Shown here piece by piece: positions 1-64,000 of a stretch of 64,000 nt of DNA. The translations under genes and the position numbers were made by a program. This stretch comes from Sideroxydans lithotrophicus ES-1 (GTDB taxonomy: Bacteria > Pseudomonadota > Gammaproteobacteria > Burkholderiales > Gallionellaceae): the NCBI RefSeq assembly GCF_000025705.1, contig NC_013959.1:546001-610000 (forward strand), written 5' to 3'. Each line of letters starts with the position of its first letter. Positions within the stretch are counted from its first letter, which is position 1. The notes beneath the pieces are model-generated. The model ran no database searches. It saw only the letters and a program-made list of their open reading frames with translations, and had not been told where the DNA came from.

Positions 1-177
1 ACCCTTACCGAATCATTGAGCATCCTTGGTAAGTTCAAGGAGAACGGGCATATCGACCCCGATCTGTTCGATGTCTTCATCCGTGAAAAGGTCTACCTGA
101 CCTATGCACAGCAATTCCTCAAACCGGAGCAGATCGATATGGTGGACGAACGCAGGATTCCAGGCTACATGCCTTAA
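1..177 (+). CDS. HD-GYP domain protein, C-terminal end (partial)
   Basis: Only the last 58 codons lie in the window, and the frame is open from base 1 to a TAA at 175-177. The fragment runs through ...GHIDPDLFDVFI... and ...QIDMVDERRIPGYMP and ends there. This ending (HIDPDLF-DxFI, then a tyrosine-rich helix, PEQID.VD..., and a terminal IPGY) is characteristic of the C-terminus of HD-GYP phosphohydrolases, which hydrolyse cyclic di-GMP and are often fused to receiver domains. The catalytic HD and GYP motifs are outside the window, so activity cannot be judged. The pilin gene downstream has its own promoter, so the two are probably separate transcription units. Confidence 0.7.
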   Translation, partial: TLTESLSILGKFKENGHIDPDLFDVFIREKVYLTYAQQFLKPEQIDMVDERRIPGYMP

Positions 178-233
178 GACGGATTGAATTACGAACATAT
201 AAGCAGCGAAGTGACAAAAATCGTCAGGTTGAT

Positions 234-256
234 GACTAAATTTGTTTTTTTTAGTC
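234..256 (+). terminator. AT-rich hairpin between HD-GYP gene and pilin
   Basis: GACTAAA at 234-240 is repeated inverted as TTTAGTC at 250-256 around a T-rich loop. It could be a weak terminator for the upstream gene or an operator for the pilin promoter. The sequence does not decide between these. Confidence 0.3.
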
Positions 257-333
257 GATTTATCACAGTAAAGTCAATGTCAAAACAAACAGTCCGGCCA
301 ATAGCGGCCGCAATATTTGGCAGGGTTACTATC

Positions 334-349
334 TGGCACGGGTTCTGCT
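334..349 (+). promoter_or_regulatory. sigma-54 (RpoN) promoter of the pilin gene
   Basis: TGGCACGGGTTCTGCT has GG at 335-336 and GC at 347-348, separated by exactly 10 bases, and matches the -24/-12 consensus TGGCACG-N4-TTGC closely. Transcription would start near 360, giving a leader of about 60 bases before the pilin ATG. Type IV major pilin genes are classically transcribed by RpoN with the PilR activator, so both motif and position fit. Several GTC-containing words between 220 and 295 could be activator sites, but this is not demonstrable by eye. Confidence 0.8.
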
Positions 350-419
350 ACTATGCTGAGGCACACCTTGTGTGTAACCCGCAAAGGCAACAATAAAATT
401 TCTTCTTAAGGAGCTCAAT

Positions 420-959
420 ATGAAACGAATTCAAAAAGGTTTCACCCTGATCGAGCTGATGATCGTGGTTGCGATCATCGGCATCCTGGCGGCGGTGGCG
501 ATCCCTGCATATCAGGACTATGTGGTCAAGGCCAAGCTGTCCAAAGTGACTTCCACCATCGACCCTCTGAAGTTGGCTTTGGTGCAGTACTATCAGGAAA
601 ACGGCAGTTTCCCCAGCACACCTACTGCTAACGCGCTGCCTGCAGCAACAGCAGCTCCTGGCGATGTCTGGTACTCTTTGGGCCTTGCATTTACTCCCAC
701 CGTTCCGGGCGAGCTGCAGCAGATTTCTCTGGATAACGGCGGTGTCATCACGCTGCATTTCGCTGCGGCTGGCATCAAGACCGGTATCGATGGTACCTAT
801 ATCGGCATCACCCCGATCGCGGGCGGTACGGGCGTTCAGTTCTTCTATAGCACCAGCGCAACTGACACAAACAGCATCAACCTGCTCAAGAAATCGTTCA
901 TTAACGCTGGAATCGCTGCACCAGCCACGTTGCCTTCTTTAGCCGGCACTGCGCTGTAA
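420..959 (+). CDS. pilA: Type IV major pilin (PilA/PilE family)
   Basis: This 179-residue prepilin has a short positively charged leader (MKRIQKG) cut before Phe8, then [20 protein letters not shown] with Glu5 of the mature protein: the canonical class IVa N-terminal methylation motif and spine helix. A good ribosome site (AAGGAG) lies 6 bases before the ATG. The globular part (about residues 55-179) contains no cysteine at all, so the usual disulfide-bounded D-loop is absent. The last 25 residues are Ala/Leu/Pro-rich. A sigma-54 promoter precedes the gene and a rho-independent terminator follows it. The next gene encodes a GT-C-like membrane protein that may modify the pilin. It is the probable structural subunit of the twitching/adhesion pilus. 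Confidence 0.92.
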
Positions 960-988
960 ACAGTAAACAGATAGTCTTTGAACTAGAT

Positions 989-1015
989 CGCCCCCTCTTC
1001 GCAGGGGGCGTTTTT
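989..1015 (+). terminator. Rho-independent terminator after pilin gene
   Basis: CGCCCCCT (989-996) pairs perfectly with AGGGGGCG (1003-1010) across a 6-base loop and is followed by TTTTT. It lies just upstream of the next gene's ATG at 1030, so the downstream gene is expressed by read-through or from a weak promoter not recognised here. A strong pilin terminator with a low-level downstream gene is typical of pilin/pilin-modification pairs. Confidence 0.88.
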
Positions 1016-1029
1016 ATTGGTTAAGTTTG

Positions 1030-2664
1030 ATGAACAAACTGTTAGGCTATTTTAGTCGGCATGATCGAGGCTGGGTGCTGTCGCTGATTGCAGCGGTATC
1101 CCTTATCTATTTTCCCTATCTGGGCAATCCCTTCTTCTTCGATGATGGGTATCTATTTACCGGCAATGTGATGTCGCACTATGCGCATTCGATGTTTCAT
1201 TTCGATCTGCGCTGGTTTTCATATGTCACGCTGGGGTGGACTGCAGCCCTGTTCAGCGATGTGGTGCCGCACTTCTATCATCTGGGCAATTTGCTGGTCC
1301 ATTCGGCGAATGCCATCCTGTTGTTCTACTTGTTGCGCCAGATCGTCGGCGCCGTGTCGCCTGATACCCATGATTCGCCGCAGCTTAAACGAGGCGCATG
1401 GGTTGCAGCCTTGCTTTTCGCACTGCATCCGGTGGCAGTTTATGCCGTGGGCTATGTAGTACAGCGCAGCATCCTGATGGCCACGCTGTTTGTGTTGCTG
1501 ATGCAGCTGGCATATCTAAGAGGATTGATGAATGGCCAGGTGCGTTGGCTGGGGCTGTCAGTATTGTGCTACTTCCTGGCCGTATTTTCCAAAGAACACA
1601 GCGTGCTGGCCCCCGCCACACTGGCTGCGCTCACGCTTTTGCTTTGGCATGAGAATGCTGCTTCGAAACGTGCGCTCTGGTTGACGTGGGGGGCGTTCAT
1701 GGCGGTAGCCATATTGGTCACTTTGCGGGCGCGAGGGGTGCTTGGGGCTGCTTATGAGCCGATGGCCGCAGAGTTGTTCGAGCAGCAAGGCGTGGTGGCC
1801 AGTACCCCGATGTTGCACCTGCTGAGCGCGTTGACGCAGATGGGGTTGTTCTTCAAATACCTATTGTTGTGGTTATTGCCAAATGTATCGTGGATGTCGG
1901 TGGATATGCGCGAACCCTTCGTTGCTGCACTGTCGGATTGGCGTGGCTGGCTGGGGCTGCTTGCGTTTACAGCCTATGGCGCGGTTGCATTCAAGCTGTT
2001 GCTGCGCGGGGGAATGAAAGGCTTGATCGGCTTTGCACTGCTGTACCCATGGATGCAATTCGGAGTGGAGCTCGCCGGCATTCGTGTGCAGGAGCCTTTC
2101 GTCCTGTATCGCAGCTATCTTTGGATGCCTGGAATGCTGCTGCTGATTCCATTGCTGCTGCTGAAGTTTCCTCAACGTATCACACTGGTAACTCTTATCT
2201 GTGCGGCAATTCTCATGATTCCGCTGGCATGGAATCGCTTGTGGGTGTTCGGTGATGACTACCGTTTATGGAACGATGCTGTGTTGAAATTGAAAAATGA
2301 GCGGGTTGCGGGTGCCGATCGCATCTACTTCAACCGGGGACAGGCACTTATGAAGGCCAAGAAATGGGAGGCGGCTGCGAGCGATTTTGAGCGTTCGGCC
2401 GCGATCAGCCCACAACTGGCCCCGATACATCGGTATTTGGCAGATGCTTACAGCAACTCAGGGCAATACCAGAAAGCGTTGATTCAGTACGATCAAGCAA
2501 TTGACTTGAATCACCGCGATGCTGGCACTTATTTTGGCAAAGGAATGGTTTTGAAACGGTTGCACCGCAACGATGAGGCGCGGCAGCAGATGGTGCGCAG
2601 TTGCAATTTGGGCTATGCAGTCGCCTGCTTTCTGGTATCCACGCCGCAAATAGACAAGCATTAG
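1030..2664 (+). CDS. Polytopic membrane protein with C-terminal TPRs, GT-C glycosyltransferase-like
   Basis: This 544-residue protein begins at ATG 1030; an in-frame TTG lies directly before it. The N-terminal 410 residues contain about ten hydrophobic segments. The first periplasmic loop carries FFFDDGYLFTG, an acidic pair placed like the catalytic acidic motif of GT-C transferases (PMT, TMTC and Wzy/PglL-like enzymes). The C-terminal 110 residues form two to three tetratricopeptide repeats (for example YFNRGQALMKAKKWEAA and AYSNSGQYQKALIQYDQAI). The architecture resembles TMTC/O-mannosyltransferase-like TPR proteins often encoded directly after type IV pilin genes. I infer glycosylation of the cysteine-free pilin. 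No substrate can be read from sequence, and an assembly or scaffold role is possible. Confidence 0.65.
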   Translation: MNKLLGYFSRHDRGWVLSLIAAVSLIYFPYLGNPFFFDDGYLFTGNVMSHYAHSMFHFDLRWFSYVTLGWTAALFSDVVPHFYHLGNLLVHSANAILLFYLLRQIVGAVSPDTHDSPQLKRGAWVAALLFALHPVAVYAVGYVVQRSILMATLFVLLMQLAYLRGLMNGQVRWLGLSVLCYFLAVFSKEHSVLAPATLAALTLLLWHENAASKRALWLTWGAFMAVAILVTLRARGVLGAAYEPMAAELFEQQGVVASTPMLHLLSALTQMGLFFKYLLLWLLPNVSWMSVDMREPFVAALSDWRGWLGLLAFTAYGAVAFKLLLRGGMKGLIGFALLYPWMQFGVELAGIRVQEPFVLYRSYLWMPGMLLLIPLLLLKFPQRITLVTLICAAILMIPLAWNRLWVFGDDYRLWNDAVLKLKNERVAGADRIYFNRGQALMKAKKWEAAASDFERSAAISPQLAPIHRYLADAYSNSGQYQKALIQYDQAIDLNHRDAGTYFGKGMVLKRLHRNDEARQQMVRSCNLGYAVACFLVSTPQIDKH

Positions 2665-2725
2665 GGTTGTGTAAATTAAATTAATCAATCAGTTGCGTGT
2701 TTGCAAAATATTTTCAAAATATTCC

Positions 2726-2752
2726 TAAAGTTTTCAAAATCCCTGCCGATAC
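2726..2752 (+). promoter_or_regulatory. sigma-28 (FliA) promoter upstream of flhD
   Basis: TAAA at 2726-2729, 15 bases, then GCCGATAC at 2745-2752: seven of eight matches to the -10 consensus GCCGATAA, with perfect spacing and the extended TAAAGTTT -35. Transcription would start near 2759, about 205 bases before the flhD ATG. FliA is itself encoded in this window (24812-25555), so this promoter would make transcription of the flhD leader depend on late-class sigma factor. Confidence 0.8.
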
Positions 2753-2758
2753 ATCGTC

Positions 2759-2850
2759 TGTACGCGTCAGTGCGTCCCCTCGCAGTAGCTCGTACGACCA
2801 GAACCACCCCTGTTGCCATTAAGGTCGCCAGGGGTGGTTCTGTTTGTTTG
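2759..2850 (+). ncRNA. Candidate FliA-dependent small RNA / flhD leader RNA
   Basis: The span from the predicted sigma-28 start (about 2759) to the end of the hairpin terminator (about 2850) is about 90 nt and contains no credible ORF, which is the shape of a trans-acting small RNA gene. It contains GTCCCCTCGC at 2774-2783, exactly complementary to the flhD ribosome-binding region at 2951-2960, and an 8-base palindrome TCGTACGA further on. It could act as a free small RNA on flhD mRNA, or as the 5' end of a read-through leader that folds onto the start site. Its 5' end is predicted, not measured. No known RNA family is recognised. Confidence 0.55.
2774..2783 (+). promoter_or_regulatory. Anti-Shine-Dalgarno segment complementary to flhD start region
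   Basis: GTCCCCTCGC here is the exact reverse complement of GCGAGGGGAC at 2951-2960, which contains the flhD Shine-Dalgarno AGGGG and ends 4 bases before the ATG. Ten consecutive Watson-Crick pairs with seven or eight G-C would be stable. The match stops on both sides, so it is not part of a longer repeat. Confidence 0.6.
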
Positions 2851-2854
2851 TAGG
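2800..2854 (+). terminator. Strong hairpin with T-rich tail inside the flhD leader
   Basis: AGAACCACCCCTG (2800-2812) and CAGGGGTGGTTCT (2829-2841) form a perfect 13-bp stem with a 16-base loop, followed by GTTTGTTTGT. This has the form of an intrinsic terminator for the RNA starting near 2759. The tail is interrupted by G, so partial read-through into flhDC is conceivable and it may act as an attenuator. Confidence 0.75.
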
Positions 2855-2964
2855 TCATCTTCCTACAGGATAATCGGAAGTCATCGGATATTTTCCTTGG
2901 ATTGTCTCCCCGAGAATGCAACCGTCGTAACAAGACATCACAATGTTTAAGCGAGGGGACCGCC

Positions 2965-3285
2965 ATGAACACGAATCAAATGCATGAAGAAATCAAGGAA
3001 ACCAATCTTTCCTACATGTTGCTTGCGCAGCAAATGCTGCGCGACGACAAGGCCAGCGCGATCTTCCGTCTTGGCGTAAGCGAAGAGTTGGCTGACCTGA
3101 TCGTCGGTCTTTCTCCGGCGCAGATGCTCAAGATGGCAGCGTCGAACATGCTGCTGTGCCGTTTCCGCTTCGACGAGCGGCTGCTGCTCAACATGATCAC
3201 GGATTACAACAAGGACAGGATGATGTCGCAGGCGCATGCCGCTATCCTGATGTCGGGACAAGCCGCTGAGACAGTGGCGATCTGA
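2965..3285 (+). CDS. flhD: Flagellar transcriptional activator subunit FlhD
   Basis: FlhD is half of the FlhD4C2 master activator that switches on class II flagellar operons with sigma-70. The 106-residue product has the family's usual length and core (SYMLLAQQMLRDDKASAIFRLG, then PAQMLKMA). Cys65, the residue forming the dimer disulfide in E. coli FlhD, is at the same position. ATG 2965 is preferred because GAGGGG lies just before it; an in-frame start at 2902 lacks a ribosome site. flhC follows after 17 bases. The 300-base upstream region carries a sigma-28 promoter, a terminator hairpin and an anti-SD segment, plus a weak possible sigma-70 -10 (GATAAT near 2869-2874). Confidence 0.97.
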   Translation: MNTNQMHEEIKETNLSYMLLAQQMLRDDKASAIFRLGVSEELADLIVGLSPAQMLKMAASNMLLCRFRFDERLLLNMITDYNKDRMMSQAHAAILMSGQAAETVAI

Positions 3286-3302
3286 GCAGACAGGAGATCG
3301 CC

Positions 3303-3845
3303 ATGCGAAACAAGAGCGTAGTGAACGAAGCGCGCGAGATACAGATCGCGGTCGAACTCATAGAGCTGGGGGCTCGCTTGCAGTTGTTGCAAGAGGAGAC
3401 GGGGTTGAGCCGGGAGCGTTTGCTGCGCCTGTACAAGGAGGTCAAAGGAGAGTCACCATCCAAGGGCATGCTGCCTTATTCGACCGACTGGTTCATGAGC
3501 TGGCTGCCGAATATCCATTCATCGTTATTCATGGGTATTCATCAATACCTGCTGAAAAACGCCAATGTGTCCGGTGTCGAAGCGCTGATCAAAAGTTATC
3601 GTTTGTATATCGAGCAAGTAGCGGTGACTACAGGCGAGCCGACGCTGAGCATCACCAGGGCCTGGTTCCTGATCCGTTTCTTCGATGCGAAGATGCTGCA
3701 ATTGACTGAATGCAAAGAGTGCGGCGGGCATTTTGTCGTGCACACGAACGAGCTTTGCGCAAGTTACAGTTGCGGCATTTGCCGTCCTCCCTCGCGTGCG
3801 GGAAAAACGAAAAAAGCCGCCCAGGCCGAAGCAGCAATCGCCTAA
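3303..3845 (+). CDS. flhC: Flagellar transcriptional activator subunit FlhC
   Basis: FlhC is the DNA-contacting, zinc-binding partner of FlhD. The product is 180 residues. Cys137, Cys140, Cys157 and Cys160 stand exactly where the four zinc ligands of E. coli FlhC are, and an extra Cys occurs at 152. The N-terminal helices (REIQIAVELIELGARLQLLQEE) and the TDWFMSW segment are typical. A GGAGATCGCC stretch precedes the ATG. The TAA stop (3843-3845) forms part of the -35 element of the sigma-28 promoter for motA. Confidence 0.97.
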   Translation: MRNKSVVNEAREIQIAVELIELGARLQLLQEETGLSRERLLRLYKEVKGESPSKGMLPYSTDWFMSWLPNIHSSLFMGIHQYLLKNANVSGVEALIKSYRLYIEQVAVTTGEPTLSITRAWFLIRFFDAKMLQLTECKECGGHFVVHTNELCASYSCGICRPPSRAGKTKKAAQAEAAIA

Positions 3846-3869
3846 AGTTATCACTTCGAGCGCCGCTAC
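3843..3869 (+). promoter_or_regulatory. sigma-28 (FliA) promoter of motAB
   Basis: TAAA (3843-3846) is the flhC stop codon plus one base. After 15 bases comes GCCGCTAC (3862-3869), six of eight to GCCGATAA, with GTTA extending the -35. Predicted start is about 3876, giving a leader of roughly 155 bases before motA. FliA control of motAB is the rule in FlhDC-type systems. Confidence 0.72.
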
Positions 3870-4033
3870 TACTGACGAGATGTATCATCAGCAGTGGCGG
3901 CGTTGTTGCGTCTGAGGCCCCCGAACAGCGAAAATGCCGGTGGATATTCGTTTTGATCCATGCATGGCCGGGATGCCTGGCTGTTACGATGCAACAGTAG
4001 ACTTGGAAGAGTGTTGACTCAGGGAGCGTGATT

Positions 4034-4888
4034 ATGTTGGTGATCGTAGGTTATATCGTCGTTTTGGCCTCCGTGTTCGGCGGTTTTGCGCTCGCGGGAG
4101 GGCATCTTGGCGCGCTGTTCCAGCCGATAGAGTTGCTGATGATCGGCGGTGGTGCGCTCGGTGCCTTCTTCGTCGGCAACACCATGAAATCGGTCAAGGC
4201 GACGTTCAAGGATCTGCCGACTGTATTGAAGGGCGCCAAGTACAACAAAGAGAGCTACATGGAGCTGATGGCGCTGATGTATGAGCTGCTCGGCAAAGTG
4301 CGCAAAGAAGGCCTGATGTCCATAGAGGGTGATGTCGAGAATCCGGAAGAGAGTCCCGTATTTGCCAAGTATCCCAAAGTGCTGGCTGACCACCATGCGG
4401 TCGAGTTCATGACCGACTACCTGCGCATCATGGTCAGCGGCAATCTCAACGCCATGGAGATCGAGAACCTGATGGATGTGGAGATCGAGACGCATCACCA
4501 CGAGGCGATGGTCTCTTCCCATGTCATCGCCAAGCTGGGTGACGGCATGCCGGCATTCGGTATCGTCGCTGCGGTGATGGGGGTGGTGCATACCATGGAA
4601 TCGGTGGGCATCCCTCCCGCCGAATTGGGCATGCTGATCGCGCATGCCCTGGTCGGTACGTTCCTCGGTATCTTGTTGGCGTATGGTTTTGTCGGACCAC
4701 TGGCCGGATTGCTCGAACAAAAAGCCGAAGAAGGAAGCAAGATGCTGCAGGCGATCAAGGTCGTCCTGCTGGCGAATCTCAATGGTTACGCGCCGGCGAT
4801 GGCTGTGGAATTCGGGCGCAAGGCGCTGAATTCGACCGAGCGTCCCGGGTTCGTCGAGCTGGAAGAGCATGTAAAACAAAAACGCTAG
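4034..4888 (+). CDS. motA: Flagellar stator protein MotA
   Basis: MotA surrounds MotB in the ion-driven stator and pushes on FliG. The 284-residue product starts MLVIVGYIVVLASVFGGF at ATG 4034. An in-frame GTG at 4028 is only 1 base from AGGGAG, whereas ATG 4034 has proper spacing. Four membrane segments (about 1-20, 33-50, 170-190, 205-225) flank a cytoplasmic loop with the conserved Arg/Glu helix (GKVRKEGLMSIEGDVENPEES). The proline in GMPAFGIVAAVMGVVHTM corresponds to Pro173 of E. coli. It is followed by motB after 34 bases and driven by a sigma-28 promoter. It is one of two stator sets in the window. Confidence 0.96.
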   Translation: MLVIVGYIVVLASVFGGFALAGGHLGALFQPIELLMIGGGALGAFFVGNTMKSVKATFKDLPTVLKGAKYNKESYMELMALMYELLGKVRKEGLMSIEGDVENPEESPVFAKYPKVLADHHAVEFMTDYLRIMVSGNLNAMEIENLMDVEIETHHHEAMVSSHVIAKLGDGMPAFGIVAAVMGVVHTMESVGIPPAELGMLIAHALVGTFLGILLAYGFVGPLAGLLEQKAEEGSKMLQAIKVVLLANLNGYAPAMAVEFGRKALNSTERPGFVELEEHVKQKR

Positions 4889-4922
4889 TTGCAACCAATA
4901 ACGCACGCGGTAGAACCGGATC

Positions 4923-5948
4923 ATGGCGAACGAAGATAAACGACCCATCGTCATCAAACGAATAAAAAAGGTGGCGGGTGGACACCATGGTGGCGCATGG
5001 AAGATCGCTTATGCAGACTTCGTCACGGCAATGATGGCGTTCTTCCTGCTGATGTGGTTGCTGGGCTCGACCGCCAAAGGCGATCTGCAGGGTATTTCCG
5101 AGTATTTCAAGACTCCGCTCAAGGTCGCCCTGATGGGTGGTACAGGCTCTGGCGACAGCTCCAGCATCATCAAAGGCGGAGGGCAGGATCTCACGCGTGC
5201 TACCGGTCAAGTCAAATCGGGCGAACTGCTGCCGGAAAAGAAGGTTATCAATCTCAAGGCGACCCAGGAAGAGTTCGAGCGGCTGGAAAGAAAGAAGGAA
5301 CTGGAAAAGCTCAAGGACCTGAAGGCCAATATCGAGAAGGCGATCGACACCGACGTCAAGCTGAAGAAATACAAGAACCAGATACTGCTCGATCTCACTA
5401 CCGAAGGGCTACGCGTGCAGATCGTGGACGAAAAGAACCGCCCGATGTTCCAGAGCGGGAGCTCTGAGTTGGAGCCATACACCAAAGACATCCTGCATGA
5501 GATCGGCCAGATGTTGAACACGATGCCGAACAAGATCAGCCTGTCGGGACATACCGATGCGCAGCCCTATGTAACGGCAGACAGGCATTACAGCAACTGG
5601 GAGCTGTCGGCAGACCGCGCCAATGCATCGCGCCGCGAGTTGATCAACGGGGGGTTGGCAGAAGACAAGATCGTTCGCGTAGTCGGCCTGTCGTCGGCTG
5701 TGCTGTTCGACAAGGCGCAGCCGCTCAATCCCATCAACCGCCGGATCAGCATCATCGTGATGAACAAACGGGCAGAGGAAGCGGCATCCCAGGATGGCGG
5801 CAGCGTGAACATCAATACTGAAACGGGCGACCCGCTCGATGCGGCATCCGGTGTGGCGATGACGGCATCTGCACCAGTGGCAGCCTCGGCAACTCCGGGA
5901 GCTTCGGAACCGGTTGCGACTTCACCAGTTCCGGCTGCCGCAAATTAA
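4923..5948 (+). CDS. motB: Flagellar stator protein MotB
   Basis: MotB is the ion-binding, peptidoglycan-anchored stator subunit. The 341-residue product has an N-terminal plug-type segment and one membrane helix with YADFVTAMMAFFLLMWLLG. Asp32 is in the position of the proton-binding Asp32 of E. coli MotB, which suggests a proton-driven stator. An OmpA-like peptidoglycan-binding domain (about 165-280) contains SGHTDAQPY and NWELSADRA. The last 50 residues are a low-complexity Ala/Ser/Pro tail. The TAA stop supplies the -35 element of the next sigma-28 promoter. Confidence 0.96.
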   Translation: MANEDKRPIVIKRIKKVAGGHHGGAWKIAYADFVTAMMAFFLLMWLLGSTAKGDLQGISEYFKTPLKVALMGGTGSGDSSSIIKGGGQDLTRATGQVKSGELLPEKKVINLKATQEEFERLERKKELEKLKDLKANIEKAIDTDVKLKKYKNQILLDLTTEGLRVQIVDEKNRPMFQSGSSELEPYTKDILHEIGQMLNTMPNKISLSGHTDAQPYVTADRHYSNWELSADRANASRRELINGGLAEDKIVRVVGLSSAVLFDKAQPLNPINRRISIIVMNKRAEEAASQDGGSVNINTETGDPLDAASGVAMTASAPVAASATPGASEPVATSPVPAAAN

Positions 5949-5972
5949 AGAATAAAAACCTTATGCCGCTAT
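5946..5972 (+). promoter_or_regulatory. sigma-28 (FliA) promoter of the chemoreceptor genes
   Basis: TAAA at 5946-5949 overlaps the motB stop codon. After 15 bases GCCGCTAT lies at 5965-5972 (six of eight). The predicted start (about 5979) lies downstream of an in-frame ATG at 5971, which therefore cannot be used; this supports ATG 6016 as the start of the first chemoreceptor. Confidence 0.68.
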
Positions 5973-6015
5973 GGAATGCATAGAGCAGGCTTACAACGGA
6001 AAACGAAAGCTTGAA

Positions 6016-7647
6016 ATGAACAACTGGTGGAGCAGCCTATCAATCAAGAACAAATTGCAGATCCCTATCCAGCTGATACTGCTGGTGGTGATGGTTGCGG
6101 CGCAGCGCTGGGCTTTCGACCGCTACGAGATGCGTGTGCTGGAGGATGCCAGGAATCGCGCGGTAGTACCGGCCGATGGCGTGTTCAACGGCTTGAACAT
6201 GATGATGCTGAACGGCAGCATTTCCGATATCGAACAGCGCAAGCTGTTCGTCAAGAAGATGGCGGCATCCAGCCAGGCGGAAGAGGTGCGTGTCATACGC
6301 GGCACGGCAGTGCAGACACAGTTCGGAGCGGGCATGGATGAAGAGCAGGCCAAGGACGATCTGGATCGCGCGGCATTGAGCTCGGGCGAGCAACAGAGCG
6401 AATCTAGCGAAAAAGATGGCAAGCGCATCTTGCGCGTGGTCCAGCCGATCGCAGCTTCAAAGAACTTTCGCGGTACCGGCACGAATTGTCTGCAATGCCA
6501 TACGGTAGAGGACGGTGCAGTGATTGGCGCGGTGACGGTGAGTCTGGACATGACCGGCGAGTACGCGGCAATGAATAAAGCCAGTGCGATCCTGTGGCTC
6601 GGGCAAGTGGCGGTGCAGATGGTATTGTTCTTCGTCATCGGCTGGCTCATCAACCAGGTGACACGCCCGACCCGCGAACTGCAGCAGATCATGTCGGCGA
6701 TGCAGGCCGATGGTGATTTGTCGCGCCGCGTATCGGTGCATAGCAAGGATGAGGTTGGTCAGACTGCCGTGGCTTTCAATGCGCTGATCGATAGCTTCAC
6801 CGCCATCATCCGGCAGGTGCTGGTCGGTGTGGACAAGATCAACATGACTGCCAGCCACATTGCGGACACTTCGTCAGAAGTGGCGGATGGATCGAGAGAG
6901 CAGAGCAAGGCGGTTTCTTCGACCGCGGAGGCAGTGGGGGCGGTTACCGTCAGCATCAACTCGGTTGCCGAGAACACGAAAGCGGTGCGGGGGCTGTCCG
7001 AAAAAAGTTTGCAACAGACCGAACAGGGCAACCGCAGCGTGGAAGAGATGGTGCACGAGATACAAAGCATCGAAAGCGCGGTACAGCAGATCGCGATCAC
7101 CGCCAATGAGTTCGTTGAAAGCGCCCGCACCATCGCCAGCATGACGCAGCAAGTGAAAGACATCGCCGACCAGACCAACCTGCTGGCTTTGAATGCCGCG
7201 ATCGAGGCGGCGCGGGCCGGAGAACAGGGCCGCGGTTTTGCGGTGGTGGCGGACGAGGTGCGCAAATTGGCCGAGAAATCGGCCCAGTCGGCCATCGAGA
7301 TCGACAAGGTGACCGGCAAACTGGACGAGAAATCGGTCCGCGTCGAGCAAGCGATAACATCCGGCATGCAATCCTTGCAAACCACGCACAAGCATGCCGA
7401 ATCGATGTCTGCTGTACTGAACGAGGCAGGAGCGGCCGTGAAAGAGTCGAACGTCGGTGTCGGTGAGATCGTCGAATCCGTGGGCGAACAAAGCAAGGCA
7501 AGCAGCGAGATCACCCGCAACATCGAACAGATTGCCAGGATGGCGGAAAAGAACCATGTCGCCATCGAGCAAACGGCACACGACATCGCCGAACTGGAAC
7601 GTATGGGAGTCGAGCTCAAGAACGCTGTAGCGCGATTCAAGGTGTAA
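6016..7647 (+). CDS. Methyl-accepting chemotaxis protein with periplasmic c-type haem motif
   Basis: This 543-residue transmembrane chemoreceptor has a first membrane helix at about 14-33, a periplasmic domain to about 185, a second helix at about 190-213, HAMP, and a signalling hairpin with tip [21 protein letters not shown]. The periplasmic domain ends in a CLQCH haem c attachment motif (residues 158-162) preceded by ASKNFRG, as in PAS-like/DUF3365-type haem sensors of Geobacter chemoreceptors. It probably senses redox state, NO, CO or oxygen. ATG 6016 is chosen because ATG 5971 lies within the promoter. There is no C-terminal CheR-tethering pentapeptide. The domain is homologous to that of the receptor at 9345 but not to the one between them. 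Confidence 0.88.
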
Positions 7648-7670
7648 AACCAACAGTGATCGGGATATAA

Positions 7671-9326
7671 ATGTTGAGCAATATGACAATCAAGGCGCGC
7701 TTGATCCTGCTGGTAAGCGCCATCATGGTCGTGATTGTTTTCAATCAGGCGATGAGCTATTACGCCATCACGAATCTGCAATCCGAGACTAAAGATATCG
7801 CCGAGCGGCGCATCCATCTGATCCGCATCGTCAACCGCATCATGTTCACTTTGGCCGACCAGCATGCCGAGGTTCTGGCGGCGCTGCAGCACGATCCGGC
7901 AGCATCCGCCGCCTATTCAAAATTCGATCATCCGGTCGGCAAGCATCTGGACAAGATGGCAGCGAACAAGGCCAAGCTGGACGAGTATTTCGCCGATCTG
8001 GACAAGAACGTTCATAGTGCCGATGGTAGGGCGAAACTCAAGGAGTTGACCGATGCGCGCGACACCTTTGTGCGCGAAGCCATACAGCCTTCGCTCGATG
8101 CAATCAAAAATGGACGCTGGAGCGAGGCACAACAACTGCTGCGCGACAAGGTCAATCCGCTCAACGTGGCAGCAGTGGAAAAGGGAAAGGAGCAGGCAGA
8201 GCATGAAGACGAGGCGGCCGGACATGCGCTGGCGGCAGCCATGGCTTCGGCGCACAACATGGAATTGCTGATGCTGTTCGGCATGCTGCTGGCGGTAGCG
8301 GTAGGCGTGGGTTTGGGCTACTCCATCATCTCCGGCATCGTGCGTTCGACGGGCGAAATGAGCGATGCCATGGCGCGTACGGCAGCGGATGGCGACCTGA
8401 CCCGGGCGGTGCCGGTGCACGGTACCGATGAGCTGGCGCAGGCCGCCAAATCATTCAATGTGCTGATGGACAGTTTTCGCCAGACCATCCGGCAGGTTCA
8501 CGGCAGTGCGGATACCGTGATCGGGACGGCGACGCAGCTGGCGGCGTCTTCCGTGCAGATCACGCAAGGTTCGCAGGTGCAAAGCGAGGCTGCGGCCTCC
8601 ACGGCAGCTGCCGTGGAGGAGATCACCGTAAGCATCAATGCGGTGTCGGCCAACACCGAAGAAGTGCGCAAGATCGCCGAACAGAGCTTGCAGCAGGCTA
8701 CCGAAGGCAATGTCAGCGTGACCATGATGATGGCGGAGATCGACAATGTACAGGATGCGGTCAACCAGATCGCCAACTCGGTCAAAGAGTTCCTCGACAG
8801 CACACATGCGATCGCCGGCATGACGCAACAAGTGAAGGACATCGCCGACCAGACCAATCTGCTGGCATTGAACGCAGCGATCGAGGCGGCGCGTGCCGGC
8901 GAGCAAGGCCGCGGTTTTGCTGTGGTTGCAGATGAAGTGCGCAAGCTGGCCGAGAAATCGGCCCAATCCGCCAGCGAGATCGACCAGGTCACCAATGCGC
9001 TGGATCAGAAGTCCGCACAGGTCGATGCGACAGTGCAAAAAGGATTGCATTCCTTGCGTGCTACGCAGGAACAGGTCGAACGGGTGGCCGAGGTGCTGGC
9101 CGGAACCGGCGATGCAGTCAAGCGCTCCAGGGACGGGGTGAGCGACATCGCTGCCTCGGTCAGCGAACAGAGCCAGGCCAGCAGCGAGATCGCGCGCAAT
9201 GTGGAAAAGATCGCGCAGATGTCGGAGGAGAATCATGCCGCCGTCGATGCGAATTCGCAGGATATCGTGCGGCTGGAAACGCTGGCGAGAGAACTGCAAA
9301 GCGCGGTCGGGCGTTTCAAGGCGTAG
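7671..9326 (+). CDS. Methyl-accepting chemotaxis protein with four-helix-bundle sensor
   Basis: This 551-residue receptor has its first membrane helix at about 10-30 ([17 protein letters not shown]), a 160-residue helical periplasmic domain ([19 protein letters not shown]... type, 4HB/TarH-like), a second helix at about 200-222, HAMP ([21 protein letters not shown]), and a signalling domain whose tip is nearly identical to its upstream neighbour's, suggesting tandem duplication of the cytoplasmic half with swapped sensors. No CXXCH motif is present. It starts 23 bases after the preceding stop, with a weak ribosome site. The ligand is unknown. Confidence 0.92.
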
Positions 9327-9344
9327 CCGGCCCCGGAGAAAATC

Positions 9345-11423
9345 ATGCATAACAAGAATGCAGATGTGTCGCAAAAGGAAAAGCCATTCCCGGCAGGGGC
9401 CGTGCTTATTTCCAAGACCGACACCAAAGGGGTCATCACCTATTGCAACGATGCGTTCGTGGATATTTCCGGCTACACCCGCGAAGAACTCATCGGCCAG
9501 AATCACAACATCGTGCGCCATCCGGACATGCCGCCGCAGGCGTTCAAATGGCTGTGGGATACGCTGAAATCGGAACGTCCCTGGCGCGGCATGGTGAAGA
9601 ACCGCTGCAAGAACGGTGACCACTACTGGGTGCGCGCCACTGTCGCGCCGGTCATCGAGAACGGCACCATCACTGGCTATGTGTCGGTGCGCCGTCCGCC
9701 TACGCGTCAACAGGTGGCAGAAGCCGAAGCCTTATATCGCGAGCTCGGCCGGACCGGGGCAGAGGTCGTCTCAAAATACGAGCGCTTCAAATTCAAGAAC
9801 TGGTCGCTTGCCGGCAAATTGCAATTCTCGATCCAGACCACCCTGATCGTCGTGCTGACCTTCGCCCAGATATTCATCTCGGCCAACCTGCGCGAAGAAT
9901 CGAAAGCGCTGGCAGAAGAACGCGGAACGCAGACTGCCAACCAGATCATCGACAGTTTCAACATGCTGATGGTGACCGGGCAGATCAGCGATACCGGCAA
10001 CCGCGAACTGCTGATCAAGAAATTCAGTTCGGGCATGAACATCAAGTCGGTGCAAATGGTGCGTGCCAAGCCAGTGGTCGATCTGTACGGGGCCGGACTG
10101 CCGCAGGAACGGGTCAAGGACGATGCCCAGCGGCAGGCGATGGAGGGCAAACAGCCGGTGATGACGTTTGGCAAGGATGCGAAAGGTGACCTGATCCTGC
10201 GCGTGATCACGCCGTATGAAGCGAGCAAGAATTTCCATGGCACCGACTGCACCACCTGTCATCAGGCTGCAGAGGGCACGGTACTCGGCGCATCCGACGT
10301 GGTGATCGATCTGCAGCAGGATTACGACCGCATCCATCGCATGGAGATGCAGACCATCCTCGGGCAGATCGCCCTGCAAATCTTCCTGTATTTCTTCATC
10401 GGCTATTGCGTGAGGCAATATGTGCGCATCCCTGCCAACTCTGTGCGCAAGGAGTTCCGCGACATCATGGAGGGGAATCTGGACGGTGAACTGGACATCT
10501 CCATCCATGACGAGATGGGGGTGCTGCTATGCGAGATACAGACCATGCAGTCCTATCTGCGCACCATGGTCGACGAGATCGTCACCCCGGTGAAAAAGAT
10601 GCAGGAACGCATAGGCGAAGTGGATAGCAAGGTGAGTGTGGTGGCAAACAACGCAGTCACCGAGCAGGATCATATCCAGCAGATCGCCGCGACCATGGAA
10701 CAATTCAGCCAGTCGGTGGTGGAAGTGGCGAACATGGCGGCAGATTCCCTCAAGGATGCCAGGGCGATGCAGCAGATCGTCGACGAGAACAACCGGAACA
10801 TGGAGCTCAACATCGTGGCGACCGGCAAGGTGGCCACCACCGTGCAATCGTCCAGCAAGACCATTGCCGACCTGAGTGTATCCATCCAGCGCATCGGCGT
10901 GATCGCCAATGCCATCAAGGAGATCGCCGAACAGACCAACCTGCTGGCGTTGAATGCGGCTATCGAGGCGGCGCGGGCCGGCGAGCAGGGACGCGGCTTT
11001 GCCGTGGTGGCGGACGAGGTGCGCAAACTGGCCGAACGCACGGCGGCCAGCACCAAGGATATCGCCCTGACCATCGCCGAGATCAATGCGGTCTCCGATG
11101 CTGCGGTGAAATCGATGCAGGGAGCAGTGACGGAGGTCGAAGGCGGCATCACGCTGATACGCAAGAACGGCGAAGGCTTGAAACGGATCATGAGCGCGGC
11201 GCAGAATGTGTCGGAACGTGTCGATCACATCGCTGCGGCATCGAAAGAGCAATCGGAGGCGGGCGAAAGCGTGGCAAAGAGCCTGGAAAGCATCAGCGGA
11301 CTGGTGGACAACAATACCCAGTCCGCGCAGGATACCAAGTCTGCCACTGAAGAATTGGCAAAATCTGCCGATGAACTGAGCAAGGCCGGTTATCCATTGA
11401 CGAAATGTGCAATAAGCAAATGA
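9345..11423 (+). CDS. Aer-type chemoreceptor with cytoplasmic PAS and periplasmic c-haem domain
   Basis: This 692-residue receptor starts with a PAS domain (about 15-125) bearing [32 protein letters not shown], the signature of Aer, where PAS binds FAD. A membrane helix follows (about 165-185), then a periplasmic domain with ASKNFHG and a CTTCH haem c motif (residues 302-306), a second helix (about 335-355) and a signalling domain with [14 protein letters not shown]. Two redox-type sensor modules therefore sit on opposite sides of the membrane in one receptor. The C-terminus ends unusually ([12 protein letters not shown]), without a receptor pentapeptide. It lies 18 bases after the previous receptor and upstream of cheV, probably in one transcript. 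Confidence 0.9.
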
Positions 11424-11472
11424 GGGTAGGTAAGCGGGGGAGACATATCCCTGCTGTCCGGAGGAGAAATAT

Positions 11473-12414
11473 ATGTCTGATCTGTTGAAGAACATCGATG
11501 CCCGCACCAAGCTGGCGGGCACCAACAAGCTGGAGATACTGATGTTCACGCTCGGCCTGGATAAGCGCACCGGTCGCGAGGAGACATACGGCATCAACGT
11601 GTTCAAGGTTCGCGAAGTGATGCGCATCCCTCCCATCACGCGCGCGCCGGACATGCCGGAGTCGGTAGAGGGTATGGTGAGCCTGCGCGGCGCACTGGTG
11701 CCGGTGATCGACCTGGCCAAATACGCCGGCATCGAGACCGACGACAAAGCCGACATCATGATCGTCACGGAATACAACGGCCATACCCAGGGCTTCCTGG
11801 TCAAGGCGGTAGACAACATCCTGCGCCTGGACTGGGCGGCGATGCGCGTGCCGCCAGCGATGCTGGTGGCGCAGATGGGCGGCCTAGTGACGGCGATCAC
11901 CGAATTGAAGGACGGACGCCTGGTGATGATGATGGACGTGGAAAAGGTGCTGTCCGAGACCGGTCGATTCGATACCGACGAGATGATCTTCAAGAGCGTA
12001 AAGCCGCTGGGCAAGGATCGCACGGTGTTCTATGCCGATGACTCGTCCGTGGCACGGCACCAGATCCAGCGCACGCTGGATGCCATGGGAGTCAAATCCA
12101 TCGCCGCCATCAACGGTCGCCAGGCATGGCTGGAGTTGTCGAAGATGGCCGATTACGCGGACGCATCGCACACATCCATGAAGGACATGTTGCAGGTGAT
12201 ACTTACCGATGTGGAGATGCCGGAGATGGATGGCTACATGCTGACCCGCAAGATCAAGTCCGACAAACGTTTCGCCGGCATCCCGGTATTGATGCATTCG
12301 TCCCTGTCCAGTTCGTCCAACCAGCAGTTGGGCAAGGCGGTGGGAGTGGACGAGTACGTGCCGAAGTTCGAGCCGCAGAAACTGGCGCAGACCCTGACCC
12401 GTCTGCTGGCCTAG
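11473..12414 (+). CDS. cheV: Chemotaxis coupling protein CheV (first copy)
   Basis: CheV is a CheW-like coupling domain fused to a phosphorylatable receiver, linking receptors to CheA and aiding adaptation. The 313-residue product has CheW at about 15-165 (YGINVFKVREVMR, MVSLRGALVPVIDLAKY) and a receiver at about 180-310 with the acidic pair in YADDSSVAR, the phospho-acceptor in LTDVEMPEMDGY and the switch lysine in VPKFEPQ. A strong ribosome site (GGAGGAG) lies before the ATG. A second cheV starts 13 bases after its stop. Confidence 0.95.
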   Translation: MSDLLKNIDARTKLAGTNKLEILMFTLGLDKRTGREETYGINVFKVREVMRIPPITRAPDMPESVEGMVSLRGALVPVIDLAKYAGIETDDKADIMIVTEYNGHTQGFLVKAVDNILRLDWAAMRVPPAMLVAQMGGLVTAITELKDGRLVMMMDVEKVLSETGRFDTDEMIFKSVKPLGKDRTVFYADDSSVARHQIQRTLDAMGVKSIAAINGRQAWLELSKMADYADASHTSMKDMLQVILTDVEMPEMDGYMLTRKIKSDKRFAGIPVLMHSSLSSSSNQQLGKAVGVDEYVPKFEPQKLAQTLTRLLA

Positions 12415-12427
12415 TGAGGAGGGGAAG

Positions 12428-13375
12428 ATGAGTTACGCTGAAGACATGCTGAACATGGGACACGACGGGCTGATGGACCAGATCGATGCGCGCACCAATC
12501 TGGCCGGCACCAACAAGATGGAGATCCTGCTGTTCAATCTGGGCAGCAACGAAAAGTTCGGCATCAACGTGTTCAAGGTCAAGGAAGTGTGCCAGATCGG
12601 CAAGATCACCCGCACGCCCAACATGCCCGGCGGGGTGGACGGCATCGTCAGCCTGCGCGGCCATGTGATGCCGGTGCTGAACCTGGCCAACTTCATGGGC
12701 ATGAATCCTGCCGTCAAGCACGAAACCATGCTGGTCGCCGAATTCAACCGGCATATCCTGGGATTCCTGGTCGAGGGCGTGGACCGCATCATCCGCGTCG
12801 ACTGGGACAAGGTGCATCCTACCGAGGGCATGCTCTCCGACAAGGGGGCGCTCATCACTGCCATCACCGAACTGGAAGACGGCACGCTGGTGTCCATCCT
12901 CGATGTCGAGCAGATTTTGGCCGATGCCTTCGGTGAGGCTGTGGTCGGCAATGTCGAACGGATCGAGTCGGAACATGAACTGTGCGTCTTCTTTGCCGAC
13001 GATTCGCTGGTGGCGCGCCGCAAGATCATTGAGGTGCTGGACAAGATGGGCGTGAAACATGTCCAGGCCAACAATGGCCGGGAAGCGTGGGACAGGCTGA
13101 AATCCATGGCGGATGCCGCACAGAGCGCGGGGATCAACCTGCACGACCAGATCCAGGTCATCTTGACCGATGCCGAGATGCCCGAGATGGACGGCTATGT
13201 GCTGACCCAGCATATCAAGGGCGACCAGCGTTTTGATGACATCCCGGTGGTGATGCACTCGTCGCTGTCGTCCGATGCGAACCGGGCCATGGGCAAGCGT
13301 GTCGGCGTTGATAATTACGTATCGAAGTTCGATTCGCTCGCGTTGTCGTCGACGCTGCGTCCCTTGTTGACTTGA
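12428..13375 (+). CDS. cheV: Chemotaxis coupling protein CheV (second copy)
   Basis: This 315-residue paralogue has the same layout as the gene before it: CheW-like domain (FGINVFKVKEVCQIGKI, IVSLRGHVMPVLNLANF) and receiver (FFADDSLVARRK, LTDAEMPEMDGY, VSKFDSL). It differs in the N-terminal extension (MSYAEDMLNMGHDGL...) and throughout, so it is an old duplication rather than a recent copy. The Shine-Dalgarno is GGAGGGG. No separate cheW is found in the window, so the two CheVs may do the coupling encoded here. Confidence 0.95.
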   Translation: MSYAEDMLNMGHDGLMDQIDARTNLAGTNKMEILLFNLGSNEKFGINVFKVKEVCQIGKITRTPNMPGGVDGIVSLRGHVMPVLNLANFMGMNPAVKHETMLVAEFNRHILGFLVEGVDRIIRVDWDKVHPTEGMLSDKGALITAITELEDGTLVSILDVEQILADAFGEAVVGNVERIESEHELCVFFADDSLVARRKIIEVLDKMGVKHVQANNGREAWDRLKSMADAAQSAGINLHDQIQVILTDAEMPEMDGYVLTQHIKGDQRFDDIPVVMHSSLSSDANRAMGKRVGVDNYVSKFDSLALSSTLRPLLT

Positions 13376-13468
13376 GTGGGGCGGATGAACGATAGTTGGC
13401 GGTTGGCTTCATCGGTGATTCCGCCGATGGTTGATGTGACAGCTGGCAGCTGAGTTTAGGAGAAAGTG

Positions 13469-13867
13469 ATGGGCATAGAAGATACGAAATTCCTGGTGGT
13501 GGACGACTTTTCCACGATGCGCCGCATCGTGCGGAATCTCCTCAAAGAACTCGGGTTCGCCAATGTGCAGGAAGCGGAAGACGGCGTGGACGCGCTGAAC
13601 AAATTGCGCAGCGAGACGTTCGATTTCGTCGTGTCGGACTGGAACATGCCGAACATGACCGGTATCGATCTGTTGCGTGCGATCCGTGCCGATAACAGCC
13701 TGAAGCATCTGCCGGTATTGATGGTGACGGCGGAGGCGAAGAAGGAAAACATCATTGCAGCGGCACAAGCGGGGGCTTCCGGCTATGTGGTGAAACCATT
13801 CACCGCAGCGACACTGGACGAGAAGCTGAAGAAGATATTTGCGGCGTTCCCGCAACTCAACAAGTGA
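13469..13867 (+). CDS. cheY: Chemotaxis response regulator CheY
   Basis: CheY is the single-domain receiver that carries the signal from CheA to FliM at the motor. The 132-residue product has Asp12/Asp13 (VVDDF), phospho-acceptor Asp57 (SDWNMPNM), Thr87 (MVTAEA) and Lys109 (YVVKPFT), all at E. coli numbering. ATG 13469 is 5 bases after AGGAGA; the in-frame GTG directly before it is too close to the ribosome site. cheZ follows after 8 bases. Confidence 0.96.
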
Positions 13868-13875
13868 GGCAGGCC

Positions 13876-14616
13876 ATGGCGACCAACACTGCAACCCAGG
13901 ATTCAGACGACCTTGAGGCGCTGTTCGACAGCATCATTGCGGCGAACGCGAATGAAGGAAAACCGGCTCCCGCCGCGGCGGCGAACTCCCCCATGCCGGC
14001 AGGCGATGGCGATCCGGCCAAGGTCATCAACCAGATAGGCCACATGGCGCGTGCCTTGCACGACACGCTGCGCGAACTCGGGTTGAACAAGGAGATCGAA
14101 AAAGCGGCATCGACCATTCCCGATGCACGCGACCGTTTGAATTATGTGGCGACCCTGACAAAACAGGCTGCCGAACGCGTGCTGAATGCCACCGAGGCAG
14201 CCCAGCCCGTCGTCGAGAAGATCGGCAGCGATGCCCAGCATCTGGCAAAACAATGGGACTTGCTGTTCGAGAAGAAACTCGACGTGCCGCAGTTCAAGGA
14301 CCTGGTCACCCAGACCCATGCCTACCTGCATGAGACGCCCAAGCAGGCCAAGGCGACCAACGCCAAACTGACCGAGATCATGATGGCTCAGGATTTTCAG
14401 GATCTGACCGGCCAGGTCATCAAGAAGATCATCGAGCTGACCCAGAACATGGAGCAGCAACTGCTGGCGCTGTTGCTGGAAAACGCACCTGCTTCGGTGA
14501 AAGCGGAAATCAACTCCGGCTTGCTGAACGGCCCGGTCATCAATGCGCAGGGGCGCACGGATGTCGTGACCAGCCAGGATCAAGTGGACGATCTGCTGGA
14601 AAGTTTAGGGTTCTAA
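13876..14616 (+). CDS. cheZ: CheY-P phosphatase CheZ
   Basis: CheZ dephosphorylates CheY-P. The 246-residue product has an Ala/Pro-rich linker (about 28-47) near the N-terminus, a long helical hairpin, the catalytic segment MMAQDFQDLTGQVIKKI with Asp176/Gln180 corresponding to Asp143/Gln147 of E. coli, and a C-terminal CheY-binding tail ending QVDDLLESLGF. ATG 13876 follows GAGGCAGG; a GTG at 13864 overlaps the cheY stop and is less likely. Confidence 0.94.
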   Translation: MATNTATQDSDDLEALFDSIIAANANEGKPAPAAAANSPMPAGDGDPAKVINQIGHMARALHDTLRELGLNKEIEKAASTIPDARDRLNYVATLTKQAAERVLNATEAAQPVVEKIGSDAQHLAKQWDLLFEKKLDVPQFKDLVTQTHAYLHETPKQAKATNAKLTEIMMAQDFQDLTGQVIKKIIELTQNMEQQLLALLLENAPASVKAEINSGLLNGPVINAQGRTDVVTSQDQVDDLLESLGF

Positions 14617-14632
14617 ACAGTGCCGGGTCGCA

Positions 14633-14677
14633 AGTGCTGAGTTCCGACACTCAGTACCCGATACTCAGTACTCAGCA
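14633..14677. repeat. Short CTCAGTACTC-type repeat between cheZ and cheA
   Basis: The segment begins AGTGCTGAGTTCCGA and continues with several copies of the word (C)TCAGTAC. The same 15-base word and the CAGTACTCAG core recur inside flgJ at 35633-35701. It is a dispersed, probably mobile or expandable intergenic repeat; no protein is encoded. Confidence 0.6.
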
Positions 14678-14695
14678 TGGATTTGGGAGAGGAAT

Positions 14696-16555
14696 ATGAA
14701 CGATTTCGTGGGAATGGAAGAATTGCTGCAGGATTTCCTGATGGAGGCCGGGGACATGCTGTCCGACGTGGATAGCAAGTTGATGGAGCTGGAAAAGAAT
14801 CCCGGCGATGCCGCGCTTCTGAACGAGGTGTTTCGCGGCTTCCACACCATCAAGGGCGGCGCCGGCTTCCTTAACGCATCGGAACTGGTGACGCTATGCC
14901 ACCTGACCGAAAACCTGTTCGACAAGCTGCGCAACAACGAACTGAAGCTGTCGGCCGAACTGATGGATGTGATCTTTGCGGCCACCGCCGAAGTGCGCAA
15001 GATGTTCGGCGCGTTGCAGCAAAGCCTGCAACCTGCCGCAGCGCCAGCCGAGGTGATCCAGGCGTTGAAGGACGTGTTGAGCGGCAAACCCATCGCTCCT
15101 GTTTCCAGGGCCGCAGCCAAACCTGCCGCGGCCAATACTCCTCCTGCACCTTCCGCTGCGGCGCCAGGAATCGACAATGTGGATTGGGATGCCCTGTATA
15201 ACGCGCTCACCGGCGGCAACGATATCGTCCAGGAAGTGGGCGCGGTGCGCGACGAGAAAAAGATCGCCGAGGCGATCAATGAAGAAGAATCCACCAGGAA
15301 AGCTTTTGGCCGCCGCTCCACCGATGTGCCCGGCACGACGGTCGGCCGCCGTGCCGGCGACGTTCCGGCTGCCGAAGCCAAGGAAACGACCATCCGTGTC
15401 GATACCGACCGTCTGGATCAGGTGCTCAACCTGTCCGGAGAGATCGGTCTGACCAAGAACCGCCTCACCCATCTGCGCTCCGATATCCTGCAGGGCCACA
15501 ACGATGCCGACACCCTGCGCGAACTGGACCAGGCGGTCAGTCAGCTCGACATGCTGGTGGTGAGCCTGCAGAACGCGGTGATGAAGACGCGCATGCAGCC
15601 TATCGGTCGCCTGTTCAAGAAATACCCGCGCCTGGCGCGCGATCTGGCGCGTTCGCTGGGCAAGGATGTCGAACTGGTGCTGAGCGGCGAAGAGACCGAG
15701 ATGGACAAGACCATGATCGAAGACTTGAACGATCCGCTGGTGCACCTGGTGCGCAATGCCGTCGATCACGGCGTGGAAACGATAGAAGAACGGATCGCCG
15801 CAGGCAAATCGGAAAAGAGCTTCGTCGAGCTCTCGGCGCGCCAGGAAGGCGACCATATCCTTATCACCATCTCCGATGACGGCAAAGGCATGCGCCCGGA
15901 AGTGATCCGCAACAAGGCCGTGGAAAAAGGCCTCATCACTGCCGAGGTGGCCAATACGCTGGACGAGGCCAGATGTCTGGAATTGATCTTCCTGCCTGGC
16001 TTTTCCACCAAGGACGAGATATCCAGCGTGTCCGGCCGCGGCGTCGGCATGGATGTGGTGAAGACCAACATCCAGAAACTCAATGGCACTGTCGTCATCG
16101 AGTCCGAACCGGGCAAGGGCACGACGCTGTCGATCTCGCTGCCGCTCACCCTGGCCATCCTGCCCGTGCTGGTGCTGCGTCTGGCCGACCAGTCGTTCGC
16201 CGTGCCGCTGTCCATGGTGCGCGAGATATTGCCGGTCACCCAGCAGGAGCTGCAGCAGGTATCCGGCAAGGCGACCATGGTGGTGCGCGGCGAAGTGCTG
16301 CCCGTGCTGCCGCTGGCGCAAATGATCGGCTGGGGCAGCAGCGAGAATTCGGAAGTCGGCGTGCTGATGCAGTTCGGCAACAACAGCTTCATCCTCACAG
16401 CCGACGGTTTCGTCGGACATGAGGACGTGGTCATCAAATCGCTGGATACCTTCCGTCCCAAGGGCGTGGCGGGCGTAACCATGTCCAGCGAAGGCGATAT
16501 CGTGCTGATCCTCGACATCAAGGAACTGCTCAGCGACGTGCGCGGAGGGCACTGA
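14696..16555 (+). CDS. cheA: Chemotaxis histidine kinase CheA
   Basis: CheA autophosphorylates under receptor/CheV control and phosphorylates CheY and CheB-type partners. The 619-residue product has P1 HPt at about 1-105 with His50 in FHTIKGGAGF, a variable region 110-225 rich in Ala/Pro without an evident P2 fold, the P3 dimerisation helices from about 230 (TDRLDQVLNLSGEIGLTKNRL), the P4 ATPase with N box HLVRNAVDHGVE (about 348), DDGKGM and GRGVGMDVV, and P5 CheW-like from about 480. A GGGAGAGG ribosome site precedes the ATG. The likely missing P2 domain could affect CheY docking. Confidence 0.96.
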   Translation: MNDFVGMEELLQDFLMEAGDMLSDVDSKLMELEKNPGDAALLNEVFRGFHTIKGGAGFLNASELVTLCHLTENLFDKLRNNELKLSAELMDVIFAATAEVRKMFGALQQSLQPAAAPAEVIQALKDVLSGKPIAPVSRAAAKPAAANTPPAPSAAAPGIDNVDWDALYNALTGGNDIVQEVGAVRDEKKIAEAINEEESTRKAFGRRSTDVPGTTVGRRAGDVPAAEAKETTIRVDTDRLDQVLNLSGEIGLTKNRLTHLRSDILQGHNDADTLRELDQAVSQLDMLVVSLQNAVMKTRMQPIGRLFKKYPRLARDLARSLGKDVELVLSGEETEMDKTMIEDLNDPLVHLVRNAVDHGVETIEERIAAGKSEKSFVELSARQEGDHILITISDDGKGMRPEVIRNKAVEKGLITAEVANTLDEARCLELIFLPGFSTKDEISSVSGRGVGMDVVKTNIQKLNGTVVIESEPGKGTTLSISLPLTLAILPVLVLRLADQSFAVPLSMVREILPVTQQELQQVSGKATMVVRGEVLPVLPLAQMIGWGSSENSEVGVLMQFGNNSFILTADGFVGHEDVVIKSLDTFRPKGVAGVTMSSEGDIVLILDIKELLSDVRGGH

Positions 16556-16630
16556 GGCACAAAGACACAAGGCAGCAAATTCAAATAATGATGGCGACCA
16601 AGAGCGTCATCGCGGATCGAGGAGAGGCGT

Positions 16631-17758
16631 ATGTTTGGCGGAAGGTTGAGGCAGGAGAACCAGTCACTGCAAGCCAGGGTGACTGAGTATGAGCGCGATA
16701 TCGCGGCATTGCGCAGCGAACAGATGAAGCTGGCAGGCGAGCGCGACACGGCACGTGCCGAAGCAGCGGCAGCACGGCTGGAATGCGAAGTGGCGCATAA
16801 AATATATAGCGAAATGCAGAATTTCGGCGTCTCCTTCGTGGAGTTGCAGCAATCACAGGCTGCCGCCGCCGGTTCCTTGCGCGAGGAAAAACAGAACGCC
16901 ATCGATGCGGCCAATGTCTCGGTCAGCAACCGCGAAGCGGTGATGAAGATCGCCAGCAGCCTGGAAGCGCTTTCAGGCGATACCTTGCAGACTTCGCAGA
17001 ACGTGAAGAACCTGACCGAACGTGCGGCGCAGATCGGCAGCATCGTCCAGCTCATCAAGGAAATCGCCGACCAGACCAACCTGCTGGCACTCAATGCTGC
17101 CATCGAGGCGGCACGTGCCGGAGAACAGGGTCGCGGTTTCGCCGTGGTGGCAGATGAGGTGCGCAAACTGGCGGAGCGCACCGCCAAGGCGACCAGCGAG
17201 ATCTCCACCATCGTCGTTGCCATCCAGGGTGAAACCGAACGCACGCAGACACAGATGCACGAATGGGCAGGGAAGTCGCAGATATTCAGCGCAGAGGTCG
17301 GCAATGTGATGGAGAACATGAAGCATCTTCTCGATCTGTCGCAAGCCATGGAAGGCACCATCTCGGCAGCAGCGTTGCGCAGCTTCGTCGAGGTGGCGAA
17401 GATCGACCATATCCTCTACAAGTTCGAGATATATAAAGTGTTCATGGGGGTGTCGGACCGTACGGCAGACGATTTTGCTTCGCATACTTTCTGCCGCTTG
17501 GGTAAATGGTATTTCGAGGGCGAAGGCAGGGATTGTTATTCCAAACTGGATGGCTATGCCGCCGTGGCGAACCCGCACCAGGCATTCCACCAGTACGGCA
17601 AGGATGCGGTGGCTGCATTTCATGTCGGGGAACCGATGCGCGGCATGGAGCTGGTGGCGAGGATGGAAACCGGCAGCATGGAGGTGCTGAATGCGCTGGA
17701 ACGCATCGCGGTAGCAGGAGAAAAGGATAGCAGTCTGCTGTGCAGCTCGCCGCGTTAA
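16631..17758 (+). CDS. Soluble chemoreceptor with C-terminal zinc-binding CZB domain
   Basis: This 375-residue protein has no membrane segment. Residues 1-65 form a coiled coil, about 95-235 a compact receptor signalling domain with [21 protein letters not shown], and about 250-360 a CZB (chemoreceptor zinc-binding) domain with a His in KIDHILYKF, the Cys-containing [15 protein letters not shown] and a late HQAFH. These are the His3Cys zinc ligands of TlpD and DgcZ-type CZB domains, which respond to zinc or oxidants such as hypochlorous acid. Being cytoplasmic and inside the che operon it could report internal redox or metal state. cheR follows after 9 bases. Confidence 0.88.
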
Positions 17759-17767
17759 AATGCATGC

Positions 17768-18610
17768 ATGAACAGTGCACATCCCCGCGAGTTCCAGTTC
17801 ACCGATCAGGATTTCCAGCGCATCCGCAAGCTGATCCATCAACACGCTGGCATCGCGCTGGGCGAGAACAAGCAGGAGCTGGTCTATAGTCGCCTGGCGC
17901 GTCGTTTGCGCGCCACCGGCATCAAGAGTTTCGGCGAATACCTTGATCTGCTGCAATGCGGGGACGAAGTCGAGTGGGAATCCTTCACCAACTCGCTCAC
18001 CACCAACCTTACCTCTTTCTTTCGCGAGCCGCATCACTTCTCGCTGTTGGGCGAGCATTTGCGCAAACAGGATGCGGCACGTCCGTTGACCCTGTGGTGT
18101 TCGGCGTGTTCCACCGGCGAAGAAGCCTATTCGATGGCGATGACGGCAGTGGAAACGCTCGGCGGAGGCGGGCGCCAGGTCCACATCATCGCCTCCGATC
18201 TGGATACGAAAGTACTGCAGACGGCGCGCGAAGGACGCTACAGGGTGGACGCCGTCGCCAAACTGCCCGCGCAACAGGTCGAGCGTTTCTTTCTGCACGA
18301 TACGGGTGAACAGGCCGACTTCGTCCGGGTCAGGCCGGAGTTGCAGAGAATGATCGACTTCCGCCGCATCAACCTGCTGGATGATGAATGGCCGATCCAC
18401 GCGCCGCTGGATGCGATCTTTTGCCGCAATGTGATGATCTATTTCGACAAGCCCACGCAACTTGCCATTCTCAAGAAGTTTGCGCCGCTGCTGCGCGACA
18501 ACGGGTTGCTGTTCGCCGGACACTCGGAGAATTTCTATCATGCCGGCGACTGGTTCAAATTGCGCGGCCATACCGTTTACGAACTGGCGGTCCGGCCGCA
18601 GGGGCGATGA
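17768..18610 (+). CDS. cheR: Chemotaxis methyltransferase CheR
   Basis: CheR uses S-adenosylmethionine to methylate receptor glutamates. The 280-residue product has the N-terminal helical domain ([20 protein letters not shown], then [12 protein letters not shown]) and the Rossmann domain with [22 protein letters not shown] and [11 protein letters not shown]. It overlaps the following cheB reading frame by the stop codon, indicating translational coupling. The receptors in the window lack the CheR-tethering pentapeptide. Confidence 0.95.
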
Positions 18611-19179
18611 TGGGCGGGAAGATCGTCGTGGTCGGTTCCTCAACCGGCGGCACGGAAGCGCTCAAGGTGTTCCTTTCCGCCATGCCGGAACACGCGCCCG
18701 CCATCCTGATCGCCCAGCACATGCCGGAACTGTTCACCAGATCTTTTGCGGAACGCCTTGATCATCTTTGCGCGGTGCATGTGAAGGAGGCGGGACACCA
18801 TGAGGACATCGTGGCGGGCCATGTCTATCTTGCCCCCGGCCATTCCCACCTGTCGCTTGAGTGCGTCGCCGGAAAATATCGCACTGTGCTCAGCCGCGAC
18901 CCGCCCGTGAACCGCCATCGGCCTTCGGTCGAGGTGTTGTTCCACTCTGCCGCCCGCTGCCTGGGGGCAAACGCGATCGGGGTGATGCTTACCGGCATGG
19001 GCAAGGATGGTGCCGCGGCGATGCTGGAGATGAAGCGAGCGGGCGCTTACAATTTTGCCCAGGACGAGGCGAGTTGCGTGGTGTTCGGCATGCCGCGCGA
19101 AGCCATCGCGCTGGGGGCGGTGGATGAGGTCTTGCCGCTGGACAGGATCGCGGAACGCGTGCTGGCCCGAGTCAGATAG
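18607..19179 (+). CDS. cheB: Stand-alone CheB methylesterase domain (no receiver)
   Basis: This 190-residue protein consists only of the C-terminal catalytic domain of CheB. The catalytic Ser is in [10 protein letters not shown] (about residue 12), His in IAQHMPE (about 39) and Asp in [12 protein letters not shown] (about 138). The N-terminal receiver and linker of classical CheB (about 150 residues) are absent, because cheR occupies the upstream DNA and ATG 18607 overlaps its stop codon. Without a receiver it cannot be activated by CheA in the usual way, so demethylation may be constitutive or controlled otherwise. A second full-length CheB elsewhere is possible. Confidence 0.9.
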
Positions 19180-19184
19180 GCCAT

Positions 19185-19203
19185 ATTTCTCCCGCTTTTC
19201 GGC
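19185..19203 (-). promoter_or_regulatory. Candidate class II operator (FlhDC-like box) before flhB
   Basis: Read on the minus strand this is GCCGAAAAGCGGGAGAAAT. The same 19-base word with one change (G for A) lies in the fliF-fliE divergent region at 63530-63548. It partly resembles FlhD4C2 half-sites (AAxGx-N-AAATA). A dispersed REP-like repeat is the main alternative, because TTTCTCCCGCTT also occurs in the flgB-flgC gap. Confidence 0.4.
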
Positions 19204-19255
19204 GGATGGGGTTTCCCGCGAATATCGATAATCGCCATGTGCAAAGGATACTGCC

Positions 19256-20401
19256 GTGGCCGAACAAGACAGCGATTTAGAAAAGACCGAATCACCCTCG
19301 CAGCGACGACTGGACCAGGCGCGCGAAGAAGGCCAGGTTGCGCGTTCGCGCGAACTTTCCACGTTCGCCGTGCTGATGGCTGGCGGTGCCGGCATCTGGC
19401 TTATGGGCGGCATGCTGTCGCAGCAACTCATCTCACTGATCAGGGAAGGCTTGACGCTGGATACCGGTCTGGCTTTCCACTCCGAATTGCTGGTGCCGCG
19501 CCTGCATGATCTGAGCATGTCGACACTGCTCGTCTTTTTGCCGTTGCTGGGGTTGCTGCTGGCGGTTGCAGCATTCTCTCCCCTGCTGCTGAACGGCTGG
19601 CTGTTCACGCTCAAGCCGCTGCAACCCAATTTCGGCAAACTCAATCCGATCACCGGCATCGGTCGCATGTTTTCCACCAATAGCCTGATGGAGCTGGCAA
19701 AAGCGATCGCCAAGGCAGTGGTGGTCGGCGGCATCGGGGCATTGGTGATATGGCACAACAAGAATGCAGTGTTGCTGCTGGTGAGCGAACCCATCGCCTC
19801 CGCCATTCCGCATCTGGGTAGCCTGGTGTGGGGAAGTTTTGCTGCCGTCATGGGCGGTCTGCTGCTCATCGTGGCGGTGGACGTGCCGTTCCAGCTGTGG
19901 GAGCACAACAAGAAACTGAAGATGACCAAGGAAGAGGTGCGCCAGGAATCCAAGGAGACCGAGGGCGATCCGCAGGTCAAGGCGCGTGTCCGCAGCATGC
20001 AGCGCGAGATGGCACGCCGCCGCATGATGGCGGAGATACCGAAGGCGGATGTGGTGGTGACCAACCCGACGCACTATTCCGTGGCGCTGAAATACAGCGA
20101 CAGCAAGATGCGTGCGCCTGTGGTGGTGGCCAAGGGTTCTCACCTGATGGCGGCAAAGATCAAGGAGATCGCCAAGGAGCACAATGTGCCGATACTCGAG
20201 GCGCCACCGCTGGCACGTGCCTTGCACAAGCACTGCGAACTGGGAGAGGCGATCCCCGAAGCACTCTATACTGCCGTTGCCGAGGTGCTGGCCTACGTCT
20301 ACCAGTTGCGCCGCTACAAGCAGGTGGGCGGTACCTATCCGCAAGAGCCGCACGAACTGCCGGTGCCGGAAGAACTCGATCCTGCCAACGCAGCTTTGTA
20401 G
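19256..20401 (+). CDS. flhB: Flagellar export switch protein FlhB
   Basis: FlhB is the membrane export-gate component that switches secretion from rod/hook to filament substrates by self-cleavage. The 381-residue product begins at GTG 19256 (AAAGGA 8 bases upstream; no usable ATG) with the typical EKTESPSQRRLDQAREEGQVARSRE. It has four membrane segments up to about 220 and the autocleavage motif NPTH at 270-273, in the expected place. It is first in the run flhB-flhA-flhF-flhG-fliA-motC-motD. Confidence 0.96.
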   Translation: MAEQDSDLEKTESPSQRRLDQAREEGQVARSRELSTFAVLMAGGAGIWLMGGMLSQQLISLIREGLTLDTGLAFHSELLVPRLHDLSMSTLLVFLPLLGLLLAVAAFSPLLLNGWLFTLKPLQPNFGKLNPITGIGRMFSTNSLMELAKAIAKAVVVGGIGALVIWHNKNAVLLLVSEPIASAIPHLGSLVWGSFAAVMGGLLLIVAVDVPFQLWEHNKKLKMTKEEVRQESKETEGDPQVKARVRSMQREMARRRMMAEIPKADVVVTNPTHYSVALKYSDSKMRAPVVVAKGSHLMAAKIKEIAKEHNVPILEAPPLARALHKHCELGEAIPEALYTAVAEVLAYVYQLRRYKQVGGTYPQEPHELPVPEELDPANAAL

Positions 20402-20534
20402 GCACTTTACCGACAGGCATGAATTGCCGCTGAAATCCCCTTCTATTCACGTTATCGATTTGGCGCCCGTTTCAGATAATACGTACAAGAGTAGCGGTCT
20501 GCATGGATCGCCGGAATGAGTCCAAGAGGTGCGT

Positions 20535-22619
20535 ATGAATATGCTGGAGATGTTGAGGGGCGCGATGTTGCGCGGTGGCGTGCGCGGTCTGGCCGGCCCC
20601 ATCCTGATCGTGATGATCCTGTCGATGATGGTGCTGCCGCTGCCGCCGTTCCTGCTCGACATCCTGTTCACCTTCAATATCGCGCTGTCGATCATGGTGC
20701 TGCTGGTGGCGATGAATACCACCAAGCCGCTGGACTTCGCGGTATTTCCTACCGTCCTGCTCATTTCGACCCTGTTGCGTCTATCGCTCAATGTCGCCTC
20801 GACGCGCGTCGTTCTGCTGCGCGGCCACACCGGTCCGGATGCTGCCGGCAAGGTGATCGAATCGTTCGGACATTTCCTGGTCGGCGGCAACTACACCGTG
20901 GGCATTGTGGTGTTCGTCATCCTGGTGGTGATCAACTTCGTGGTCATCACCAAGGGTGCCGGACGTATCGCCGAAGTCGGTGCGCGATTCACCCTGGATG
21001 CGATGCCGGGCAAGCAGATGGCCATCGATGCCGACCTGAATGCGGGACTGATCGGCGAGGACATGGCGCGCAAGCGCCGTGCCGAGATCGCCCAGGAAGC
21101 GGATTTCTACGGCGCGATGGACGGTGCCTCCAAGTTCGTGCGCGGCGATGCGGTCGCCGGCATCATCATCATGCTGATCAACATCGTCGGCGGCCTGGTG
21201 GTCGGCGTGCTGCAGCACAATCTCGATCTGGCCACCGCGGCAACGAACTACACCCTGCTCACCATCGGCGACGGGCTGGTGGCGCAGATCCCCGCGCTGG
21301 TGATCTCCACCGCGGCCGGCATGGTGGTGAGCCGTGTCGCCAGCGACGACAGCATCGGCCAGCAGCTCGCCAAACAGCTGGTGTCCAGTCCGCAGGTACT
21401 CATCCTGACGGCAGCCATCGTCGGTACCCTGGGCATGATCCCCGGCATGCCGCACTTCGCTTTCCTGCTGCTGGCAGGCTTGCTGGGCTGGTTCGCCTTC
21501 TTCCTGTTGCAACGCACCCAGCAGGAAGCGGTGAAAGCGGCGGCAGCGGAGAACCCCGTGGTCGCGCAAAGTACCGAAGCGCCGGAAGCCAGCTGGGAAG
21601 ACGTGGCGCAAGTCGACGTGCTGGGGCTGGAAGTCGGCTATCGCCTGATCTCGCTGGTCGACAAAGCGCAGGACGGCGATCTGCTGCGGCGCATCAAGGG
21701 CATCCGCAAGAAATTCACCCAGGACATGGGCTTCCTGCCGCCTGCCGTGCATATCCGCGACAACCTCGAGCTGCGCCCGAACGGCTATCGCATCACGCTC
21801 AAAGGTGCGGAGATCGGCAGCGGCGAGGCGTATCCCAACATGTTTCTGGCGATCAATCCAGGCAGCGTGAGCGGCACCTTGCCCGGCACGCCGACCAAGG
21901 ATCCGGCATTCGGACTGCCTGCTGTCTGGGTGGATGCTGCAGTGCGCGAGCAGGCGCAGGTGATGGGCTATACCGTGGTCGATGCAGGCACCGTGGTGGC
22001 GACGCACATGAGCCATCTCATCCATACCCATGCGGCAGAGTTGCTGGGCCGCCAGGAACTGCAGCAGCTGCTGGATCATCTCGGCAAGCTGGCGCCCAAG
22101 TTGACCGAGGATCTCATACCCAAATTGCTGCCGCTGGCGACGGTGCAGAAGGTGTTGCAGAACCTGCTGGACGAAGGCATGCACATCCGCGACATGCGCA
22201 CCATCCTGGAGACGCTGGCGGAACATGCGGTACACACCCAGGACGCTATCGTGCTGACCGGACTGGTGCGCATCGCGCTCGGTGCGGCCATCGTGCAGCA
22301 GTTCTACCCGTCGGCGCAGGAACTGCAGGTCATCGGCATGGACAAGGAGCTGGAATACGTGCTGGCGCAAGCCTTGCAGGCCGGCGGTTCGGCCATCGAG
22401 CCGAGTCTGGCCAATACCTTGCTGCGCGAGGCACGCACTGCGACGCAGACACAGGAACAGATGGGGCTTCCGGCGGTACTGCTGGTGCCCGGGCATATCC
22501 GCGATCTGCTGGCGCGTTTCCTGAAACGCTCGTTGCCGCAGCTCAGGGTGATTTCGCAAGAGGAAGTGCCGGGCTTCAAGACGGTGCGGTTTACATCGAT
22601 GGTGGGAGGTAGGGCATGA
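20535..22619 (+). CDS. flhA: Flagellar export gate protein FlhA
   Basis: FlhA forms the nonameric ring of the flagellar type III export gate. The 694-residue product has about eight N-terminal membrane segments (to about 330), the FHIPEP-family cytoplasmic loop (GRIAEVGARFTLDAMPGKQMAIDADLNAGLI) and a soluble C-terminal domain for chaperone-substrate docking. ATG 20535 follows AAGAGG by 5 bases; a GTG at 20529 is less likely. The stop overlaps the flhF start (ATGA). Confidence 0.96.
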   Translation: MNMLEMLRGAMLRGGVRGLAGPILIVMILSMMVLPLPPFLLDILFTFNIALSIMVLLVAMNTTKPLDFAVFPTVLLISTLLRLSLNVASTRVVLLRGHTGPDAAGKVIESFGHFLVGGNYTVGIVVFVILVVINFVVITKGAGRIAEVGARFTLDAMPGKQMAIDADLNAGLIGEDMARKRRAEIAQEADFYGAMDGASKFVRGDAVAGIIIMLINIVGGLVVGVLQHNLDLATAATNYTLLTIGDGLVAQIPALVISTAAGMVVSRVASDDSIGQQLAKQLVSSPQVLILTAAIVGTLGMIPGMPHFAFLLLAGLLGWFAFFLLQRTQQEAVKAAAAENPVVAQSTEAPEASWEDVAQVDVLGLEVGYRLISLVDKAQDGDLLRRIKGIRKKFTQDMGFLPPAVHIRDNLELRPNGYRITLKGAEIGSGEAYPNMFLAINPGSVSGTLPGTPTKDPAFGLPAVWVDAAVREQAQVMGYTVVDAGTVVATHMSHLIHTHAAELLGRQELQQLLDHLGKLAPKLTEDLIPKLLPLATVQKVLQNLLDEGMHIRDMRTILETLAEHAVHTQDAIVLTGLVRIALGAAIVQQFYPSAQELQVIGMDKELEYVLAQALQAGGSAIEPSLANTLLREARTATQTQEQMGLPAVLLVPGHIRDLLARFLKRSLPQLRVISQEEVPGFKTVRFTSMVGGRA

Positions 22620-23932
22620 ACGCTAGAAAATTCATCGCGGCCAGTTCGCGCGAGGCATTGAAGCTGGTACGTATCGAACTCGGCGAGGATGCCGTGATCC
22701 TCTCGAATCGCAAGGTGCCGGAGGGGGTGGAGATCGTGGCTGTAGCCGGTTCCGAACTGGCGCATCTGAGCGAGACGCGCGTGAGCGGCGAGGTTGCCCC
22801 GAAACAGCAGGGTGCGCAGCGGGTTCCTGTTCCTGAAGGGAATACAAGTGCAACAAAGCTGCAGCCACGTTCAGGCAGGCTGACCGCGCAGGCTGAGAAC
22901 CAGGCTGCCGCACTGGGTGCGAAGATACTGGAAGCGAACAGCAGCCGCGAGGCTGTCGCTGTGCCCGGGGCCAGGGATGCGAATGCGGAACAGAAAATCC
23001 TGCTATCCGAGATCAAATCCATGCGCAACCTGATGCAGGAGCAACTGGCACGGCTGTCCTGGTCGGATATGCAGCAGCGCGATCCGGCGCGCGGCGGGCT
23101 GCTGCGTGACATGCTCAATGCCGGCTTCAGCCCGATGTTGTCGCGCCAGCTATTGGAAAAGATCCCCGCCGATGGCGGACTCGACTGGCTGCGCCGCATA
23201 CTTGGCCACAACCTGCGTGTGGCGACAGTGCAGGAGGATGTGGTGGCGCGCGGCGGCGTGTATGCGCTGGTCGGTCCCACCGGCGTCGGCAAGACCACCA
23301 CCACCGCCAAGATGGCGGCGCGTGCCGTGGTGCGCTACGGAGCAGACAAGGTGGCACTGGTCACCACCGACAGCTACCGTATCGGTGCGCATGAACAACT
23401 GAAAATCTACGGCAAGATACTTGGCGTATCGGTGCATGCGGTGCGCGATACGGAAGACTTGAAGCTCACCCTGTCGGGACTGAAGCACAAACATCTGGTG
23501 CTGATCGACACCATGGGTGTCGGGCAGCGCGATAGCCGCGTGGCCGAGCAGGCACAGATGTTCGATACCGTGGGCGTGCAGCGTCTGCTGTTGCTGAATG
23601 CGACCAGCTCCGGCGGCACGCTGGAAGACGTGGTCAAGATGTATGGCGGTACGGGCGTGATCGGCTGTATCCCGACCAAGCTGGACGAGGCGGTGACGCT
23701 GGGTACGGTGCTGGATGTGGTGGTGCGGCACAAACTGACCATGCACTATGTGGCAAGTGGGCAGCGCGTGCCGGAAGACCTGCACGAAGTGAACCTGGAA
23801 TACCTGCTGCACCGCGTGTTCAAGGATGTCGGCAAGAGCAGCGCGGCATTCGCCATGCAGGAAACGGAATTGCCGGCCTTCATGGCCGGGATCGGCAGCG
23901 CCCAGGCCATGAGGGGACAATATGCGCTCTAA
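22616..23932 (+). CDS. flhF: Flagellar placement GTPase FlhF
   Basis: FlhF is an SRP-type GTPase that determines polar flagellar position. The 438-residue product has an N-terminal B domain (MNARKFIAASSREALKLVRIELGEDAVILSNRK), a variable linker, and an NG domain with P-loop GPTGVGKTTTTAKMA (about 221-235), TTDSYRIGAHEQLKIYG, LIDTMGVGQRD and TKLDEA. The start overlaps the flhA stop by 4 bases and the end overlaps flhG by 11. Its presence with FlhG indicates polar, number-controlled flagellation. Confidence 0.95.
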   Translation: MNARKFIAASSREALKLVRIELGEDAVILSNRKVPEGVEIVAVAGSELAHLSETRVSGEVAPKQQGAQRVPVPEGNTSATKLQPRSGRLTAQAENQAAALGAKILEANSSREAVAVPGARDANAEQKILLSEIKSMRNLMQEQLARLSWSDMQQRDPARGGLLRDMLNAGFSPMLSRQLLEKIPADGGLDWLRRILGHNLRVATVQEDVVARGGVYALVGPTGVGKTTTTAKMAARAVVRYGADKVALVTTDSYRIGAHEQLKIYGKILGVSVHAVRDTEDLKLTLSGLKHKHLVLIDTMGVGQRDSRVAEQAQMFDTVGVQRLLLLNATSSGGTLEDVVKMYGGTGVIGCIPTKLDEAVTLGTVLDVVVRHKLTMHYVASGQRVPEDLHEVNLEYLLHRVFKDVGKSSAAFAMQETELPAFMAGIGSAQAMRGQYAL

Positions 23933-24815
23933 TCATGCAAACGATCAGGCTGCCGGCTTGCGCCGTCTGCTGGCGCGTACCAGTTCGCGCGTGGTGACAG
24001 TGGTCGGCGCACGCGATGGTCTGGGTGCGACCAGCATCGTGGTGAATCTGGCAACAGCTCTGGGCAGCTCCGGCAAGGATGTGCTGGTGCTGGATGAGAA
24101 TCTGTCGCAGGATAATGTGGCGAACACGCTGGCCCTGAAAGCGCGCTACGATCTGTTGAATGTGGTGCGCGGCGACAAGACATGGCAGGATGTGATGCTG
24201 AGTGGTCCGCAAGGCGTGCGCATATTGCCGGTGGCGCGGGCCATACAAGGGCTGGCCAAACTGGATGAATTGCAACGCCAGTGCTTGCTGGAATCGCTGA
24301 GTGCAGCCGCGAAGGGCATGGATGTGGTGCTGGTGGATGCGGCGCGCGACGGGCATTCGGTTTGCGCCAGCCTGTCCGGTGACGAGCCCTTGTTGCTGGT
24401 GCTGAATGCGACCGCCAGTGGCATCACGGAAAGTTATGCCTTGCTTAAACAGATGGCGATGCATAATGGCAGGCAGGCATTCGATATCGTGGTCAACAAA
24501 GTCAGCAGCGAACGCGAGGCAATGGCGGTGTTCGACAATATGTCGCTGGTTGCGCGGGTGCATCTGCAGGTACGTTTGGAATATCTGGGTTATATTCCGG
24601 TTGATGAAAAGCTCAAACGTGCGACACAATTAGGCCGTTCGGTGATCGAGGCGTTTCCGGCGGCACAGTCGTCTTACGCCATACGCGAAGTTGCACAGGG
24701 CCTGTTGCGTGCACCGCGAGTGCCGGAGGAAGAACAGGATGTGCTGGGCAGCGTGATGCAACGCTTGATGCGTCAGGCGCGCCCGGTCAATAACAGAGTG
24801 GTGACGATCCCATGA
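23922..24815 (+). CDS. flhG: Flagellar number regulator FlhG (FleN/YlxH, MinD-like) with degenerate P-loop
   Basis: This 297-residue protein is in the FleN/FlhG position between flhF and fliA and has a MinD-like fold: an N-terminal FlhF-contact segment (NHANDQAAGLRRLL), the strand-loop VVTVVGARDGLGATSIVVNLATAL, VLVLDENLSQDN, VVLVDAARDG and a C-terminal amphipathic helix region. The deviant Walker A of MinD/FlhG is normally KGGVGKT; here the corresponding residues read ARDGLGATS, with both the signature and the P-loop lysine missing. ATP hydrolysis or ATP-driven dimerisation may be impaired. It overlaps flhF by 11 bases and fliA by 4. Confidence 0.88.
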   Translation: MRSNHANDQAAGLRRLLARTSSRVVTVVGARDGLGATSIVVNLATALGSSGKDVLVLDENLSQDNVANTLALKARYDLLNVVRGDKTWQDVMLSGPQGVRILPVARAIQGLAKLDELQRQCLLESLSAAAKGMDVVLVDAARDGHSVCASLSGDEPLLLVLNATASGITESYALLKQMAMHNGRQAFDIVVNKVSSEREAMAVFDNMSLVARVHLQVRLEYLGYIPVDEKLKRATQLGRSVIEAFPAAQSSYAIREVAQGLLRAPRVPEEEQDVLGSVMQRLMRQARPVNNRVVTIP

Positions 24816-25555
24816 GAATCGTCGGTAACCTGAAGATGAAGGCTATGTACACGCCGAACGGATTGAGCGACAAGGAAGAATGCCTGAAGGAATATGCGCC
24901 TCTGGTGAAGCGCATCGCCCATCACATGATGCTCAAGCTGCCCGGCAGCGTCGAAGTAGATGACCTGATCCAGGCGGGCATGATGGGGCTGCTCGATGCT
25001 GCCAGCCGCTACGACGAACTGCGCGGTGCGCAGTTCGAGACCTATGCGGCGCAGCGCATACGCGGTGCGATGCTGGACGAATTGCGCGGTGCGGATTGGC
25101 TGCCGCGCAGCCTGCGCCGCGACATGCGCCGCATCGAAACGGCGGTCAGCCGCCTGCAGCAACAGATGGGAAAGACGCCGAACGAGACCGAGATCGCCAG
25201 GGAGTTGGGGGTATCGCTGCACGAATACCAGCAGATGCTGCAGGAAGGCCGCGGCGCACAACTGCTCTATTACGAGGATTTCCACGGCGAAGAGGGCGAA
25301 GACTTTTTCGAGCGTTTCGAGTTCTCCGGCGACAGCAATCCGCTGGAACTGTTGCAGGATGAACGCTTCCGCGAGGCGCTGATCCACGCTATCGAGCGCT
25401 TGCCTGAACGCGAACGCCAGATGATGGGCATGCATTACGAGCAGGACATGAACCTGCGCGAGATAGGAGAAGTGATGGGGGTATCCGAGTCGCGCGTGTG
25501 CCAGCTGCACAGCCAAGCGGTGGCGCGCCTGCGGGCATCGATGAAGGGTCATTGA
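24812..25555 (+). CDS. fliA: Flagellar sigma factor FliA (sigma-28)
   Basis: FliA directs RNA polymerase to TAAA-N15-GCCGATAA promoters, five matches to which are found in this window. The 247-residue product has region 2 (EYAPLVKRIAHHMMLKLPGSVEVDDLIQAGMMGLLDA), region 3 (ARELGVSLHEYQQML) and region 4 with NLREIGEVMGVSESRVCQLHSQA. ATG 24812 overlaps the flhG stop (ATGA). An internal ATG at 24845 with AAGG upstream would give the more usual family N-terminus (MYT...) and is an alternative. Its activity should be held by FlgM encoded at 27577. Confidence 0.95.
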   Translation: MRIVGNLKMKAMYTPNGLSDKEECLKEYAPLVKRIAHHMMLKLPGSVEVDDLIQAGMMGLLDAASRYDELRGAQFETYAAQRIRGAMLDELRGADWLPRSLRRDMRRIETAVSRLQQQMGKTPNETEIARELGVSLHEYQQMLQEGRGAQLLYYEDFHGEEGEDFFERFEFSGDSNPLELLQDERFREALIHAIERLPERERQMMGMHYEQDMNLREIGEVMGVSESRVCQLHSQAVARLRASMKGH

Positions 25556-26304
25556 TGGACAAGCTCAGCCTGTTCGGGTTGGTCGTCGCCGTCACCGGGA
25601 TCATCGGCGGGCAATTGCTCGAGGGCGGGTCGGTCAATGTGCTGATGCAACTGGCGGCTTTCATGATCGTGTTCGGCGGCACGATAGGCGCTGTCATGCT
25701 GCAACATCCGATCAAGGTGTTCGTGACCGGCATCAAGCTGGCGGGATGGGTGTTCGTCACCCCGCACATCGATGAACAAAAACTGGCTTACCAGATCACC
25801 GCCTGGGGCAGCGTGGCGCGCAAGGACGGCATCCTGGCGCTGGAGGCCCAACTCAAGAACATCGACGACCCCTTCGTTGCCAAAGGCCTGCAACTACTGG
25901 TGGACGGCAACAGTGCGGAAAAGATCCGCGAAATACTGGACATCGACCTGCAAAGCTATGAGACCTTGCGCTGGCAGGCTGCACGGGTGTGGGAATCCGC
26001 GGCAGGCTATGCGCCCACCATCGGCATTCTTGGCGCAGTACTGGGCTTGGTGCATGTGATGCAGAGTCTGGGCGAGCCCGCCAAACTGGGGGCCGGCATC
26101 GCTGTCGCGTTCATCGCCACCATCTACGGCGTCGGCTCGGCCAACCTGGTGTTCCTGCCGATCGCCGGAAAGTTGAAGATCATCATTGCGCGGCAGGTGA
26201 ACTTGCGCGAGATGCTGATCGACGGTTTGTGCATGGTCGCCAATGCCGAGAACCCGCGCTTCATCGAAGGCAAGTTAAAGGGTTACATCTCTGAGGATGA
26301 CTGA
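25555..26304 (+). CDS. motC: Second stator protein MotC (MotA/PomA family)
   Basis: This 249-residue MotA-like stator differs from the MotA at 4034. It starts MDKLSLFGLVVAVTGIIGGQLLEGG and resembles the MotC/PomA branch. It has four membrane segments with the conserved SAAGYAPTIGILGAVLGLVHVM (Pro in TM3) and GVGSANLVFLPIAGKLK (TM4). Its ATG shares a base with the fliA stop (TGATG) and its own stop shares a base with motD, so translation is coupled through the whole group. The order fleN-fliA-...-motCD matches Pseudomonas, where MotCD is the second stator pair used for swarming or high load. Confidence 0.93.
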   Translation: MDKLSLFGLVVAVTGIIGGQLLEGGSVNVLMQLAAFMIVFGGTIGAVMLQHPIKVFVTGIKLAGWVFVTPHIDEQKLAYQITAWGSVARKDGILALEAQLKNIDDPFVAKGLQLLVDGNSAEKIREILDIDLQSYETLRWQAARVWESAAGYAPTIGILGAVLGLVHVMQSLGEPAKLGAGIAVAFIATIYGVGSANLVFLPIAGKLKIIIARQVNLREMLIDGLCMVANAENPRFIEGKLKGYISEDD

Positions 26305-27083
26305 TGGCGCGTCGCCCCAAACGAGCTGAGCACGACAATCACGAGCGCTGGATGGTCTCCTACGCCGATTTCATCACCCTGCTGTTCGCCTTCTTCGTGG
26401 TGATGTACGGCATCTCCTCGGTTAACGAGGGAAAGTACAAGGTCTTCAGCGTTTCGGTCAACCAGGCTTTCGGGGCCAACGGCAAGGCCGGGGAAGGCAA
26501 CGCGATCCACCTGAGCGAACAGGAGATGTACTTCAAGTCGCTGGTCGACCGGCGCAATGCGCGTCTGGCCGAGATCCAGCGCAAACAGAACGAGAGCATG
26601 CAGAATCTCGCCAAGGATCTGAATGCATCCATGGCGAGTTTCGTGAAGAACGGGCAGATGAATGTCTCGCAGACCGGTCGCGGCGTGGAACTGGAGATCA
26701 ATGCCAGTGCGCTGTTCAAGCAGGGTGAGGCGGACATCGAGCCGGAAGCGCTGAAGACGCTGGCGGATGCGGCAAAAGTTCTGGCCGGGAATGATTTTGC
26801 CATCGAGGTGGAAGGGCATACCGACAATCTTCCCATCAGCACCCCCAAGTTCCCTTCCAATTGGGAGTTGTCATCGGCACGCGCCAGCAGCGTCGTACGC
26901 CTGTTCATCGATCAGGGAATCACCGCCAAACGCTTGAAAGCGGTGGGTTCCGCTGACAATCAACCTGTGGACTCGAACGACACTCCGGAAGGGCGTGCCC
27001 GCAACCGGCGCGTGACCATCACCGTGCTGAATCCCGTGGCTGAGCCAGAGCCGACAGTCCTGTCTGCGCCAGAGCAGCAATAA
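26304..27083 (+). CDS. motD: Second stator protein MotD (MotB family)
   Basis: This 259-residue ion-binding stator partner of MotC has the single membrane helix WMVSYADFITLLFAFFVVMYG, with Asp22 as the ion-binding aspartate, a plug/linker region, and an OmpA-like peptidoglycan-binding domain (about 130-240) with EVEGHTDNLPI and NWELSSARASSVVR and RNRRVTI. Tyr just before the Asp and the overall sequence are MotD-like. It ends 24 bases before the stop of flgN on the other strand. Confidence 0.93.
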   Translation: MARRPKRAEHDNHERWMVSYADFITLLFAFFVVMYGISSVNEGKYKVFSVSVNQAFGANGKAGEGNAIHLSEQEMYFKSLVDRRNARLAEIQRKQNESMQNLAKDLNASMASFVKNGQMNVSQTGRGVELEINASALFKQGEADIEPEALKTLADAAKVLAGNDFAIEVEGHTDNLPISTPKFPSNWELSSARASSVVRLFIDQGITAKRLKAVGSADNQPVDSNDTPEGRARNRRVTITVLNPVAEPEPTVLSAPEQQ

Positions 27084-27106
27084 TTTCAAGAGCGACGCTA
27101 AGGCAG

Positions 27107-27580
27107 TCAGACGCTGCCGAGCATACGGCTGGCGCTGGGCTGATTCGGTTGCCCATCCGCGCCGTATAGCCCGGCTGTGCCTTGTGCCGCACCGTAGAGC
27201 ACGCCGAGCGCCTGCTGGTTGTAGCGCAGCTTGATCTGGATCAGTTCGCCGTTGGTCTGGTTGAGCCGGTATACCTGGGTCGCCAGCTGGCGTGTTTCCT
27301 GCCATGCAGTCAATCCCTGGGGTACATTCCTTTTCAGCCATCCTGCCATGTCGTTTGTCCCGGGCGGCAGGAATCGCTGGCGCGCCTCGGCAAGTGCGGC
27401 AATCTTGTTGGTGAGTTGCACCTTGGCTTCGGCAAGCGGCAACAGCTCTTCTGTGCGCTGGCCGAGCAGGCAACGCTGTTCGTCTTCAAGCAAAACGACG
27501 AATGCCCGCAAAGCAGCGCATTCGTCGTTCAGGTTAGACAGGAACTCTGTCGTGGAGATGTCAGTCTGTTGAGCGGTCAA
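27107..27580 (-). CDS. flgN: Flagellar export chaperone FlgN
   Basis: FlgN is the cytoplasmic chaperone for the hook-filament junction proteins FlgK and FlgL. The 157-residue helical protein has the family core (LEDEQRCLLGQRTEELLPLAEAKVQLTNKIAALAEAR) and the C-terminal NGELIQIKLRYNQQALGVL helix. Its ATG overlaps the flgM stop (ATGA), so it is translated with flgM from the sigma-28 promoter at 27931-27957 and probably also from flgA read-through. Confidence 0.9.
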   Translation of the reverse strand: MTAQQTDISTTEFLSNLNDECAALRAFVVLLEDEQRCLLGQRTEELLPLAEAKVQLTNKIAALAEARQRFLPPGTNDMAGWLKRNVPQGLTAWQETRQLATQVYRLNQTNGELIQIKLRYNQQALGVLYGAAQGTAGLYGADGQPNQPSASRMLGSV

Positions 27581-27894
27581 CGTTTGCTCGCGGTGATCAG
27601 GTCCTGCACCGAGTTGATCAAACGATCGGCCACTATGCCGGAGTTGACCTTGAAGCGTCCCTCGCTGATGGCTTGCTTGATCTCGGTGACCTTCTTGGCA
27701 TCAACCAGCGGCGAACTGGCGATGCTGCTCTCCATACTGCGAAGTTGCGCTGTGGTGGAACCCAGATGCACGCTGGTTCCGCTGTTTTCGGCTGTGCTGT
27801 CCTTATTGTCCGCGCTGCGGGCTGCTGAAGCGCGCGAACCCGTCTCCCCGGCTGCAGGGGTGGGTAAAGGCTTGCTGGTTTTTTCGATCTTCAT
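27577..27894 (-). CDS. flgM: Anti-sigma-28 factor FlgM
   Basis: FlgM binds and inhibits FliA until the hook is complete and is then exported. The 105-residue protein has a disordered Ser/Ala-rich N-terminal half and the conserved C-terminal sigma-binding part (DAKKVTEIKQAISEGRFKVNSGIVADRLINSVQDLI). It is preceded by a near-consensus sigma-28 promoter, giving the usual FliA-FlgM feedback, and lies in the order flgA-flgM-flgN. Confidence 0.94.
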   Translation of the reverse strand: MKIEKTSKPLPTPAAGETGSRASAARSADNKDSTAENSGTSVHLGSTTAQLRSMESSIASSPLVDAKKVTEIKQAISEGRFKVNSGIVADRLINSVQDLITASKR

Positions 27895-27930
27895 TGGGTA
27901 TTCCCCTTCTCACTGGCACGTCTGCTTACT

Positions 27931-27957
27931 ACATCGGCAGCTGATCGATAAACTTTA
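27931..27957 (-). promoter_or_regulatory. sigma-28 (FliA) promoter of flgMN
   Basis: On the minus strand TAAA (27957-27954), 15 bases, then GCCGATGT (27938-27931): seven of eight core positions, with GTTT extending the -35. It is placed between flgA and flgM, with a start near 27924 and a leader of about 30 bases. This is the classic location of the class III flgM promoter. Confidence 0.82.
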
Positions 27958-27981
27958 GGGCATTTATTCAGGTGCGGCGCA

Positions 27982-28698
27982 TTATAGAGGATGAACCTCC
28001 ACGCTGCCATCCGCTGCTGCGGTTCCGATGACGACCTGGCCGGAATACATGCGTACCTGGACGTTCTGGCCTTCCGCTCCATTATTGAGCGCCTGCCCGG
28101 TCGCACTGACGTAAAACCCTGTGTCCTTCACGCGTACCGACGTCGTTTTGCCCTGAATCACGACATAGGGCGCGCGCAGCATGTCCTGGCGCAACACCTG
28201 TCCGGCGCCGATGGGGAATCTGAGTGTCTTGCCGATGGCCTGTTGCGGATCGATGAGGATGCCGGGTTGGCCCAGTTCGCCGTTTTGCAGCCGGAAATCG
28301 CTCGCGCTCAATACCGTGTTCTGTGCCAATGGACGGCTGGCGACCAGCATATCGACCGTGACCTTGATGTCGGCCTGGACGAAGATCGACCAGCCGGGTT
28401 TTTGGCTTCGCCGAAACTCGCCCGGCTCGTTTTCGTTGCAGCTTACGCCGATGCTGGTCTTGCCCAGCAACACCGAGCCGCTGGGCAGGAAGGCGGTGAG
28501 CCTGGCGCAGGCAGGAAGGACGGTGCGGCGATCGATGTCCTCGACCTTGATGCGGATCTTGCCGGGCAGGGTGCGGGTCTGCGCCTGTGCGTAAGCCAGG
28601 GCGACATCCTGTATCCGGGCATGGCTCTCCCTGTCTGCCGCCCAGGCGGACGAGCTGCAGGCAAGGTAGGCGATCAATGCTAAGCGCAGGTATTTCAT
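27982..28698 (-). CDS. flgA: P-ring assembly chaperone FlgA
   Basis: FlgA is a periplasmic chaperone for FlgI. The 238-residue precursor has a Sec signal peptide (about 1-20, ending SSSAWAA), then an SAF-type domain (ASRPLAQNTVLSASDFRLQNGELG), and the C-terminal tail (GKTTSVRVKDTGFYVSATGQALNNGAEGQNVQVR) typical of FlgA. It is divergent from flgB, sharing a 240-base regulatory region, and lies upstream of flgMN. Confidence 0.94.
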   Translation of the reverse strand: MKYLRLALIAYLACSSSAWAADRESHARIQDVALAYAQAQTRTLPGKIRIKVEDIDRRTVLPACARLTAFLPSGSVLLGKTSIGVSCNENEPGEFRRSQKPGWSIFVQADIKVTVDMLVASRPLAQNTVLSASDFRLQNGELGQPGILIDPQQAIGKTLRFPIGAGQVLRQDMLRAPYVVIQGKTTSVRVKDTGFYVSATGQALNNGAEGQNVQVRMYSGQVVIGTAAADGSVEVHPL

Positions 28699-28729
28699 GG
28701 CGATATTGTGGAACCGGATGGTTTTTTTT

Positions 28730-28765
28730 AAAGCGGGAAATAAAACGGGTTTCCACCCTTAATCG
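28730..28765. promoter_or_regulatory. Candidate FlhDC-type operator between flgA and flgB
   Basis: AAAGC-GGG-AAATAAAACG (28730-28747) resembles the FlhD4C2 half-site AAYGS-N2/3-AAATARCG. It is followed by GGGTTTCC and CCTTA. The ACGGG-N3-CC-N2-CCTTA part recurs upstream of fliL at 57073-57089. This is the expected place for class II activation of both flgA and flgB. The fit to the enterobacterial consensus is incomplete. Confidence 0.4.
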
Positions 28766-28938
28766 ATGGATAGGGCAGGACATGCCGTGATTAGTATGCG
28801 AAGCATGAAAAGAGGTAGCGACTGTGACACGGTGTTGCGCAGCAATTGGCGCGGGAACAGTCGCCGCCGGCCCGACTGGATACGTGAGGCCAAAGCTGCC
28901 CGAGATGGGCGGGCAAAGAAGGCTAACAGGAGGCATCA

Positions 28939-29343
28939 ATGAGCAGCAGGATAGATCAGATGTTGCAGTTCCAGCAAACGGCGCTGAATCTGCGCGCTGC
29001 GCGGCAGGAATTGATCGCATCCAACATCGCCAATGCAGACACGCCCAACTACAAGGCCAAAGACATCGACTTTGCCAGTGCGTTGCAAGGCGCGTTGTCG
29101 GGCAGCGGTGAAAAGTTGCAGGTGGCTGTCACTTCGCCACTGCACCTGGCAGGAACGACCGGGGAAAGCGTGATGGGAGCGCCCGTGCTGTACCGCAAGC
29201 CGCTGCAGCCCAGTGCCGACGGCAACACGGTGGACATGGATGTGGAAAGGGCGCAATTCGCCGACAACGCCCTGCGCTATGAGGCGAGCGTGAAATTCAT
29301 CAGCGACGATGTCAAAGATGTGTTGAGCGCACTACAAGGCTAG
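28939..29343 (+). CDS. flgB: Flagellar proximal rod protein FlgB
   Basis: This 134-residue rod subunit has the flagellar basal-body N-terminal motif ([28 protein letters not shown]) and the C-terminal [18 protein letters not shown] helix. AACAGGAGG precedes the ATG. It is first gene of the flgBCDEFGHIJKL run and is exported without a signal peptide by the type III apparatus. Confidence 0.95.
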
Positions 29344-29367
29344 ATTTAAAGATAGCCTCACGCTTGC

Positions 29368-29415
29368 CCTTTCTCCCGCTTGCGGGGAAAAGCTGGATAG
29401 GGGGTTCGGGAAAAG
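29368..29415. repeat. Short GC-rich inverted repeat in the flgB-flgC gap
   Basis: TTTCTCCCGCTT followed by GCGGGGAAAAG makes an imperfect hairpin of the type seen as dispersed REP-like intergenic elements. Part of it (TTTCTCCCGCTT) resembles the site before flhB. It pushes flgC 89 bases from flgB. Confidence 0.4.
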
Positions 29416-29432
29416 GTAAAGGAGGAATAGAA

Positions 29433-29837
29433 ATGTCTCTTTTCAATATATTCAATATCGCCGGTTCTGCCATGACGGCACAATCGCAGCGGCTTAACGT
29501 GGTGGCGAGCAATCTGGCCAACGTCGATAGTGCCACCGGACCGGATGGCAAGCCCTACAAGGCCAAACAGGTCGTATTCTCCACCGTGCCGATCACCGGC
29601 CAGGTGGGGGAGGGGGTCAAGGTTGCGGCGGTGGTCGAGGACAATTCGCCGATGAAAACGGTGTACGATCCCAAGAACCCGCTGGCGGATGGGCAGGGTT
29701 ATGTGACCATGCCCAACGTCAACCCGGTCGACGAGATGGTGAACATGATCTCGGCATCGCGTTCGTACCAGAACAACGTGGACGTGTTGAACACGTCCAA
29801 GACCTTGCTGACCAAGACGCTCACCATCGGACAATAA
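29433..29837 (+). CDS. flgC: Flagellar proximal rod protein FlgC
   Basis: This 134-residue rod subunit begins at ATG 29433, preceded by AGGAGGAAT; an upstream in-frame ATG at 29364 lies in the repeat and lacks a ribosome site. It has the N-terminal motif ([25 protein letters not shown]) and the C-terminal [34 protein letters not shown]. It forms the proximal rod with FlgB and FlgF. Confidence 0.95.
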
Positions 29838-29849
29838 AGGAGACATGAC

Positions 29850-30512
29850 ATGACCACCCCCGTACAGAGCAGCACATCAGCTGCGGCCGCGGCAGCCACT
29901 GCGGCGACCTCTTCGCAACTCGGTGCGACCCAGGATCGATTCCTGACGCTGCTGGTGACGCAGCTGAAGAACCAGGATCCGCTCAATCCGATGGACAACG
30001 CGCAAGTCACCTCGCAGATGGCGCAACTATCCACGGTGAGCGGCATCAATCAACTGAACTCCACGGTGCAGGCGCTGAGCGCCAGCATGGCGACGTCGCA
30101 GTCATTGCAGGCGACTTCGATGATCGGGCATGCCGCATTGGTTCCGGGCGCCCAGATCGATCTGCTGAAAGGGCAATCCGATGCGGCGGTGGAATTGGCC
30201 CAACCGGCGGATAACGTCACGGTGACGATAACGGATGCCAAGGGCAATGTCGTGCGCACTTTGCCGCTCGGGCAGCAAAGTGCCGCAGGCGTCGTCAATT
30301 TCCAGTGGGACGGCAAAGACAATACCGGCGCGACAGTGGCCGATGGCAGTTACAAGTTCAGCGCCAACGCGGTGCTGGGTGGTACCAACAGCAGCCCGAC
30401 GACGCTGTCTTATGGTCTGGTCAACAACGTATCGCTGACCTCGGGTGGTGTCACGCTGGGTATGGGTACGCTCGGCAATGTGGGGCTGAGTGCAGTTCGC
30501 CAGGTTTTGTGA
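29850..30512 (+). CDS. flgD: Hook assembly capping scaffold FlgD
   Basis: FlgD caps the growing hook. The 220-residue product has the N-terminal FLTLLVTQLKNQDPLNPMDNAQVTSQMAQLSTVSGINQLN segment, the Ig-like/tudor middle with PADNVTVTITDAKGNVVRTL and NFQWDGKDNTGATVADGSY, and a C-terminal beta segment. It starts 12 bases after flgC with AAAGGAG. Confidence 0.95.
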   Translation: MTTPVQSSTSAAAAAATAATSSQLGATQDRFLTLLVTQLKNQDPLNPMDNAQVTSQMAQLSTVSGINQLNSTVQALSASMATSQSLQATSMIGHAALVPGAQIDLLKGQSDAAVELAQPADNVTVTITDAKGNVVRTLPLGQQSAAGVVNFQWDGKDNTGATVADGSYKFSANAVLGGTNSSPTTLSYGLVNNVSLTSGGVTLGMGTLGNVGLSAVRQVL

Positions 30513-30559
30513 TGCGCATCAGTTTCAGTACATGTGATCGATTTTAACAGGAGGTTGTC

Positions 30560-31777
30560 ATGGGTTTTCAACAAGGTCTGAGTGGTCTGAATGCCGCATC
30601 CAAGAGTCTGGATGTGATCGGCAACAACGTTGCCAACGCCAGTACGGTCGGTTTCAAACAGTCGCAGGCGCAATTCGCCGACGTCTATGCCAGTTCGATG
30701 GCCGGCTCCAGCGGAGGGCAGGCGGGTATCGGCACGCGCGTGGCGACCGTGGCGCAGCAATTCACCCAAGGCAATATCACGACCACCAACAATTCGCTGG
30801 ATATGGCCGTGAGTGGCAGCGGCTTCTTCCGTATGGACAACAACGGTTCGATCACTTTTTCCAGAAACGGGCAGTTCCAGCTGGACAAGAACGGCTTCAT
30901 CGTCAACAGCCAGGGCTACAAACTGACGGGATTTTTGCCGAATGCGGCAGGCGCCATCGTGGCGACCACGCCTGCAGATATCCAGGTTTCCACCGCTGAC
31001 CTGTTGCCCAAGGCGACCGCGAATGTCACCGCAGGTCTCAACCTGGATGCACGCTCGACCGTACCGGCGATCGCCCCGTTCGATCCGAACAATCCCGCCA
31101 CCTTCAATAACTCCACTTCTTCGACGATCTATGACAGCCTGGGCGGGCCTCACGTCGCTTCGCTGTATTTCGTCAAGACGGCAACAAACGCCTGGAGCTC
31201 CTATCTTACCGTGGATGGGACCCAGGTCGGAGCGGGCGCGTTGACAGCGATGACCTTCAGCTCCAGCGGCGTATTGACTGCGCCGGCGGGAGCAGTGACT
31301 TCGGCAGCGTTCACTCCCGCAGGCGGCGGTGCGGCGCAGACATTGAGCATCAATTTTTCCGGCACCTCGCAATTCGGCAGCACCTTCGGGGTGAACTCGC
31401 TCAGCCAGGACGGGTATACATCAGGGCATATGACCGGCTTCAGTACCGGCTCGGACGGCATCGTCACCGGTCGCTACTCCAACGGACAGACCAAGACGCT
31501 GGCGCAAGTCGTGCTGGCCAATTTCAGCAACGCCCAGGGTTTGCAGCCTCTCGGCAACAACCAGTGGGTCGAGACCTCGACTTCGGGTACGCCGCTGGTG
31601 GGAGCCCCGGGTTCGGCCAGCCTGGGCGTGTTGCAGACCTCGGCAGTGGAAGACTCGAACGTGGACCTGACTGCCGAGCTGGTGAACATGATCACCGCGC
31701 AGCGTGTGTACCAGGCCAACGCGCAGACGATCAAGACGCAGGACCAGGTGCTGCAGACGATCGTCAACCTGCGCTAA
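30560..31777 (+). CDS. flgE: Flagellar hook protein FlgE
   Basis: FlgE is the structural subunit of the hook. The 405-residue product has N-terminal GLSGLNAASKSLDVIGNNVANASTVGFKQSQAQFADVY, a FlgE D2-type middle (about 165-290) and C-terminal SAVEDSNVDLTAELVNMITAQRVYQANAQTIKTQDQVLQTIVNLR. AGGAGG lies 6 bases before the ATG. Length is normal for the family. Confidence 0.96.
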   Translation: MGFQQGLSGLNAASKSLDVIGNNVANASTVGFKQSQAQFADVYASSMAGSSGGQAGIGTRVATVAQQFTQGNITTTNNSLDMAVSGSGFFRMDNNGSITFSRNGQFQLDKNGFIVNSQGYKLTGFLPNAAGAIVATTPADIQVSTADLLPKATANVTAGLNLDARSTVPAIAPFDPNNPATFNNSTSSTIYDSLGGPHVASLYFVKTATNAWSSYLTVDGTQVGAGALTAMTFSSSGVLTAPAGAVTSAAFTPAGGGAAQTLSINFSGTSQFGSTFGVNSLSQDGYTSGHMTGFSTGSDGIVTGRYSNGQTKTLAQVVLANFSNAQGLQPLGNNQWVETSTSGTPLVGAPGSASLGVLQTSAVEDSNVDLTAELVNMITAQRVYQANAQTIKTQDQVLQTIVNLR

Positions 31778-31801
31778 ACGATCTGAAGCGAGGAGCGTGA
31801 C

Positions 31802-32545
31802 ATGGACAGATTGATCTACACCGCGATGACAGGTGCTTCGCACACCCTGCAGCAGCAGGCGTCGGTGTCGCAGAACCTGGCCAACATCAACACTCCGGGA
31901 TTTCGCGCCAGCATAGATGCGTTCCGTAGCGTGCCGCTGGTGGGCGAAGGTCTGCCTACGCGCACCTTTGTGGTCGATTCGACGGCCGGTGCGGATTTCA
32001 CTCCGGGCGTGATCCAGTCTACCGGGCGTTCGCTCGACGTGGCTGTCGATGGCAAAGGCTGGATCGCTGTGCAGGATGCCAACGGCAACGAGGCTTATAC
32101 CCGCAACGGCAGTTTCCAGGTGCTGCCCAATGGCATCCTGCAGACGAACAGCGGGCTCAACGTGATGGGCGACTCCGGACCGATCACCATCCCGCCGGAT
32201 ACGGAAGTCTCCATCGCCAAGGACGGCACCATCTCGACCGTGCCGACCACCAACCAGAAGAACGGCGTGGTGGTGGTCGGGCGCCTCAAACTGACCAACC
32301 CGCCCGAAGACCAGCTGGTGCGGGGTGAGGATGCCCTGTTCCGCATGAAGGACGGCAATCCCGCCGACGCCGATGCCAAGGTGACAGTGGTGTCGGGCAG
32401 CCTGGAAAGCAGCAACGTGAACATGGTGGAGTCGATGGTCAACATGATCTCGCTGGCTCGCCAGTTCGACCAGCAGATGAAGCTTTTGCAAACGGCGGAC
32501 GACAACGCCAAACAAGCCAGCAGCGTGCTTAGCGTCACTGGCTGA
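31802..32545 (+). CDS. flgF: Flagellar proximal rod protein FlgF
   Basis: This 247-residue rod protein has MDRLIYTAMTGASHTLQQQASVSQNLANINTPGFRA at the N-terminus and ESSNVNMVESMVNMISLARQFDQQMKLLQTADDNA at the C-terminus, both hallmarks of FlgF. It lies between flgE (25 bases) and flgG (21 bases). Confidence 0.95.
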   Translation: MDRLIYTAMTGASHTLQQQASVSQNLANINTPGFRASIDAFRSVPLVGEGLPTRTFVVDSTAGADFTPGVIQSTGRSLDVAVDGKGWIAVQDANGNEAYTRNGSFQVLPNGILQTNSGLNVMGDSGPITIPPDTEVSIAKDGTISTVPTTNQKNGVVVVGRLKLTNPPEDQLVRGEDALFRMKDGNPADADAKVTVVSGSLESSNVNMVESMVNMISLARQFDQQMKLLQTADDNAKQASSVLSVTG

Positions 32546-32566
32546 TTACTTGAAAGGACAATTGCC

Positions 32567-33349
32567 ATGATACGTTCCCTGTGGATATCCAAGACCGGCC
32601 TGGAAGCGCAACAGACGCAGATGGACGTGATCTCCAACAACCTCGCCAACGTCAGCACCAACGGTTTCAAGCGTTCGCGCGCGGTGTTCGAGGATCTGCT
32701 GTACCAGAATCTGCGCCAGCCCGGCGCCCAGTCGTCGCAGCAGACGCAGATTCCTTCCGGATTACAGATCGGTACCGGTGTGCGGCCGGTCGCCACCGAG
32801 CGCATCCACACTCAGGGCAATCTGCAGCAGACCAGCAACCAGCTGGATGTGGCGATCCAGGGGGCCGGTTTCTTCCAGGTGCTGATGCCGGACGGCACGA
32901 CTGCCTATACCCGCGATGGTTCTTTCCAGACCGACAGCCAGGGACAGATCGTGACTTCAAACGGTTTTGTGGTGCAGCCTGCGATCACCATCCCGGCCAA
33001 TGCCACCACCGTCACCATCGGCCAGGATGGCGTGGTCACGGTCACCCAGCCGGGCGCAACCGCACCGGTGCAGGTCGGCAGCATGCAGCTGGCGACGTTC
33101 ATCAACCCGACCGGGCTGGAGAGTATGGGGCAGAACATGTATCTGGAGACGGCTTCCTCGGGCACGCCCAGCACCAACGTGCCAGGTACCAACGGTACCG
33201 GTTCGATAAGCCAGGGTTATGTTGAGACCTCCAACGTGAATGTGGTGGAAGAACTGGTGAACATGATCCAGACACAGCGCGCTTATGAGATCAACTCCAA
33301 GGCCATCACGGTCTCGGATCAGATGCTGCAGAAGCTGGCACAGATGTGA
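32567..33349 (+). CDS. flgG: Flagellar distal rod protein FlgG
   Basis: This 260-residue distal rod subunit is very well conserved: [48 protein letters not shown] at the start and [41 protein letters not shown] at the end. Its length matches the family exactly. It starts with AAAGGA upstream and is followed by flgH after 12 bases. Confidence 0.97.
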
Positions 33350-33361
33350 GTGAGGCGGATC

Positions 33362-34033
33362 ATGCGTAATACATTCGGATCGCTGTGGTTGCTGGCGCTG
33401 GCATCGTCGCTGACTGCATGCGTGCCTTCCACCAGCATCAAGCAACCGTTGACCGCGCTTCCCGAGCCTAAGCCGAAGGTCGAAGCGGTCGGCAACGGAG
33501 CCATATTCCAGGCCGGAATGAACGAACGCCCGATGTTCGAGGACAGGCGCGCCCGCAACGTCGGCGATGTGCTGACTATCAACATCGTTGAGACGACAGC
33601 GGCATCGGGCAAGTCCGGCCATGACGATACCAATACCGGCAGTCTCGCCTTGACCACACCGGCGATCACCGCCGGCGGGGTCGGAAAGAACACCTCCTTT
33701 GGTGCGACGGGCAGCAGCAGCGTCAAGTCGGGTAGCGCCAGCGACAGCTCGGGCAGCAATACCTTCTCCGGTGCGATCACGGTGACGGTGACCGAGGTGC
33801 TCCCCAATGGCAACCTGCGCGTAGCGGGCGAGAAACAGGTGGCGATCAAACTTTCCGAGGAGTATGTGCGTTTCTCCGGCGTGGTGAATCCGGCCACCAT
33901 AAGCGGAACCAATACGGTGCAATCGACGCAAGTGGCGGATGTGCATGTCGAGTACAAGGGGGCGAACAACATCGATACGGCAGCGGTGATCAGCATGTTC
34001 AACCGCATCTTCTACTCGGTGTTGCCGTTCTAG
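33362..34033 (+). CDS. flgH: Flagellar L-ring lipoprotein FlgH
   Basis: FlgH forms the outer-membrane L ring. The 223-residue precursor has a lipoprotein signal (MRNTFGSLWLLALASSLTAC, lipobox LTAC with Cys20) and the conserved LFEDRRARNVGDVLTINIVETT-type core, then VLPNGNLRVAGEKQVAI and SGVVNP. ATG 33362 has GAGGCGG upstream; a GTG at 33350 overlaps the flgG stop and would precede the signal peptide awkwardly. Confidence 0.95.
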   Translation: MRNTFGSLWLLALASSLTACVPSTSIKQPLTALPEPKPKVEAVGNGAIFQAGMNERPMFEDRRARNVGDVLTINIVETTAASGKSGHDDTNTGSLALTTPAITAGGVGKNTSFGATGSSSVKSGSASDSSGSNTFSGAITVTVTEVLPNGNLRVAGEKQVAIKLSEEYVRFSGVVNPATISGTNTVQSTQVADVHVEYKGANNIDTAAVISMFNRIFYSVLPF

Positions 34034-34080
34034 CGATCATGGCACAGGGTAAACAAATGAACTTTACCATGTTCGCTCCC

Positions 34081-34118
34081 TCACCCCCGTTCCCCCTCTC
34101 CCGGAGGGCGAGGGGTAC
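34081..34118. repeat. C/G-rich inverted repeat between flgH and flgI
   Basis: The 127-base flgH-flgI gap contains CCCCCTCTCCC and GGAGGGCGAGGGG, an imperfect GC-rich palindrome of REP-like appearance. It does not have a T-tail. It may stabilise the upstream mRNA end but has no evident protein-coding role. Confidence 0.4.
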
Positions 34119-34160
34119 GGTCGGTCGCCATGCGGGATGTATATTTTTCGGGGTGGGATC

Positions 34161-35303
34161 ATGAAAATCAGATCGTTAGCTTTTGCGTTGTTGATGCTCG
34201 TTTCCCTGAGCGCGGCAGCCGAGCGCATCAAGGACCTGGCCACGGTGCTGGGCGTGCGCGAGAACCAATTGATCGGCTACGGGCTGGTGGTCGGACTGGA
34301 CGGCAGCGGCGACCAGACGACACAGACTCCGTTCACGGTGCAGAGCATCGTCACCATGCTGTCGCAGATGGGCATCACGCTCCCGCCGGGTACCAGCCTG
34401 CAGCTGAAGAACGTCGCTGCCGTGACGGTGACGGCTTCATTGCCGCCGTTCTCGCGCCCCGGCCAGACTATCGACGTCACCGTATCCTCCATTGGTAACG
34501 CCAAGAGCCTGCGCGGCGGCACACTGCTGATGACCCCGCTGAAAGGCGCCGATGGGCAGGTCTATGCGATGGCCCAGGGCAATATGCTGGTGAGCGGTGC
34601 GGGCGCGGCGGCAGGCGGTTCCAAGACGGTGGTCAATCACCTGGATGTGGGGCGCATCCCCGGCGGTGCGACGGTGGAGCGTTCGGTGCCGACGGCGTTG
34701 GGGCAGGGCGACTACATCTATCTCGAATTGAATACGGCCGATTTCACCACGGCGACACGCCTGGCGGATGTCATCAACCATGAGGTGTTGCCGGTGCAGG
34801 ACATTACGGCCGCCGCTTCCGGCGTGGTGCCGGCAACGGTGCCAGCCGCGGCACCGGTCGATGCGCGCACCATCCAGGTCAAGGCACCGGAGGGAAGTGC
34901 TCGCGTGGCATTCATCTCGCGCATCGAGAATCTGGAAGTCAATGCGGCAGCGGGTAGCGCCAAGGTCATCATCAACGCGCGCACCGGCTCGGTGGTGATG
35001 AACCAGCATGTCTCGCTGGACGACTGCGCGGTGGCGCACGGCAACCTCACCGTGGTGATCAATTCGGAGAACACGGTCAGCCAGCCTGCGCCGCTATCGC
35101 AGGGGCAGACCGCGGGCGTGAGCAATGCCAGTATCGAGATCAAGGCGGACAAGGGCAACCTGCTGCATCTGAAAAGCGGCGTGGACCTGAATGACGTGGT
35201 CAAGGCGCTCAACTCCATCGGTGCGACGCCGCAGGACATGCTGGCGATCCTGCAGGCGATGAAAGCTGCAGGCGCGTTGCGTGCCGAGCTTGAGGTGATC
35301 TAG
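34161..35303 (+). CDS. flgI: Flagellar P-ring protein FlgI
   Basis: FlgI forms the periplasmic P ring around the rod. The 380-residue precursor has a signal peptide ([20 protein letters not shown]) and the mature start [33 protein letters not shown], with the conserved [15 protein letters not shown] and the C-terminal [42 protein letters not shown] 34161 is chosen over 34137 because it begins the signal peptide. FlgA encoded at 27982 is its assembly chaperone. Confidence 0.96.
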
Positions 35304-35314
35304 GGTCTCCGGCC

Positions 35315-36184
35315 ATGACGATCTCGGGGACAGACTTCGGCAACTTGGCCATCGACAGCCAGAGTCTGGACAAGCTGCGCCTGCAAGCCAAACAAACGCC
35401 TGACAAGGCGCTGAAAGCCGCAGCGCAGCAATTCGAGACGGTGTTCCTGAACATGATGCTCAAGAGCATGCGCGAAGCGACTCCGCAAGACGGGGAGTTC
35501 GATAGCGAGCAGACCAGGATGTTCACCGGCATGCTCGACCAGCAGCTGGCGCAGAGCATGGCGTCGCGCGGTATAGGACTGGCGGACATCATGGTGGAGC
35601 AGCTCAGCCGCAACCAGCAGAAACCAGTACCGAGTGCTGAGTTCCGAGTAGCCGGCGCGGAGCACTCGGTACACAGTACTCAGCGCTCAGCACTCAGCAC
35701 TGCCATCCCTTCCGCCTACAAACCCGATGTGCAGCAGGCTTTCGTCGACAGACTGAAGGCGCCCGCCGAGCAGGTCAGTCGTGCCACGGGCATACCTGCG
35801 CACCTCATACTCGGACAAGCAGCGCTGGAAAGCGGCTGGGGCAAGCGCGAGATCAAAATGGCGGACGGTAGCAGCAGTCACAACCTGTTCGGCATCAAGG
35901 CGGGCAAGGACTGGAACGGCAAGGTGGCGGCGGTGACCACGACCGAATACCACAACGGGGTGGCGAAGCAACAGGTGGAACGCTTCCGCGCATATGACTC
36001 ATACGCCGAGTCGTTCCAGGATTACGCCAGACTGCTGGGCGACAACTCGCGTTACGCGGGAGTGGTGGGGCAGGGAGATGCCAAGGCGTTTGCGCAGGGT
36101 TTGCAGCAAGCCGGATATGCCACCGATCCCCATTATGCAGACAAGTTGGCAGGCGTGATTGGCAGTATCAAGGTGCGAGCCTAA
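35315..36184 (+). CDS. flgJ: Flagellar rod-capping muramidase FlgJ with in-frame repeat insertion
   Basis: FlgJ caps the growing rod and digests peptidoglycan. The 289-residue product has the rod-binding domain (about 20-100; KALKAAAQQFETVFLNMMLKSMREATP) and a glucosaminidase/muramidase domain (about 140-289; ILGQAALESGWGKREI with the catalytic Glu, NLFGIKAG). The linker at about residues 103-130 is encoded by the CTCAGTACTC-type repeat also found before cheA, with 12-bp inverted arms, and it keeps the frame. The TAA stop is part of the flgK sigma-28 promoter. Confidence 0.94.
   Translation: MTISGTDFGNLAIDSQSLDKLRLQAKQTPDKALKAAAQQFETVFLNMMLKSMREATPQDGEFDSEQTRMFTGMLDQQLAQSMASRGIGLADIMVEQLSRNQQKPVPSAEFRVAGAEHSVHSTQRSALSTAIPSAYKPDVQQAFVDRLKAPAEQVSRATGIPAHLILGQAALESGWGKREIKMADGSSSHNLFGIKAGKDWNGKVAAVTTTEYHNGVAKQQVERFRAYDSYAESFQDYARLLGDNSRYAGVVGQGDAKAFAQGLQQAGYATDPHYADKLAGVIGSIKVRA
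35626..35701. repeat. Dispersed repeat inserted in frame in flgJ
   Basis: The repeat is bounded by the perfect inverted arms GTACCGAGTGCT (35627-35638) and AGCACTCGGTAC (35661-35672), followed by several copies of CTCAGCACT/CAGTACTCAG. AGTGCTGAGTTCCGA (35633-35647) is identical to 14633-14647 upstream of cheA. It encodes the low-conservation linker of FlgJ and appears tolerated because its length keeps the frame. Confidence 0.7.
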
Positions 36185-36208
36185 AGTTTCCCGATTACGT
36201 GCCGATAG
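36182..36208 (+). promoter_or_regulatory. sigma-28 (FliA) promoter of flgKL
   Basis: TAAA (36182-36185) is the flgJ stop plus one base, followed by 15 bases and GCCGATAG (36201-36208), seven of eight to consensus, with GTTT extending the -35. Start near 36215, giving a short leader of about 34 bases. It gives the hook-filament junction genes a late-class promoter in addition to operon read-through. Confidence 0.82.
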
Positions 36209-36248
36209 CCAAGCCAGTGATGTTGAATAACGGTAAAAGGGTCCAATC

Positions 36249-38171
36249 ATGAGTATCTATGGTATTGCAGTGAGCGCGCTGAATGCGGCGCAAGCGGGTC
36301 TGACGACGACCTCGAACAACATTGCCAATGCCAATACTCCGGGTTATTCGCGGCAGGCGATCATCCAGGCCGGGATGCTGCCGCAGAACACGGGTTCGGG
36401 ATACTTCGGCCAGGGCGTCAACGTGACCACCGTAGTGCGGCGTTACGACCAGTTCCTTGGTGCGCAAGTGCTTGAAGCACAGACGCAATCATCCAACCTG
36501 AACACCCAGCTCGGATTGGCGCAGCAGGTGAGCAATCTGCTGGGAACTGCCAGCAGCGGCCTGACCCCGGCGATGCAGGATTTCTTCACGGCGGTCAATG
36601 CCGTTGCCAATGCGCCGCAATCCGTTCCGGCACGGCAGACCATGATCAGCAGCGCGCAGTCCCTGGCGGATGGTTTCCAGGCCATGAACCAGAACATGAA
36701 CCAGATCCGCGACGGTCTCAACGGACAGATCTCCGCCAGCGTGACGCAGATCAACAGCTATGCGAAACAGATCGCCGCGCTGAACGACAAGATCGTGCAA
36801 CTGCAGGCCAATACGCCGAACCAGGCGCCCAACGACTTGCTGGATCAGCGCGATCAGCTGGTCAATCAACTCAGCCAGGAAATACGCGTCTCGACCATCA
36901 AGCAGAGCGATGGATCGATGAACGTATTCATCGGCAACGGACAATCACTGGTGCTCGGCAACCAGACGACGACCCTGCAAACGGTCACCTCGACCACCGA
37001 CCCGACTGCGCTGGAAGTCGCCTACTTGAACGGCAATGGGACCACCAGCCGCATCCAGCAGAGCTCCTTGCAGGGCGGCAACCTGGGCGGATTCATCAGT
37101 TTCCGCCAGAACATACTCGATCCCGCGATCAATGCGCTTGGCCGCATCGCGATGGGACTGGCGGATAAATTCAATCAGCAGCAGCAACAGGGTGTCGACC
37201 TGAAAGGTGCGCTGGGCGTCAATATGTTCACGATGGCAACACCAAGCGTGACTGCTGCGACCAGCAATGCCGGCGGTGCCGTGATCACCGCGACCGTCAA
37301 CAGCACCTCGGCGCTGACCGGGAACGATTACAGCGTGGTGTTCGACGGCACCAACTACAACGTCTACAACACTGCGACCAATTCCCTGGTGCAGTCGTTC
37401 ACCCCTGCCCAGCTTACCGCGGGACAGGCAGTCACCGGCACTGGCATCACGCTGCAGTTGACGGGCGGTGCGGCGGCGACCAGCGACACTTTCCTGGTTC
37501 GTCCCACGGTGAATGGCGCGAGCAACTTCTCGCTCAGCTTCACCGACCCGACCAAGATCGCCGCTGCATCTCCGATCCGTTCCAATGCGCCCGTCAGCAA
37601 CCTCGGTACGGGTACCATTGGCGCGGCGAGCGTGACAGGAGGCTTGCCCCTGAATGCCAACTTGCAACAGCCTGTCACCATCACCTTCAATAATCCGCCC
37701 ACCACCTTCAATGTGACCGGTACCGGCACCGGCAATCCGGTCAACGTTCCCTACACTGCGGGAGCCGCCATCACTTATAACGGCTGGACCACGCAGATCA
37801 GCGGCGCACCTTCCGCCGGAGATACGTTCACGGTGTCGCAAAACACCAGTGCGACCACCGACGGCAGCAACAGCCTGCTGATGGCGGCGTTGCAAACAGC
37901 CAACACGCTGGCAAACAGCACGACCAGTTTTCAGGGCGCTTACGGCCAACTGGTCGGCCAGGTGGGTACGCAGACGAACCAGCTGACTGTCACGAGCAAG
38001 GCGCAAACCAGTTTGCTGACTTCCGTGACTACCGCGCAACAGGCTGTCTCCGGCGTCAACCTGGATGAGGAAGCGGCCAACCTGTTGCGTTACCAGCAGG
38101 CTTACCAGGCGGCGGGAAAGGCGATGCAGATCGCCAACACCATGTTCGACACCATCCTGAATCTGAAGTAG
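36249..38171 (+). CDS. flgK: Hook-filament junction protein FlgK
   Basis: FlgK (HAP1) joins hook and filament. The 640-residue product has N-terminal MSIYGIAVSALNAAQAGLTTTSNNIANANTPGYSRQ and C-terminal VNLDEEAANLLRYQQAYQAAGKAMQIANTMFDTILNLK. The middle (about 335-540) contains two Ser/Thr/Gly-rich beta domains. One, with AITYNGWTTQISGAPSAGDTFTV, resembles a segment in FlgL (AISFNGIQFSITGTPAAGDTFNV). It is longer than enterobacterial FlgK (about 550) because of these domains. Confidence 0.95.
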   Translation: MSIYGIAVSALNAAQAGLTTTSNNIANANTPGYSRQAIIQAGMLPQNTGSGYFGQGVNVTTVVRRYDQFLGAQVLEAQTQSSNLNTQLGLAQQVSNLLGTASSGLTPAMQDFFTAVNAVANAPQSVPARQTMISSAQSLADGFQAMNQNMNQIRDGLNGQISASVTQINSYAKQIAALNDKIVQLQANTPNQAPNDLLDQRDQLVNQLSQEIRVSTIKQSDGSMNVFIGNGQSLVLGNQTTTLQTVTSTTDPTALEVAYLNGNGTTSRIQQSSLQGGNLGGFISFRQNILDPAINALGRIAMGLADKFNQQQQQGVDLKGALGVNMFTMATPSVTAATSNAGGAVITATVNSTSALTGNDYSVVFDGTNYNVYNTATNSLVQSFTPAQLTAGQAVTGTGITLQLTGGAAATSDTFLVRPTVNGASNFSLSFTDPTKIAAASPIRSNAPVSNLGTGTIGAASVTGGLPLNANLQQPVTITFNNPPTTFNVTGTGTGNPVNVPYTAGAAITYNGWTTQISGAPSAGDTFTVSQNTSATTDGSNSLLMAALQTANTLANSTTSFQGAYGQLVGQVGTQTNQLTVTSKAQTSLLTSVTTAQQAVSGVNLDEEAANLLRYQQAYQAAGKAMQIANTMFDTILNLK

Positions 38172-38180
38172 GAGTGAATC

Positions 38181-39407
38181 ATGCGCATCAGCACCAGCTC
38201 GATCTATAACGCCAACATCTCCAGCCTCGATACCCTGCAGGTGCAGATCGCACAGACCACGCAACAGATCTCGAGCGGGCAGCGCATCCTCGATCCCTCC
38301 ATGGATCCGGTCGGCGCGGCACGCGCGATCGAACTGACCTTGTCCAATTCGACGAATACGCAATACGGAGCCAACAATACCGCTGCCACCAATAGCCTGT
38401 CACTGTCGGACGGCATCCTGCAGAGCGTGACGTCGCTGCTACAAAGCGCCCACGACACGGCAGTGACCGGGGCGGGTGGCAACTCGCTGAGCGATACCAA
38501 CCGCAAGGCATTGGCGACCGACTTGCAGGGGCGTTTGAACGACCTGCTCGGTTTGGCGAACAGCACCGACGGCAACGGCAATTATCTGTATTCCGGTGCG
38601 CAGGGCAGCGTGCAACCCTTCGTCAATACTGCAGGCGGCGTGGTCTATCAGGGCGACGATGTGCAGCGCAAGATGCAGGTGGCGCCGTCGCGCCAGATCT
38701 CCAGCAGCGATTCGGGTGCCGATATCTTCATGCGCATACGCAACGGCAACGGGATTTTCCAGGCCGCTCTCGGGGCTGCCAACACCGGCTCGGGCACCAT
38801 CAGCCAGGGCGTGGTGACCAATGCCGCCCTGTACAGCAGCAACAGCTATCAGGTCACCTTTGGTGCGGGCGGAACGACATACAGCATCACCGATGTCACC
38901 GCCGGACCGCCCGGTGTCGCCGTTCCCGGCCAGACCGGCGTGGCTTACGCCAGCGGGCAGGCCATCAGTTTCAACGGCATCCAGTTCAGCATCACCGGCA
39001 CGCCGGCTGCAGGCGATACTTTCAACGTCACGCCGAGCAAGAACCAAAGCGTGTTCGATACGCTCAACAACCTCATCACGGCATTGAATACCCCGCTTGC
39101 AGGAGCTAGCGCGGCTACCATAGCCGCCAACAGCCAGGCGATGAGCGACGGTATAAACGCACTGAACCAGGACCTGAACAGCGTGCTGGGTGTACGCGCC
39201 ACAACAGGCTCGCGCCTGAACGAGCTGACTGCCTTGCAGTCCACCGGGACAGACCTCGGGCTGCAATACCAGAAAACGCTGTCGACCATCCAGGACACCG
39301 ACTACAACAAGGCCATCACCGACCTGTCGCAGCAGAAGCTGATCCTGCAAGCGGCACAACAGTCGTTCGCCCAAGTGTCGAAATTGTCGCTGTTCAATTA
39401 CATCTGA
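38181..39407 (+). CDS. flgL: Hook-filament junction protein FlgL
   Basis: FlgL (HAP3) connects FlgK to flagellin. The 408-residue product has a flagellin-like N-terminus (MRISTSSIYNANISSLDTLQVQIAQTTQQISSGQRILDPSMDPVGAARA) and C-terminus (DTDYNKAITDLSQQKLILQAAQQSFAQVSKLSLFNYI). A beta insert at about 225-285 resembles part of FlgK. It starts 9 bases after flgK and is followed by a strong terminator, the end of the flg operon. Confidence 0.95.
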   Translation: MRISTSSIYNANISSLDTLQVQIAQTTQQISSGQRILDPSMDPVGAARAIELTLSNSTNTQYGANNTAATNSLSLSDGILQSVTSLLQSAHDTAVTGAGGNSLSDTNRKALATDLQGRLNDLLGLANSTDGNGNYLYSGAQGSVQPFVNTAGGVVYQGDDVQRKMQVAPSRQISSSDSGADIFMRIRNGNGIFQAALGAANTGSGTISQGVVTNAALYSSNSYQVTFGAGGTTYSITDVTAGPPGVAVPGQTGVAYASGQAISFNGIQFSITGTPAAGDTFNVTPSKNQSVFDTLNNLITALNTPLAGASAATIAANSQAMSDGINALNQDLNSVLGVRATTGSRLNELTALQSTGTDLGLQYQKTLSTIQDTDYNKAITDLSQQKLILQAAQQSFAQVSKLSLFNYI

Positions 39408-39424
39408 TCCATTCCTGTTTCCAG

Positions 39425-39463
39425 AACGGCGCGCAACTCCATTGCGCGCCGTTTTCTATTTAG
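39425..39463 (+). terminator. Rho-independent terminator of the flg operon
   Basis: AACGGCGCGCAA (39425-39436) and TTGCGCGCCGTT (39442-39453) form a perfect 12-bp stem with a 5-base loop, followed by TTCTATTT. It is 18 bases after the flgL stop. Confidence 0.9.
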
Positions 39464-39568
39464 CGATCAGCGAGGAAACAAGTCAGACCCGGATTGGTTA
39501 GAATAAGCAGACGCTAGTTGGGTGCACGAAATATTTTGCCGACTTACTGATTCTCAAATCATCGGGCC

Positions 39569-40975
39569 ATGATCGACAAGGAACGGACTGAAGCGGAAGC
39601 GCTATTCTTTCAGGGTACCAGCTGCATGCAGGCCGGCGATGATGCCGCTGCCGAAGACTGCTTCAGGGAAGCGCTGCGCATCGTGCCTGACTTTGCAGAG
39701 GCTTATGCCAATCTGGGACTGCTGCTGGAAAAGAAGGGCGACCTGGCGGCAGCGGAACAAAACTACCGGCGTTCCATCGAGCTCAACCCTGCCCACCCTG
39801 AAACCCATCTGAATCTTGGTGCGCTGCTGGCGTATATGAAGCGCTTCAACGAGGCCGAACTCGCCTATATGCAGGCGATCCTGCTCAGGCAGGATAGTCC
39901 CGCCGGCTGGTCGAATCTGGGCGTGCTCTACGCCTGCATGAAGCGGGAGGAAGAAGCCGAGCGGTGCTACCGCACGGCGCTGGCACTGGACGATTCATAC
40001 AGGACGGCGCGTTTCAATCTCAGCTATCTGTTGCTGCGTCAAGGCAGGTTCGAGGAAGGATGGCCCTGCCTGGATGCGCGCAACTGGCTCACCGAACTGG
40101 CAAGACATCTTGCTTGCCCCCGCTGGCAGGGCGAGAGCCTGATCGGGAAATCCATATTGATCGGTTATGAGGCAGGACATGGCGACATGATCCAGTTTTG
40201 CCGCTACGCCGCAGTGCTGAAAAGGCAGGGGGCGACATCGATCACCCTGATCTGCCACCCGGCACTGAAGACCTTGTTCTCTTCTCTGGAAGACGTAGAT
40301 AGCGTTATCGCACTGGATGAACCGATACCTTCTTCCGGGTGGGATTTCTGGACTCCTTTGCTGAGCATTCCCCGCTACTGCGATACGCGCATCGATTCCA
40401 TACCGGCAAACATCCCCTATCTGTTTGTTCCGGAGGAAGCGATGGAGAAGTGGGGGACGCTGTTGCCCCAAGACGGTCTTCGTGTCGGCCTGGTTTGGAA
40501 AGGCAATCCGTTATTTGAAAATGATGCCGACCGCTCCTTGCCGGGACTCGATATGCTGGTTCCATTGGCGGCAGTGCCCGGTGTGCGTTTCATCAGCCTG
40601 CAAAAAGGTGCTGGCGAAGCGGAGGCGTTGGCACCGCCGGCAGGATTGCCGATCACCCACATCGGTTCGCAGCTGGCAGATTTCGCCGATACCGCCGCGG
40701 TGGTGATGAATCTGGACCTGGTCATCTGTGTCGATACCGCGATCGCGCACCTTGCGGGCGCGCTGGGCAAGCCATGCTGGGTCTTGCTGCCGGACTACAA
40801 GCCGGACTGGCGCTGGATGGCAGAACGCAGCGATTCGCCCTGGTATCCCGGAACCATGCGGCTCTTCCGCCAACCGGCGATGGGCGACTGGAAATCGGTC
40901 ATCGTGGAGCTGGTTGCTGCACTGGAACAATGGCAACGCCAGCAGGCGGCCTTATTCGGCCAGCGTGGGATATAA
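39569..40975 (+). CDS. TPR protein with C-terminal glycosyltransferase-like domain
   Basis: This 468-residue soluble protein has about four tetratricopeptide repeats (residues 5-145; for example AYANLGLLLEKKGDLAAAEQNYRRSIELNPAHPETHLNLGALL). A C-terminal domain (about 180-460) contains GYEAGHGDMIQFCRYAAVLK, VWKGNPLF and the nucleotide-sugar-like site VICVDTAIAHLAGALGKPCWVLLP, as in TPR-linked GT-B proteins near flagellar genes and in heptosyltransferase-like GT9/GT41 folds. I infer modification of a surface protein such as flagellin, which is not in this window. The 3' end overlaps the convergent ABC permease gene by 24 bases. Confidence 0.75.
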   Translation: MIDKERTEAEALFFQGTSCMQAGDDAAAEDCFREALRIVPDFAEAYANLGLLLEKKGDLAAAEQNYRRSIELNPAHPETHLNLGALLAYMKRFNEAELAYMQAILLRQDSPAGWSNLGVLYACMKREEEAERCYRTALALDDSYRTARFNLSYLLLRQGRFEEGWPCLDARNWLTELARHLACPRWQGESLIGKSILIGYEAGHGDMIQFCRYAAVLKRQGATSITLICHPALKTLFSSLEDVDSVIALDEPIPSSGWDFWTPLLSIPRYCDTRIDSIPANIPYLFVPEEAMEKWGTLLPQDGLRVGLVWKGNPLFENDADRSLPGLDMLVPLAAVPGVRFISLQKGAGEAEALAPPAGLPITHIGSQLADFADTAAVVMNLDLVICVDTAIAHLAGALGKPCWVLLPDYKPDWRWMAERSDSPWYPGTMRLFRQPAMGDWKSVIVELVAALEQWQRQQAALFGQRGI

Positions 40976-41722
40976 CCTCACGGCAATGTAAAGCAGGGCG
41001 CCAAACGTGCCGAACATGACGGCGAAATCCACCGTGTAGCCGTGGATGCTCTCCCCGCCTGTGATCATGAGGCCGCGCAAGGCGTCGATCAGGTAAGTGA
41101 GCGGATTGATCTGGGCGATGACGCGCAGCCACTCGGGCATGATCTCCAGCGGATAGATCGCGTTGCTGGCAAAGAACATGGGCATGGTCAGCAGCTGGCC
41201 GATACCCATGAATCGCTCGCGAGTCTTCACGATGCAGGCGATGACGAGCGAGAAGGTGGCGAATATCCCCGACCCCAGCATCACGCTGGCCAGCACGGCG
41301 AAAACGGATACTGGATCCAACTTGAGGGAAACATGCATCAGCAGTGCGATGAGATAGATGACCGTTGCCTGCAGGATGCCGCGAAACCCTGCAGCCAGAG
41401 CCTTGCCGAAGACCAGCGAGATGCGCCGTGCCGGACTTGCGAGCAGTTTGTGCACCACACCCAGGTCGCGTTCCCATATGATCCCTATGCCGTAGAAGAT
41501 CGCGCTGAACAGCACGCTTTGCGCGAGTATCCCCGGTGTGATGAATGCCAGGTAGCTCAGCTGTCCGGTCTGTATGCCGCGAACCTGCGCGAGCACCTGC
41601 CCGAACACCACCAGCCACAGTACCGGCTGTATCGCGCGCGAGACGACTTCGGTCGGATCGCGCACGAGCTTGAGCAACTCGACTTCCACGATCGCGCTGC
41701 TCTCCCGTATGAATCGCTTCAT
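40952..41722 (-). CDS. ABC-2 type transporter permease (DrrB-like)
   Basis: This 256-residue membrane protein has about six hydrophobic segments and the ABC-2 permease signature region (IMPEWLRVIAQINPLTYLIDALRGLMI). ATG 41722 is used; the frame is open upstream to 41950 but that part lies inside the ATPase gene. It pairs with the ATPase gene 10 bases upstream. The substrate is unknown; DrrAB-type and polysaccharide/lipid exporters share this architecture. Confidence 0.88.
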   Translation of the reverse strand: MKRFIRESSAIVEVELLKLVRDPTEVVSRAIQPVLWLVVFGQVLAQVRGIQTGQLSYLAFITPGILAQSVLFSAIFYGIGIIWERDLGVVHKLLASPARRISLVFGKALAAGFRGILQATVIYLIALLMHVSLKLDPVSVFAVLASVMLGSGIFATFSLVIACIVKTRERFMGIGQLLTMPMFFASNAIYPLEIMPEWLRVIAQINPLTYLIDALRGLMITGGESIHGYTVDFAVMFGTFGALLYIAVRLYPTLAE

Positions 41723-41732
41723 CTGTTCATCC

Positions 41733-42548
41733 CTAGCCCAGACGCTGTGCGGTCCTGCGGGTCTGGGCGACTTCGCGGAAAGTCCCGCTCTCCTGTATCG
41801 AGCCGCCGGCATAATGCGCGAACACGTCATCCATGGAGACGCCCTCTCCCAATCCGGCGCGCAATTCGGAAGGCTGGCCGACCACGCTGATCCTGCCCCT
41901 GTGCAGGATCGCCAGACTGTCGCAGAGCTCCTCGGCTTCTTCCATGTCATGGGTGGTGATCAATACCGTCATGCCATAGTCACGCCTGAGATCCAGCAGG
42001 CGATCCCACACGATATGGCGGGCGACGGGATCGAGCCCGATGGTCGGTTCGTCCAGGAACAGGATCGCAGGGCGGTGCAGCATGGCTTGGGCAAGTTCGA
42101 GCCGGCGGATCATGCCGCCGGAATAGGTACGTACCAGCTTGCGAGCAGAATCGACCAGCCCCATGAACTCAAGAGCGTTCTTGATGCGGTCCTCCCGCTC
42201 CGTGTCGGGTATGCCATACAGTTTGGCCGACAAGCGCAGATTCTCGTAGCCGGTCAGCGCGCCATCGGCCGACACGAGTTGTGATACATAGCCGATGCAA
42301 CGCCTGACCTCAGCCGGGGAACCGAGAATATCGAAGCCGCCGACTTTGGCCGTGCCGGATGTCGGCATCAGCAGGGTGGTGAGCATCTTGATCAGGGTGC
42401 TCTTTCCTGCGCCGTTCGCGCCGAGCAGCCCGAATATCTGGCCATAAGGAACACTCAGTTCGATCTGGTCCACGGCAGTCAGGTTGCCGAACTTGCGCGT
42501 CAGCTCGGTCGTGTTGATGGCAAAACTGTCAGACCCGGGAGTGTTCAT
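41733..42548 (-). CDS. ABC transporter ATP-binding protein (DrrA/CcmA-like)
   Basis: This 271-residue ATPase has Walker A GANGAGKST (about 43-51), Q-loop, signature TYSGGMIRRLELAQAM, Walker B ILFLDEPTIGLDP and a switch His in ITTHDMEEAEELCD. The C-terminal 50 residues (GRISVVGQPSELRAGLG...) are typical of the DrrA/DRA family of ABC-2 exporters. It is divergent from the DUF2252 gene with only 45 bases between, and is likely co-transcribed with the permease. Confidence 0.9.
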   Translation of the reverse strand: MNTPGSDSFAINTTELTRKFGNLTAVDQIELSVPYGQIFGLLGANGAGKSTLIKMLTTLLMPTSGTAKVGGFDILGSPAEVRRCIGYVSQLVSADGALTGYENLRLSAKLYGIPDTEREDRIKNALEFMGLVDSARKLVRTYSGGMIRRLELAQAMLHRPAILFLDEPTIGLDPVARHIVWDRLLDLRRDYGMTVLITTHDMEEAEELCDSLAILHRGRISVVGQPSELRAGLGEGVSMDDVFAHYAGGSIQESGTFREVAQTRRTAQRLG

Positions 42549-42593
42549 GAATGTATATTATGTGCACAGCGTCTTCATGCTAGCCCGAGCCTA

Positions 42594-43838
42594 ATGAACA
42601 AGCAACCTACATCGAATCCCATATCCGTCGCCGATGCGGTCTTCGGCAACAACGCCGGGCGCGATCCCGGCCTGGTCGCCATGAAGTACGCCAAGATGGC
42701 GCAAAGCCCGTTCATCTTCCTGCGCGGCGCCTGCCACCTGTTCTACGATAACTTGCCGGACTCGCCGCTCTTCCGCGACGCGCCTCTGGCCTGGTGCTGC
42801 GGCGACCTGCATTTCGAGAATTTCGGCAGCTACAAGGGCGACAACCGCCTGGTCTATTTCGACATCAACGATTACGACGAAGCTGCGCTGGCACCCGTCA
42901 CCTGGGACATGGTGCGATTGCTGACCAGCATCCAGTGCGGTGCCGAGGCGCTCAATGCGACCCAGGACGAGGCATTGGCAGTCAGCCAGAGCTGCCTGCA
43001 GGCTTACCGCGATGCGCTCGTCAACGGCAAACCGCTGTGGGTCGAACGCGAAACCTCAGGCGGTCTTGTGCATGCGCTGTTGTCCACTTTGCAGGATCGC
43101 GAACGCGGCGCGTTCCTCGACAAGCGCACGATACGCAAGTCGCACCGGCGCAGCCTGCTGGTGGACGGAGTGAAGGCATTGCCGGCATCCGACACGCAGA
43201 AGGAACTCGTTGCCGGGTTCATGGCGGATTTTGCCGCCACCCAGCCCAACCGGGAATTCTTCGAAGTGATCGACATCGCCCGCCGCATCGCCGGAACCGG
43301 CAGTCTCGGTGTCGAGCGGTTCGTGGTGCTGGTGGAAGGCAAGGGCTCCCCCGATGGCAACTACCTGCTCGACATCAAGGAAGCCAGGCCATCGGCGCTG
43401 TCGCCGCACCTTGCCCGTCTCGGCATCAGGCAAGCGGCCTGGACGGACGAGGCGGTCCGGGTAGTGACGGCGCAGAACCGGATGCAGGCGGTCAACCATG
43501 CATTCCTTCATGCGGTGAGGCTTGGCGAACTGCCCTGTATCCTGAAAGGGTTGCAGCCCACGGAAGACCGGGTTTCCATCGGTACGTGGGGCAAGAAGCT
43601 GGATCGGCTCAAGGAGGTCGTTGAAACCATGGGGCGCATCCTGGCCTGGGATCAGTTGCGTGCCTGCGGGCGTGCTGGCGCAGCCACTGCCGATGAATTG
43701 ATCGCCTTTGCACAACGCGACGACTGGATGAAAGAGATGCTGGATGCGGCGCGGTTCATGACACAGACAACACGGCAACAATGGAAAGAGTTCACGGCAG
43801 CATTGGATGGCCGGCAATCGCCGGTACCTGCTCCATGA
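42594..43838 (+). CDS. DUF2252 family protein (kinase-like fold)
   Basis: This 414-residue protein has the DUF2252 hallmarks: FLRGACHLFYDNL near the start, WCCGDLHFENFGSYKGDNRLVYFDINDYDEAALAPVTWDMVRLLTS (a phosphotransferase-like GDxHxxN...DxxD core), SLGVERFVVLVEGKG and DIKEARPS. The GDLHFENF and FDINDYDE segments resemble the catalytic and metal-binding motifs of aminoglycoside-kinase-like folds. The substrate is unknown. It is divergent from the ABC genes and upstream of a TPR-methyltransferase. Confidence 0.85.
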   Translation: MNKQPTSNPISVADAVFGNNAGRDPGLVAMKYAKMAQSPFIFLRGACHLFYDNLPDSPLFRDAPLAWCCGDLHFENFGSYKGDNRLVYFDINDYDEAALAPVTWDMVRLLTSIQCGAEALNATQDEALAVSQSCLQAYRDALVNGKPLWVERETSGGLVHALLSTLQDRERGAFLDKRTIRKSHRRSLLVDGVKALPASDTQKELVAGFMADFAATQPNREFFEVIDIARRIAGTGSLGVERFVVLVEGKGSPDGNYLLDIKEARPSALSPHLARLGIRQAAWTDEAVRVVTAQNRMQAVNHAFLHAVRLGELPCILKGLQPTEDRVSIGTWGKKLDRLKEVVETMGRILAWDQLRACGRAGAATADELIAFAQRDDWMKEMLDAARFMTQTTRQQWKEFTAALDGRQSPVPAP

Positions 43839-43867
43839 TCCGATAACGGCAGTTTGCAGAGATTCCC

Positions 43868-45178
43868 ATGACTGAGCAACCGAATACCGCCCCGCTGTTT
43901 TCTGCAGCACAGCGCAAACATCTCGATGGCGATCTGGAATCTGCCGAAGCGCTGTACCGGGAGATCATCCAGGCAGACCCCGGGAATGCGCAAGCCATGC
44001 ATTATCTGGGATATCTGCTGCAACAAACCGATCGCCTGGCAGAGGCGCATGAGCAGCTTGCTGCTGCGATCGCGCTTGATGATCGCCATTCCGAATGGCA
44101 TTTCAATCTGGGTATCGTGCTTTCGAAACAGGGTCAAGCCGCTGCGGCTGCGGAGGCGTTCAGCAAAGCCGTTGTCATCGACCCAGGCAAGTATTTCTAT
44201 TGGACCAACTTGGGGGCTGCATGCGAATCGAATCAGGAATGGGTCATAGCCGAGCAATGCTACCAGGCGGCGATCGACATCGATCCGGATTGCCCGGACG
44301 CCTTCTTCCTGATGTCTGCATTGTGTTTGAAGCTGGAACGTTTCCAGGAAGCGCAGCATTTCAATTATCGAGGCATTGTCGTCAGTCCGGCAGGCAGCAA
44401 ACCAAAGGTGGTAGTGGGCCAGGCGCTGTATGAGCTGGGCAGGGTAGACGATGCGATCGCGTTGCTCGAGGACTGGCTGGTGGAAGAGCCGGGCAATCCG
44501 GTAGCGACACATTTGCTGGCTGCCTATCGCGGTCGGCAGATTCCGGCACAATGCAGCAATCCGTATGTCGAACAGACGTTCGATGAATTCGCGAACAGTT
44601 TCGAGAACGTCCTGGGCAGGTTGAAATATTGCGGCCCGCAATTGGTGCAAGACTTCGTGGCCGGGCTCGACATCCCTGCTGCCAGTTTGAGTGCACTGGA
44701 TCTGGGTTGCGGTACCGGATTGATAGGCGAGGTGCTAAAACCCTATGCGCGTGAACTGGTCGGTGTCGATCTCAGTCAGGCAATGCTGGATCGTGCAGCT
44801 GCAAAGCGGATATATCGGCAAGTGCACAAGACCGACATCACAGAGTTCCTGCATGCCGGTCGCGAGCGATATGACCTGATCGCCTGCATGGACACATTCA
44901 TCTATCTGGGACGGCTGGAAGAGGTGGCCGAACTGCTCTATCAAAACCTGGTACCTGGCGGCCTATTGATCTTCAGCACTGAAAAATTGTCCAATAGCTC
45001 CGGGCAGGATTACCGCTTGAACATCAGCGGCAGGTACAGCCACCACCAGGACTATCTGGACAGGATATTGCGTGACGCCGGGTTCGCGATGAAACAGATA
45101 AGGGATATGGCGATCAGGACTGAGTCGGGCTGCCCGATAGAGGGACAGTTCGTATGCGTCAGTCGGCCTGCTGGCTGA
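43868..45178 (+). CDS. TPR protein fused to SAM-dependent methyltransferase
   Basis: This 436-residue protein has TPRs at about 10-215 (for example AQAMHYLGYLLQQTDRLAEAHEQLAAAIALDDRHSEWHFNLGIVL) and a class I methyltransferase domain at about 265-430, with SAM motif I LDLGCGTGLIGEVLK, acidic motif VGVDLSQAMLDRA and DLIACMDTFIYLG. Such fusions are found near flagellin-modification and surface-polysaccharide genes; the substrate is not evident. It begins 29 bases after the DUF2252 stop and its end overlaps ubiT on the opposite strand by 20 bases. Confidence 0.85.
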   Translation: MTEQPNTAPLFSAAQRKHLDGDLESAEALYREIIQADPGNAQAMHYLGYLLQQTDRLAEAHEQLAAAIALDDRHSEWHFNLGIVLSKQGQAAAAAEAFSKAVVIDPGKYFYWTNLGAACESNQEWVIAEQCYQAAIDIDPDCPDAFFLMSALCLKLERFQEAQHFNYRGIVVSPAGSKPKVVVGQALYELGRVDDAIALLEDWLVEEPGNPVATHLLAAYRGRQIPAQCSNPYVEQTFDEFANSFENVLGRLKYCGPQLVQDFVAGLDIPAASLSALDLGCGTGLIGEVLKPYARELVGVDLSQAMLDRAAAKRIYRQVHKTDITEFLHAGRERYDLIACMDTFIYLGRLEEVAELLYQNLVPGGLLIFSTEKLSNSSGQDYRLNISGRYSHHQDYLDRILRDAGFAMKQIRDMAIRTESGCPIEGQFVCVSRPAG

Positions 45179-45608
45179 AGCCCGGCAATCCCCGCAACTG
45201 CGGCCACTCCACCGCATCCAGCATGTTCTTCACCACCAGGCCGAGTTCGGTATCGCCTTCGATCGACAGTTCGCGGTTGAAGAACAGCGTGTCGGGGTCT
45301 TCCTGGCGGGCGAGCATCTGCAGAAAGGCGGACAGGTTGGCGCGGAAACAAAGATCGGGTGATGCCGGTGCCGAAAACTGCGGGCGGAACAGGCCATCAC
45401 GATAAGTGAAGCTGGCGCGACCGCCGGTATCCAGCACCTCGACCAGGAAGCTCCTGCCTTCCAGCAGTTCCAGGCTATCCAGCGGCAGCAGCTTCATCTT
45501 CGCTGCAGCGTTCAGTCCGGCCACCAGCGTCAGCGCGTGCGGCCATTGCGGCAGGCGGTGGCCGATGCGCGCCACCAGTGCGGGTAGCTTGAAGTTTGGG
45601 ATGTTCAT
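45159..45608 (-). CDS. ubiT: Ubiquinone biosynthesis accessory factor UbiT (SCP2 domain)
   Basis: This 149-residue SCP2-like lipid-carrier protein is related to E. coli YhbT/UbiT, which binds quinone intermediates and is needed for oxygen-independent ubiquinone synthesis. Visible features are the SCP2 core (FTYRDGLFRPQFSAPASPDLCFRANLSAFLQMLARQEDPDTLFFNRELSIEGDTELGLVVKNMLDA split over strands and helix) and a short basic N-terminus. The ribosome site AAGGAG precedes the ATG. A 187-base gap containing a dispersed repeat separates it from ubiV. Confidence 0.88.
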   Translation of the reverse strand: MNIPNFKLPALVARIGHRLPQWPHALTLVAGLNAAAKMKLLPLDSLELLEGRSFLVEVLDTGGRASFTYRDGLFRPQFSAPASPDLCFRANLSAFLQMLARQEDPDTLFFNRELSIEGDTELGLVVKNMLDAVEWPQLRGLPGFSQQAD

Positions 45609-45650
45609 TTCATTCTCCTTGAGGGTGTTTGCTCGATTTGAAAAACAAAA

Positions 45651-45781
45651 TTAGCCACAGAGAACACAGAGTTCACAGAGTTCACAGAGAGAGCATGTTG
45701 GGTGGTCCAACTTGCAACTGCACCTCTTGAGAAAAGCGAAAATCCTTGATCTCTGCGCATTCTCTGTGTCCTCTGTGGCTT
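45651..45781. repeat. Dispersed inverted repeat (CACAGAG type) between ubiV and ubiT
   Basis: AGCCACAGAGAACACAGAG at the left end is mirrored by CTCTGTGTCCTCTGTGGCT at the right end, with internal TTCACAGAG direct repeats. This is a widespread non-coding intergenic palindrome in proteobacterial genomes, possibly MITE-like. Its insertion separates ubiT from ubiV without breaking a gene. A short related word (GAGGCACAAAGACACAAGG) occurs just after cheA near 16553. Confidence 0.75.
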
Positions 45782-45795
45782 GAATTGTGTTTTGT

Positions 45796-46689
45796 CTATC
45801 TGCGGCTGGGTGCCGTTTCATGCCGCGCGATGCCGGCATCGCCAAACCAGTAGCCGTCCACCAGCCCGTTGGCACTCCAGTCGTGCGTATCCGGCTGCGG
45901 CATTTCGCCTTTGCGCGCCGCATCGAAGGCAGCGATGATCTCGTTCATGTGTTGCGGCTGCGGACTGATGCGGATGATATCGATGTCCATCTGCAGCAGG
46001 TCTGGAACTTCATTGAGCAGGCTGTAACTCTGCGCCGACATGGTCTGGATGCCATTGATGGTCAGGAAGGACTGTCCTTCGCGTGTCTTCAGCATGATCC
46101 CTTCCGGGTGTTCCATGCACTTGAACTGACAGTCGTCCTTGTTCAGGTCGTAATGGCGCGCGGTGAAGCAGCGCGCCGAGAATGCCAGGGGAATCTTGCC
46201 ATACACGAACACTTCGGTCTCGATGCCGGCAGGGCGTGCGTTGTGCAGCATCTCCACCAGCTTGCGGTCGGCTTCCAGCGGCGGCACCCAGCGTTGCATG
46301 CCGTAACGCGCGTAGGTCGCCAGCGTGTTTTCGTTGTAGATATTGAGGTGCGGCCCGGCGACGAAGGGGCGTCCGGCGGCGATGTTGACCGCGCCGAGGT
46401 CGTTGGCCTCGACCTTGCCGTTGGCCTCGTCCATCAGGCGGCGCAGCGCCTTCAGGTCGCTTTCCGATTCGAGCAGCGCCTGTGCCGAAACCACGACCTC
46501 CTTGCCTGCATCGGAAAGCTCGCGTGCGAGCGCGATCCAGTCGGTCACGCGCAACTGCTGGCGGCGCGAGCACACCACTTCGCCAACGTGGATGATGTCG
46601 ATGGCCGGGTTCTGTGCCATCTCGGCATAAAAATCGAGTACGGTTTTCCTGGGCCAGAAATAGAGCAGGGGTCCGAGGGCGAGTTTCAT
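45796..46689 (-). CDS. ubiV: Oxygen-independent ubiquinone hydroxylation protein UbiV (U32 family)
   Basis: UbiV works with UbiU as an iron-sulfur complex hydroxylating ubiquinone precursors without O2. The 297-residue product starts [14 protein letters not shown] at ATG 46689; the longer open frame upstream overlaps ubiU. Cys40, Cys174, Cys187 and Cys191 have the spacing of the 4Fe-4S ligands Cys39, Cys180, Cys193 and Cys197 of E. coli UbiV. The U32 core is clear ([30 protein letters not shown]). Four bases separate it from ubiU. Confidence 0.93.
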
Positions 46690-46693
46690 CGTG

Positions 46694-47707
46694 CTACCTC
46701 CACGGCCTGCTGTAGGCCCCCAGTGTTGCCTGACTGCCTTCCGAGACCTTGGCCAGCTCCGCCTGCCATGCTGGCTGTACAAGGTAGCGCTCACCATCGC
46801 GGGCGAAGGCGTCCAGCGCGGCACGCATGGTCCTGGTGACCTGTGCGACATAGGTCGGGCTACGCTGGCGGCCTTCGACTTTGATCGCGGCGACGCCGAT
46901 GCGTGCGATCTCCGGCAATATCTCCAGCACATTGAGGCTGGTCGGTTCTTCCAGCGCATAGTAGGTCGAGCCGTTCACCTCGAAACGCCCTTTGCATAGC
47001 GTTGGATATCCGGCGGCCTCGTTGTCGCCGAAACGGTCGATCAGAATGCCATTCAGCCGCGTCGACATCATGCCCGGCGATTTTTCCCATTTGACATACT
47101 TTGCTGGTGAGCAGGCGCCCACTGTGTTTGGCGATTCGCCGGTGGCGTAGGAGGAAAGCCAGCAGCGGCCTTCGTTCATCACGCACAGGCTGCCGAAGCC
47201 GAACACCTCGATCTCCACCGTCGTGTTGTTGATCACGTTCTCCACCTGCGCCAGCGTCAGCACACGCGGCAGCACTGCGCGGCGCACGCCGAATTCGCGC
47301 TGCGCGAAATTCACTGCTTCGTAACTGGTGGCCGAGCCCTGCACCGACAGATGCAGGCGCAGGCCGGGATGGCGTTTGGATGCGTAATCCAGCAGGCCGA
47401 CGTCGGCGAGGATCACCGCATTGACGCCAAGTGCGGCGGCACCATCTACAGCGCGTTGCCAGTCGGCCACGCGCCCCGGCTGCGGAAAGGTATTGATGGC
47501 CATCAGCACTTCGCGCTTTTTCGTTTGTGCATAGTGGATGCCTTCGCGCAGCGCCTTGTCGTCGAAATTGAGGCCGGCGAAGTTGCGTGCGTTGGTATCG
47601 TTCTTGTAACCGAGATAAACGGCGTCGGCACCGTTATCGATAGCCGCTTTCAAGGCGGGCAGACTGCCTGCGGGGCAGACCAATTGAGGTGACTTCTCGG
47701 GCGACAT
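46694..47707 (-). CDS. ubiU: Oxygen-independent ubiquinone hydroxylation protein UbiU (U32 family)
   Basis: This 337-residue U32-family partner of UbiV has Cys175, Cys182, Cys199 and Cys238, exactly six residues beyond the 4Fe-4S ligands Cys169/176/193/232 of E. coli UbiU. The N-terminus ([25 protein letters not shown]) and [15 protein letters not shown] segment are diagnostic. ATG 47707 is preferred; a TTG 18 bases upstream is possible. It is first gene of ubiUVT, downstream of an FNR-type box, consistent with induction at low oxygen. Confidence 0.94.
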
Positions 47708-47733
47708 GAACGTCTTTCGATGCAAGGGAGGTC

Positions 47734-47739
47734 AGTATA
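47734..47739 (-). promoter_or_regulatory. -10 element of the ubiU promoter
   Basis: TATACT on the minus strand lies 21 bases downstream of the FNR-type box, which centres that box near -41 relative to the predicted start (about 47726). This is the geometry of class II FNR/CRP promoters. Confidence 0.55.
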
Positions 47740-47747
47740 GTCATGAG

Positions 47748-47760
47748 GTGCAGCCTGCAC
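47748..47760. promoter_or_regulatory. Perfect palindrome between FNR box and -10 of ubiU
   Basis: GTGCAG-C-CTGCAC is a perfect 6-bp inverted repeat around one base, overlapping the promoter spacer. It is placed where a second regulator could repress or modulate. No known regulator is recognised. Confidence 0.4.
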
Positions 47761-47774
47761 TTGATTTCTGTCAA
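47761..47774 (-). promoter_or_regulatory. FNR/ANR-type binding site upstream of ubiUVT
   Basis: TTGATTTCTGTCAA (reverse TTGACAGAAATCAA) matches the FNR consensus TTGAT-N4-ATCAA in nine of ten defined positions. It lies 54-67 bases upstream of the ubiU ATG, with a correctly spaced -10 element. In E. coli ubiUV is under Fnr control, so location and function agree. Confidence 0.7.
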
Positions 47775-47994
47775 TGTCTTGCGTGCCAAGCGAGCATGGT
47801 CGAGCAGATTGGTGGGGATAGATGATCGTTCCAGTGAAGATCTGTTTTGTGATGCGACATCATTGATTTATTAACGAATGGCCGTTGAAGCAGAGCGGTC
47901 GTTCAGCATTCCAGAAAACGGATATTCAGTGCGTCTGGAGGTCCAGGATTGGGTTTTTTATGTCATTCATTCTTCGGGGCGAAGCAGAACTGCC

Positions 47995-49950
47995 TTATGG
48001 ATTTTCGTGAACAATAATGCCGATCGCAGGCAGCAGAGCCTTAAGGTCATTTAAACGGTTAATCGATAATTCGGAAAGAGTGTGTCCGGCCGACAAGATC
48101 AAAGTGCCATCTTTAAGTCGAACGCTTTCTTTCAGTGTCATTCCCGGGCGCAGCCTATGTAGCGAAAGATGATGTTGGCTCAAGTTCTCTCTTCTGTTGT
48201 GCACTCTGCTTCCAGTTTCTTTATGCTCATCTATAGTGATGGCAGCACCATCGTGAGAATAGGATGGATGACGTTCAGCGCGGGGTAAATTCTTTAATTC
48301 AGTCATGACCGCGTCATATGCAACCGGTGCACGAAGATGGAGGCGTTCCGAAAGGGCTTGGGTAATTTTTTCATGCACTACCGCAGGAATTATGGGTTTG
48401 ACCAGGAAACCGTTTATATCCAGCGCGAATGCGGTGCCAAGCACTTCAGTTTGGGAGAATGAAGATACGACCACTATCCGGGTGTCATGCTTGGCATGAG
48501 TTTTCCCTGAACGAATCAATTGGACGAATTTCATGCCGTTCATTCCCGGCATATCCACATCGGTAATAATCAGATCGAACGTATTGGACTCAAGCAGTTT
48601 AATTGCAGATCGTGCGTTGTCTGCGCCGGTGATTTTGGTGAATCCGAAATCTCCAAGTACACGGACAAGGATCTTGCGTGTGAAATCGTCGTCATCCACG
48701 ACCAGAATGTTCTTCTTGGTTTGATCCTGGGCGGATTTCCGCGGTATGGGGGCGGATTTATAGTTTGTCACAAAATCGTGGAATGCTCTGGCATCCATTG
48801 GCTTGGCGATGAAGTAGCCCTGCACCGTGTCACATCCCATACCGCTTAGCGTCTCCCAGTCTTGTTGTGTCTCAACCCCCTCAGCGACACTCTTGACCTG
48901 AAGTTTGTGTGCCATGTCGATGCTCGACTCGACAACGATACGCAGCGCATCGTTGTCGGCGAAATCCTTGACAAAAGACTTGTCGATTTTCAATTCGCTG
49001 AATGCGATGCGCGTGAGCTGCTGCAAGCTGGAATAACCGGTCCCATAATCGTCAATGGAAAGTGAGAATCCATTCATGCACAAACGCGCCAGATTTTCCA
49101 GAGCGCTTGCCGTATCAGTCATGGCTGAGGATTCGGTAATTTCAAGTACGATATATTGCGGCTCGACTCCCAGCTTGCGAACCGACTGGGTGATCCTGTC
49201 CGCCAATGCGGAATCATTCAATGAGACCAGAGAGAGATTGACAGAGACAGTAAGCAAGTGTCCCTTGTCGTGAAGAGCGCGGCACTCTGTCGCGGATTTT
49301 TCGAGCATCATGAAAGTCAGATCGTCAATATTGCCACTCTTTTCGAGTGGCGAAATAAAGGCATCGGGGGCGACCACGCCATGTTTCGGGTGATTCCAGC
49401 GCGCCAACGCTTCAGCCCCTACGATACGGCCAGTCTTCAAATCAACCTTGGGCTGAAAGAAAGGCATGAACTGATTTCCACGAATTCCATGCAATATTTC
49501 CTCAAGAGTAAAGTTCATTGAGGGAACAGGTCGGGATTCCTGCTTCGTGGAATTATCATATTTCGACAGCAGTTCCTTGAGATGAGTCAGCAAAATGGGT
49601 TTTTCAATTGCTCCAAGCAGCTGAATGCCATGCATCCTGGTCATTTTCCCGACCGAGGCCAGCAGCTTGCCATCCAATGCGCTGGTAATGATGATTGCGA
49701 TATTGCTGTGCTCTTGGCTCAAATGCCGCAGAAATTCCATGCCATCCATTTCCGGCATATTCAAGTCGCAAAGTGCTACGTCAATCGACCTGGAAGAGCC
49801 ATCGCTGTGGATAATTTCAAGTGCATGTCTGCCATTGCTGGCACCGGAAATTGAAGTTAACCCCAGCGAGCGCAGCATGTTTGACAGTGTCTGGCGCTGG
49901 AAGTCGTCATCCTCCACAATCAATACATTCAATTCACTGATCTGCATCAT
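47995..49950 (-). CDS. Receiver-EAL-receiver protein, c-di-GMP phosphodiesterase
   Basis: This 651-residue response regulator has REC1 (about 5-130, phospho-acceptor in ALCDLNMPEMDG), an EAL domain (about 145-395) and REC2 (about 415-540, acceptor in IITDVDMPGMNG), then a 110-residue C-terminal tail. EAL catalytic motifs are intact: AEALARW, VNLSL, EITES, DDYGTGYSS, KIDKSFV, AEGVET, so phosphodiesterase activity is expected. No GGDEF domain is present. Its start overlaps the upstream hybrid kinase by 17 bases, implying a cognate pair that lowers c-di-GMP and could favour motility. Confidence 0.92.
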   Translation of the reverse strand: MMQISELNVLIVEDDDFQRQTLSNMLRSLGLTSISGASNGRHALEIIHSDGSSRSIDVALCDLNMPEMDGMEFLRHLSQEHSNIAIIITSALDGKLLASVGKMTRMHGIQLLGAIEKPILLTHLKELLSKYDNSTKQESRPVPSMNFTLEEILHGIRGNQFMPFFQPKVDLKTGRIVGAEALARWNHPKHGVVAPDAFISPLEKSGNIDDLTFMMLEKSATECRALHDKGHLLTVSVNLSLVSLNDSALADRITQSVRKLGVEPQYIVLEITESSAMTDTASALENLARLCMNGFSLSIDDYGTGYSSLQQLTRIAFSELKIDKSFVKDFADNDALRIVVESSIDMAHKLQVKSVAEGVETQQDWETLSGMGCDTVQGYFIAKPMDARAFHDFVTNYKSAPIPRKSAQDQTKKNILVVDDDDFTRKILVRVLGDFGFTKITGADNARSAIKLLESNTFDLIITDVDMPGMNGMKFVQLIRSGKTHAKHDTRIVVVSSFSQTEVLGTAFALDINGFLVKPIIPAVVHEKITQALSERLHLRAPVAYDAVMTELKNLPRAERHPSYSHDGAAITIDEHKETGSRVHNRRENLSQHHLSLHRLRPGMTLKESVRLKDGTLILSAGHTLSELSINRLNDLKALLPAIGIIVHENP

Positions 49951-52150
49951 GTCGCCTCAGATTTTCTGTTGTCATCAAGGGATCAAGAAATACTTCCAAC
50001 TGCCTGATCGTATCGTCCAAAGACCTTTTAGCTGCGCTTGCACCAGCCATGTCACCATCTCGCGCGGCTTGCTCGATCGTTGCGCAGGCTGTTGCAAGAT
50101 CATGTGCTCCCACCATTCTGCTGGAGCCTTTCATTCGATGCGCCGCGCTTCCCACCTTGGTCAGGTCGCTTTGCTGCAGCATCTCCGCAAGCTTGGTGCT
50201 GTCTGCATGAATATGTGACTGGAAATCCTTCAGCACCTGTAATTGATCGGCACGATCTGTAACGACCATGTTCAAGACTGAGAAATCTATAGGCTCGGTT
50301 CGTCCGCTGCTCGCAGCATGCGGTGAAGATGGGTTAAGGACGCCATCTGCTCCAATGACGGATAGCCACTTTGCCAGCGTCTTCTTCAGCTGTGCCAAAT
50401 TTGCTGGCTTGACCAGCAAATCATCCATGCCAGCGTGCTGGCAACGCTCTGCCTCCACTGCCTGTGCATTCGCCGTCCATGCGATGATCGGTGTGCGCGA
50501 GCGTTCTTTTTCAGCCTCAATTCTGCGAATCTCCTGAGAAAGTCCATAGCCATCCATGCTTGGCATATGGCAATCGGTGATGACCAGCGCATAATTCCCA
50601 TCTCGCCACATCGATAATGCTACCTGCCCGTTCTCTGCTGTTTCGGACCGAAGACCGAGCAGCTTGATCTGTCGTGCAAGCAGGTCGCGATTGGTCGGAT
50701 GGTCGTCCACGGCAAGTACCAGCGGTGCGTTCACGCTGTCAGTAAACAAGGGGGGCACTTCCCTATGCTTCACTTCCGGATGAATGCTCTGCACAATCTC
50801 TCCTGGCACACCGGAAACGGGCAGGGTCAGCGTGATGCTGAAGATGGATCCCAGTCCCGGCTCGCTCTTCAGTCCGATCTGCCCGTCCATCATTTCCGTG
50901 AGACGTCGACAGATCGCCAGACCCAGTCCGGTTCCTCCATACATTCGGGCGGTGTCGGCACTCTCCTGTCGGTATCGCTGGAACAAGTGCTTTTGGACTT
51001 CCTTGGCGATGCCTATGCCCGTATCCTTGACGGAGAAACGTATCCGCTCACCACTATCAAGTCGCTCGATCAGTTCGGCACTCAACTCGATTTCACCGTA
51101 CTGCGTAAACTTGATCGCGTTACTGACAAAGTTGTTCAGCACCTGTGACAACCGCAATGGGTCGACGATGTGAGCCGCACTAATGCGTGGATCGACACGC
51201 CGGCAAAGGATCAGGGTCTTTGCGCTGGCTACGCGAGAATAGGTATTGACCACCTCTTGCAGAAGCTGGGGAATCGAAGTGGGGCGGAGCGAGAGTTCCA
51301 GCTTTCCTTCTTCGATCTTCGACCAATCGAGGATGTCGCTGACGATGCGTAACAGCCCCCTGCCGGAGTCCCAGGCTGTGTCCAGGGTCATGCGCTGCTC
51401 CATATCAAGTTGAGTCATGGAGAGCAACTCGAGCATTCCGAGCATTCCGGTCAGTGGTGTGCGGATCTCATGGCTCATGGTGGCCAGAAAGGAGTCTTTG
51501 GCGCGGTTGGCAGCAGCCAGTTCCGTCTCGCGCTGTTCAAGTTTCTGCATTGCAATCTTAAGCGCTCGGTTGGCGTCCTTGACCTCGGATGCCCGGCGCA
51601 TTACTTCCGCTTCCATGCGTTCTGCATGAGCCTCTATCTTTCCAAGTTGTTCCACCTTTTCCAGGTTGGCCCGTTCTCGCCCTAGAATAAATTCAGTCAC
51701 GTCTTCTACATGATGAATGATGTAGGCAACGCTGCCATCGTCAGCAAATACCGGGGTGTTGACCGGGCTCCAGTACTTGACCTCGAAGCCGTCCCCGCCA
51801 TCACGCCGGGGAATGTCGTATTTCTGCACGCCCATGGTATCCAATTGGCGGTCCGAGACGACACGATTGAGCGACATGTGCAGATCGCCAACGCCGCTCA
51901 CGGACTTGTCATCTGGATTGTCGGGGAATATTTCAAAGAGGCCGTGGCCGATAATGGCATCGCGCTGAGTTCCCGTGGCGGACAGGTAGCGCTCGTTCAC
52001 AGCCATAATGGTAAACACCTCATCCGGCCGTAAAATCAGGTAAGGATGCGGGCTTGCTTCAAACAACAATTTGAAGAATGAATCATGTTGCATCTCCGGG
52101 AGATGATTCATCGCTTCACTATAGATTGGATTTGGATGAAGGTTCCGCAC
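49934..52150 (-). CDS. PAS hybrid sensor histidine kinase with receiver and HPt domains
   Basis: This protein of up to 738 residues has PAS (about 20-150), a coiled coil (155-215), HisKA with His227 in FLATMSHEIRTPLTG, HATPase (NNFVSNAIKF, DTGIGI, GGTGLGLAICRRL), REC (about 480-600, acceptor in VITDCHMPSMDG) and C-terminal HPt (AAHRMKGSSRMVG). No membrane segment is present, so it is a cytoplasmic BarA/ArcB-like phosphorelay kinase. The longest start is GTG 52150 with AAGGA close by; ATG 52111 is also plausible. It probably feeds the EAL regulator whose gene overlaps its end. Confidence 0.9.
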   Translation of the reverse strand: MRNLHPNPIYSEAMNHLPEMQHDSFFKLLFEASPHPYLILRPDEVFTIMAVNERYLSATGTQRDAIIGHGLFEIFPDNPDDKSVSGVGDLHMSLNRVVSDRQLDTMGVQKYDIPRRDGGDGFEVKYWSPVNTPVFADDGSVAYIIHHVEDVTEFILGRERANLEKVEQLGKIEAHAERMEAEVMRRASEVKDANRALKIAMQKLEQRETELAAANRAKDSFLATMSHEIRTPLTGMLGMLELLSMTQLDMEQRMTLDTAWDSGRGLLRIVSDILDWSKIEEGKLELSLRPTSIPQLLQEVVNTYSRVASAKTLILCRRVDPRISAAHIVDPLRLSQVLNNFVSNAIKFTQYGEIELSAELIERLDSGERIRFSVKDTGIGIAKEVQKHLFQRYRQESADTARMYGGTGLGLAICRRLTEMMDGQIGLKSEPGLGSIFSITLTLPVSGVPGEIVQSIHPEVKHREVPPLFTDSVNAPLVLAVDDHPTNRDLLARQIKLLGLRSETAENGQVALSMWRDGNYALVITDCHMPSMDGYGLSQEIRRIEAEKERSRTPIIAWTANAQAVEAERCQHAGMDDLLVKPANLAQLKKTLAKWLSVIGADGVLNPSSPHAASSGRTEPIDFSVLNMVVTDRADQLQVLKDFQSHIHADSTKLAEMLQQSDLTKVGSAAHRMKGSSRMVGAHDLATACATIEQAARDGDMAGASAAKRSLDDTIRQLEVFLDPLMTTENLRRHDADQ

Positions 52151-52684
52151 ACTTCCTTTTGGCGCCCAGAAACCGGCGAGGAGGAGGTGTCACAAGCAAA
52201 AAATCGCGTCGAAATCGGATTTTGAACTCTCATGCGGCCCATTTATTTTAAAGCCGAGATGGTGTCTCAGCCATGGTTCTCAAATGACTGTTAATTCACT
52301 TCCACTTTCTTCTCTGGAGCAACGTTCCCCGTCACGCAAAGCCTTTTCACCCTACCTGGAATTATTGACTAACTGTCAAGTAATTGTGAAAACCTAAGCA
52401 TCAACTTTACTCCACAAATTTGTAGTTACAAATAGGCCAATGTATCTATATATCTGGATATTCCTCGCATGGGTATTGCCGAGTTTTCGCAAATTGCGAA
52501 ACATCCCGGAATGTCGAGAGCAAAGCATTGATCACATTTTTCTACTTGGAGGGCGCATGTGAACGGCGTTGACCGTTAGCTGTCTTGCCGGCTATTGATT
52601 TTGAACGTATCGACGCTGGAGTAAAAATGGTTTTGGCGGCGAAAAATTTGGGGGCTAGAATCTGTGCGCGGCAGGATGCCTGGC
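52151..52684. other. 534-base AT-rich intergenic region between hybrid kinase and fliR
   Basis: No supported ORF is present on either strand. The stretch is visibly more AT-rich than its flanks, especially at 52340-52540. It contains the palindrome TTTCGCAA-A-TTGCGAAA at 52485-52501 and should carry the kinase promoter (minus strand) and the 3' end of the fli operon. No clear terminator after fliR and no sigma-28 site with correct spacing were found. Confidence 0.6.
52485..52501. promoter_or_regulatory. 17-base palindrome in the kinase-fliR gap
   Basis: TTTCGCAA and TTGCGAAA flank a central A, a perfect 8-bp inverted repeat without a T-tail. This is the form of a dimeric regulator's operator. 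No regulator family is recognised. Confidence 0.35.
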
Positions 52685-53473
52685 CTAGTGCCCACCCAGT
52701 TGCAGCATGATGCGCGATATGCTGTTCACTCCTTCATGGGTGAAATAATCCATCACTGGCGCAAGGTAAGGCAGTGTGAGCCACAGCGTCACGAAGCCGA
52801 CGGCGATGGTGATGGGGAAGCCGACAGCGAAGATGTTGAGTTGCGGTGCGCTACGAGCGAGGATGCCAAGAGCGATATTGGTGATGAGCAGGGCGCCGAT
52901 CAATGGCAGGGAGAATTGCAGCGCGTGGCTGAACAAGGAACCTCCCCATTCCGCCATGGTGCGGAAGGCATGGGCTGAGGGCACGGTCGCCCCTATCGGA
53001 AAATCCCGGAAGCTGTCTGCCAGAGCGACAAGCAAGTAGAGATGACCATTGGCAGCAAGGAAAGCCAGTGAAGCCAGGATGCCCAGGAATTGGGCGACGA
53101 TGGGTGTGAAAGTGGCATTCACCGGGTCGTAAAAGCTGGCGAAGCCCAGGCCCATTTGCATTCCCGTGAGGTCCCCCGCCATTTCCACTGCGACAAAGAT
53201 GAGCCGGATAGAGAAGCCGATGATGACTCCGGCGACGATCTGCTGCACCAACACGAACAGGCCTTGGGCCGATGCCGGATCGAGATTGGCCGGGATGTCG
53301 AGTGTCGGGGCAATGATGATGGTGATCGCGATCGCGAATCCGACCTTGATACGGGCGGGAACTTCCTTGATGCCATAGAGCGGCGAACTGGCGATGAGCG
53401 CGAGGATGCGGGCCAGCGGGAAGATGAAGGCGGCAAGCCAGGCGGAGAGTTGTGCGCTGGTGAAGCTGATCAC
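52685..53473 (-). CDS. fliR: Flagellar export gate protein FliR
   Basis: FliR is part of the FliPQR export-gate helix assembly. The 262-residue membrane protein begins MISFTSAQLSAWLAAFIFPLARILALIASSPLYG, with the typical later segments (GMQMGLGFASFYDPVNA, AAPQLN-like SAPQLNIFAVGFPITIAVGF). It is the last gene of the minus-strand fli operon, 4 bases after fliQ. Confidence 0.96.
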   Translation of the reverse strand: MISFTSAQLSAWLAAFIFPLARILALIASSPLYGIKEVPARIKVGFAIAITIIIAPTLDIPANLDPASAQGLFVLVQQIVAGVIIGFSIRLIFVAVEMAGDLTGMQMGLGFASFYDPVNATFTPIVAQFLGILASLAFLAANGHLYLLVALADSFRDFPIGATVPSAHAFRTMAEWGGSLFSHALQFSLPLIGALLITNIALGILARSAPQLNIFAVGFPITIAVGFVTLWLTLPYLAPVMDYFTHEGVNSISRIMLQLGGH

Positions 53474-53477
53474 GGCT

Positions 53478-53747
53478 TCACCCGACCAGGTAGGGGATGC
53501 TGCTGAACAGACGCGTTATGTAATCCAGGAGTATGCCGATCATCCACGGGCCGGAGATGATGAGGACGACGAACGCGCCGAGCAGCTTGGGGATGAACGA
53601 CAGCGTGAGCTCGTTGATCTGTGTCGCGGCCTGGAAGATGCTGACGAGCAAGCCGATGATGAGCGCGGTGAGCAGCGGGGGCGCAGACACCATGATCGTC
53701 AACTCAAGTGCCTGCTGACCTATGGTCATTACCGATTCGGGGGTCAC
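53478..53747 (-). CDS. fliQ: Flagellar export gate protein FliQ
   Basis: This 89-residue protein with two membrane helices has family-typical sequence (MTPESVMTIGQQALELTIMVSAPPLLTALIIGLLVSIFQAATQINELTLSFIPK). Length is exactly that of FliQ. It is located between fliP (10 bases) and fliR (4 bases). Confidence 0.96.
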   Translation of the reverse strand: MTPESVMTIGQQALELTIMVSAPPLLTALIIGLLVSIFQAATQINELTLSFIPKLLGAFVVLIISGPWMIGILLDYITRLFSSIPYLVG

Positions 53748-53757
53748 GATCCTCTCC

Positions 53758-54504
53758 TCAGGTATAGAAGCTCTGCACGAGCGAACCGATCAGCAGGTTC
53801 CAGCCGTCGGCCAGTACGAACAGCATGATCTTGAACGGCAGCGAGAAGACGGCGGGCGACACCATCATCATACCCATCGACATCAGTACACTGGCCACCA
53901 CCATGTCGATGATGAGGAAGGGGATGAACACCACGAAACCGATCTGGAATGCGGTCTTCAGTTCGCTGGTGACATAGGCGGGGACCAGTATCTTCATCGG
54001 CACATCTTCAGCGCTCTGCAACGGTTCGCTGTTGGAGATGCGCACGAACAGGGCCAGGTCGGTCTCGCGTGTCTGCCGCAACATGAAGGCCTTGAGCGGC
54101 GCGCTGCCTTTTTCATAGGCTTGCTGCAGCGAGATCTTGTTTTCGCTGTAGGGCAGGTAGGCGTCGGAATATATCTTGTCGAATACCGGTGCCATGACGA
54201 AGAAGGTGAGGAACAGTGCCAGTCCGACCAATACCTGGTTCGGCGGCGATGACGGCGTGCCGATGGCGGAGCGCAACAGTCCCAGCACGATGATGATGCG
54301 CGTGAAGCCCGTCATCATCAGCAGGATGGCGGGCAGGAAAGTGAGCGAGGAGATCAGGATCAGCGTCTGCAGGCTGAGCGTGTAGGTCTGCCCGCCGCCG
54401 GGCGTGGGCGTGCTGTTCAGTGCGAGCAGTCCCGATTCTGCCGCGAATGCCGAGGTGCTCATCGCAAACAGCAATGCGAATGCGATCAGTTTCTTAGCGG
54501 ACAT
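53758..54504 (-). CDS. fliP: Flagellar export gate protein FliP
   Basis: The 248-residue precursor has a cleavable signal (about 1-21), then [58 protein letters not shown] with four membrane helices in total, and [30 protein letters not shown]. It overlaps the fliO end by 11 bases. FliP forms the core pentamer of the export gate. Confidence 0.96.
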
Positions 54505-54946
54505 TGCGCTTCTCCATCATCTGCTTCAGCCAGACCTGGAACTTGTTATCGTCGCCCGCTGCAGCATTCGATGCCGATACGGACGGCAACGAGCCTTTCG
54601 GCATGGAGTGCAGCGCGTTCACCTGTCCGGGAGCGACGCCGACCACCAGCCAGGTGTCGTTCACTTCCACCAGCACGATGCGCTCGCGCTGTCCGACGGC
54701 GACGCCGCTGATGACCTTGAGCGCGTTGCCTGCGCCTTGTTGCGGCAGGTTGATGCGTTTCAATATCCAGCCCACCAGCACGACTGCAGCCAGCACCAGC
54801 AGCAGGCTCAGGATGACTTGCAGCACGCTGCCGGACGATACCGCCGCTACCGGGGGAGGTACGAAAGCCGGGCGCGCAGTCTCTGCGGCCAGGGCGAACG
54901 GGGAGAAAGATGCTGCGGAAAAAGCAGCAAGGGGGCGAATGTGCAT
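54494..54946 (-). CDS. fliO: Flagellar export accessory protein FliO
   Basis: This 150-residue protein has a signal-like N-terminus (FSPFALA), one main membrane helix (about 42-62, [22 protein letters not shown]) and a cytoplasmic domain with [35 protein letters not shown], the FliO signature. It assists FliP assembly. It lies between fliN (13 bases) and fliP (overlap). Confidence 0.9.
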
Positions 54947-54959
54947 GATGGTTACCTTG

Positions 54960-55367
54960 TTACTTGTTAAGGCGCTGCAGTCGCTCCGACGGCGTGATGA
55001 TGTCGGTAAGGCGGATACCCAGCTTGTCGTTCACCACCACGACTTCGCCCTGCGCGATCAGGAAGCCGTTGATCAATACGTCCAGCGGTTCGCCTGCCAA
55101 TCCGGCCAGTTCGACCACCGAGCCTTGCGCCAGCTGCAACAGGTTCTTGATCGGCATCTTGGTGTGGCCAAGCTCCACGGTGAGCTTGACCGGGATATCG
55201 AGGATCATGTCCAGGTCGTTGTGTGCGGTAGCACCGCCCGCGCCGCCGAATTGTTCGAACACATGCGGCTGGACTGCGGGCTGTGCTACAGCATCTGCGC
55301 TGGTTTGTTCCGCCATGGCAGCGCCCCAGTCGTCGGCGCTGATTTGTTCTGTGGTCTCTTCAGCCAT
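54960..55367 (-). CDS. fliN: Flagellar motor switch protein FliN
   Basis: This 135-residue C-ring protein has a variable acidic/Ala-rich N-terminus (1-60) and a C-terminal SpoA domain (MILDIPVKLTVELGHTKMPIKNLLQLAQGSVVELAGLAGEPLDVLINGFLIAQGEVVVVNDKLGIRLTDI over the last 80 residues). ATG 55367 is preceded by an ideal GGAGG embedded in the end of fliM, whose stop lies 8 bases inside fliN; the ATG at 55379 is inferior. FliN and FliM overlap implies coupled translation. Confidence 0.95.
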   Translation of the reverse strand: MAEETTEQISADDWGAAMAEQTSADAVAQPAVQPHVFEQFGGAGGATAHNDLDMILDIPVKLTVELGHTKMPIKNLLQLAQGSVVELAGLAGEPLDVLINGFLIAQGEVVVVNDKLGIRLTDIITPSERLQRLNK

Positions 55368-56361
55368 TTTTTCCTCCATTCAATGATTCGGCGTGTTCCG
55401 TCGCCAGCATCTTTTCAACTTTCAGCGCATATTGCCCGTTGGAAGAGCCATATTTGCATTCCATCACCGGTACAGTGTCGACCAGCACCTGGATCGTGTC
55501 TTCCACCTCCAGCGGGATGATGTCGCCTGCGCGCATCTTCAACACGTGTTCCACGTTGGTCGTGGCGTGGCCGAGTACGGCGGTGAGTTCGACCTCTGCC
55601 AGCTGGATCTGCCTGGAAAGCATGTGCAGCCAGCGTTTGTCGGCGATGACGTGATCGCCCTGCATGGTGCTGTAGAGCATTTCGCGGATCGGTTCGATCA
55701 TCGCATAAGGCATGCAGATGTGGATGGAGCCGCCGACACCGGTGAACTCGACCTCGAACGTGGTCACCACGACCACCTCGTTCGGTGTGGCGATGTTGGC
55801 GAATTGCGGATTCACTTCCGAGCGTATGAACTCGAAGTCCAGTTTCTGTACGGTCTCCCAGGATTTGCCATAGGTCTGGAACACCACATCCAGCAGTTTC
55901 TGGATGATGCGATGTTCGGTCTGGGTGAATTCGCGTCCCTCTACCCGTGTATGGAAACGCCCGTCGCCGCCGAACAGGCTGTCCACGACCATGAACACCA
56001 GGTTCGGATCGAAGATGAACAGGGCACTGCCACGCAACGGCTTGACCTGTACCAGGTTCAGGTTGGCAGGGACGGGCAGGTTGCGGATGAACTCGGAGAA
56101 CTTCATCACCCGCACCGGGCCGACGGATATCTCGGAGCTGCGGTGGATGAAGTTATATAGTGAAATGCGGAACAGGCGCGCGAAACGTTCGTTGATGATC
56201 TCCATGGTGGGCATGCGCCCACGCACGATGCGTTCCTGCGTCGCCATGTTGTAAGCGCGTACCCCTCCCTCCGGAGCGTCCGATTTGGACTCTTCGGCTT
56301 CGCCCGTCACGCCTCGCAGCAGCGAGTCGACTTCGTCCTGGGAGAGGAATTCCTTGCTCAT
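55360..56361 (-). CDS. fliM: Flagellar motor switch protein FliM
   Basis: FliM binds CheY-P and forms the C ring. The 333-residue product has an N-terminal CheY-binding segment (FLSQDEVDSLLRGV), a CheC-like middle (about 45-235) and a C-terminal SpoA domain. Sequence is standard (MPTMEIINERFARLFRISLYNFIHRSSEISVGPV). It is followed by the coupled fliN and preceded by fliL with 15 bases between. Confidence 0.96.
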   Translation of the reverse strand: MSKEFLSQDEVDSLLRGVTGEAEESKSDAPEGGVRAYNMATQERIVRGRMPTMEIINERFARLFRISLYNFIHRSSEISVGPVRVMKFSEFIRNLPVPANLNLVQVKPLRGSALFIFDPNLVFMVVDSLFGGDGRFHTRVEGREFTQTEHRIIQKLLDVVFQTYGKSWETVQKLDFEFIRSEVNPQFANIATPNEVVVVTTFEVEFTGVGGSIHICMPYAMIEPIREMLYSTMQGDHVIADKRWLHMLSRQIQLAEVELTAVLGHATTNVEHVLKMRAGDIIPLEVEDTIQVLVDTVPVMECKYGSSNGQYALKVEKMLATEHAESLNGGKNG

Positions 56362-56376
56362 GGCATCAACGTATCG

Positions 56377-57006
56377 TCATTGGATGATGAATGAAGTGAA
56401 CAGCACGTCCACTACGCCTTTGGAGTCCGGCTCTGCGGCCTTTTCTGCCGGTGCCGCGGCAACCGTTGCGGATGCGGCGCCGGAGGCGGCATCCGCAACG
56501 CCGGCCTCGGGTTTCGGCGCTGCCGCGGTCGGTGTGGCTATGCCGAGCACGCCATTGGTTTCAGCGATGATCTCGGCGACCAGTTTTTTCTTGCCTTCCG
56601 AAGTCTGCAGCTCGGAAGGTTTCTTGCTGGAGAGCAGGAACAGCAGTTTGCTGCGGATCTCCGGCATCAAGGCTTTGATCTTTTCTTCCAGTTCCGGCTT
56701 CAATACTTTCAGCGTGATGCCAGCCTGCAGGTATTGGTCGCCTTCCTCGCGTTGCAGGTTGACCGTGAAATTCTCGCCCAGCGGGATGAATTTGGCTTCC
56801 ACCGGAGTCTCGGCTTTTGCTGCTTCGGCGTGCCCGTCCGCGGGGCTCGAACCCCTGGTGAAGTACCAGGCTGCCCCACCTCCAACCGCTGCCAGCAACA
56901 GGACGATGCCGATGATCAGCATCTTTTTGCTTTTCGGTGGTGCAGCGACCGGGGTTTCTTCTTTCGCGGCCGGGGCTGCAGGTTTGGCAGGAGGTTTCGT
57001 CGCCAT
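56377..57006 (-). CDS. fliL: Flagellar stator-associated protein FliL with Ala-rich insertion
   Basis: This 209-residue single-pass protein has a Pro/Ala/Lys cytoplasmic tail, a membrane helix at about 29-50 (MLIIGIVLLLAAVGGGAAWYF) and a periplasmic stomatin-like domain with FIPLGENFTVNLQREEGDQYLQAGITLKV. A 40-residue Ala/Pro-rich segment (about 157-196) is inserted before the conserved end VVDVLFTSFIIQ, making it longer than usual FliL (about 155-175). It follows the putative operator at 57059-57093. Confidence 0.92.
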   Translation of the reverse strand: MATKPPAKPAAPAAKEETPVAAPPKSKKMLIIGIVLLLAAVGGGAAWYFTRGSSPADGHAEAAKAETPVEAKFIPLGENFTVNLQREEGDQYLQAGITLKVLKPELEEKIKALMPEIRSKLLFLLSSKKPSELQTSEGKKKLVAEIIAETNGVLGIATPTAAAPKPEAGVADAASGAASATVAAAPAEKAAEPDSKGVVDVLFTSFIIQ

Positions 57007-57058
57007 TTCACATTCCTTATCAGTTGGTTGGCATTATGGTGTTGATCTATCGCCGACC

Positions 57059-57093
57059 ATTGGGGGAATAAGACGGGAAACCGGCCTTATTTC
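57059..57093. promoter_or_regulatory. Candidate FlhDC-type operator upstream of fliL
   Basis: ATTGG-GGG-AATAAGACGGG, then AAACCGG and CCTTATTTC, an imperfect palindrome of two half-sites with about 10 bases between (consensus CGYTATTT on the right). ACGGG-N3-CC-N2-CCTTA is shared with the flgA-flgB region. It would give fliLMNOPQR an internal class II promoter separate from fliFGHIJK. Confidence 0.4.
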
Positions 57094-57098
57094 AACTG

Positions 57099-58247
57099 TC
57101 AGGCGAAGGTGTCCACTATACCGTTATGACGCGAGATTTGGGATACCCGGGGGGCGCTATTGCGCGCGACAGACGTGTCGCGGACGTCGTTGTTGGTCAC
57201 GGCAGGCACGTATGGTGCATTGGATGACTGACCCTGATCGCGCGGCGCCTGGTCGCTGACCGTGGCATTGCCCAGCATGATGCCGTTGTCGGCCAGCATG
57301 TCGCGCAACTTGGGCATCGCCTGTTCGATCGCGTCGCGCACGGCTGCGTGGGGCGATGTGAACAGCGCCGTAGCCTGGTCGCCGCTGACCTTGATGACCA
57401 CATCGAGCGGCCCCAGTTGCGGCGGATTGAGGTGCAGCTCGGCAGTCTGGTCCTTGTTGGAGGAGGCCAGCCAGGTGATCTTCTGGCTGAATTCGTCGCT
57501 CCATCTGTCCTGGGCGACCGGCGTATTGATCGCGACCTGGACCGGCTGGACGACAGCTGCGGCCATATTCGCGGCGGCGTTCTGCAGCGAAGCAAGTGCG
57601 GCCGCATTGGGCTGCGGTGCAGTTTGCGCGATCGACGACTCGCGCGCGGCAGCGCTCGACTCGATTCCGGCATTAGTGCGGTTGGAAGAGTCCGCGAGTG
57701 TCGAAGCAAAAGATTGTCCCTTGGCCTGAGCGTTGGGATTGATGCCTGTTGCCGCCGGTTGTGTGACGTCGGCTTTGACACTGGCTACGACATCCGATTT
57801 CGATGCGGCAAGTCCGCGCTTGTCCGGTGTCGCACTTGCCGTGATGGCGGCGTTGTCTGGCTTGCTGCCTGCATCCTTTGGCGTTGTGGTGCCAGTAGCG
57901 GCAGTATTCATGGCCTGAGGCAATAGCGCGGCCAGCATGTCGGTTGGCAGTGCAGTCGAGCTGTCCGGTGGAACGATGTCGGCTTTCCTGATTGCGGCCA
58001 CATCCTTTTTGCTGTCGGCAGCCGTTTTTTTGCCATCGACAGGGCTGGTGCCCGTTTGCGCGAGCGCGTCGACGATGGCCTTGTCATCGGCCTTTGCGTC
58101 TTTCACGTTCGGGTTGCTGATCTGTCTCGCCAAGACATCTCCGAACGGCTGGCTGTTCTGGGCATCGCCAGTATCGGCAGCGTTTGTCGTCTGTTTGGAA
58201 GATGCGGCAGCTTGCGGCGTGCTGGCAGTGATAGGCAGGTTGGTCAT
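57099..58247 (-). CDS. fliK: Flagellar hook-length control protein FliK
   Basis: FliK measures hook length and triggers the FlhB switch. The 382-residue product is low-complexity (Ala/Asp/Ser/Thr) to about residue 245, followed by the conserved Flg_hook domain (WSDEFSQKITWLASSNKDQTAELHLNPPQLGPLDVVIKVSGDQATALFTSPHAAVRDAIEQAMPKLRDMLADNGIML over about 250-330) and a short tail. No Cys is present. The 17 bases upstream separate it from fliJ. Confidence 0.92.
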   Translation of the reverse strand: MTNLPITASTPQAAASSKQTTNAADTGDAQNSQPFGDVLARQISNPNVKDAKADDKAIVDALAQTGTSPVDGKKTAADSKKDVAAIRKADIVPPDSSTALPTDMLAALLPQAMNTAATGTTTPKDAGSKPDNAAITASATPDKRGLAASKSDVVASVKADVTQPAATGINPNAQAKGQSFASTLADSSNRTNAGIESSAAARESSIAQTAPQPNAAALASLQNAAANMAAAVVQPVQVAINTPVAQDRWSDEFSQKITWLASSNKDQTAELHLNPPQLGPLDVVIKVSGDQATALFTSPHAAVRDAIEQAMPKLRDMLADNGIMLGNATVSDQAPRDQGQSSNAPYVPAVTNNDVRDTSVARNSAPRVSQISRHNGIVDTFA

Positions 58248-58264
58248 GACATATGCTCCTGTGA

Positions 58265-58726
58265 TTATTGCTTGTCGTCCTTGTTTGCCGAGCGGTACGC
58301 GGCGAAACGTCCGGTGTGTTCGTCTTGTGTACGTTGCTCGTTTTTGGCTTCCAGTTTTTTTTCCGCCTCGGCATGGCGCTGCGCCAGGGTGTCGAAGGAT
58401 TTCATCTTGCGTGTGGCATCCATCAGTTCGGTGCGGCCGTTCTGCACGCCGGCCTTGGCCCTTTCGGCCACGGCAGTCTGTTGCTGGATTGCCTGATCCA
58501 GGCGGCCGATGAAATCCTGAAAATTCTTCATGTCGGCTGGTGCCATGCCGTTCTTTGCTGCTTCTTGGAATTTCAGCTGATAGTCCTTGCGATATTGCAG
58601 TAACGCATCCAGCTTCTGCTGCGCAGTCTGTTGCTGCTGGTTGAGCTGGCCGAGTTTCTTTGTGGCGGCATCATTCTTCTGTTGCGCCAGGTGAACCAGG
58701 GGTTGCAATGAAAAGGGTTTGATCAT
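58265..58726 (-). CDS. fliJ: Flagellar export chaperone/stalk protein FliJ
   Basis: This 153-residue all-helical coiled-coil protein rich in Gln/Lys/Ala has the family N-terminus (PFSLQPLVHLAQQKNDAATKKLGQLNQQQQTAQQKL) and the order fliI-fliJ-fliK. FliJ acts in the FliI ATPase ring and passes energy to FlhA. The stop of fliI lies 9 bases upstream of its ATG. Confidence 0.92.
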   Translation of the reverse strand: MIKPFSLQPLVHLAQQKNDAATKKLGQLNQQQQTAQQKLDALLQYRKDYQLKFQEAAKNGMAPADMKNFQDFIGRLDQAIQQQTAVAERAKAGVQNGRTELMDATRKMKSFDTLAQRHAEAEKKLEAKNEQRTQDEHTGRFAAYRSANKDDKQ

Positions 58727-58735
58727 GTTCGTCCA

Positions 58736-60232
58736 TTAACCTTCATTCGGGAACAAATCGGAAAATTTGCCCATGCTGGCAGTATAGACCTCCGACTCGT
58801 ACATGCCTTGCTTGAGGAAATGTTCCATGTGCGGATAGAGTTGGATAGCCTGATCCAGCAGCGGGTCGCTGCCCTTGACGTAGGCGCCCACACTGATCAG
58901 GTCATGATTGCGCTGGTAGTGTGCGTACATATGCTTGAAGCGCTGCACCTGCAGGAAATGCTGCGGACTGACCAGATGGTTCATGGCGCGGCTGATCGAG
59001 GCTTCGATGTCGATGGCAGGGTAGTGCCCCTGTTCCGCGAGTCGGCGGGACAGCACGATGTGGCCGTCGAGGATCGCGCGCGCACTGTCGGCGATGGGGT
59101 CCTGCTGGTCGTCGCCTTCGGTCAGCACGGTGTAGAACGCGGTGATCGAGCCGCCGCCTTCCGCGCCGTTGCCGGCACGCTCTACCAGCTGCGGCAGTTT
59201 GGCGAATACCGAGGGCGGATAGCCCTTGGTCGCGGGCGGCTCGCCGATGGCCAGTGCGATCTCGCGTTGCGCCATGGCGTAGCGGGTGAGCGAATCCATG
59301 ATGAGCAGCACGTTCTTGCCCTGGTCGCGGAAATATTCGGCGATGGTGGTGGCGTAGGCTGCGCCCTGCAATCTCATCAACGGGCTGGTGTCGGCGGGAG
59401 CGGCGACCACGACCGAGCGTCTCAATCCTTCCTGGCCGAGGATGTCGGTGATGAATTCCTTGACTTCGCGTCCGCGTTCGCCGATCAGTCCGACCACGAT
59501 CACGTCGGCGCTGGTGTAGCGTGCCATCATGCCGAGCAAAACGCTCTTGCCGACACCGGAGCCGGCGAACAGGCCCATGCGCTGGCCGCGTCCGACAGTG
59601 AGCAGGCTGTTGATGGCGCGCACGCCGACATCCAGCGCTTCCTTGATCGCGGCCCTTTCCAGCGGGTTGATCGGGCGGCTTTGCAGCGGCGCGCTCTTGC
59701 TTTCCAGCAAGGGGCCGAATTGATCGAGCGGGCGTCCCGCACCGTCGAGCACGCGTCCCAGCAGGTGTTCACCGACCGGCAGATGACGGGCCAGATCCGA
59801 GCTGCGGCGGCGCGGCAACTGCGATTGGCCTGGCGCCACCGGCGCGCGCATGGGTTCGGCCGGAGTCACGCGCGCGCCGGGAACCAGTCCCTGTACGTCG
59901 TTCTCCGGCATCAGGAACAATCTGTCTCCGGCGAAGCCGACCACTTCGGCTTCGATGCGGGTATTCGGCAGTTCGATCCAGCAGGTGCTGCCAACGGCCA
60001 TGCGCAAGCCGACTGCTTCCATCACCAGTCCGGTGACTTTGGTCAGGCGGCCGCTTACCAGCAAGGGATTACTTTGTGCTACCAGGTCGCGGTTCAGGTG
60101 CAGCAGTTCCTGCCAGCGCTGATGGTGGCGGTTGCGGCTGGCCGTTGCTGTGTGGACATCTGCAACAGCGGCTCCCTGCGGCACTGCCTGTGCCGGAGCG
60201 TCTTGCGCAACGATGTCGGGGCTGTCGATCAT
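58736..60232 (-). CDS. fliI: Flagellum-specific ATPase FliI
   Basis: FliI is the F1-beta-like ATPase of the flagellar export apparatus. The 498-residue product has Walker [16 protein letters not shown], Walker [48 protein letters not shown] region (with the T3SS ATPase signature) and the C-terminal helical domain. An additional ~60-residue N-terminal extension ([15 protein letters not shown]...) is longer than the usual 440-residue FliI. ATG 60232 overlaps the fliH stop (ATGA); an upstream ATG at 60247 lacks a ribosome site. Confidence 0.95.
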
Positions 60233-60837
60233 TCCTGTACCAACCATGAAGTGTCTTGTCCCAGTGCCGCGACCACCCGTTTCCAGCGGCTCTCCAGTGA
60301 TGCATCGATCTGGCTGTTGGCAGTCTCGATACGAGCGCCACCGCGCTCGATACGGGCATCCTCGAATATCTTCCAGCCGGAATGGGTCAGCTGTTCACCC
60401 ATGTGCTTGCGCACCACGACCGCGTCGTCCGGATGCAATACCAGATGCGCGCCCTGGCTGAAGTGCGGCAGCGTACCGATGGCTTCGCTCACCACGCCGA
60501 GCAAAAGCTCCGGATTCACCTTGAGTGCCTGGTGCAGCATCTGGCGGGCGATGTCCAGAGACAGGCCGAGTAGTTCGCGCGAGACCTGTTCATCCACCTG
60601 CTGTCCCAGGGAGGTGATGACTTGTGCCAGGAGCTGCTGTTCCTGCGCCGCACTTTGCAAGCCTTCGGCATAACCGCTCTGGAATCCTTCTTCCCGTGCC
60701 TGGCGTTGTATCTCTTCGATCTGCGAGGCGGTCGGAAGTGCCACGTCGCCTGCGCGCTTGCCGCCGGCCTCGAACGCGGGTGCTTCCCAGCGTTGCCAGG
60801 CGGTGAGCTTCTCCGGTGCGACAGCGGCGTCAGACAT
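60229..60837 (-). CDS. fliH: Flagellar export regulator FliH
   Basis: FliH holds FliI at the C ring and inhibits it. The 202-residue product has an N-terminal [12 protein letters not shown] segment, the FliH Gly-rich region ([24 protein letters not shown]) and the C-terminal domain ([47 protein letters not shown]). It overlaps fliG by 8 bases and fliI by 4. Confidence 0.94.
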
Positions 60838-61819
60838 AAGCTTCCTCTCCCTTGCCGCCGATCACGACCTGGCCTTCGTCGGCCAGGCGACGCACGACCT
60901 TGAGAATCTCTTTCTGCTCGGATTCCACTTCGCTGAGTTTGACCGGACCCTTGGCTTCGAGATCCTCGCGCAGCATCTCGGCAGCGCGTTGCGACATGTT
61001 CTTGAATATCTTCTCGCGTAATTCTTCGTTGGCGCCCTTGAGTGCGACGATGAGCGATTCGGACTGCACTTCGCGCAGCACCAGCTGGATGCCGCGGTCG
61101 TCCACTTCCATCAGATCTTCGAATACGAACATCTCGTCCATCACCTTTTGCGCCAGTTCCGCGTCGTGGCTTCGCACCGATTCCAGCACAGCTTCCTGGT
61201 TGCCCATGAAGTTGAGTATCTCGGCGGCGGTCTTGATGCCGCCCTTGATGCTCTTTTTGCCGACGGCGTTGCCGGCAAGCAGCTTGGTGAGTACGTCGTT
61301 CAGCTCGTGCAGTGCGGCGGGTTGCACGCTGTCCAGCGTGGCAATGCGCAGCATCACGTCGTTGCGGGTGCGTTCGGTCATCAGCGCCATCACGCTGGCT
61401 GCCTGATCCGGCTCCAGGTGGACCATGATGGTGGCGATGATCTGCGGATGCTCGTTGGCGATCAGGTCGGCGACGGAGGCAGGTTCCATCCACTTCAGGC
61501 TTTCGATGCCGCTGGTATCGCTGTTGTGCAGGATGCGGTCGAGCAGGCCGGCAGCCTTGTCGTCGCCCAATGCCTTGGTCAGCATGTCGCGGATGTACTC
61601 GCTCGAATCCATGCCGATGGTGGTCTTTCCGGCAGCGATCACGTGGAATTCGTCGAACACGTTGGCGATCTCGTCGCGCGACAGGTTCTTCAATGCAACC
61701 ATCGCGCCGCTGATCTTCTGCACCTCTTTCGGCTCGAGGTATTTCATCACGTCGGCAGCCTCGCTGGCGCCCAGCGTCATGAGCAGGATCGCGCTCTTGT
61801 TGATTCCTTCGTCACTCAT
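60830..61819 (-). CDS. fliG: Flagellar motor switch protein FliG
   Basis: FliG is the rotor protein that contacts MotA. The 329-residue product has the N-terminal FliF-binding domain (INKSAILLMTLGASEAADVMKYLEPKEVQKIS), the middle EHPQ motif (IANEHPQIIATIMVHL), and the charged C-terminal torque helix (LVLREVQSESLIVALKGANEELREKIFKNMSQRAAEMLREDLE), plus ...[19 protein letters not shown] 61819 overlaps the fliF stop (ATGA); an earlier start at 61834 lies inside fliF. Confidence 0.96.
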   Translation of the reverse strand: MSDEGINKSAILLMTLGASEAADVMKYLEPKEVQKISGAMVALKNLSRDEIANVFDEFHVIAAGKTTIGMDSSEYIRDMLTKALGDDKAAGLLDRILHNSDTSGIESLKWMEPASVADLIANEHPQIIATIMVHLEPDQAASVMALMTERTRNDVMLRIATLDSVQPAALHELNDVLTKLLAGNAVGKKSIKGGIKTAAEILNFMGNQEAVLESVRSHDAELAQKVMDEMFVFEDLMEVDDRGIQLVLREVQSESLIVALKGANEELREKIFKNMSQRAAEMLREDLEAKGPVKLSEVESEQKEILKVVRRLADEGQVVIGGKGEEAYV

Positions 61820-63456
61820 TCTTTGTTCACCCATTCCTTGACCACCGTGGCGACGATCTTGGGGTCGTCCTTCGCCAGCTGTTTGGCGAGTTGCAGGTTG
61901 TCTTCGTAAGAGCTGGCCGATTGCTGGGCGGCATATTGGCCGGCCGCGTTACCGGCCTGATGCGAGATCTGGCCGTGCTGCGCGGCCGACATCATCGCTG
62001 TTTCCTGAGCTGCGCTTTGTTCGGAGATGGTCTTGAAGGCCGGTTTGATGATGCCGAACAGGAGGAAGCCGATACCGCCTGCGATCAACAGATATTTGAA
62101 GATATCCTTCGCCATCGCTATGGTATCAGGTTGCTTCCACATCGGGGTTTCCGCAATGATTTCCTGCTGTTCGTTGAAAGCACTGTTGAGCAGATTCAGG
62201 CTGTCGCCGCGTTTTGCGTCGAACCCTACGGTCTCCTTGACCAGGGCGGTGATCTGCGCTTTTTCAGCATCGGTATACGGACGCGAGGTGGCTTTACCAT
62301 CCTTGCCGGTCGTGCTGGGGTTGTTCACCACCACCGCAATGGAAAGGCGCTTGATGCTTCCGACCGGGAGCTTGGTGTGCTGGATGGTGCGGTCCACTTC
62401 ATAGTTCGTGGTCAGTTCCTTGTGCATGTTGCCTGCAGTTCCTGCTGCGGCGACTACAGCGCTGGCTGGCGTGACGATGGGGGCAGTGGCGGGAACGGGC
62501 GGCTGGTTGGACAGCGCGCCGGGAACACCGCCCGTGCTGGTCGTGCCGTTCTGCGTCTCCAGCGTTTGCAGGCTGCGCACTGCAGCCTGGTTGGGCGGCT
62601 GGTTCGGACGGAAAGTCTCGGCGGTCTGTTCGGTCTGGGAGAAATCGAGACTGGCGGTGACCTGCGCACGCACGTTTTGCACGCCGGTGATCGGGATCAG
62701 GATATCTTCGATGCGCTTGACGTAATCCTGCTCGATCTGGCGTACGTATTTCAGCTGGGTCGCGTCCATCAGCTGCTCGGCGTTGCTGTCGCGTGCCGAA
62801 CTCAACAGCGTGCCGCTCTGGTCCACGACCGTGACGTTCTGCGCATTCATGTTGGGCACGCTGCTGGAGATCAGGTGGACGATCGCGCTGACTTGTCCCT
62901 CATCCAGGGAATTTCCGGCTCGCAGGGAAAGAATCACCGATGCGCTGGGCTTTTGCTGTTCTTTGACGAACACGGATTGTTTGGGGATGGCCAGGTGCAC
63001 GCGCGCGCTGGCGACAGATGCGATGGTTTCCACCGAGCGCGACAGTTCGCCTTCCAGTGCCCGCTGATAATTGACCTGCTCGAGGAACTGGCTGGTGCCG
63101 AATTTCTGGTTCTCCATCAATTCGAAGCCGACTGTCCCGCCCTTGGGCAGACCCTTGGCGGCCATCTGCAGTCGCACTTCATACACCCTGTCGGCCGGGA
63201 CCATCAGCGTGCCGCCTTCGGTGAACTTGTAGGGGATGTTCTGCTGCTGTAAGGATTCGATGACGGCACCGCCGTCGCGTTCGGACATGTTCGCATAGAG
63301 CACGCGGTAATCCGGCGTCTGTCCCCACATGAACAGACCTGCCAGAAGTGCGACTGTGGCGGCGACTGCCACGATCAGTCCGAGTTTTTGTTGACTGGGC
63401 ATGCCGAACAGCAGCCGGGTCAGGGAAACGTTCATATTTGCGTCCGTATCAGCCAT
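61816..63456 (-). CDS. fliF: Flagellar MS-ring protein FliF
   Basis: FliF forms the MS ring, the base for flagellar assembly. The 546-residue product has membrane helices at about 25-45 and 445-465, and RBM domains between (NMSERDGGAVIESLQQQNIPYKF, LEGELSRSVETIASVASARVHLAIPKQSVFVKEQQKPSASVIL), and a FliG-binding C-terminus (NLQLAKQLAKDDPKIVATVVKEWV). It is first gene of the minus-strand fli operon, divergent from fliE with 163 bases between. Confidence 0.96.
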   Translation of the reverse strand: MADTDANMNVSLTRLLFGMPSQQKLGLIVAVAATVALLAGLFMWGQTPDYRVLYANMSERDGGAVIESLQQQNIPYKFTEGGTLMVPADRVYEVRLQMAAKGLPKGGTVGFELMENQKFGTSQFLEQVNYQRALEGELSRSVETIASVASARVHLAIPKQSVFVKEQQKPSASVILSLRAGNSLDEGQVSAIVHLISSSVPNMNAQNVTVVDQSGTLLSSARDSNAEQLMDATQLKYVRQIEQDYVKRIEDILIPITGVQNVRAQVTASLDFSQTEQTAETFRPNQPPNQAAVRSLQTLETQNGTTSTGGVPGALSNQPPVPATAPIVTPASAVVAAAGTAGNMHKELTTNYEVDRTIQHTKLPVGSIKRLSIAVVVNNPSTTGKDGKATSRPYTDAEKAQITALVKETVGFDAKRGDSLNLLNSAFNEQQEIIAETPMWKQPDTIAMAKDIFKYLLIAGGIGFLLFGIIKPAFKTISEQSAAQETAMMSAAQHGQISHQAGNAAGQYAAQQSASSYEDNLQLAKQLAKDDPKIVATVVKEWVNKE

Positions 63457-63529
63457 GCTTTTCTTCCAGATGAAACAAGGGGCAATCCCTCACGCTGCGC
63501 ATTATCTGCCTGCGAGACAAGTTCAGTAT

Positions 63530-63564
63530 GCCGAAAAGCGGGGGAAATCGGGTGCTTTTCCGCT
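63530..63564. promoter_or_regulatory. Candidate class II operator between fliF and fliE
   Basis: GCCGAAAAGCGGGGGAAAT (63530-63548) is identical but for one base to the site before flhB (minus strand 19203-19185). It also holds the inverted repeat AAAAGC ... GCTTTT (63534-63539, 63554-63559). It is positioned between two divergent class II genes, where FlhDC would be expected. A dispersed repeat is the alternative explanation. Confidence 0.45.
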
Positions 63565-63619
63565 GCTAGCCCGCTTGGGGGTACGGGTAGAGTGCATCCA
63601 GGAAAAATGGAGGTGGATC

Positions 63620-63946
63620 ATGAGTATGGACGTTTCCAATGTAGACAGTCTGCTGAGCCAGATGCGTGCGGCGATGGCCGCGGCACAAGGCCAGCCGGCC
63701 CGGGCGCCAGCCCAGACGGGTGGCGTGGATTTCGCCGATGTGTTGAAATCCTCGCTGGACGGGGTCAATCAGGCACAACACCAGGCGGAAGACCTGCAGA
63801 AAGCCTTTGTGCTGGGCGATGACAAGGTCAGTTTGAGTGATACCATGATCGCCATGCAAAAGGCCAATATCTCGTTCCAGACCGCCGTGCAGGTACGCAA
63901 CAAGGTGGTGGCGGCCTATAACGACATCATGAACATGCAGGTCTGA
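63620..63946 (+). CDS. fliE: Flagellar hook-basal body complex protein FliE
   Basis: FliE joins the MS ring to the rod. The 108-residue protein starts at ATG 63620 (TGGAGG upstream; the longer frame to 63401 lies in the regulatory region and overlaps fliF). It ends with the typical ADDKVSLSDTMIAMQKANISFQTAVQVRNKVVAAYNDIMNMQV-like segment (here from LGDDKVSLSDTM). Divergent transcription of fliE and fliF is the classic arrangement. Confidence 0.95.
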   Translation: MSMDVSNVDSLLSQMRAAMAAAQGQPARAPAQTGGVDFADVLKSSLDGVNQAQHQAEDLQKAFVLGDDKVSLSDTMIAMQKANISFQTAVQVRNKVVAAYNDIMNMQV

Positions 63947-63961
63947 TTTGTAGAGCCGATC

Positions 63962-64000
63962 ATGCTTCCTCAGGCAATCGGCCCGTCGAGAGTGCATTTG
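63962..64000 (+). CDS. Possible start of an unidentified gene at the window edge
   Basis: An ATG at 63962 opens a frame to the end of the window (MLPQAIGPSRVHL...). It follows fliE by 15 bases, but the ribosome site is weak and only 13 codons are visible. It is too short to identify. Confidence 0.25.
   Translation, partial: MLPQAIGPSRVHL

Follow-up and report, generated by a model that had tools for sequence, protein, structure and literature searches.

A predicted FliA-dependent small RNA gene adjoining flhD in the Gallionellaceae

The leader of flhD in the 64 kb stretch of Sideroxydans lithotrophicus ES-1 DNA analysed here (the window) contains a segment, GTCCCCTCGC (2774–2783), that was predicted from the letters alone to be the exact reverse complement of GCGAGGGGAC (2951–2960), in which the flhD Shine–Dalgarno sequence lies; the complementarity is borne out, and the ten-mer occurs at these two sites alone in the window (0.13 expected). 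The flhD start codon follows at 2965–2967. The original prediction offered two readings, a small RNA that blocks flhD translation when FliA is active or a long-range fold of the leader that hides the start site. By itself the ten-base match is suggestive and not decisive, and the case presented below is carried by comparative evidence, not by the chance figure of the match.

Anatomy of the flhD leader

The region that follows a FliA-type promoter and ends in a T-rich tract has the appearance of a small RNA gene in its own right, about 90 nt long and situated upstream of flhD (Table 1). Folding of positions 2757–2856 (100 nt) gives −46.7 kcal/mol (z = −6.3), an energy as low as which was reached by none of 200 shuffles. 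The CCCC of the first loop is unpaired with a probability of 1.00 in the RNA of the window, compared with 0.38 for the flhD Shine–Dalgarno sequence, and the fold in silico has an exposed seed complementary to the ribosome-binding site of the target, as in Shine–Dalgarno-blocking small RNAs. Such RNAs also possess an intrinsic terminator, which is recognized here by eye and by folding, a simple terminator scan of the same interval reporting only a shorter stem. Among relatives, the seed is followed in 61/64 cases by a hairpin of at least eight pairs and a T-rich tail, compared with 24/64 and 26/64 in two controls, values which make this comparative criterion a loose one. A search of positions 2600–3000 against Rfam gave no relevant match, the two microRNA hits being far under the gathering score (16.5 against 90 bits and 16 against 80 bits).

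Table 1. Features of the flhD leader and the adjoining genes, in window positions
Feature	Positions	Strand	Basis
FliA (sigma-28) promoter, TAAAGTTT-N11-GCCGATAC	2726–2752	+	15/16 consensus positions
Predicted FliA-dependent small RNA, ~90 nt, exact ends inferred	2757–2849	+	Fold; counterparts in relatives
Hairpin 1, apical loop UCCCCU bearing the seed	2760–2795	+	Folds; pair counts in relatives
Seed (anti-Shine–Dalgarno), GTCCCCTCGC	2774–2783	+	Exact complement of 2951–2960
Intrinsic terminator, 14-bp perfect stem CAGAACCACCCCTG / CAGGGGTGGTTCTG, then TTTGTTT (to 2849)	2799–2842	+	By eye, folded
Inverted repeat TGTAGG-N7-CCTACA, where a regulator of the flhDC promoter may bind	2849–2867		Conserved
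Block ATGCAACCGTCG, which may belong to the promoter or the start region of flhDC	2916–2927	+	Conserved
Predicted target, flhD Shine–Dalgarno region GCGAGGGGAC	2951–2960	+	Complementarity; best-site overlap in relatives
flhD	2965–3285	+	Pfam FlhD, E = 2e-44
flhC	3303–3845	+	Pfam FlhC, E = 2e-87

The promoter was scored against what we take to be the FliA consensus. It is one of three sites without a mismatch to TAAAGTTT-N11-GCCGATA in the 3.0 Mb genome, in which ten sites with at most two mismatches are found, compared with six in the reversed control; some of the ten presumably precede flgK, flgM, flagellin and motA, as which the downstream frames were read by eye. A zero-mismatch FliA promoter at G000:C1:2344665-2344690 (L185) lies before an open frame of 72 amino acids. 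At the sequence level, the locus has the layout of sigma-28-dependent small RNAs, with a FliA-type promoter immediately before the predicted short untranslated RNA.

Between the terminator and flhD lie an inverted repeat, the half-sites of which we take to resemble those of EvgA, BvgA and similar response regulators of the NarL/LuxR type, and a block 49 nt before flhD. A loose form of the repeat is present in 97/115 leaders (58/64 with and 39/51 without the small RNA) and the block, with up to three mismatches, in 98/115 (60/64 with and 38/51 without), both counts being made without a chance control; in 62 of these 98 leaders the block lies 45–50 nt before the ATG. Since both elements are kept with and without the small RNA, they suggest that flhDC has a promoter of its own downstream of the terminator.

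Occurrence and conservation in the Gallionellaceae

FlhD was found in 111 of the 158 genomes of the family of the window, the Gallionellaceae. Picks from the FlhD matches in this family (80 places) and loci from searches (61 named) gave 118 non-redundant leaders, those identical over the last 200 nt and 60 nt of flhD being counted once and L094 being dropped as too short; 115 of the 118, drawn mainly from the same family, were kept at an FlhD identity of at least 60%. A hairpin with a C-rich seed lies upstream of flhD in 64 of the 115, including leaders with diverged seeds (L014, L018, L056, L064 and L065). The pairing tests excluded five leaders that have a FliA promoter and no recognizable seed (L059, L115, L117, L153 and L158). 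The carriers include Sideroxydans, Sideroxyarcus, Gallionella, Ferriphaselus and Candidatus Nitrotoga; the predicted gene adjoins flhD in iron- and nitrite-oxidizing bacteria of one family.

A composite pattern of a FliA promoter and CCCCTYGC matched 47 times in 45 of the 158 family genomes and not at all in the reversed control, and every one of the 47 lies on the flhD strand, 236–393 nt before that gene. The pattern occurred in none of 386 genomes of the order outside the family, a search in which so strict a pattern would miss diverged forms; across 399 genomes of the order it occurred in five, all of them among the 13 drawn from the family of the window. No FlhD relative was found on viral contigs and no match to the leader on plasmids. 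A tree of 116 flhD genes requires at least 15 changes in the presence of the small RNA. Tandem copies lie upstream of flhD in three genomes (L056, L062 and L096), and each copy has a FliA promoter to itself. In L096 the first of the copies resembles a single hairpin that doubles as a terminator.

A FliA promoter matching at least 13 of 16 positions accompanies 58 of the 64 seed-bearing leaders and is absent from six, which were chosen by hand and then had to match the seed pattern. These six (L018, L019, L021, L022, L024 and L048) keep the hairpin, with no FliA promoter seen in the 450 nt next to flhD, and their small RNA may be transcribed from a different promoter. By eye, a TTGA-like hexamer and TACAAT are seen about 15–16 nt apart in L021, L022, L024 and L048, and a sigma-70 promoter scan of L021, L048 and L019 confirmed a promoter in none of the three.

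RNAalifold returned no pairs at all from a MAFFT alignment of 45 rows, a result taken as misalignment of divergent stems, and alignments of each clade anchored on the seed were used after it. In the Sideroxydans type (15 of 24 RNAs) the seed is without variation in all 15 rows, 92.1% of the cells of the 11 pairs of hairpin 1 are paired and six of the 11 pairs show two-sided changes, as many as which occur in 3 of 500 shuffles, counts that lean towards this hairpin because the 16 sequences from which its structure was derived include the 15 rows. The covariation score of 0.414 (0.279 in shuffles) is above those of all 500 shuffles and of all slid versions, and the count of further pair types is unremarkable (reached in 53 of 500 shuffles). 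As judged from these rows, the stem of the Sideroxydans-type hairpin is maintained as the sequence diverges. In the Nitrotoga type (ten sequences) 12 pairs hold, and two of these have changed on both sides. The 17 sequences of the Gallionella type support four inner pairs alone, at −0.11 kcal/mol, and single folds give longer stems.

Pairing of the seed with flhD and other messages

Over the 64 leaders, the duplexes between each RNA and its own flhD message average −20.55 kcal/mol compared with −17.8 kcal/mol for permuted partners (p = 5e-5, a value that ignores kinship), and the own mRNA is matched or beaten by 36% of the other mRNAs on average. Permutation within clades gives p = 0.008 for the Sideroxydans type (n = 24), 0.16 for the Nitrotoga type (n = 18) and 0.0002 for the Gallionella type (n = 22). 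The Sideroxydans RNA pairs at −23.9 with the mRNAs of its own clade and at −18.7 with those of Nitrotoga, and the Nitrotoga RNA at −22.5 with its own and at −18.9 with those of Sideroxydans, the seed and the Shine–Dalgarno sequence differing together between these two clades. The longest exact run is 9–12 bp in 20/24 Sideroxydans-type and 9–15 bp in 14/18 Nitrotoga-type leaders, and shorter in the rest; within −110 to +150, the best site for the loop overlaps the Shine–Dalgarno sequence in 23/24 and 17/18, respectively. The base that follows CCCCT in the seed (C or T) agrees with its partner before AGGGG (G or A) in 48 of 50 scored leaders; 19 of 69 leaders were unscored, among which L089, L090, L162 and L163 would by reading count against the agreement. 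The agreement amounts to two changes of this base on the tree.

The Gallionella clade behaves differently. The original prediction had named free variation of one segment beside conservation of the other as evidence against it, and this is partly what is seen in this clade, in which the seed is conserved and the longest exact run is only 4–8 bp in 22/22 leaders. The best loop site overlaps the Shine–Dalgarno sequence in 13/22 and lies off it in the other nine, and the RNA fits the mRNAs of the other clades better (−17.7) than its own (−12.7). This weak fit to flhD is the main problem for a reading in terms of repression. Elsewhere, L023 and L115 keep GCGAGGGGAC and have no seed; GGGG is present in the Shine–Dalgarno region in 59/64 leaders with the small RNA and in 28/52 without it, and a comparison of the presence of the RNA with the Shine–Dalgarno type over independent pairs is in the expected direction and not significant (median p 0.5), the comparison being underpowered. 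In co-folds, the flhD Shine–Dalgarno sequence is in a duplex in only 8 of 13 representatives. The existence of the small RNA gene is much firmer than its repression of flhD, which is nevertheless, as a feedback brake in which the FliA-dependent RNA acts on flhD translation, the best explanation of the locus and probably the correct one.

The persistence of the seed in Gallionella despite the short flhD match is what might be expected if the C-rich loop were a general anti-Shine–Dalgarno element with its main targets elsewhere, flhD being one of several or an incidental partner on account of its G-rich site. Among 391 gene starts in 464 kb of the genome of the window, located with a simple open-frame caller and taking the best of several starts, the second-best start reaches −24.3, close to the −26.6 of flhD; against this, flhD ranks first of the 391 (mean −11.7, s.d. 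3.5). It also outpairs flhC in 42 of the 45 loci, out of 64, with a readable flhC (mean −22.3 versus −12.6), and the best loop site falls on the Shine–Dalgarno sequence of flhC, used as a control, in only 12 of the 45. The pattern CGAGGGGA-N3-10-ATG occurs at six sites in the genome including flhD, compared with two in the reversed control; three of the others precede open frames of at least 92 amino acids, none of them flagellar by eye, and two lead to frames of five codons. In 20 Gallionella genomes the one other-target pattern tried is found at 33 places in 14 genomes with no recognized recurring gene start, a similar stretch recurring in five genomes. Together with the position of every composite match beside flhD, these observations make it rather unlikely that the main targets lie elsewhere.

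The start region of flhG in the window (23911–23918) contains GAGGGGAC, which is the complement of eight seed bases. Thirty flhG loci were fetched, of which one is that of the window and one reads N; GAGGGGAC is absent from the other 28 readable loci, in several of which the start is uncertain and was placed by alignment, and flhG was consequently rejected as a conserved second target. The flhG start windows of two relatives reach −26.0 and −25.8 with the loop of the window through another pairing, their starts likewise being uncertain and placed by alignment only. An internal TAG is present in the flhG frame of G161, G164, G167 and G169, which form one genus group and at least two of which match Candidatus Nitrotoga.

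The second reading of the original prediction, in which the FliA transcript reads through the terminator and the seed hides the Shine–Dalgarno sequence in cis to leave the flhDC message silent, is unlikely. The seed and its target do share a strand, with fewer than 200 nt between them, and a 270-nt read-through RNA folds in this way in silico (−92.2 kcal/mol, z = −4.3); however, the 14-bp stem and T-rich tail, which by the loose criterion have counterparts in most relatives, separate the two segments, and downstream of them lies the conserved promoter-like block, which is also kept in most leaders without the small RNA. In the three genomes with tandem copies, moreover, the second copy lies further upstream under its own FliA promoter. 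The small-RNA branch of the prediction is thus strengthened by the FliA promoter, the seed in a loop, the terminator-like hairpin, conservation, the tandem copies and the joint differences between clades, whereas leader folding is disfavoured on account of the hairpin between the segments and the block beyond it. Folding in cis could still apply to read-through transcripts; as the seed would silence these, it is unlikely that FlhDC is synthesized from the FliA promoter.

A chance match of a C-rich loop to a G-rich Shine–Dalgarno sequence is more frequent than the original estimate of order 10^-4, which was too optimistic (20 of 5000 dinucleotide-preserving shuffles of the leader, 2665–2944, match the start region from −22 to +3 over at least ten bases, so that about 4 in 1000 is fairer), but is very improbable as the explanation given that the complementarity recurs with different letters in separate clades, beside flhD.

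A proposed feedback and its relation to known systems

The promoter, hairpin, terminator-like stem, complementarity, conservation and adjacency to flhD are properties of the DNA itself; from them we infer an RNA that is made, pairs in the cell and represses. In the proposed brake on flhD, FliA, the late flagellar sigma factor, would transcribe the small RNA, the first hairpin of which would expose UCCCCU so that GUCCCCUCGC could pair with the Shine–Dalgarno sequence of flhD. With this sequence covered, ribosomes would not start on flhD and less FlhD4C2 would be formed. Hfq, a gene for which is present in the genome of the window, might aid the pairing, although this is a guess. In the known flagellar hierarchy FlhDC switches on fliA, and the small RNA would therefore close a negative feedback from the late tier to the master regulator.

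Across the family, the locus can be read as a dedicated RNA beside flhDC through which FliA would directly stop translation of the master regulator and limit flagellar gene expression to a pulse timed by completion of the hook, with tandem duplication in some lineages, exchange of the FliA promoter for another in one and loss in many; this wider reading is favoured with some reserve. If it is true that a late-class RNA is aimed at the top gene, a very short loop would connect the end of the hierarchy to its start, and FlhDC is predicted to come as a pulse and not at a constant level. The lost, duplicated and re-promoted forms of the locus are natural variants for the comparison of seed with target. 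The shut-off of flagella is stated, for Escherichia coli, to be less studied than their onset (PMC10578931).

Both halves of the proposed arrangement have counterparts. The small RNAs ArcZ, OmrA, OmrB and OxyS are presumably encoded away from flhD, unlike the RNA of the window. In E. coli these four and the antisense RNA AsflhD repress flhDC by base pairing (PMC10578931), and the four are also listed as flhDC repressors in a 2026 review (PMC13432727). AsflhD differs from the RNA of the window in being antisense to flhD (PMC10578931), and the portions of these two papers drawn on here attribute the transcription of none of the five to the flagellar sigma factor (PMC10578931, PMC13432727).

The sigma-28-dependent small RNAs of E. 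coli, UhpU, MotR, FliX and FlgO, resemble the RNA of the window in being made by the late sigma factor and acting on flagella synthesis (PMC10578931). UhpU acts on lrhA, the product of which represses transcription of flhDC; the genes on which MotR and FliX act are middle and late ones (PMC10578931). All four are derived from untranslated regions, whereas the RNA of the window has its own promoter beside flhD and a seed that fits the flhD Shine–Dalgarno sequence; unlike the RNA proposed here, none is described as binding flhD mRNA in the part of that paper used (PMC10578931). In Campylobacter jejuni, FlmR (CJnc170), alongside which a further small RNA, FlmE, is reported, is FliA-dependent like the proposed RNA, and its overexpression shortens flagella and lowers motility (PMC11187230); the organism and the hierarchy differ, and the portion of the report consulted names no flhDC target (PMC11187230). 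No account of this RNA was found in a search of open-licence papers, nor of any small RNA that depends on FliA and acts on flhD. Each half of the arrangement is known, and, as far as has been seen, the combination of the two in a single gene next to the target is new.
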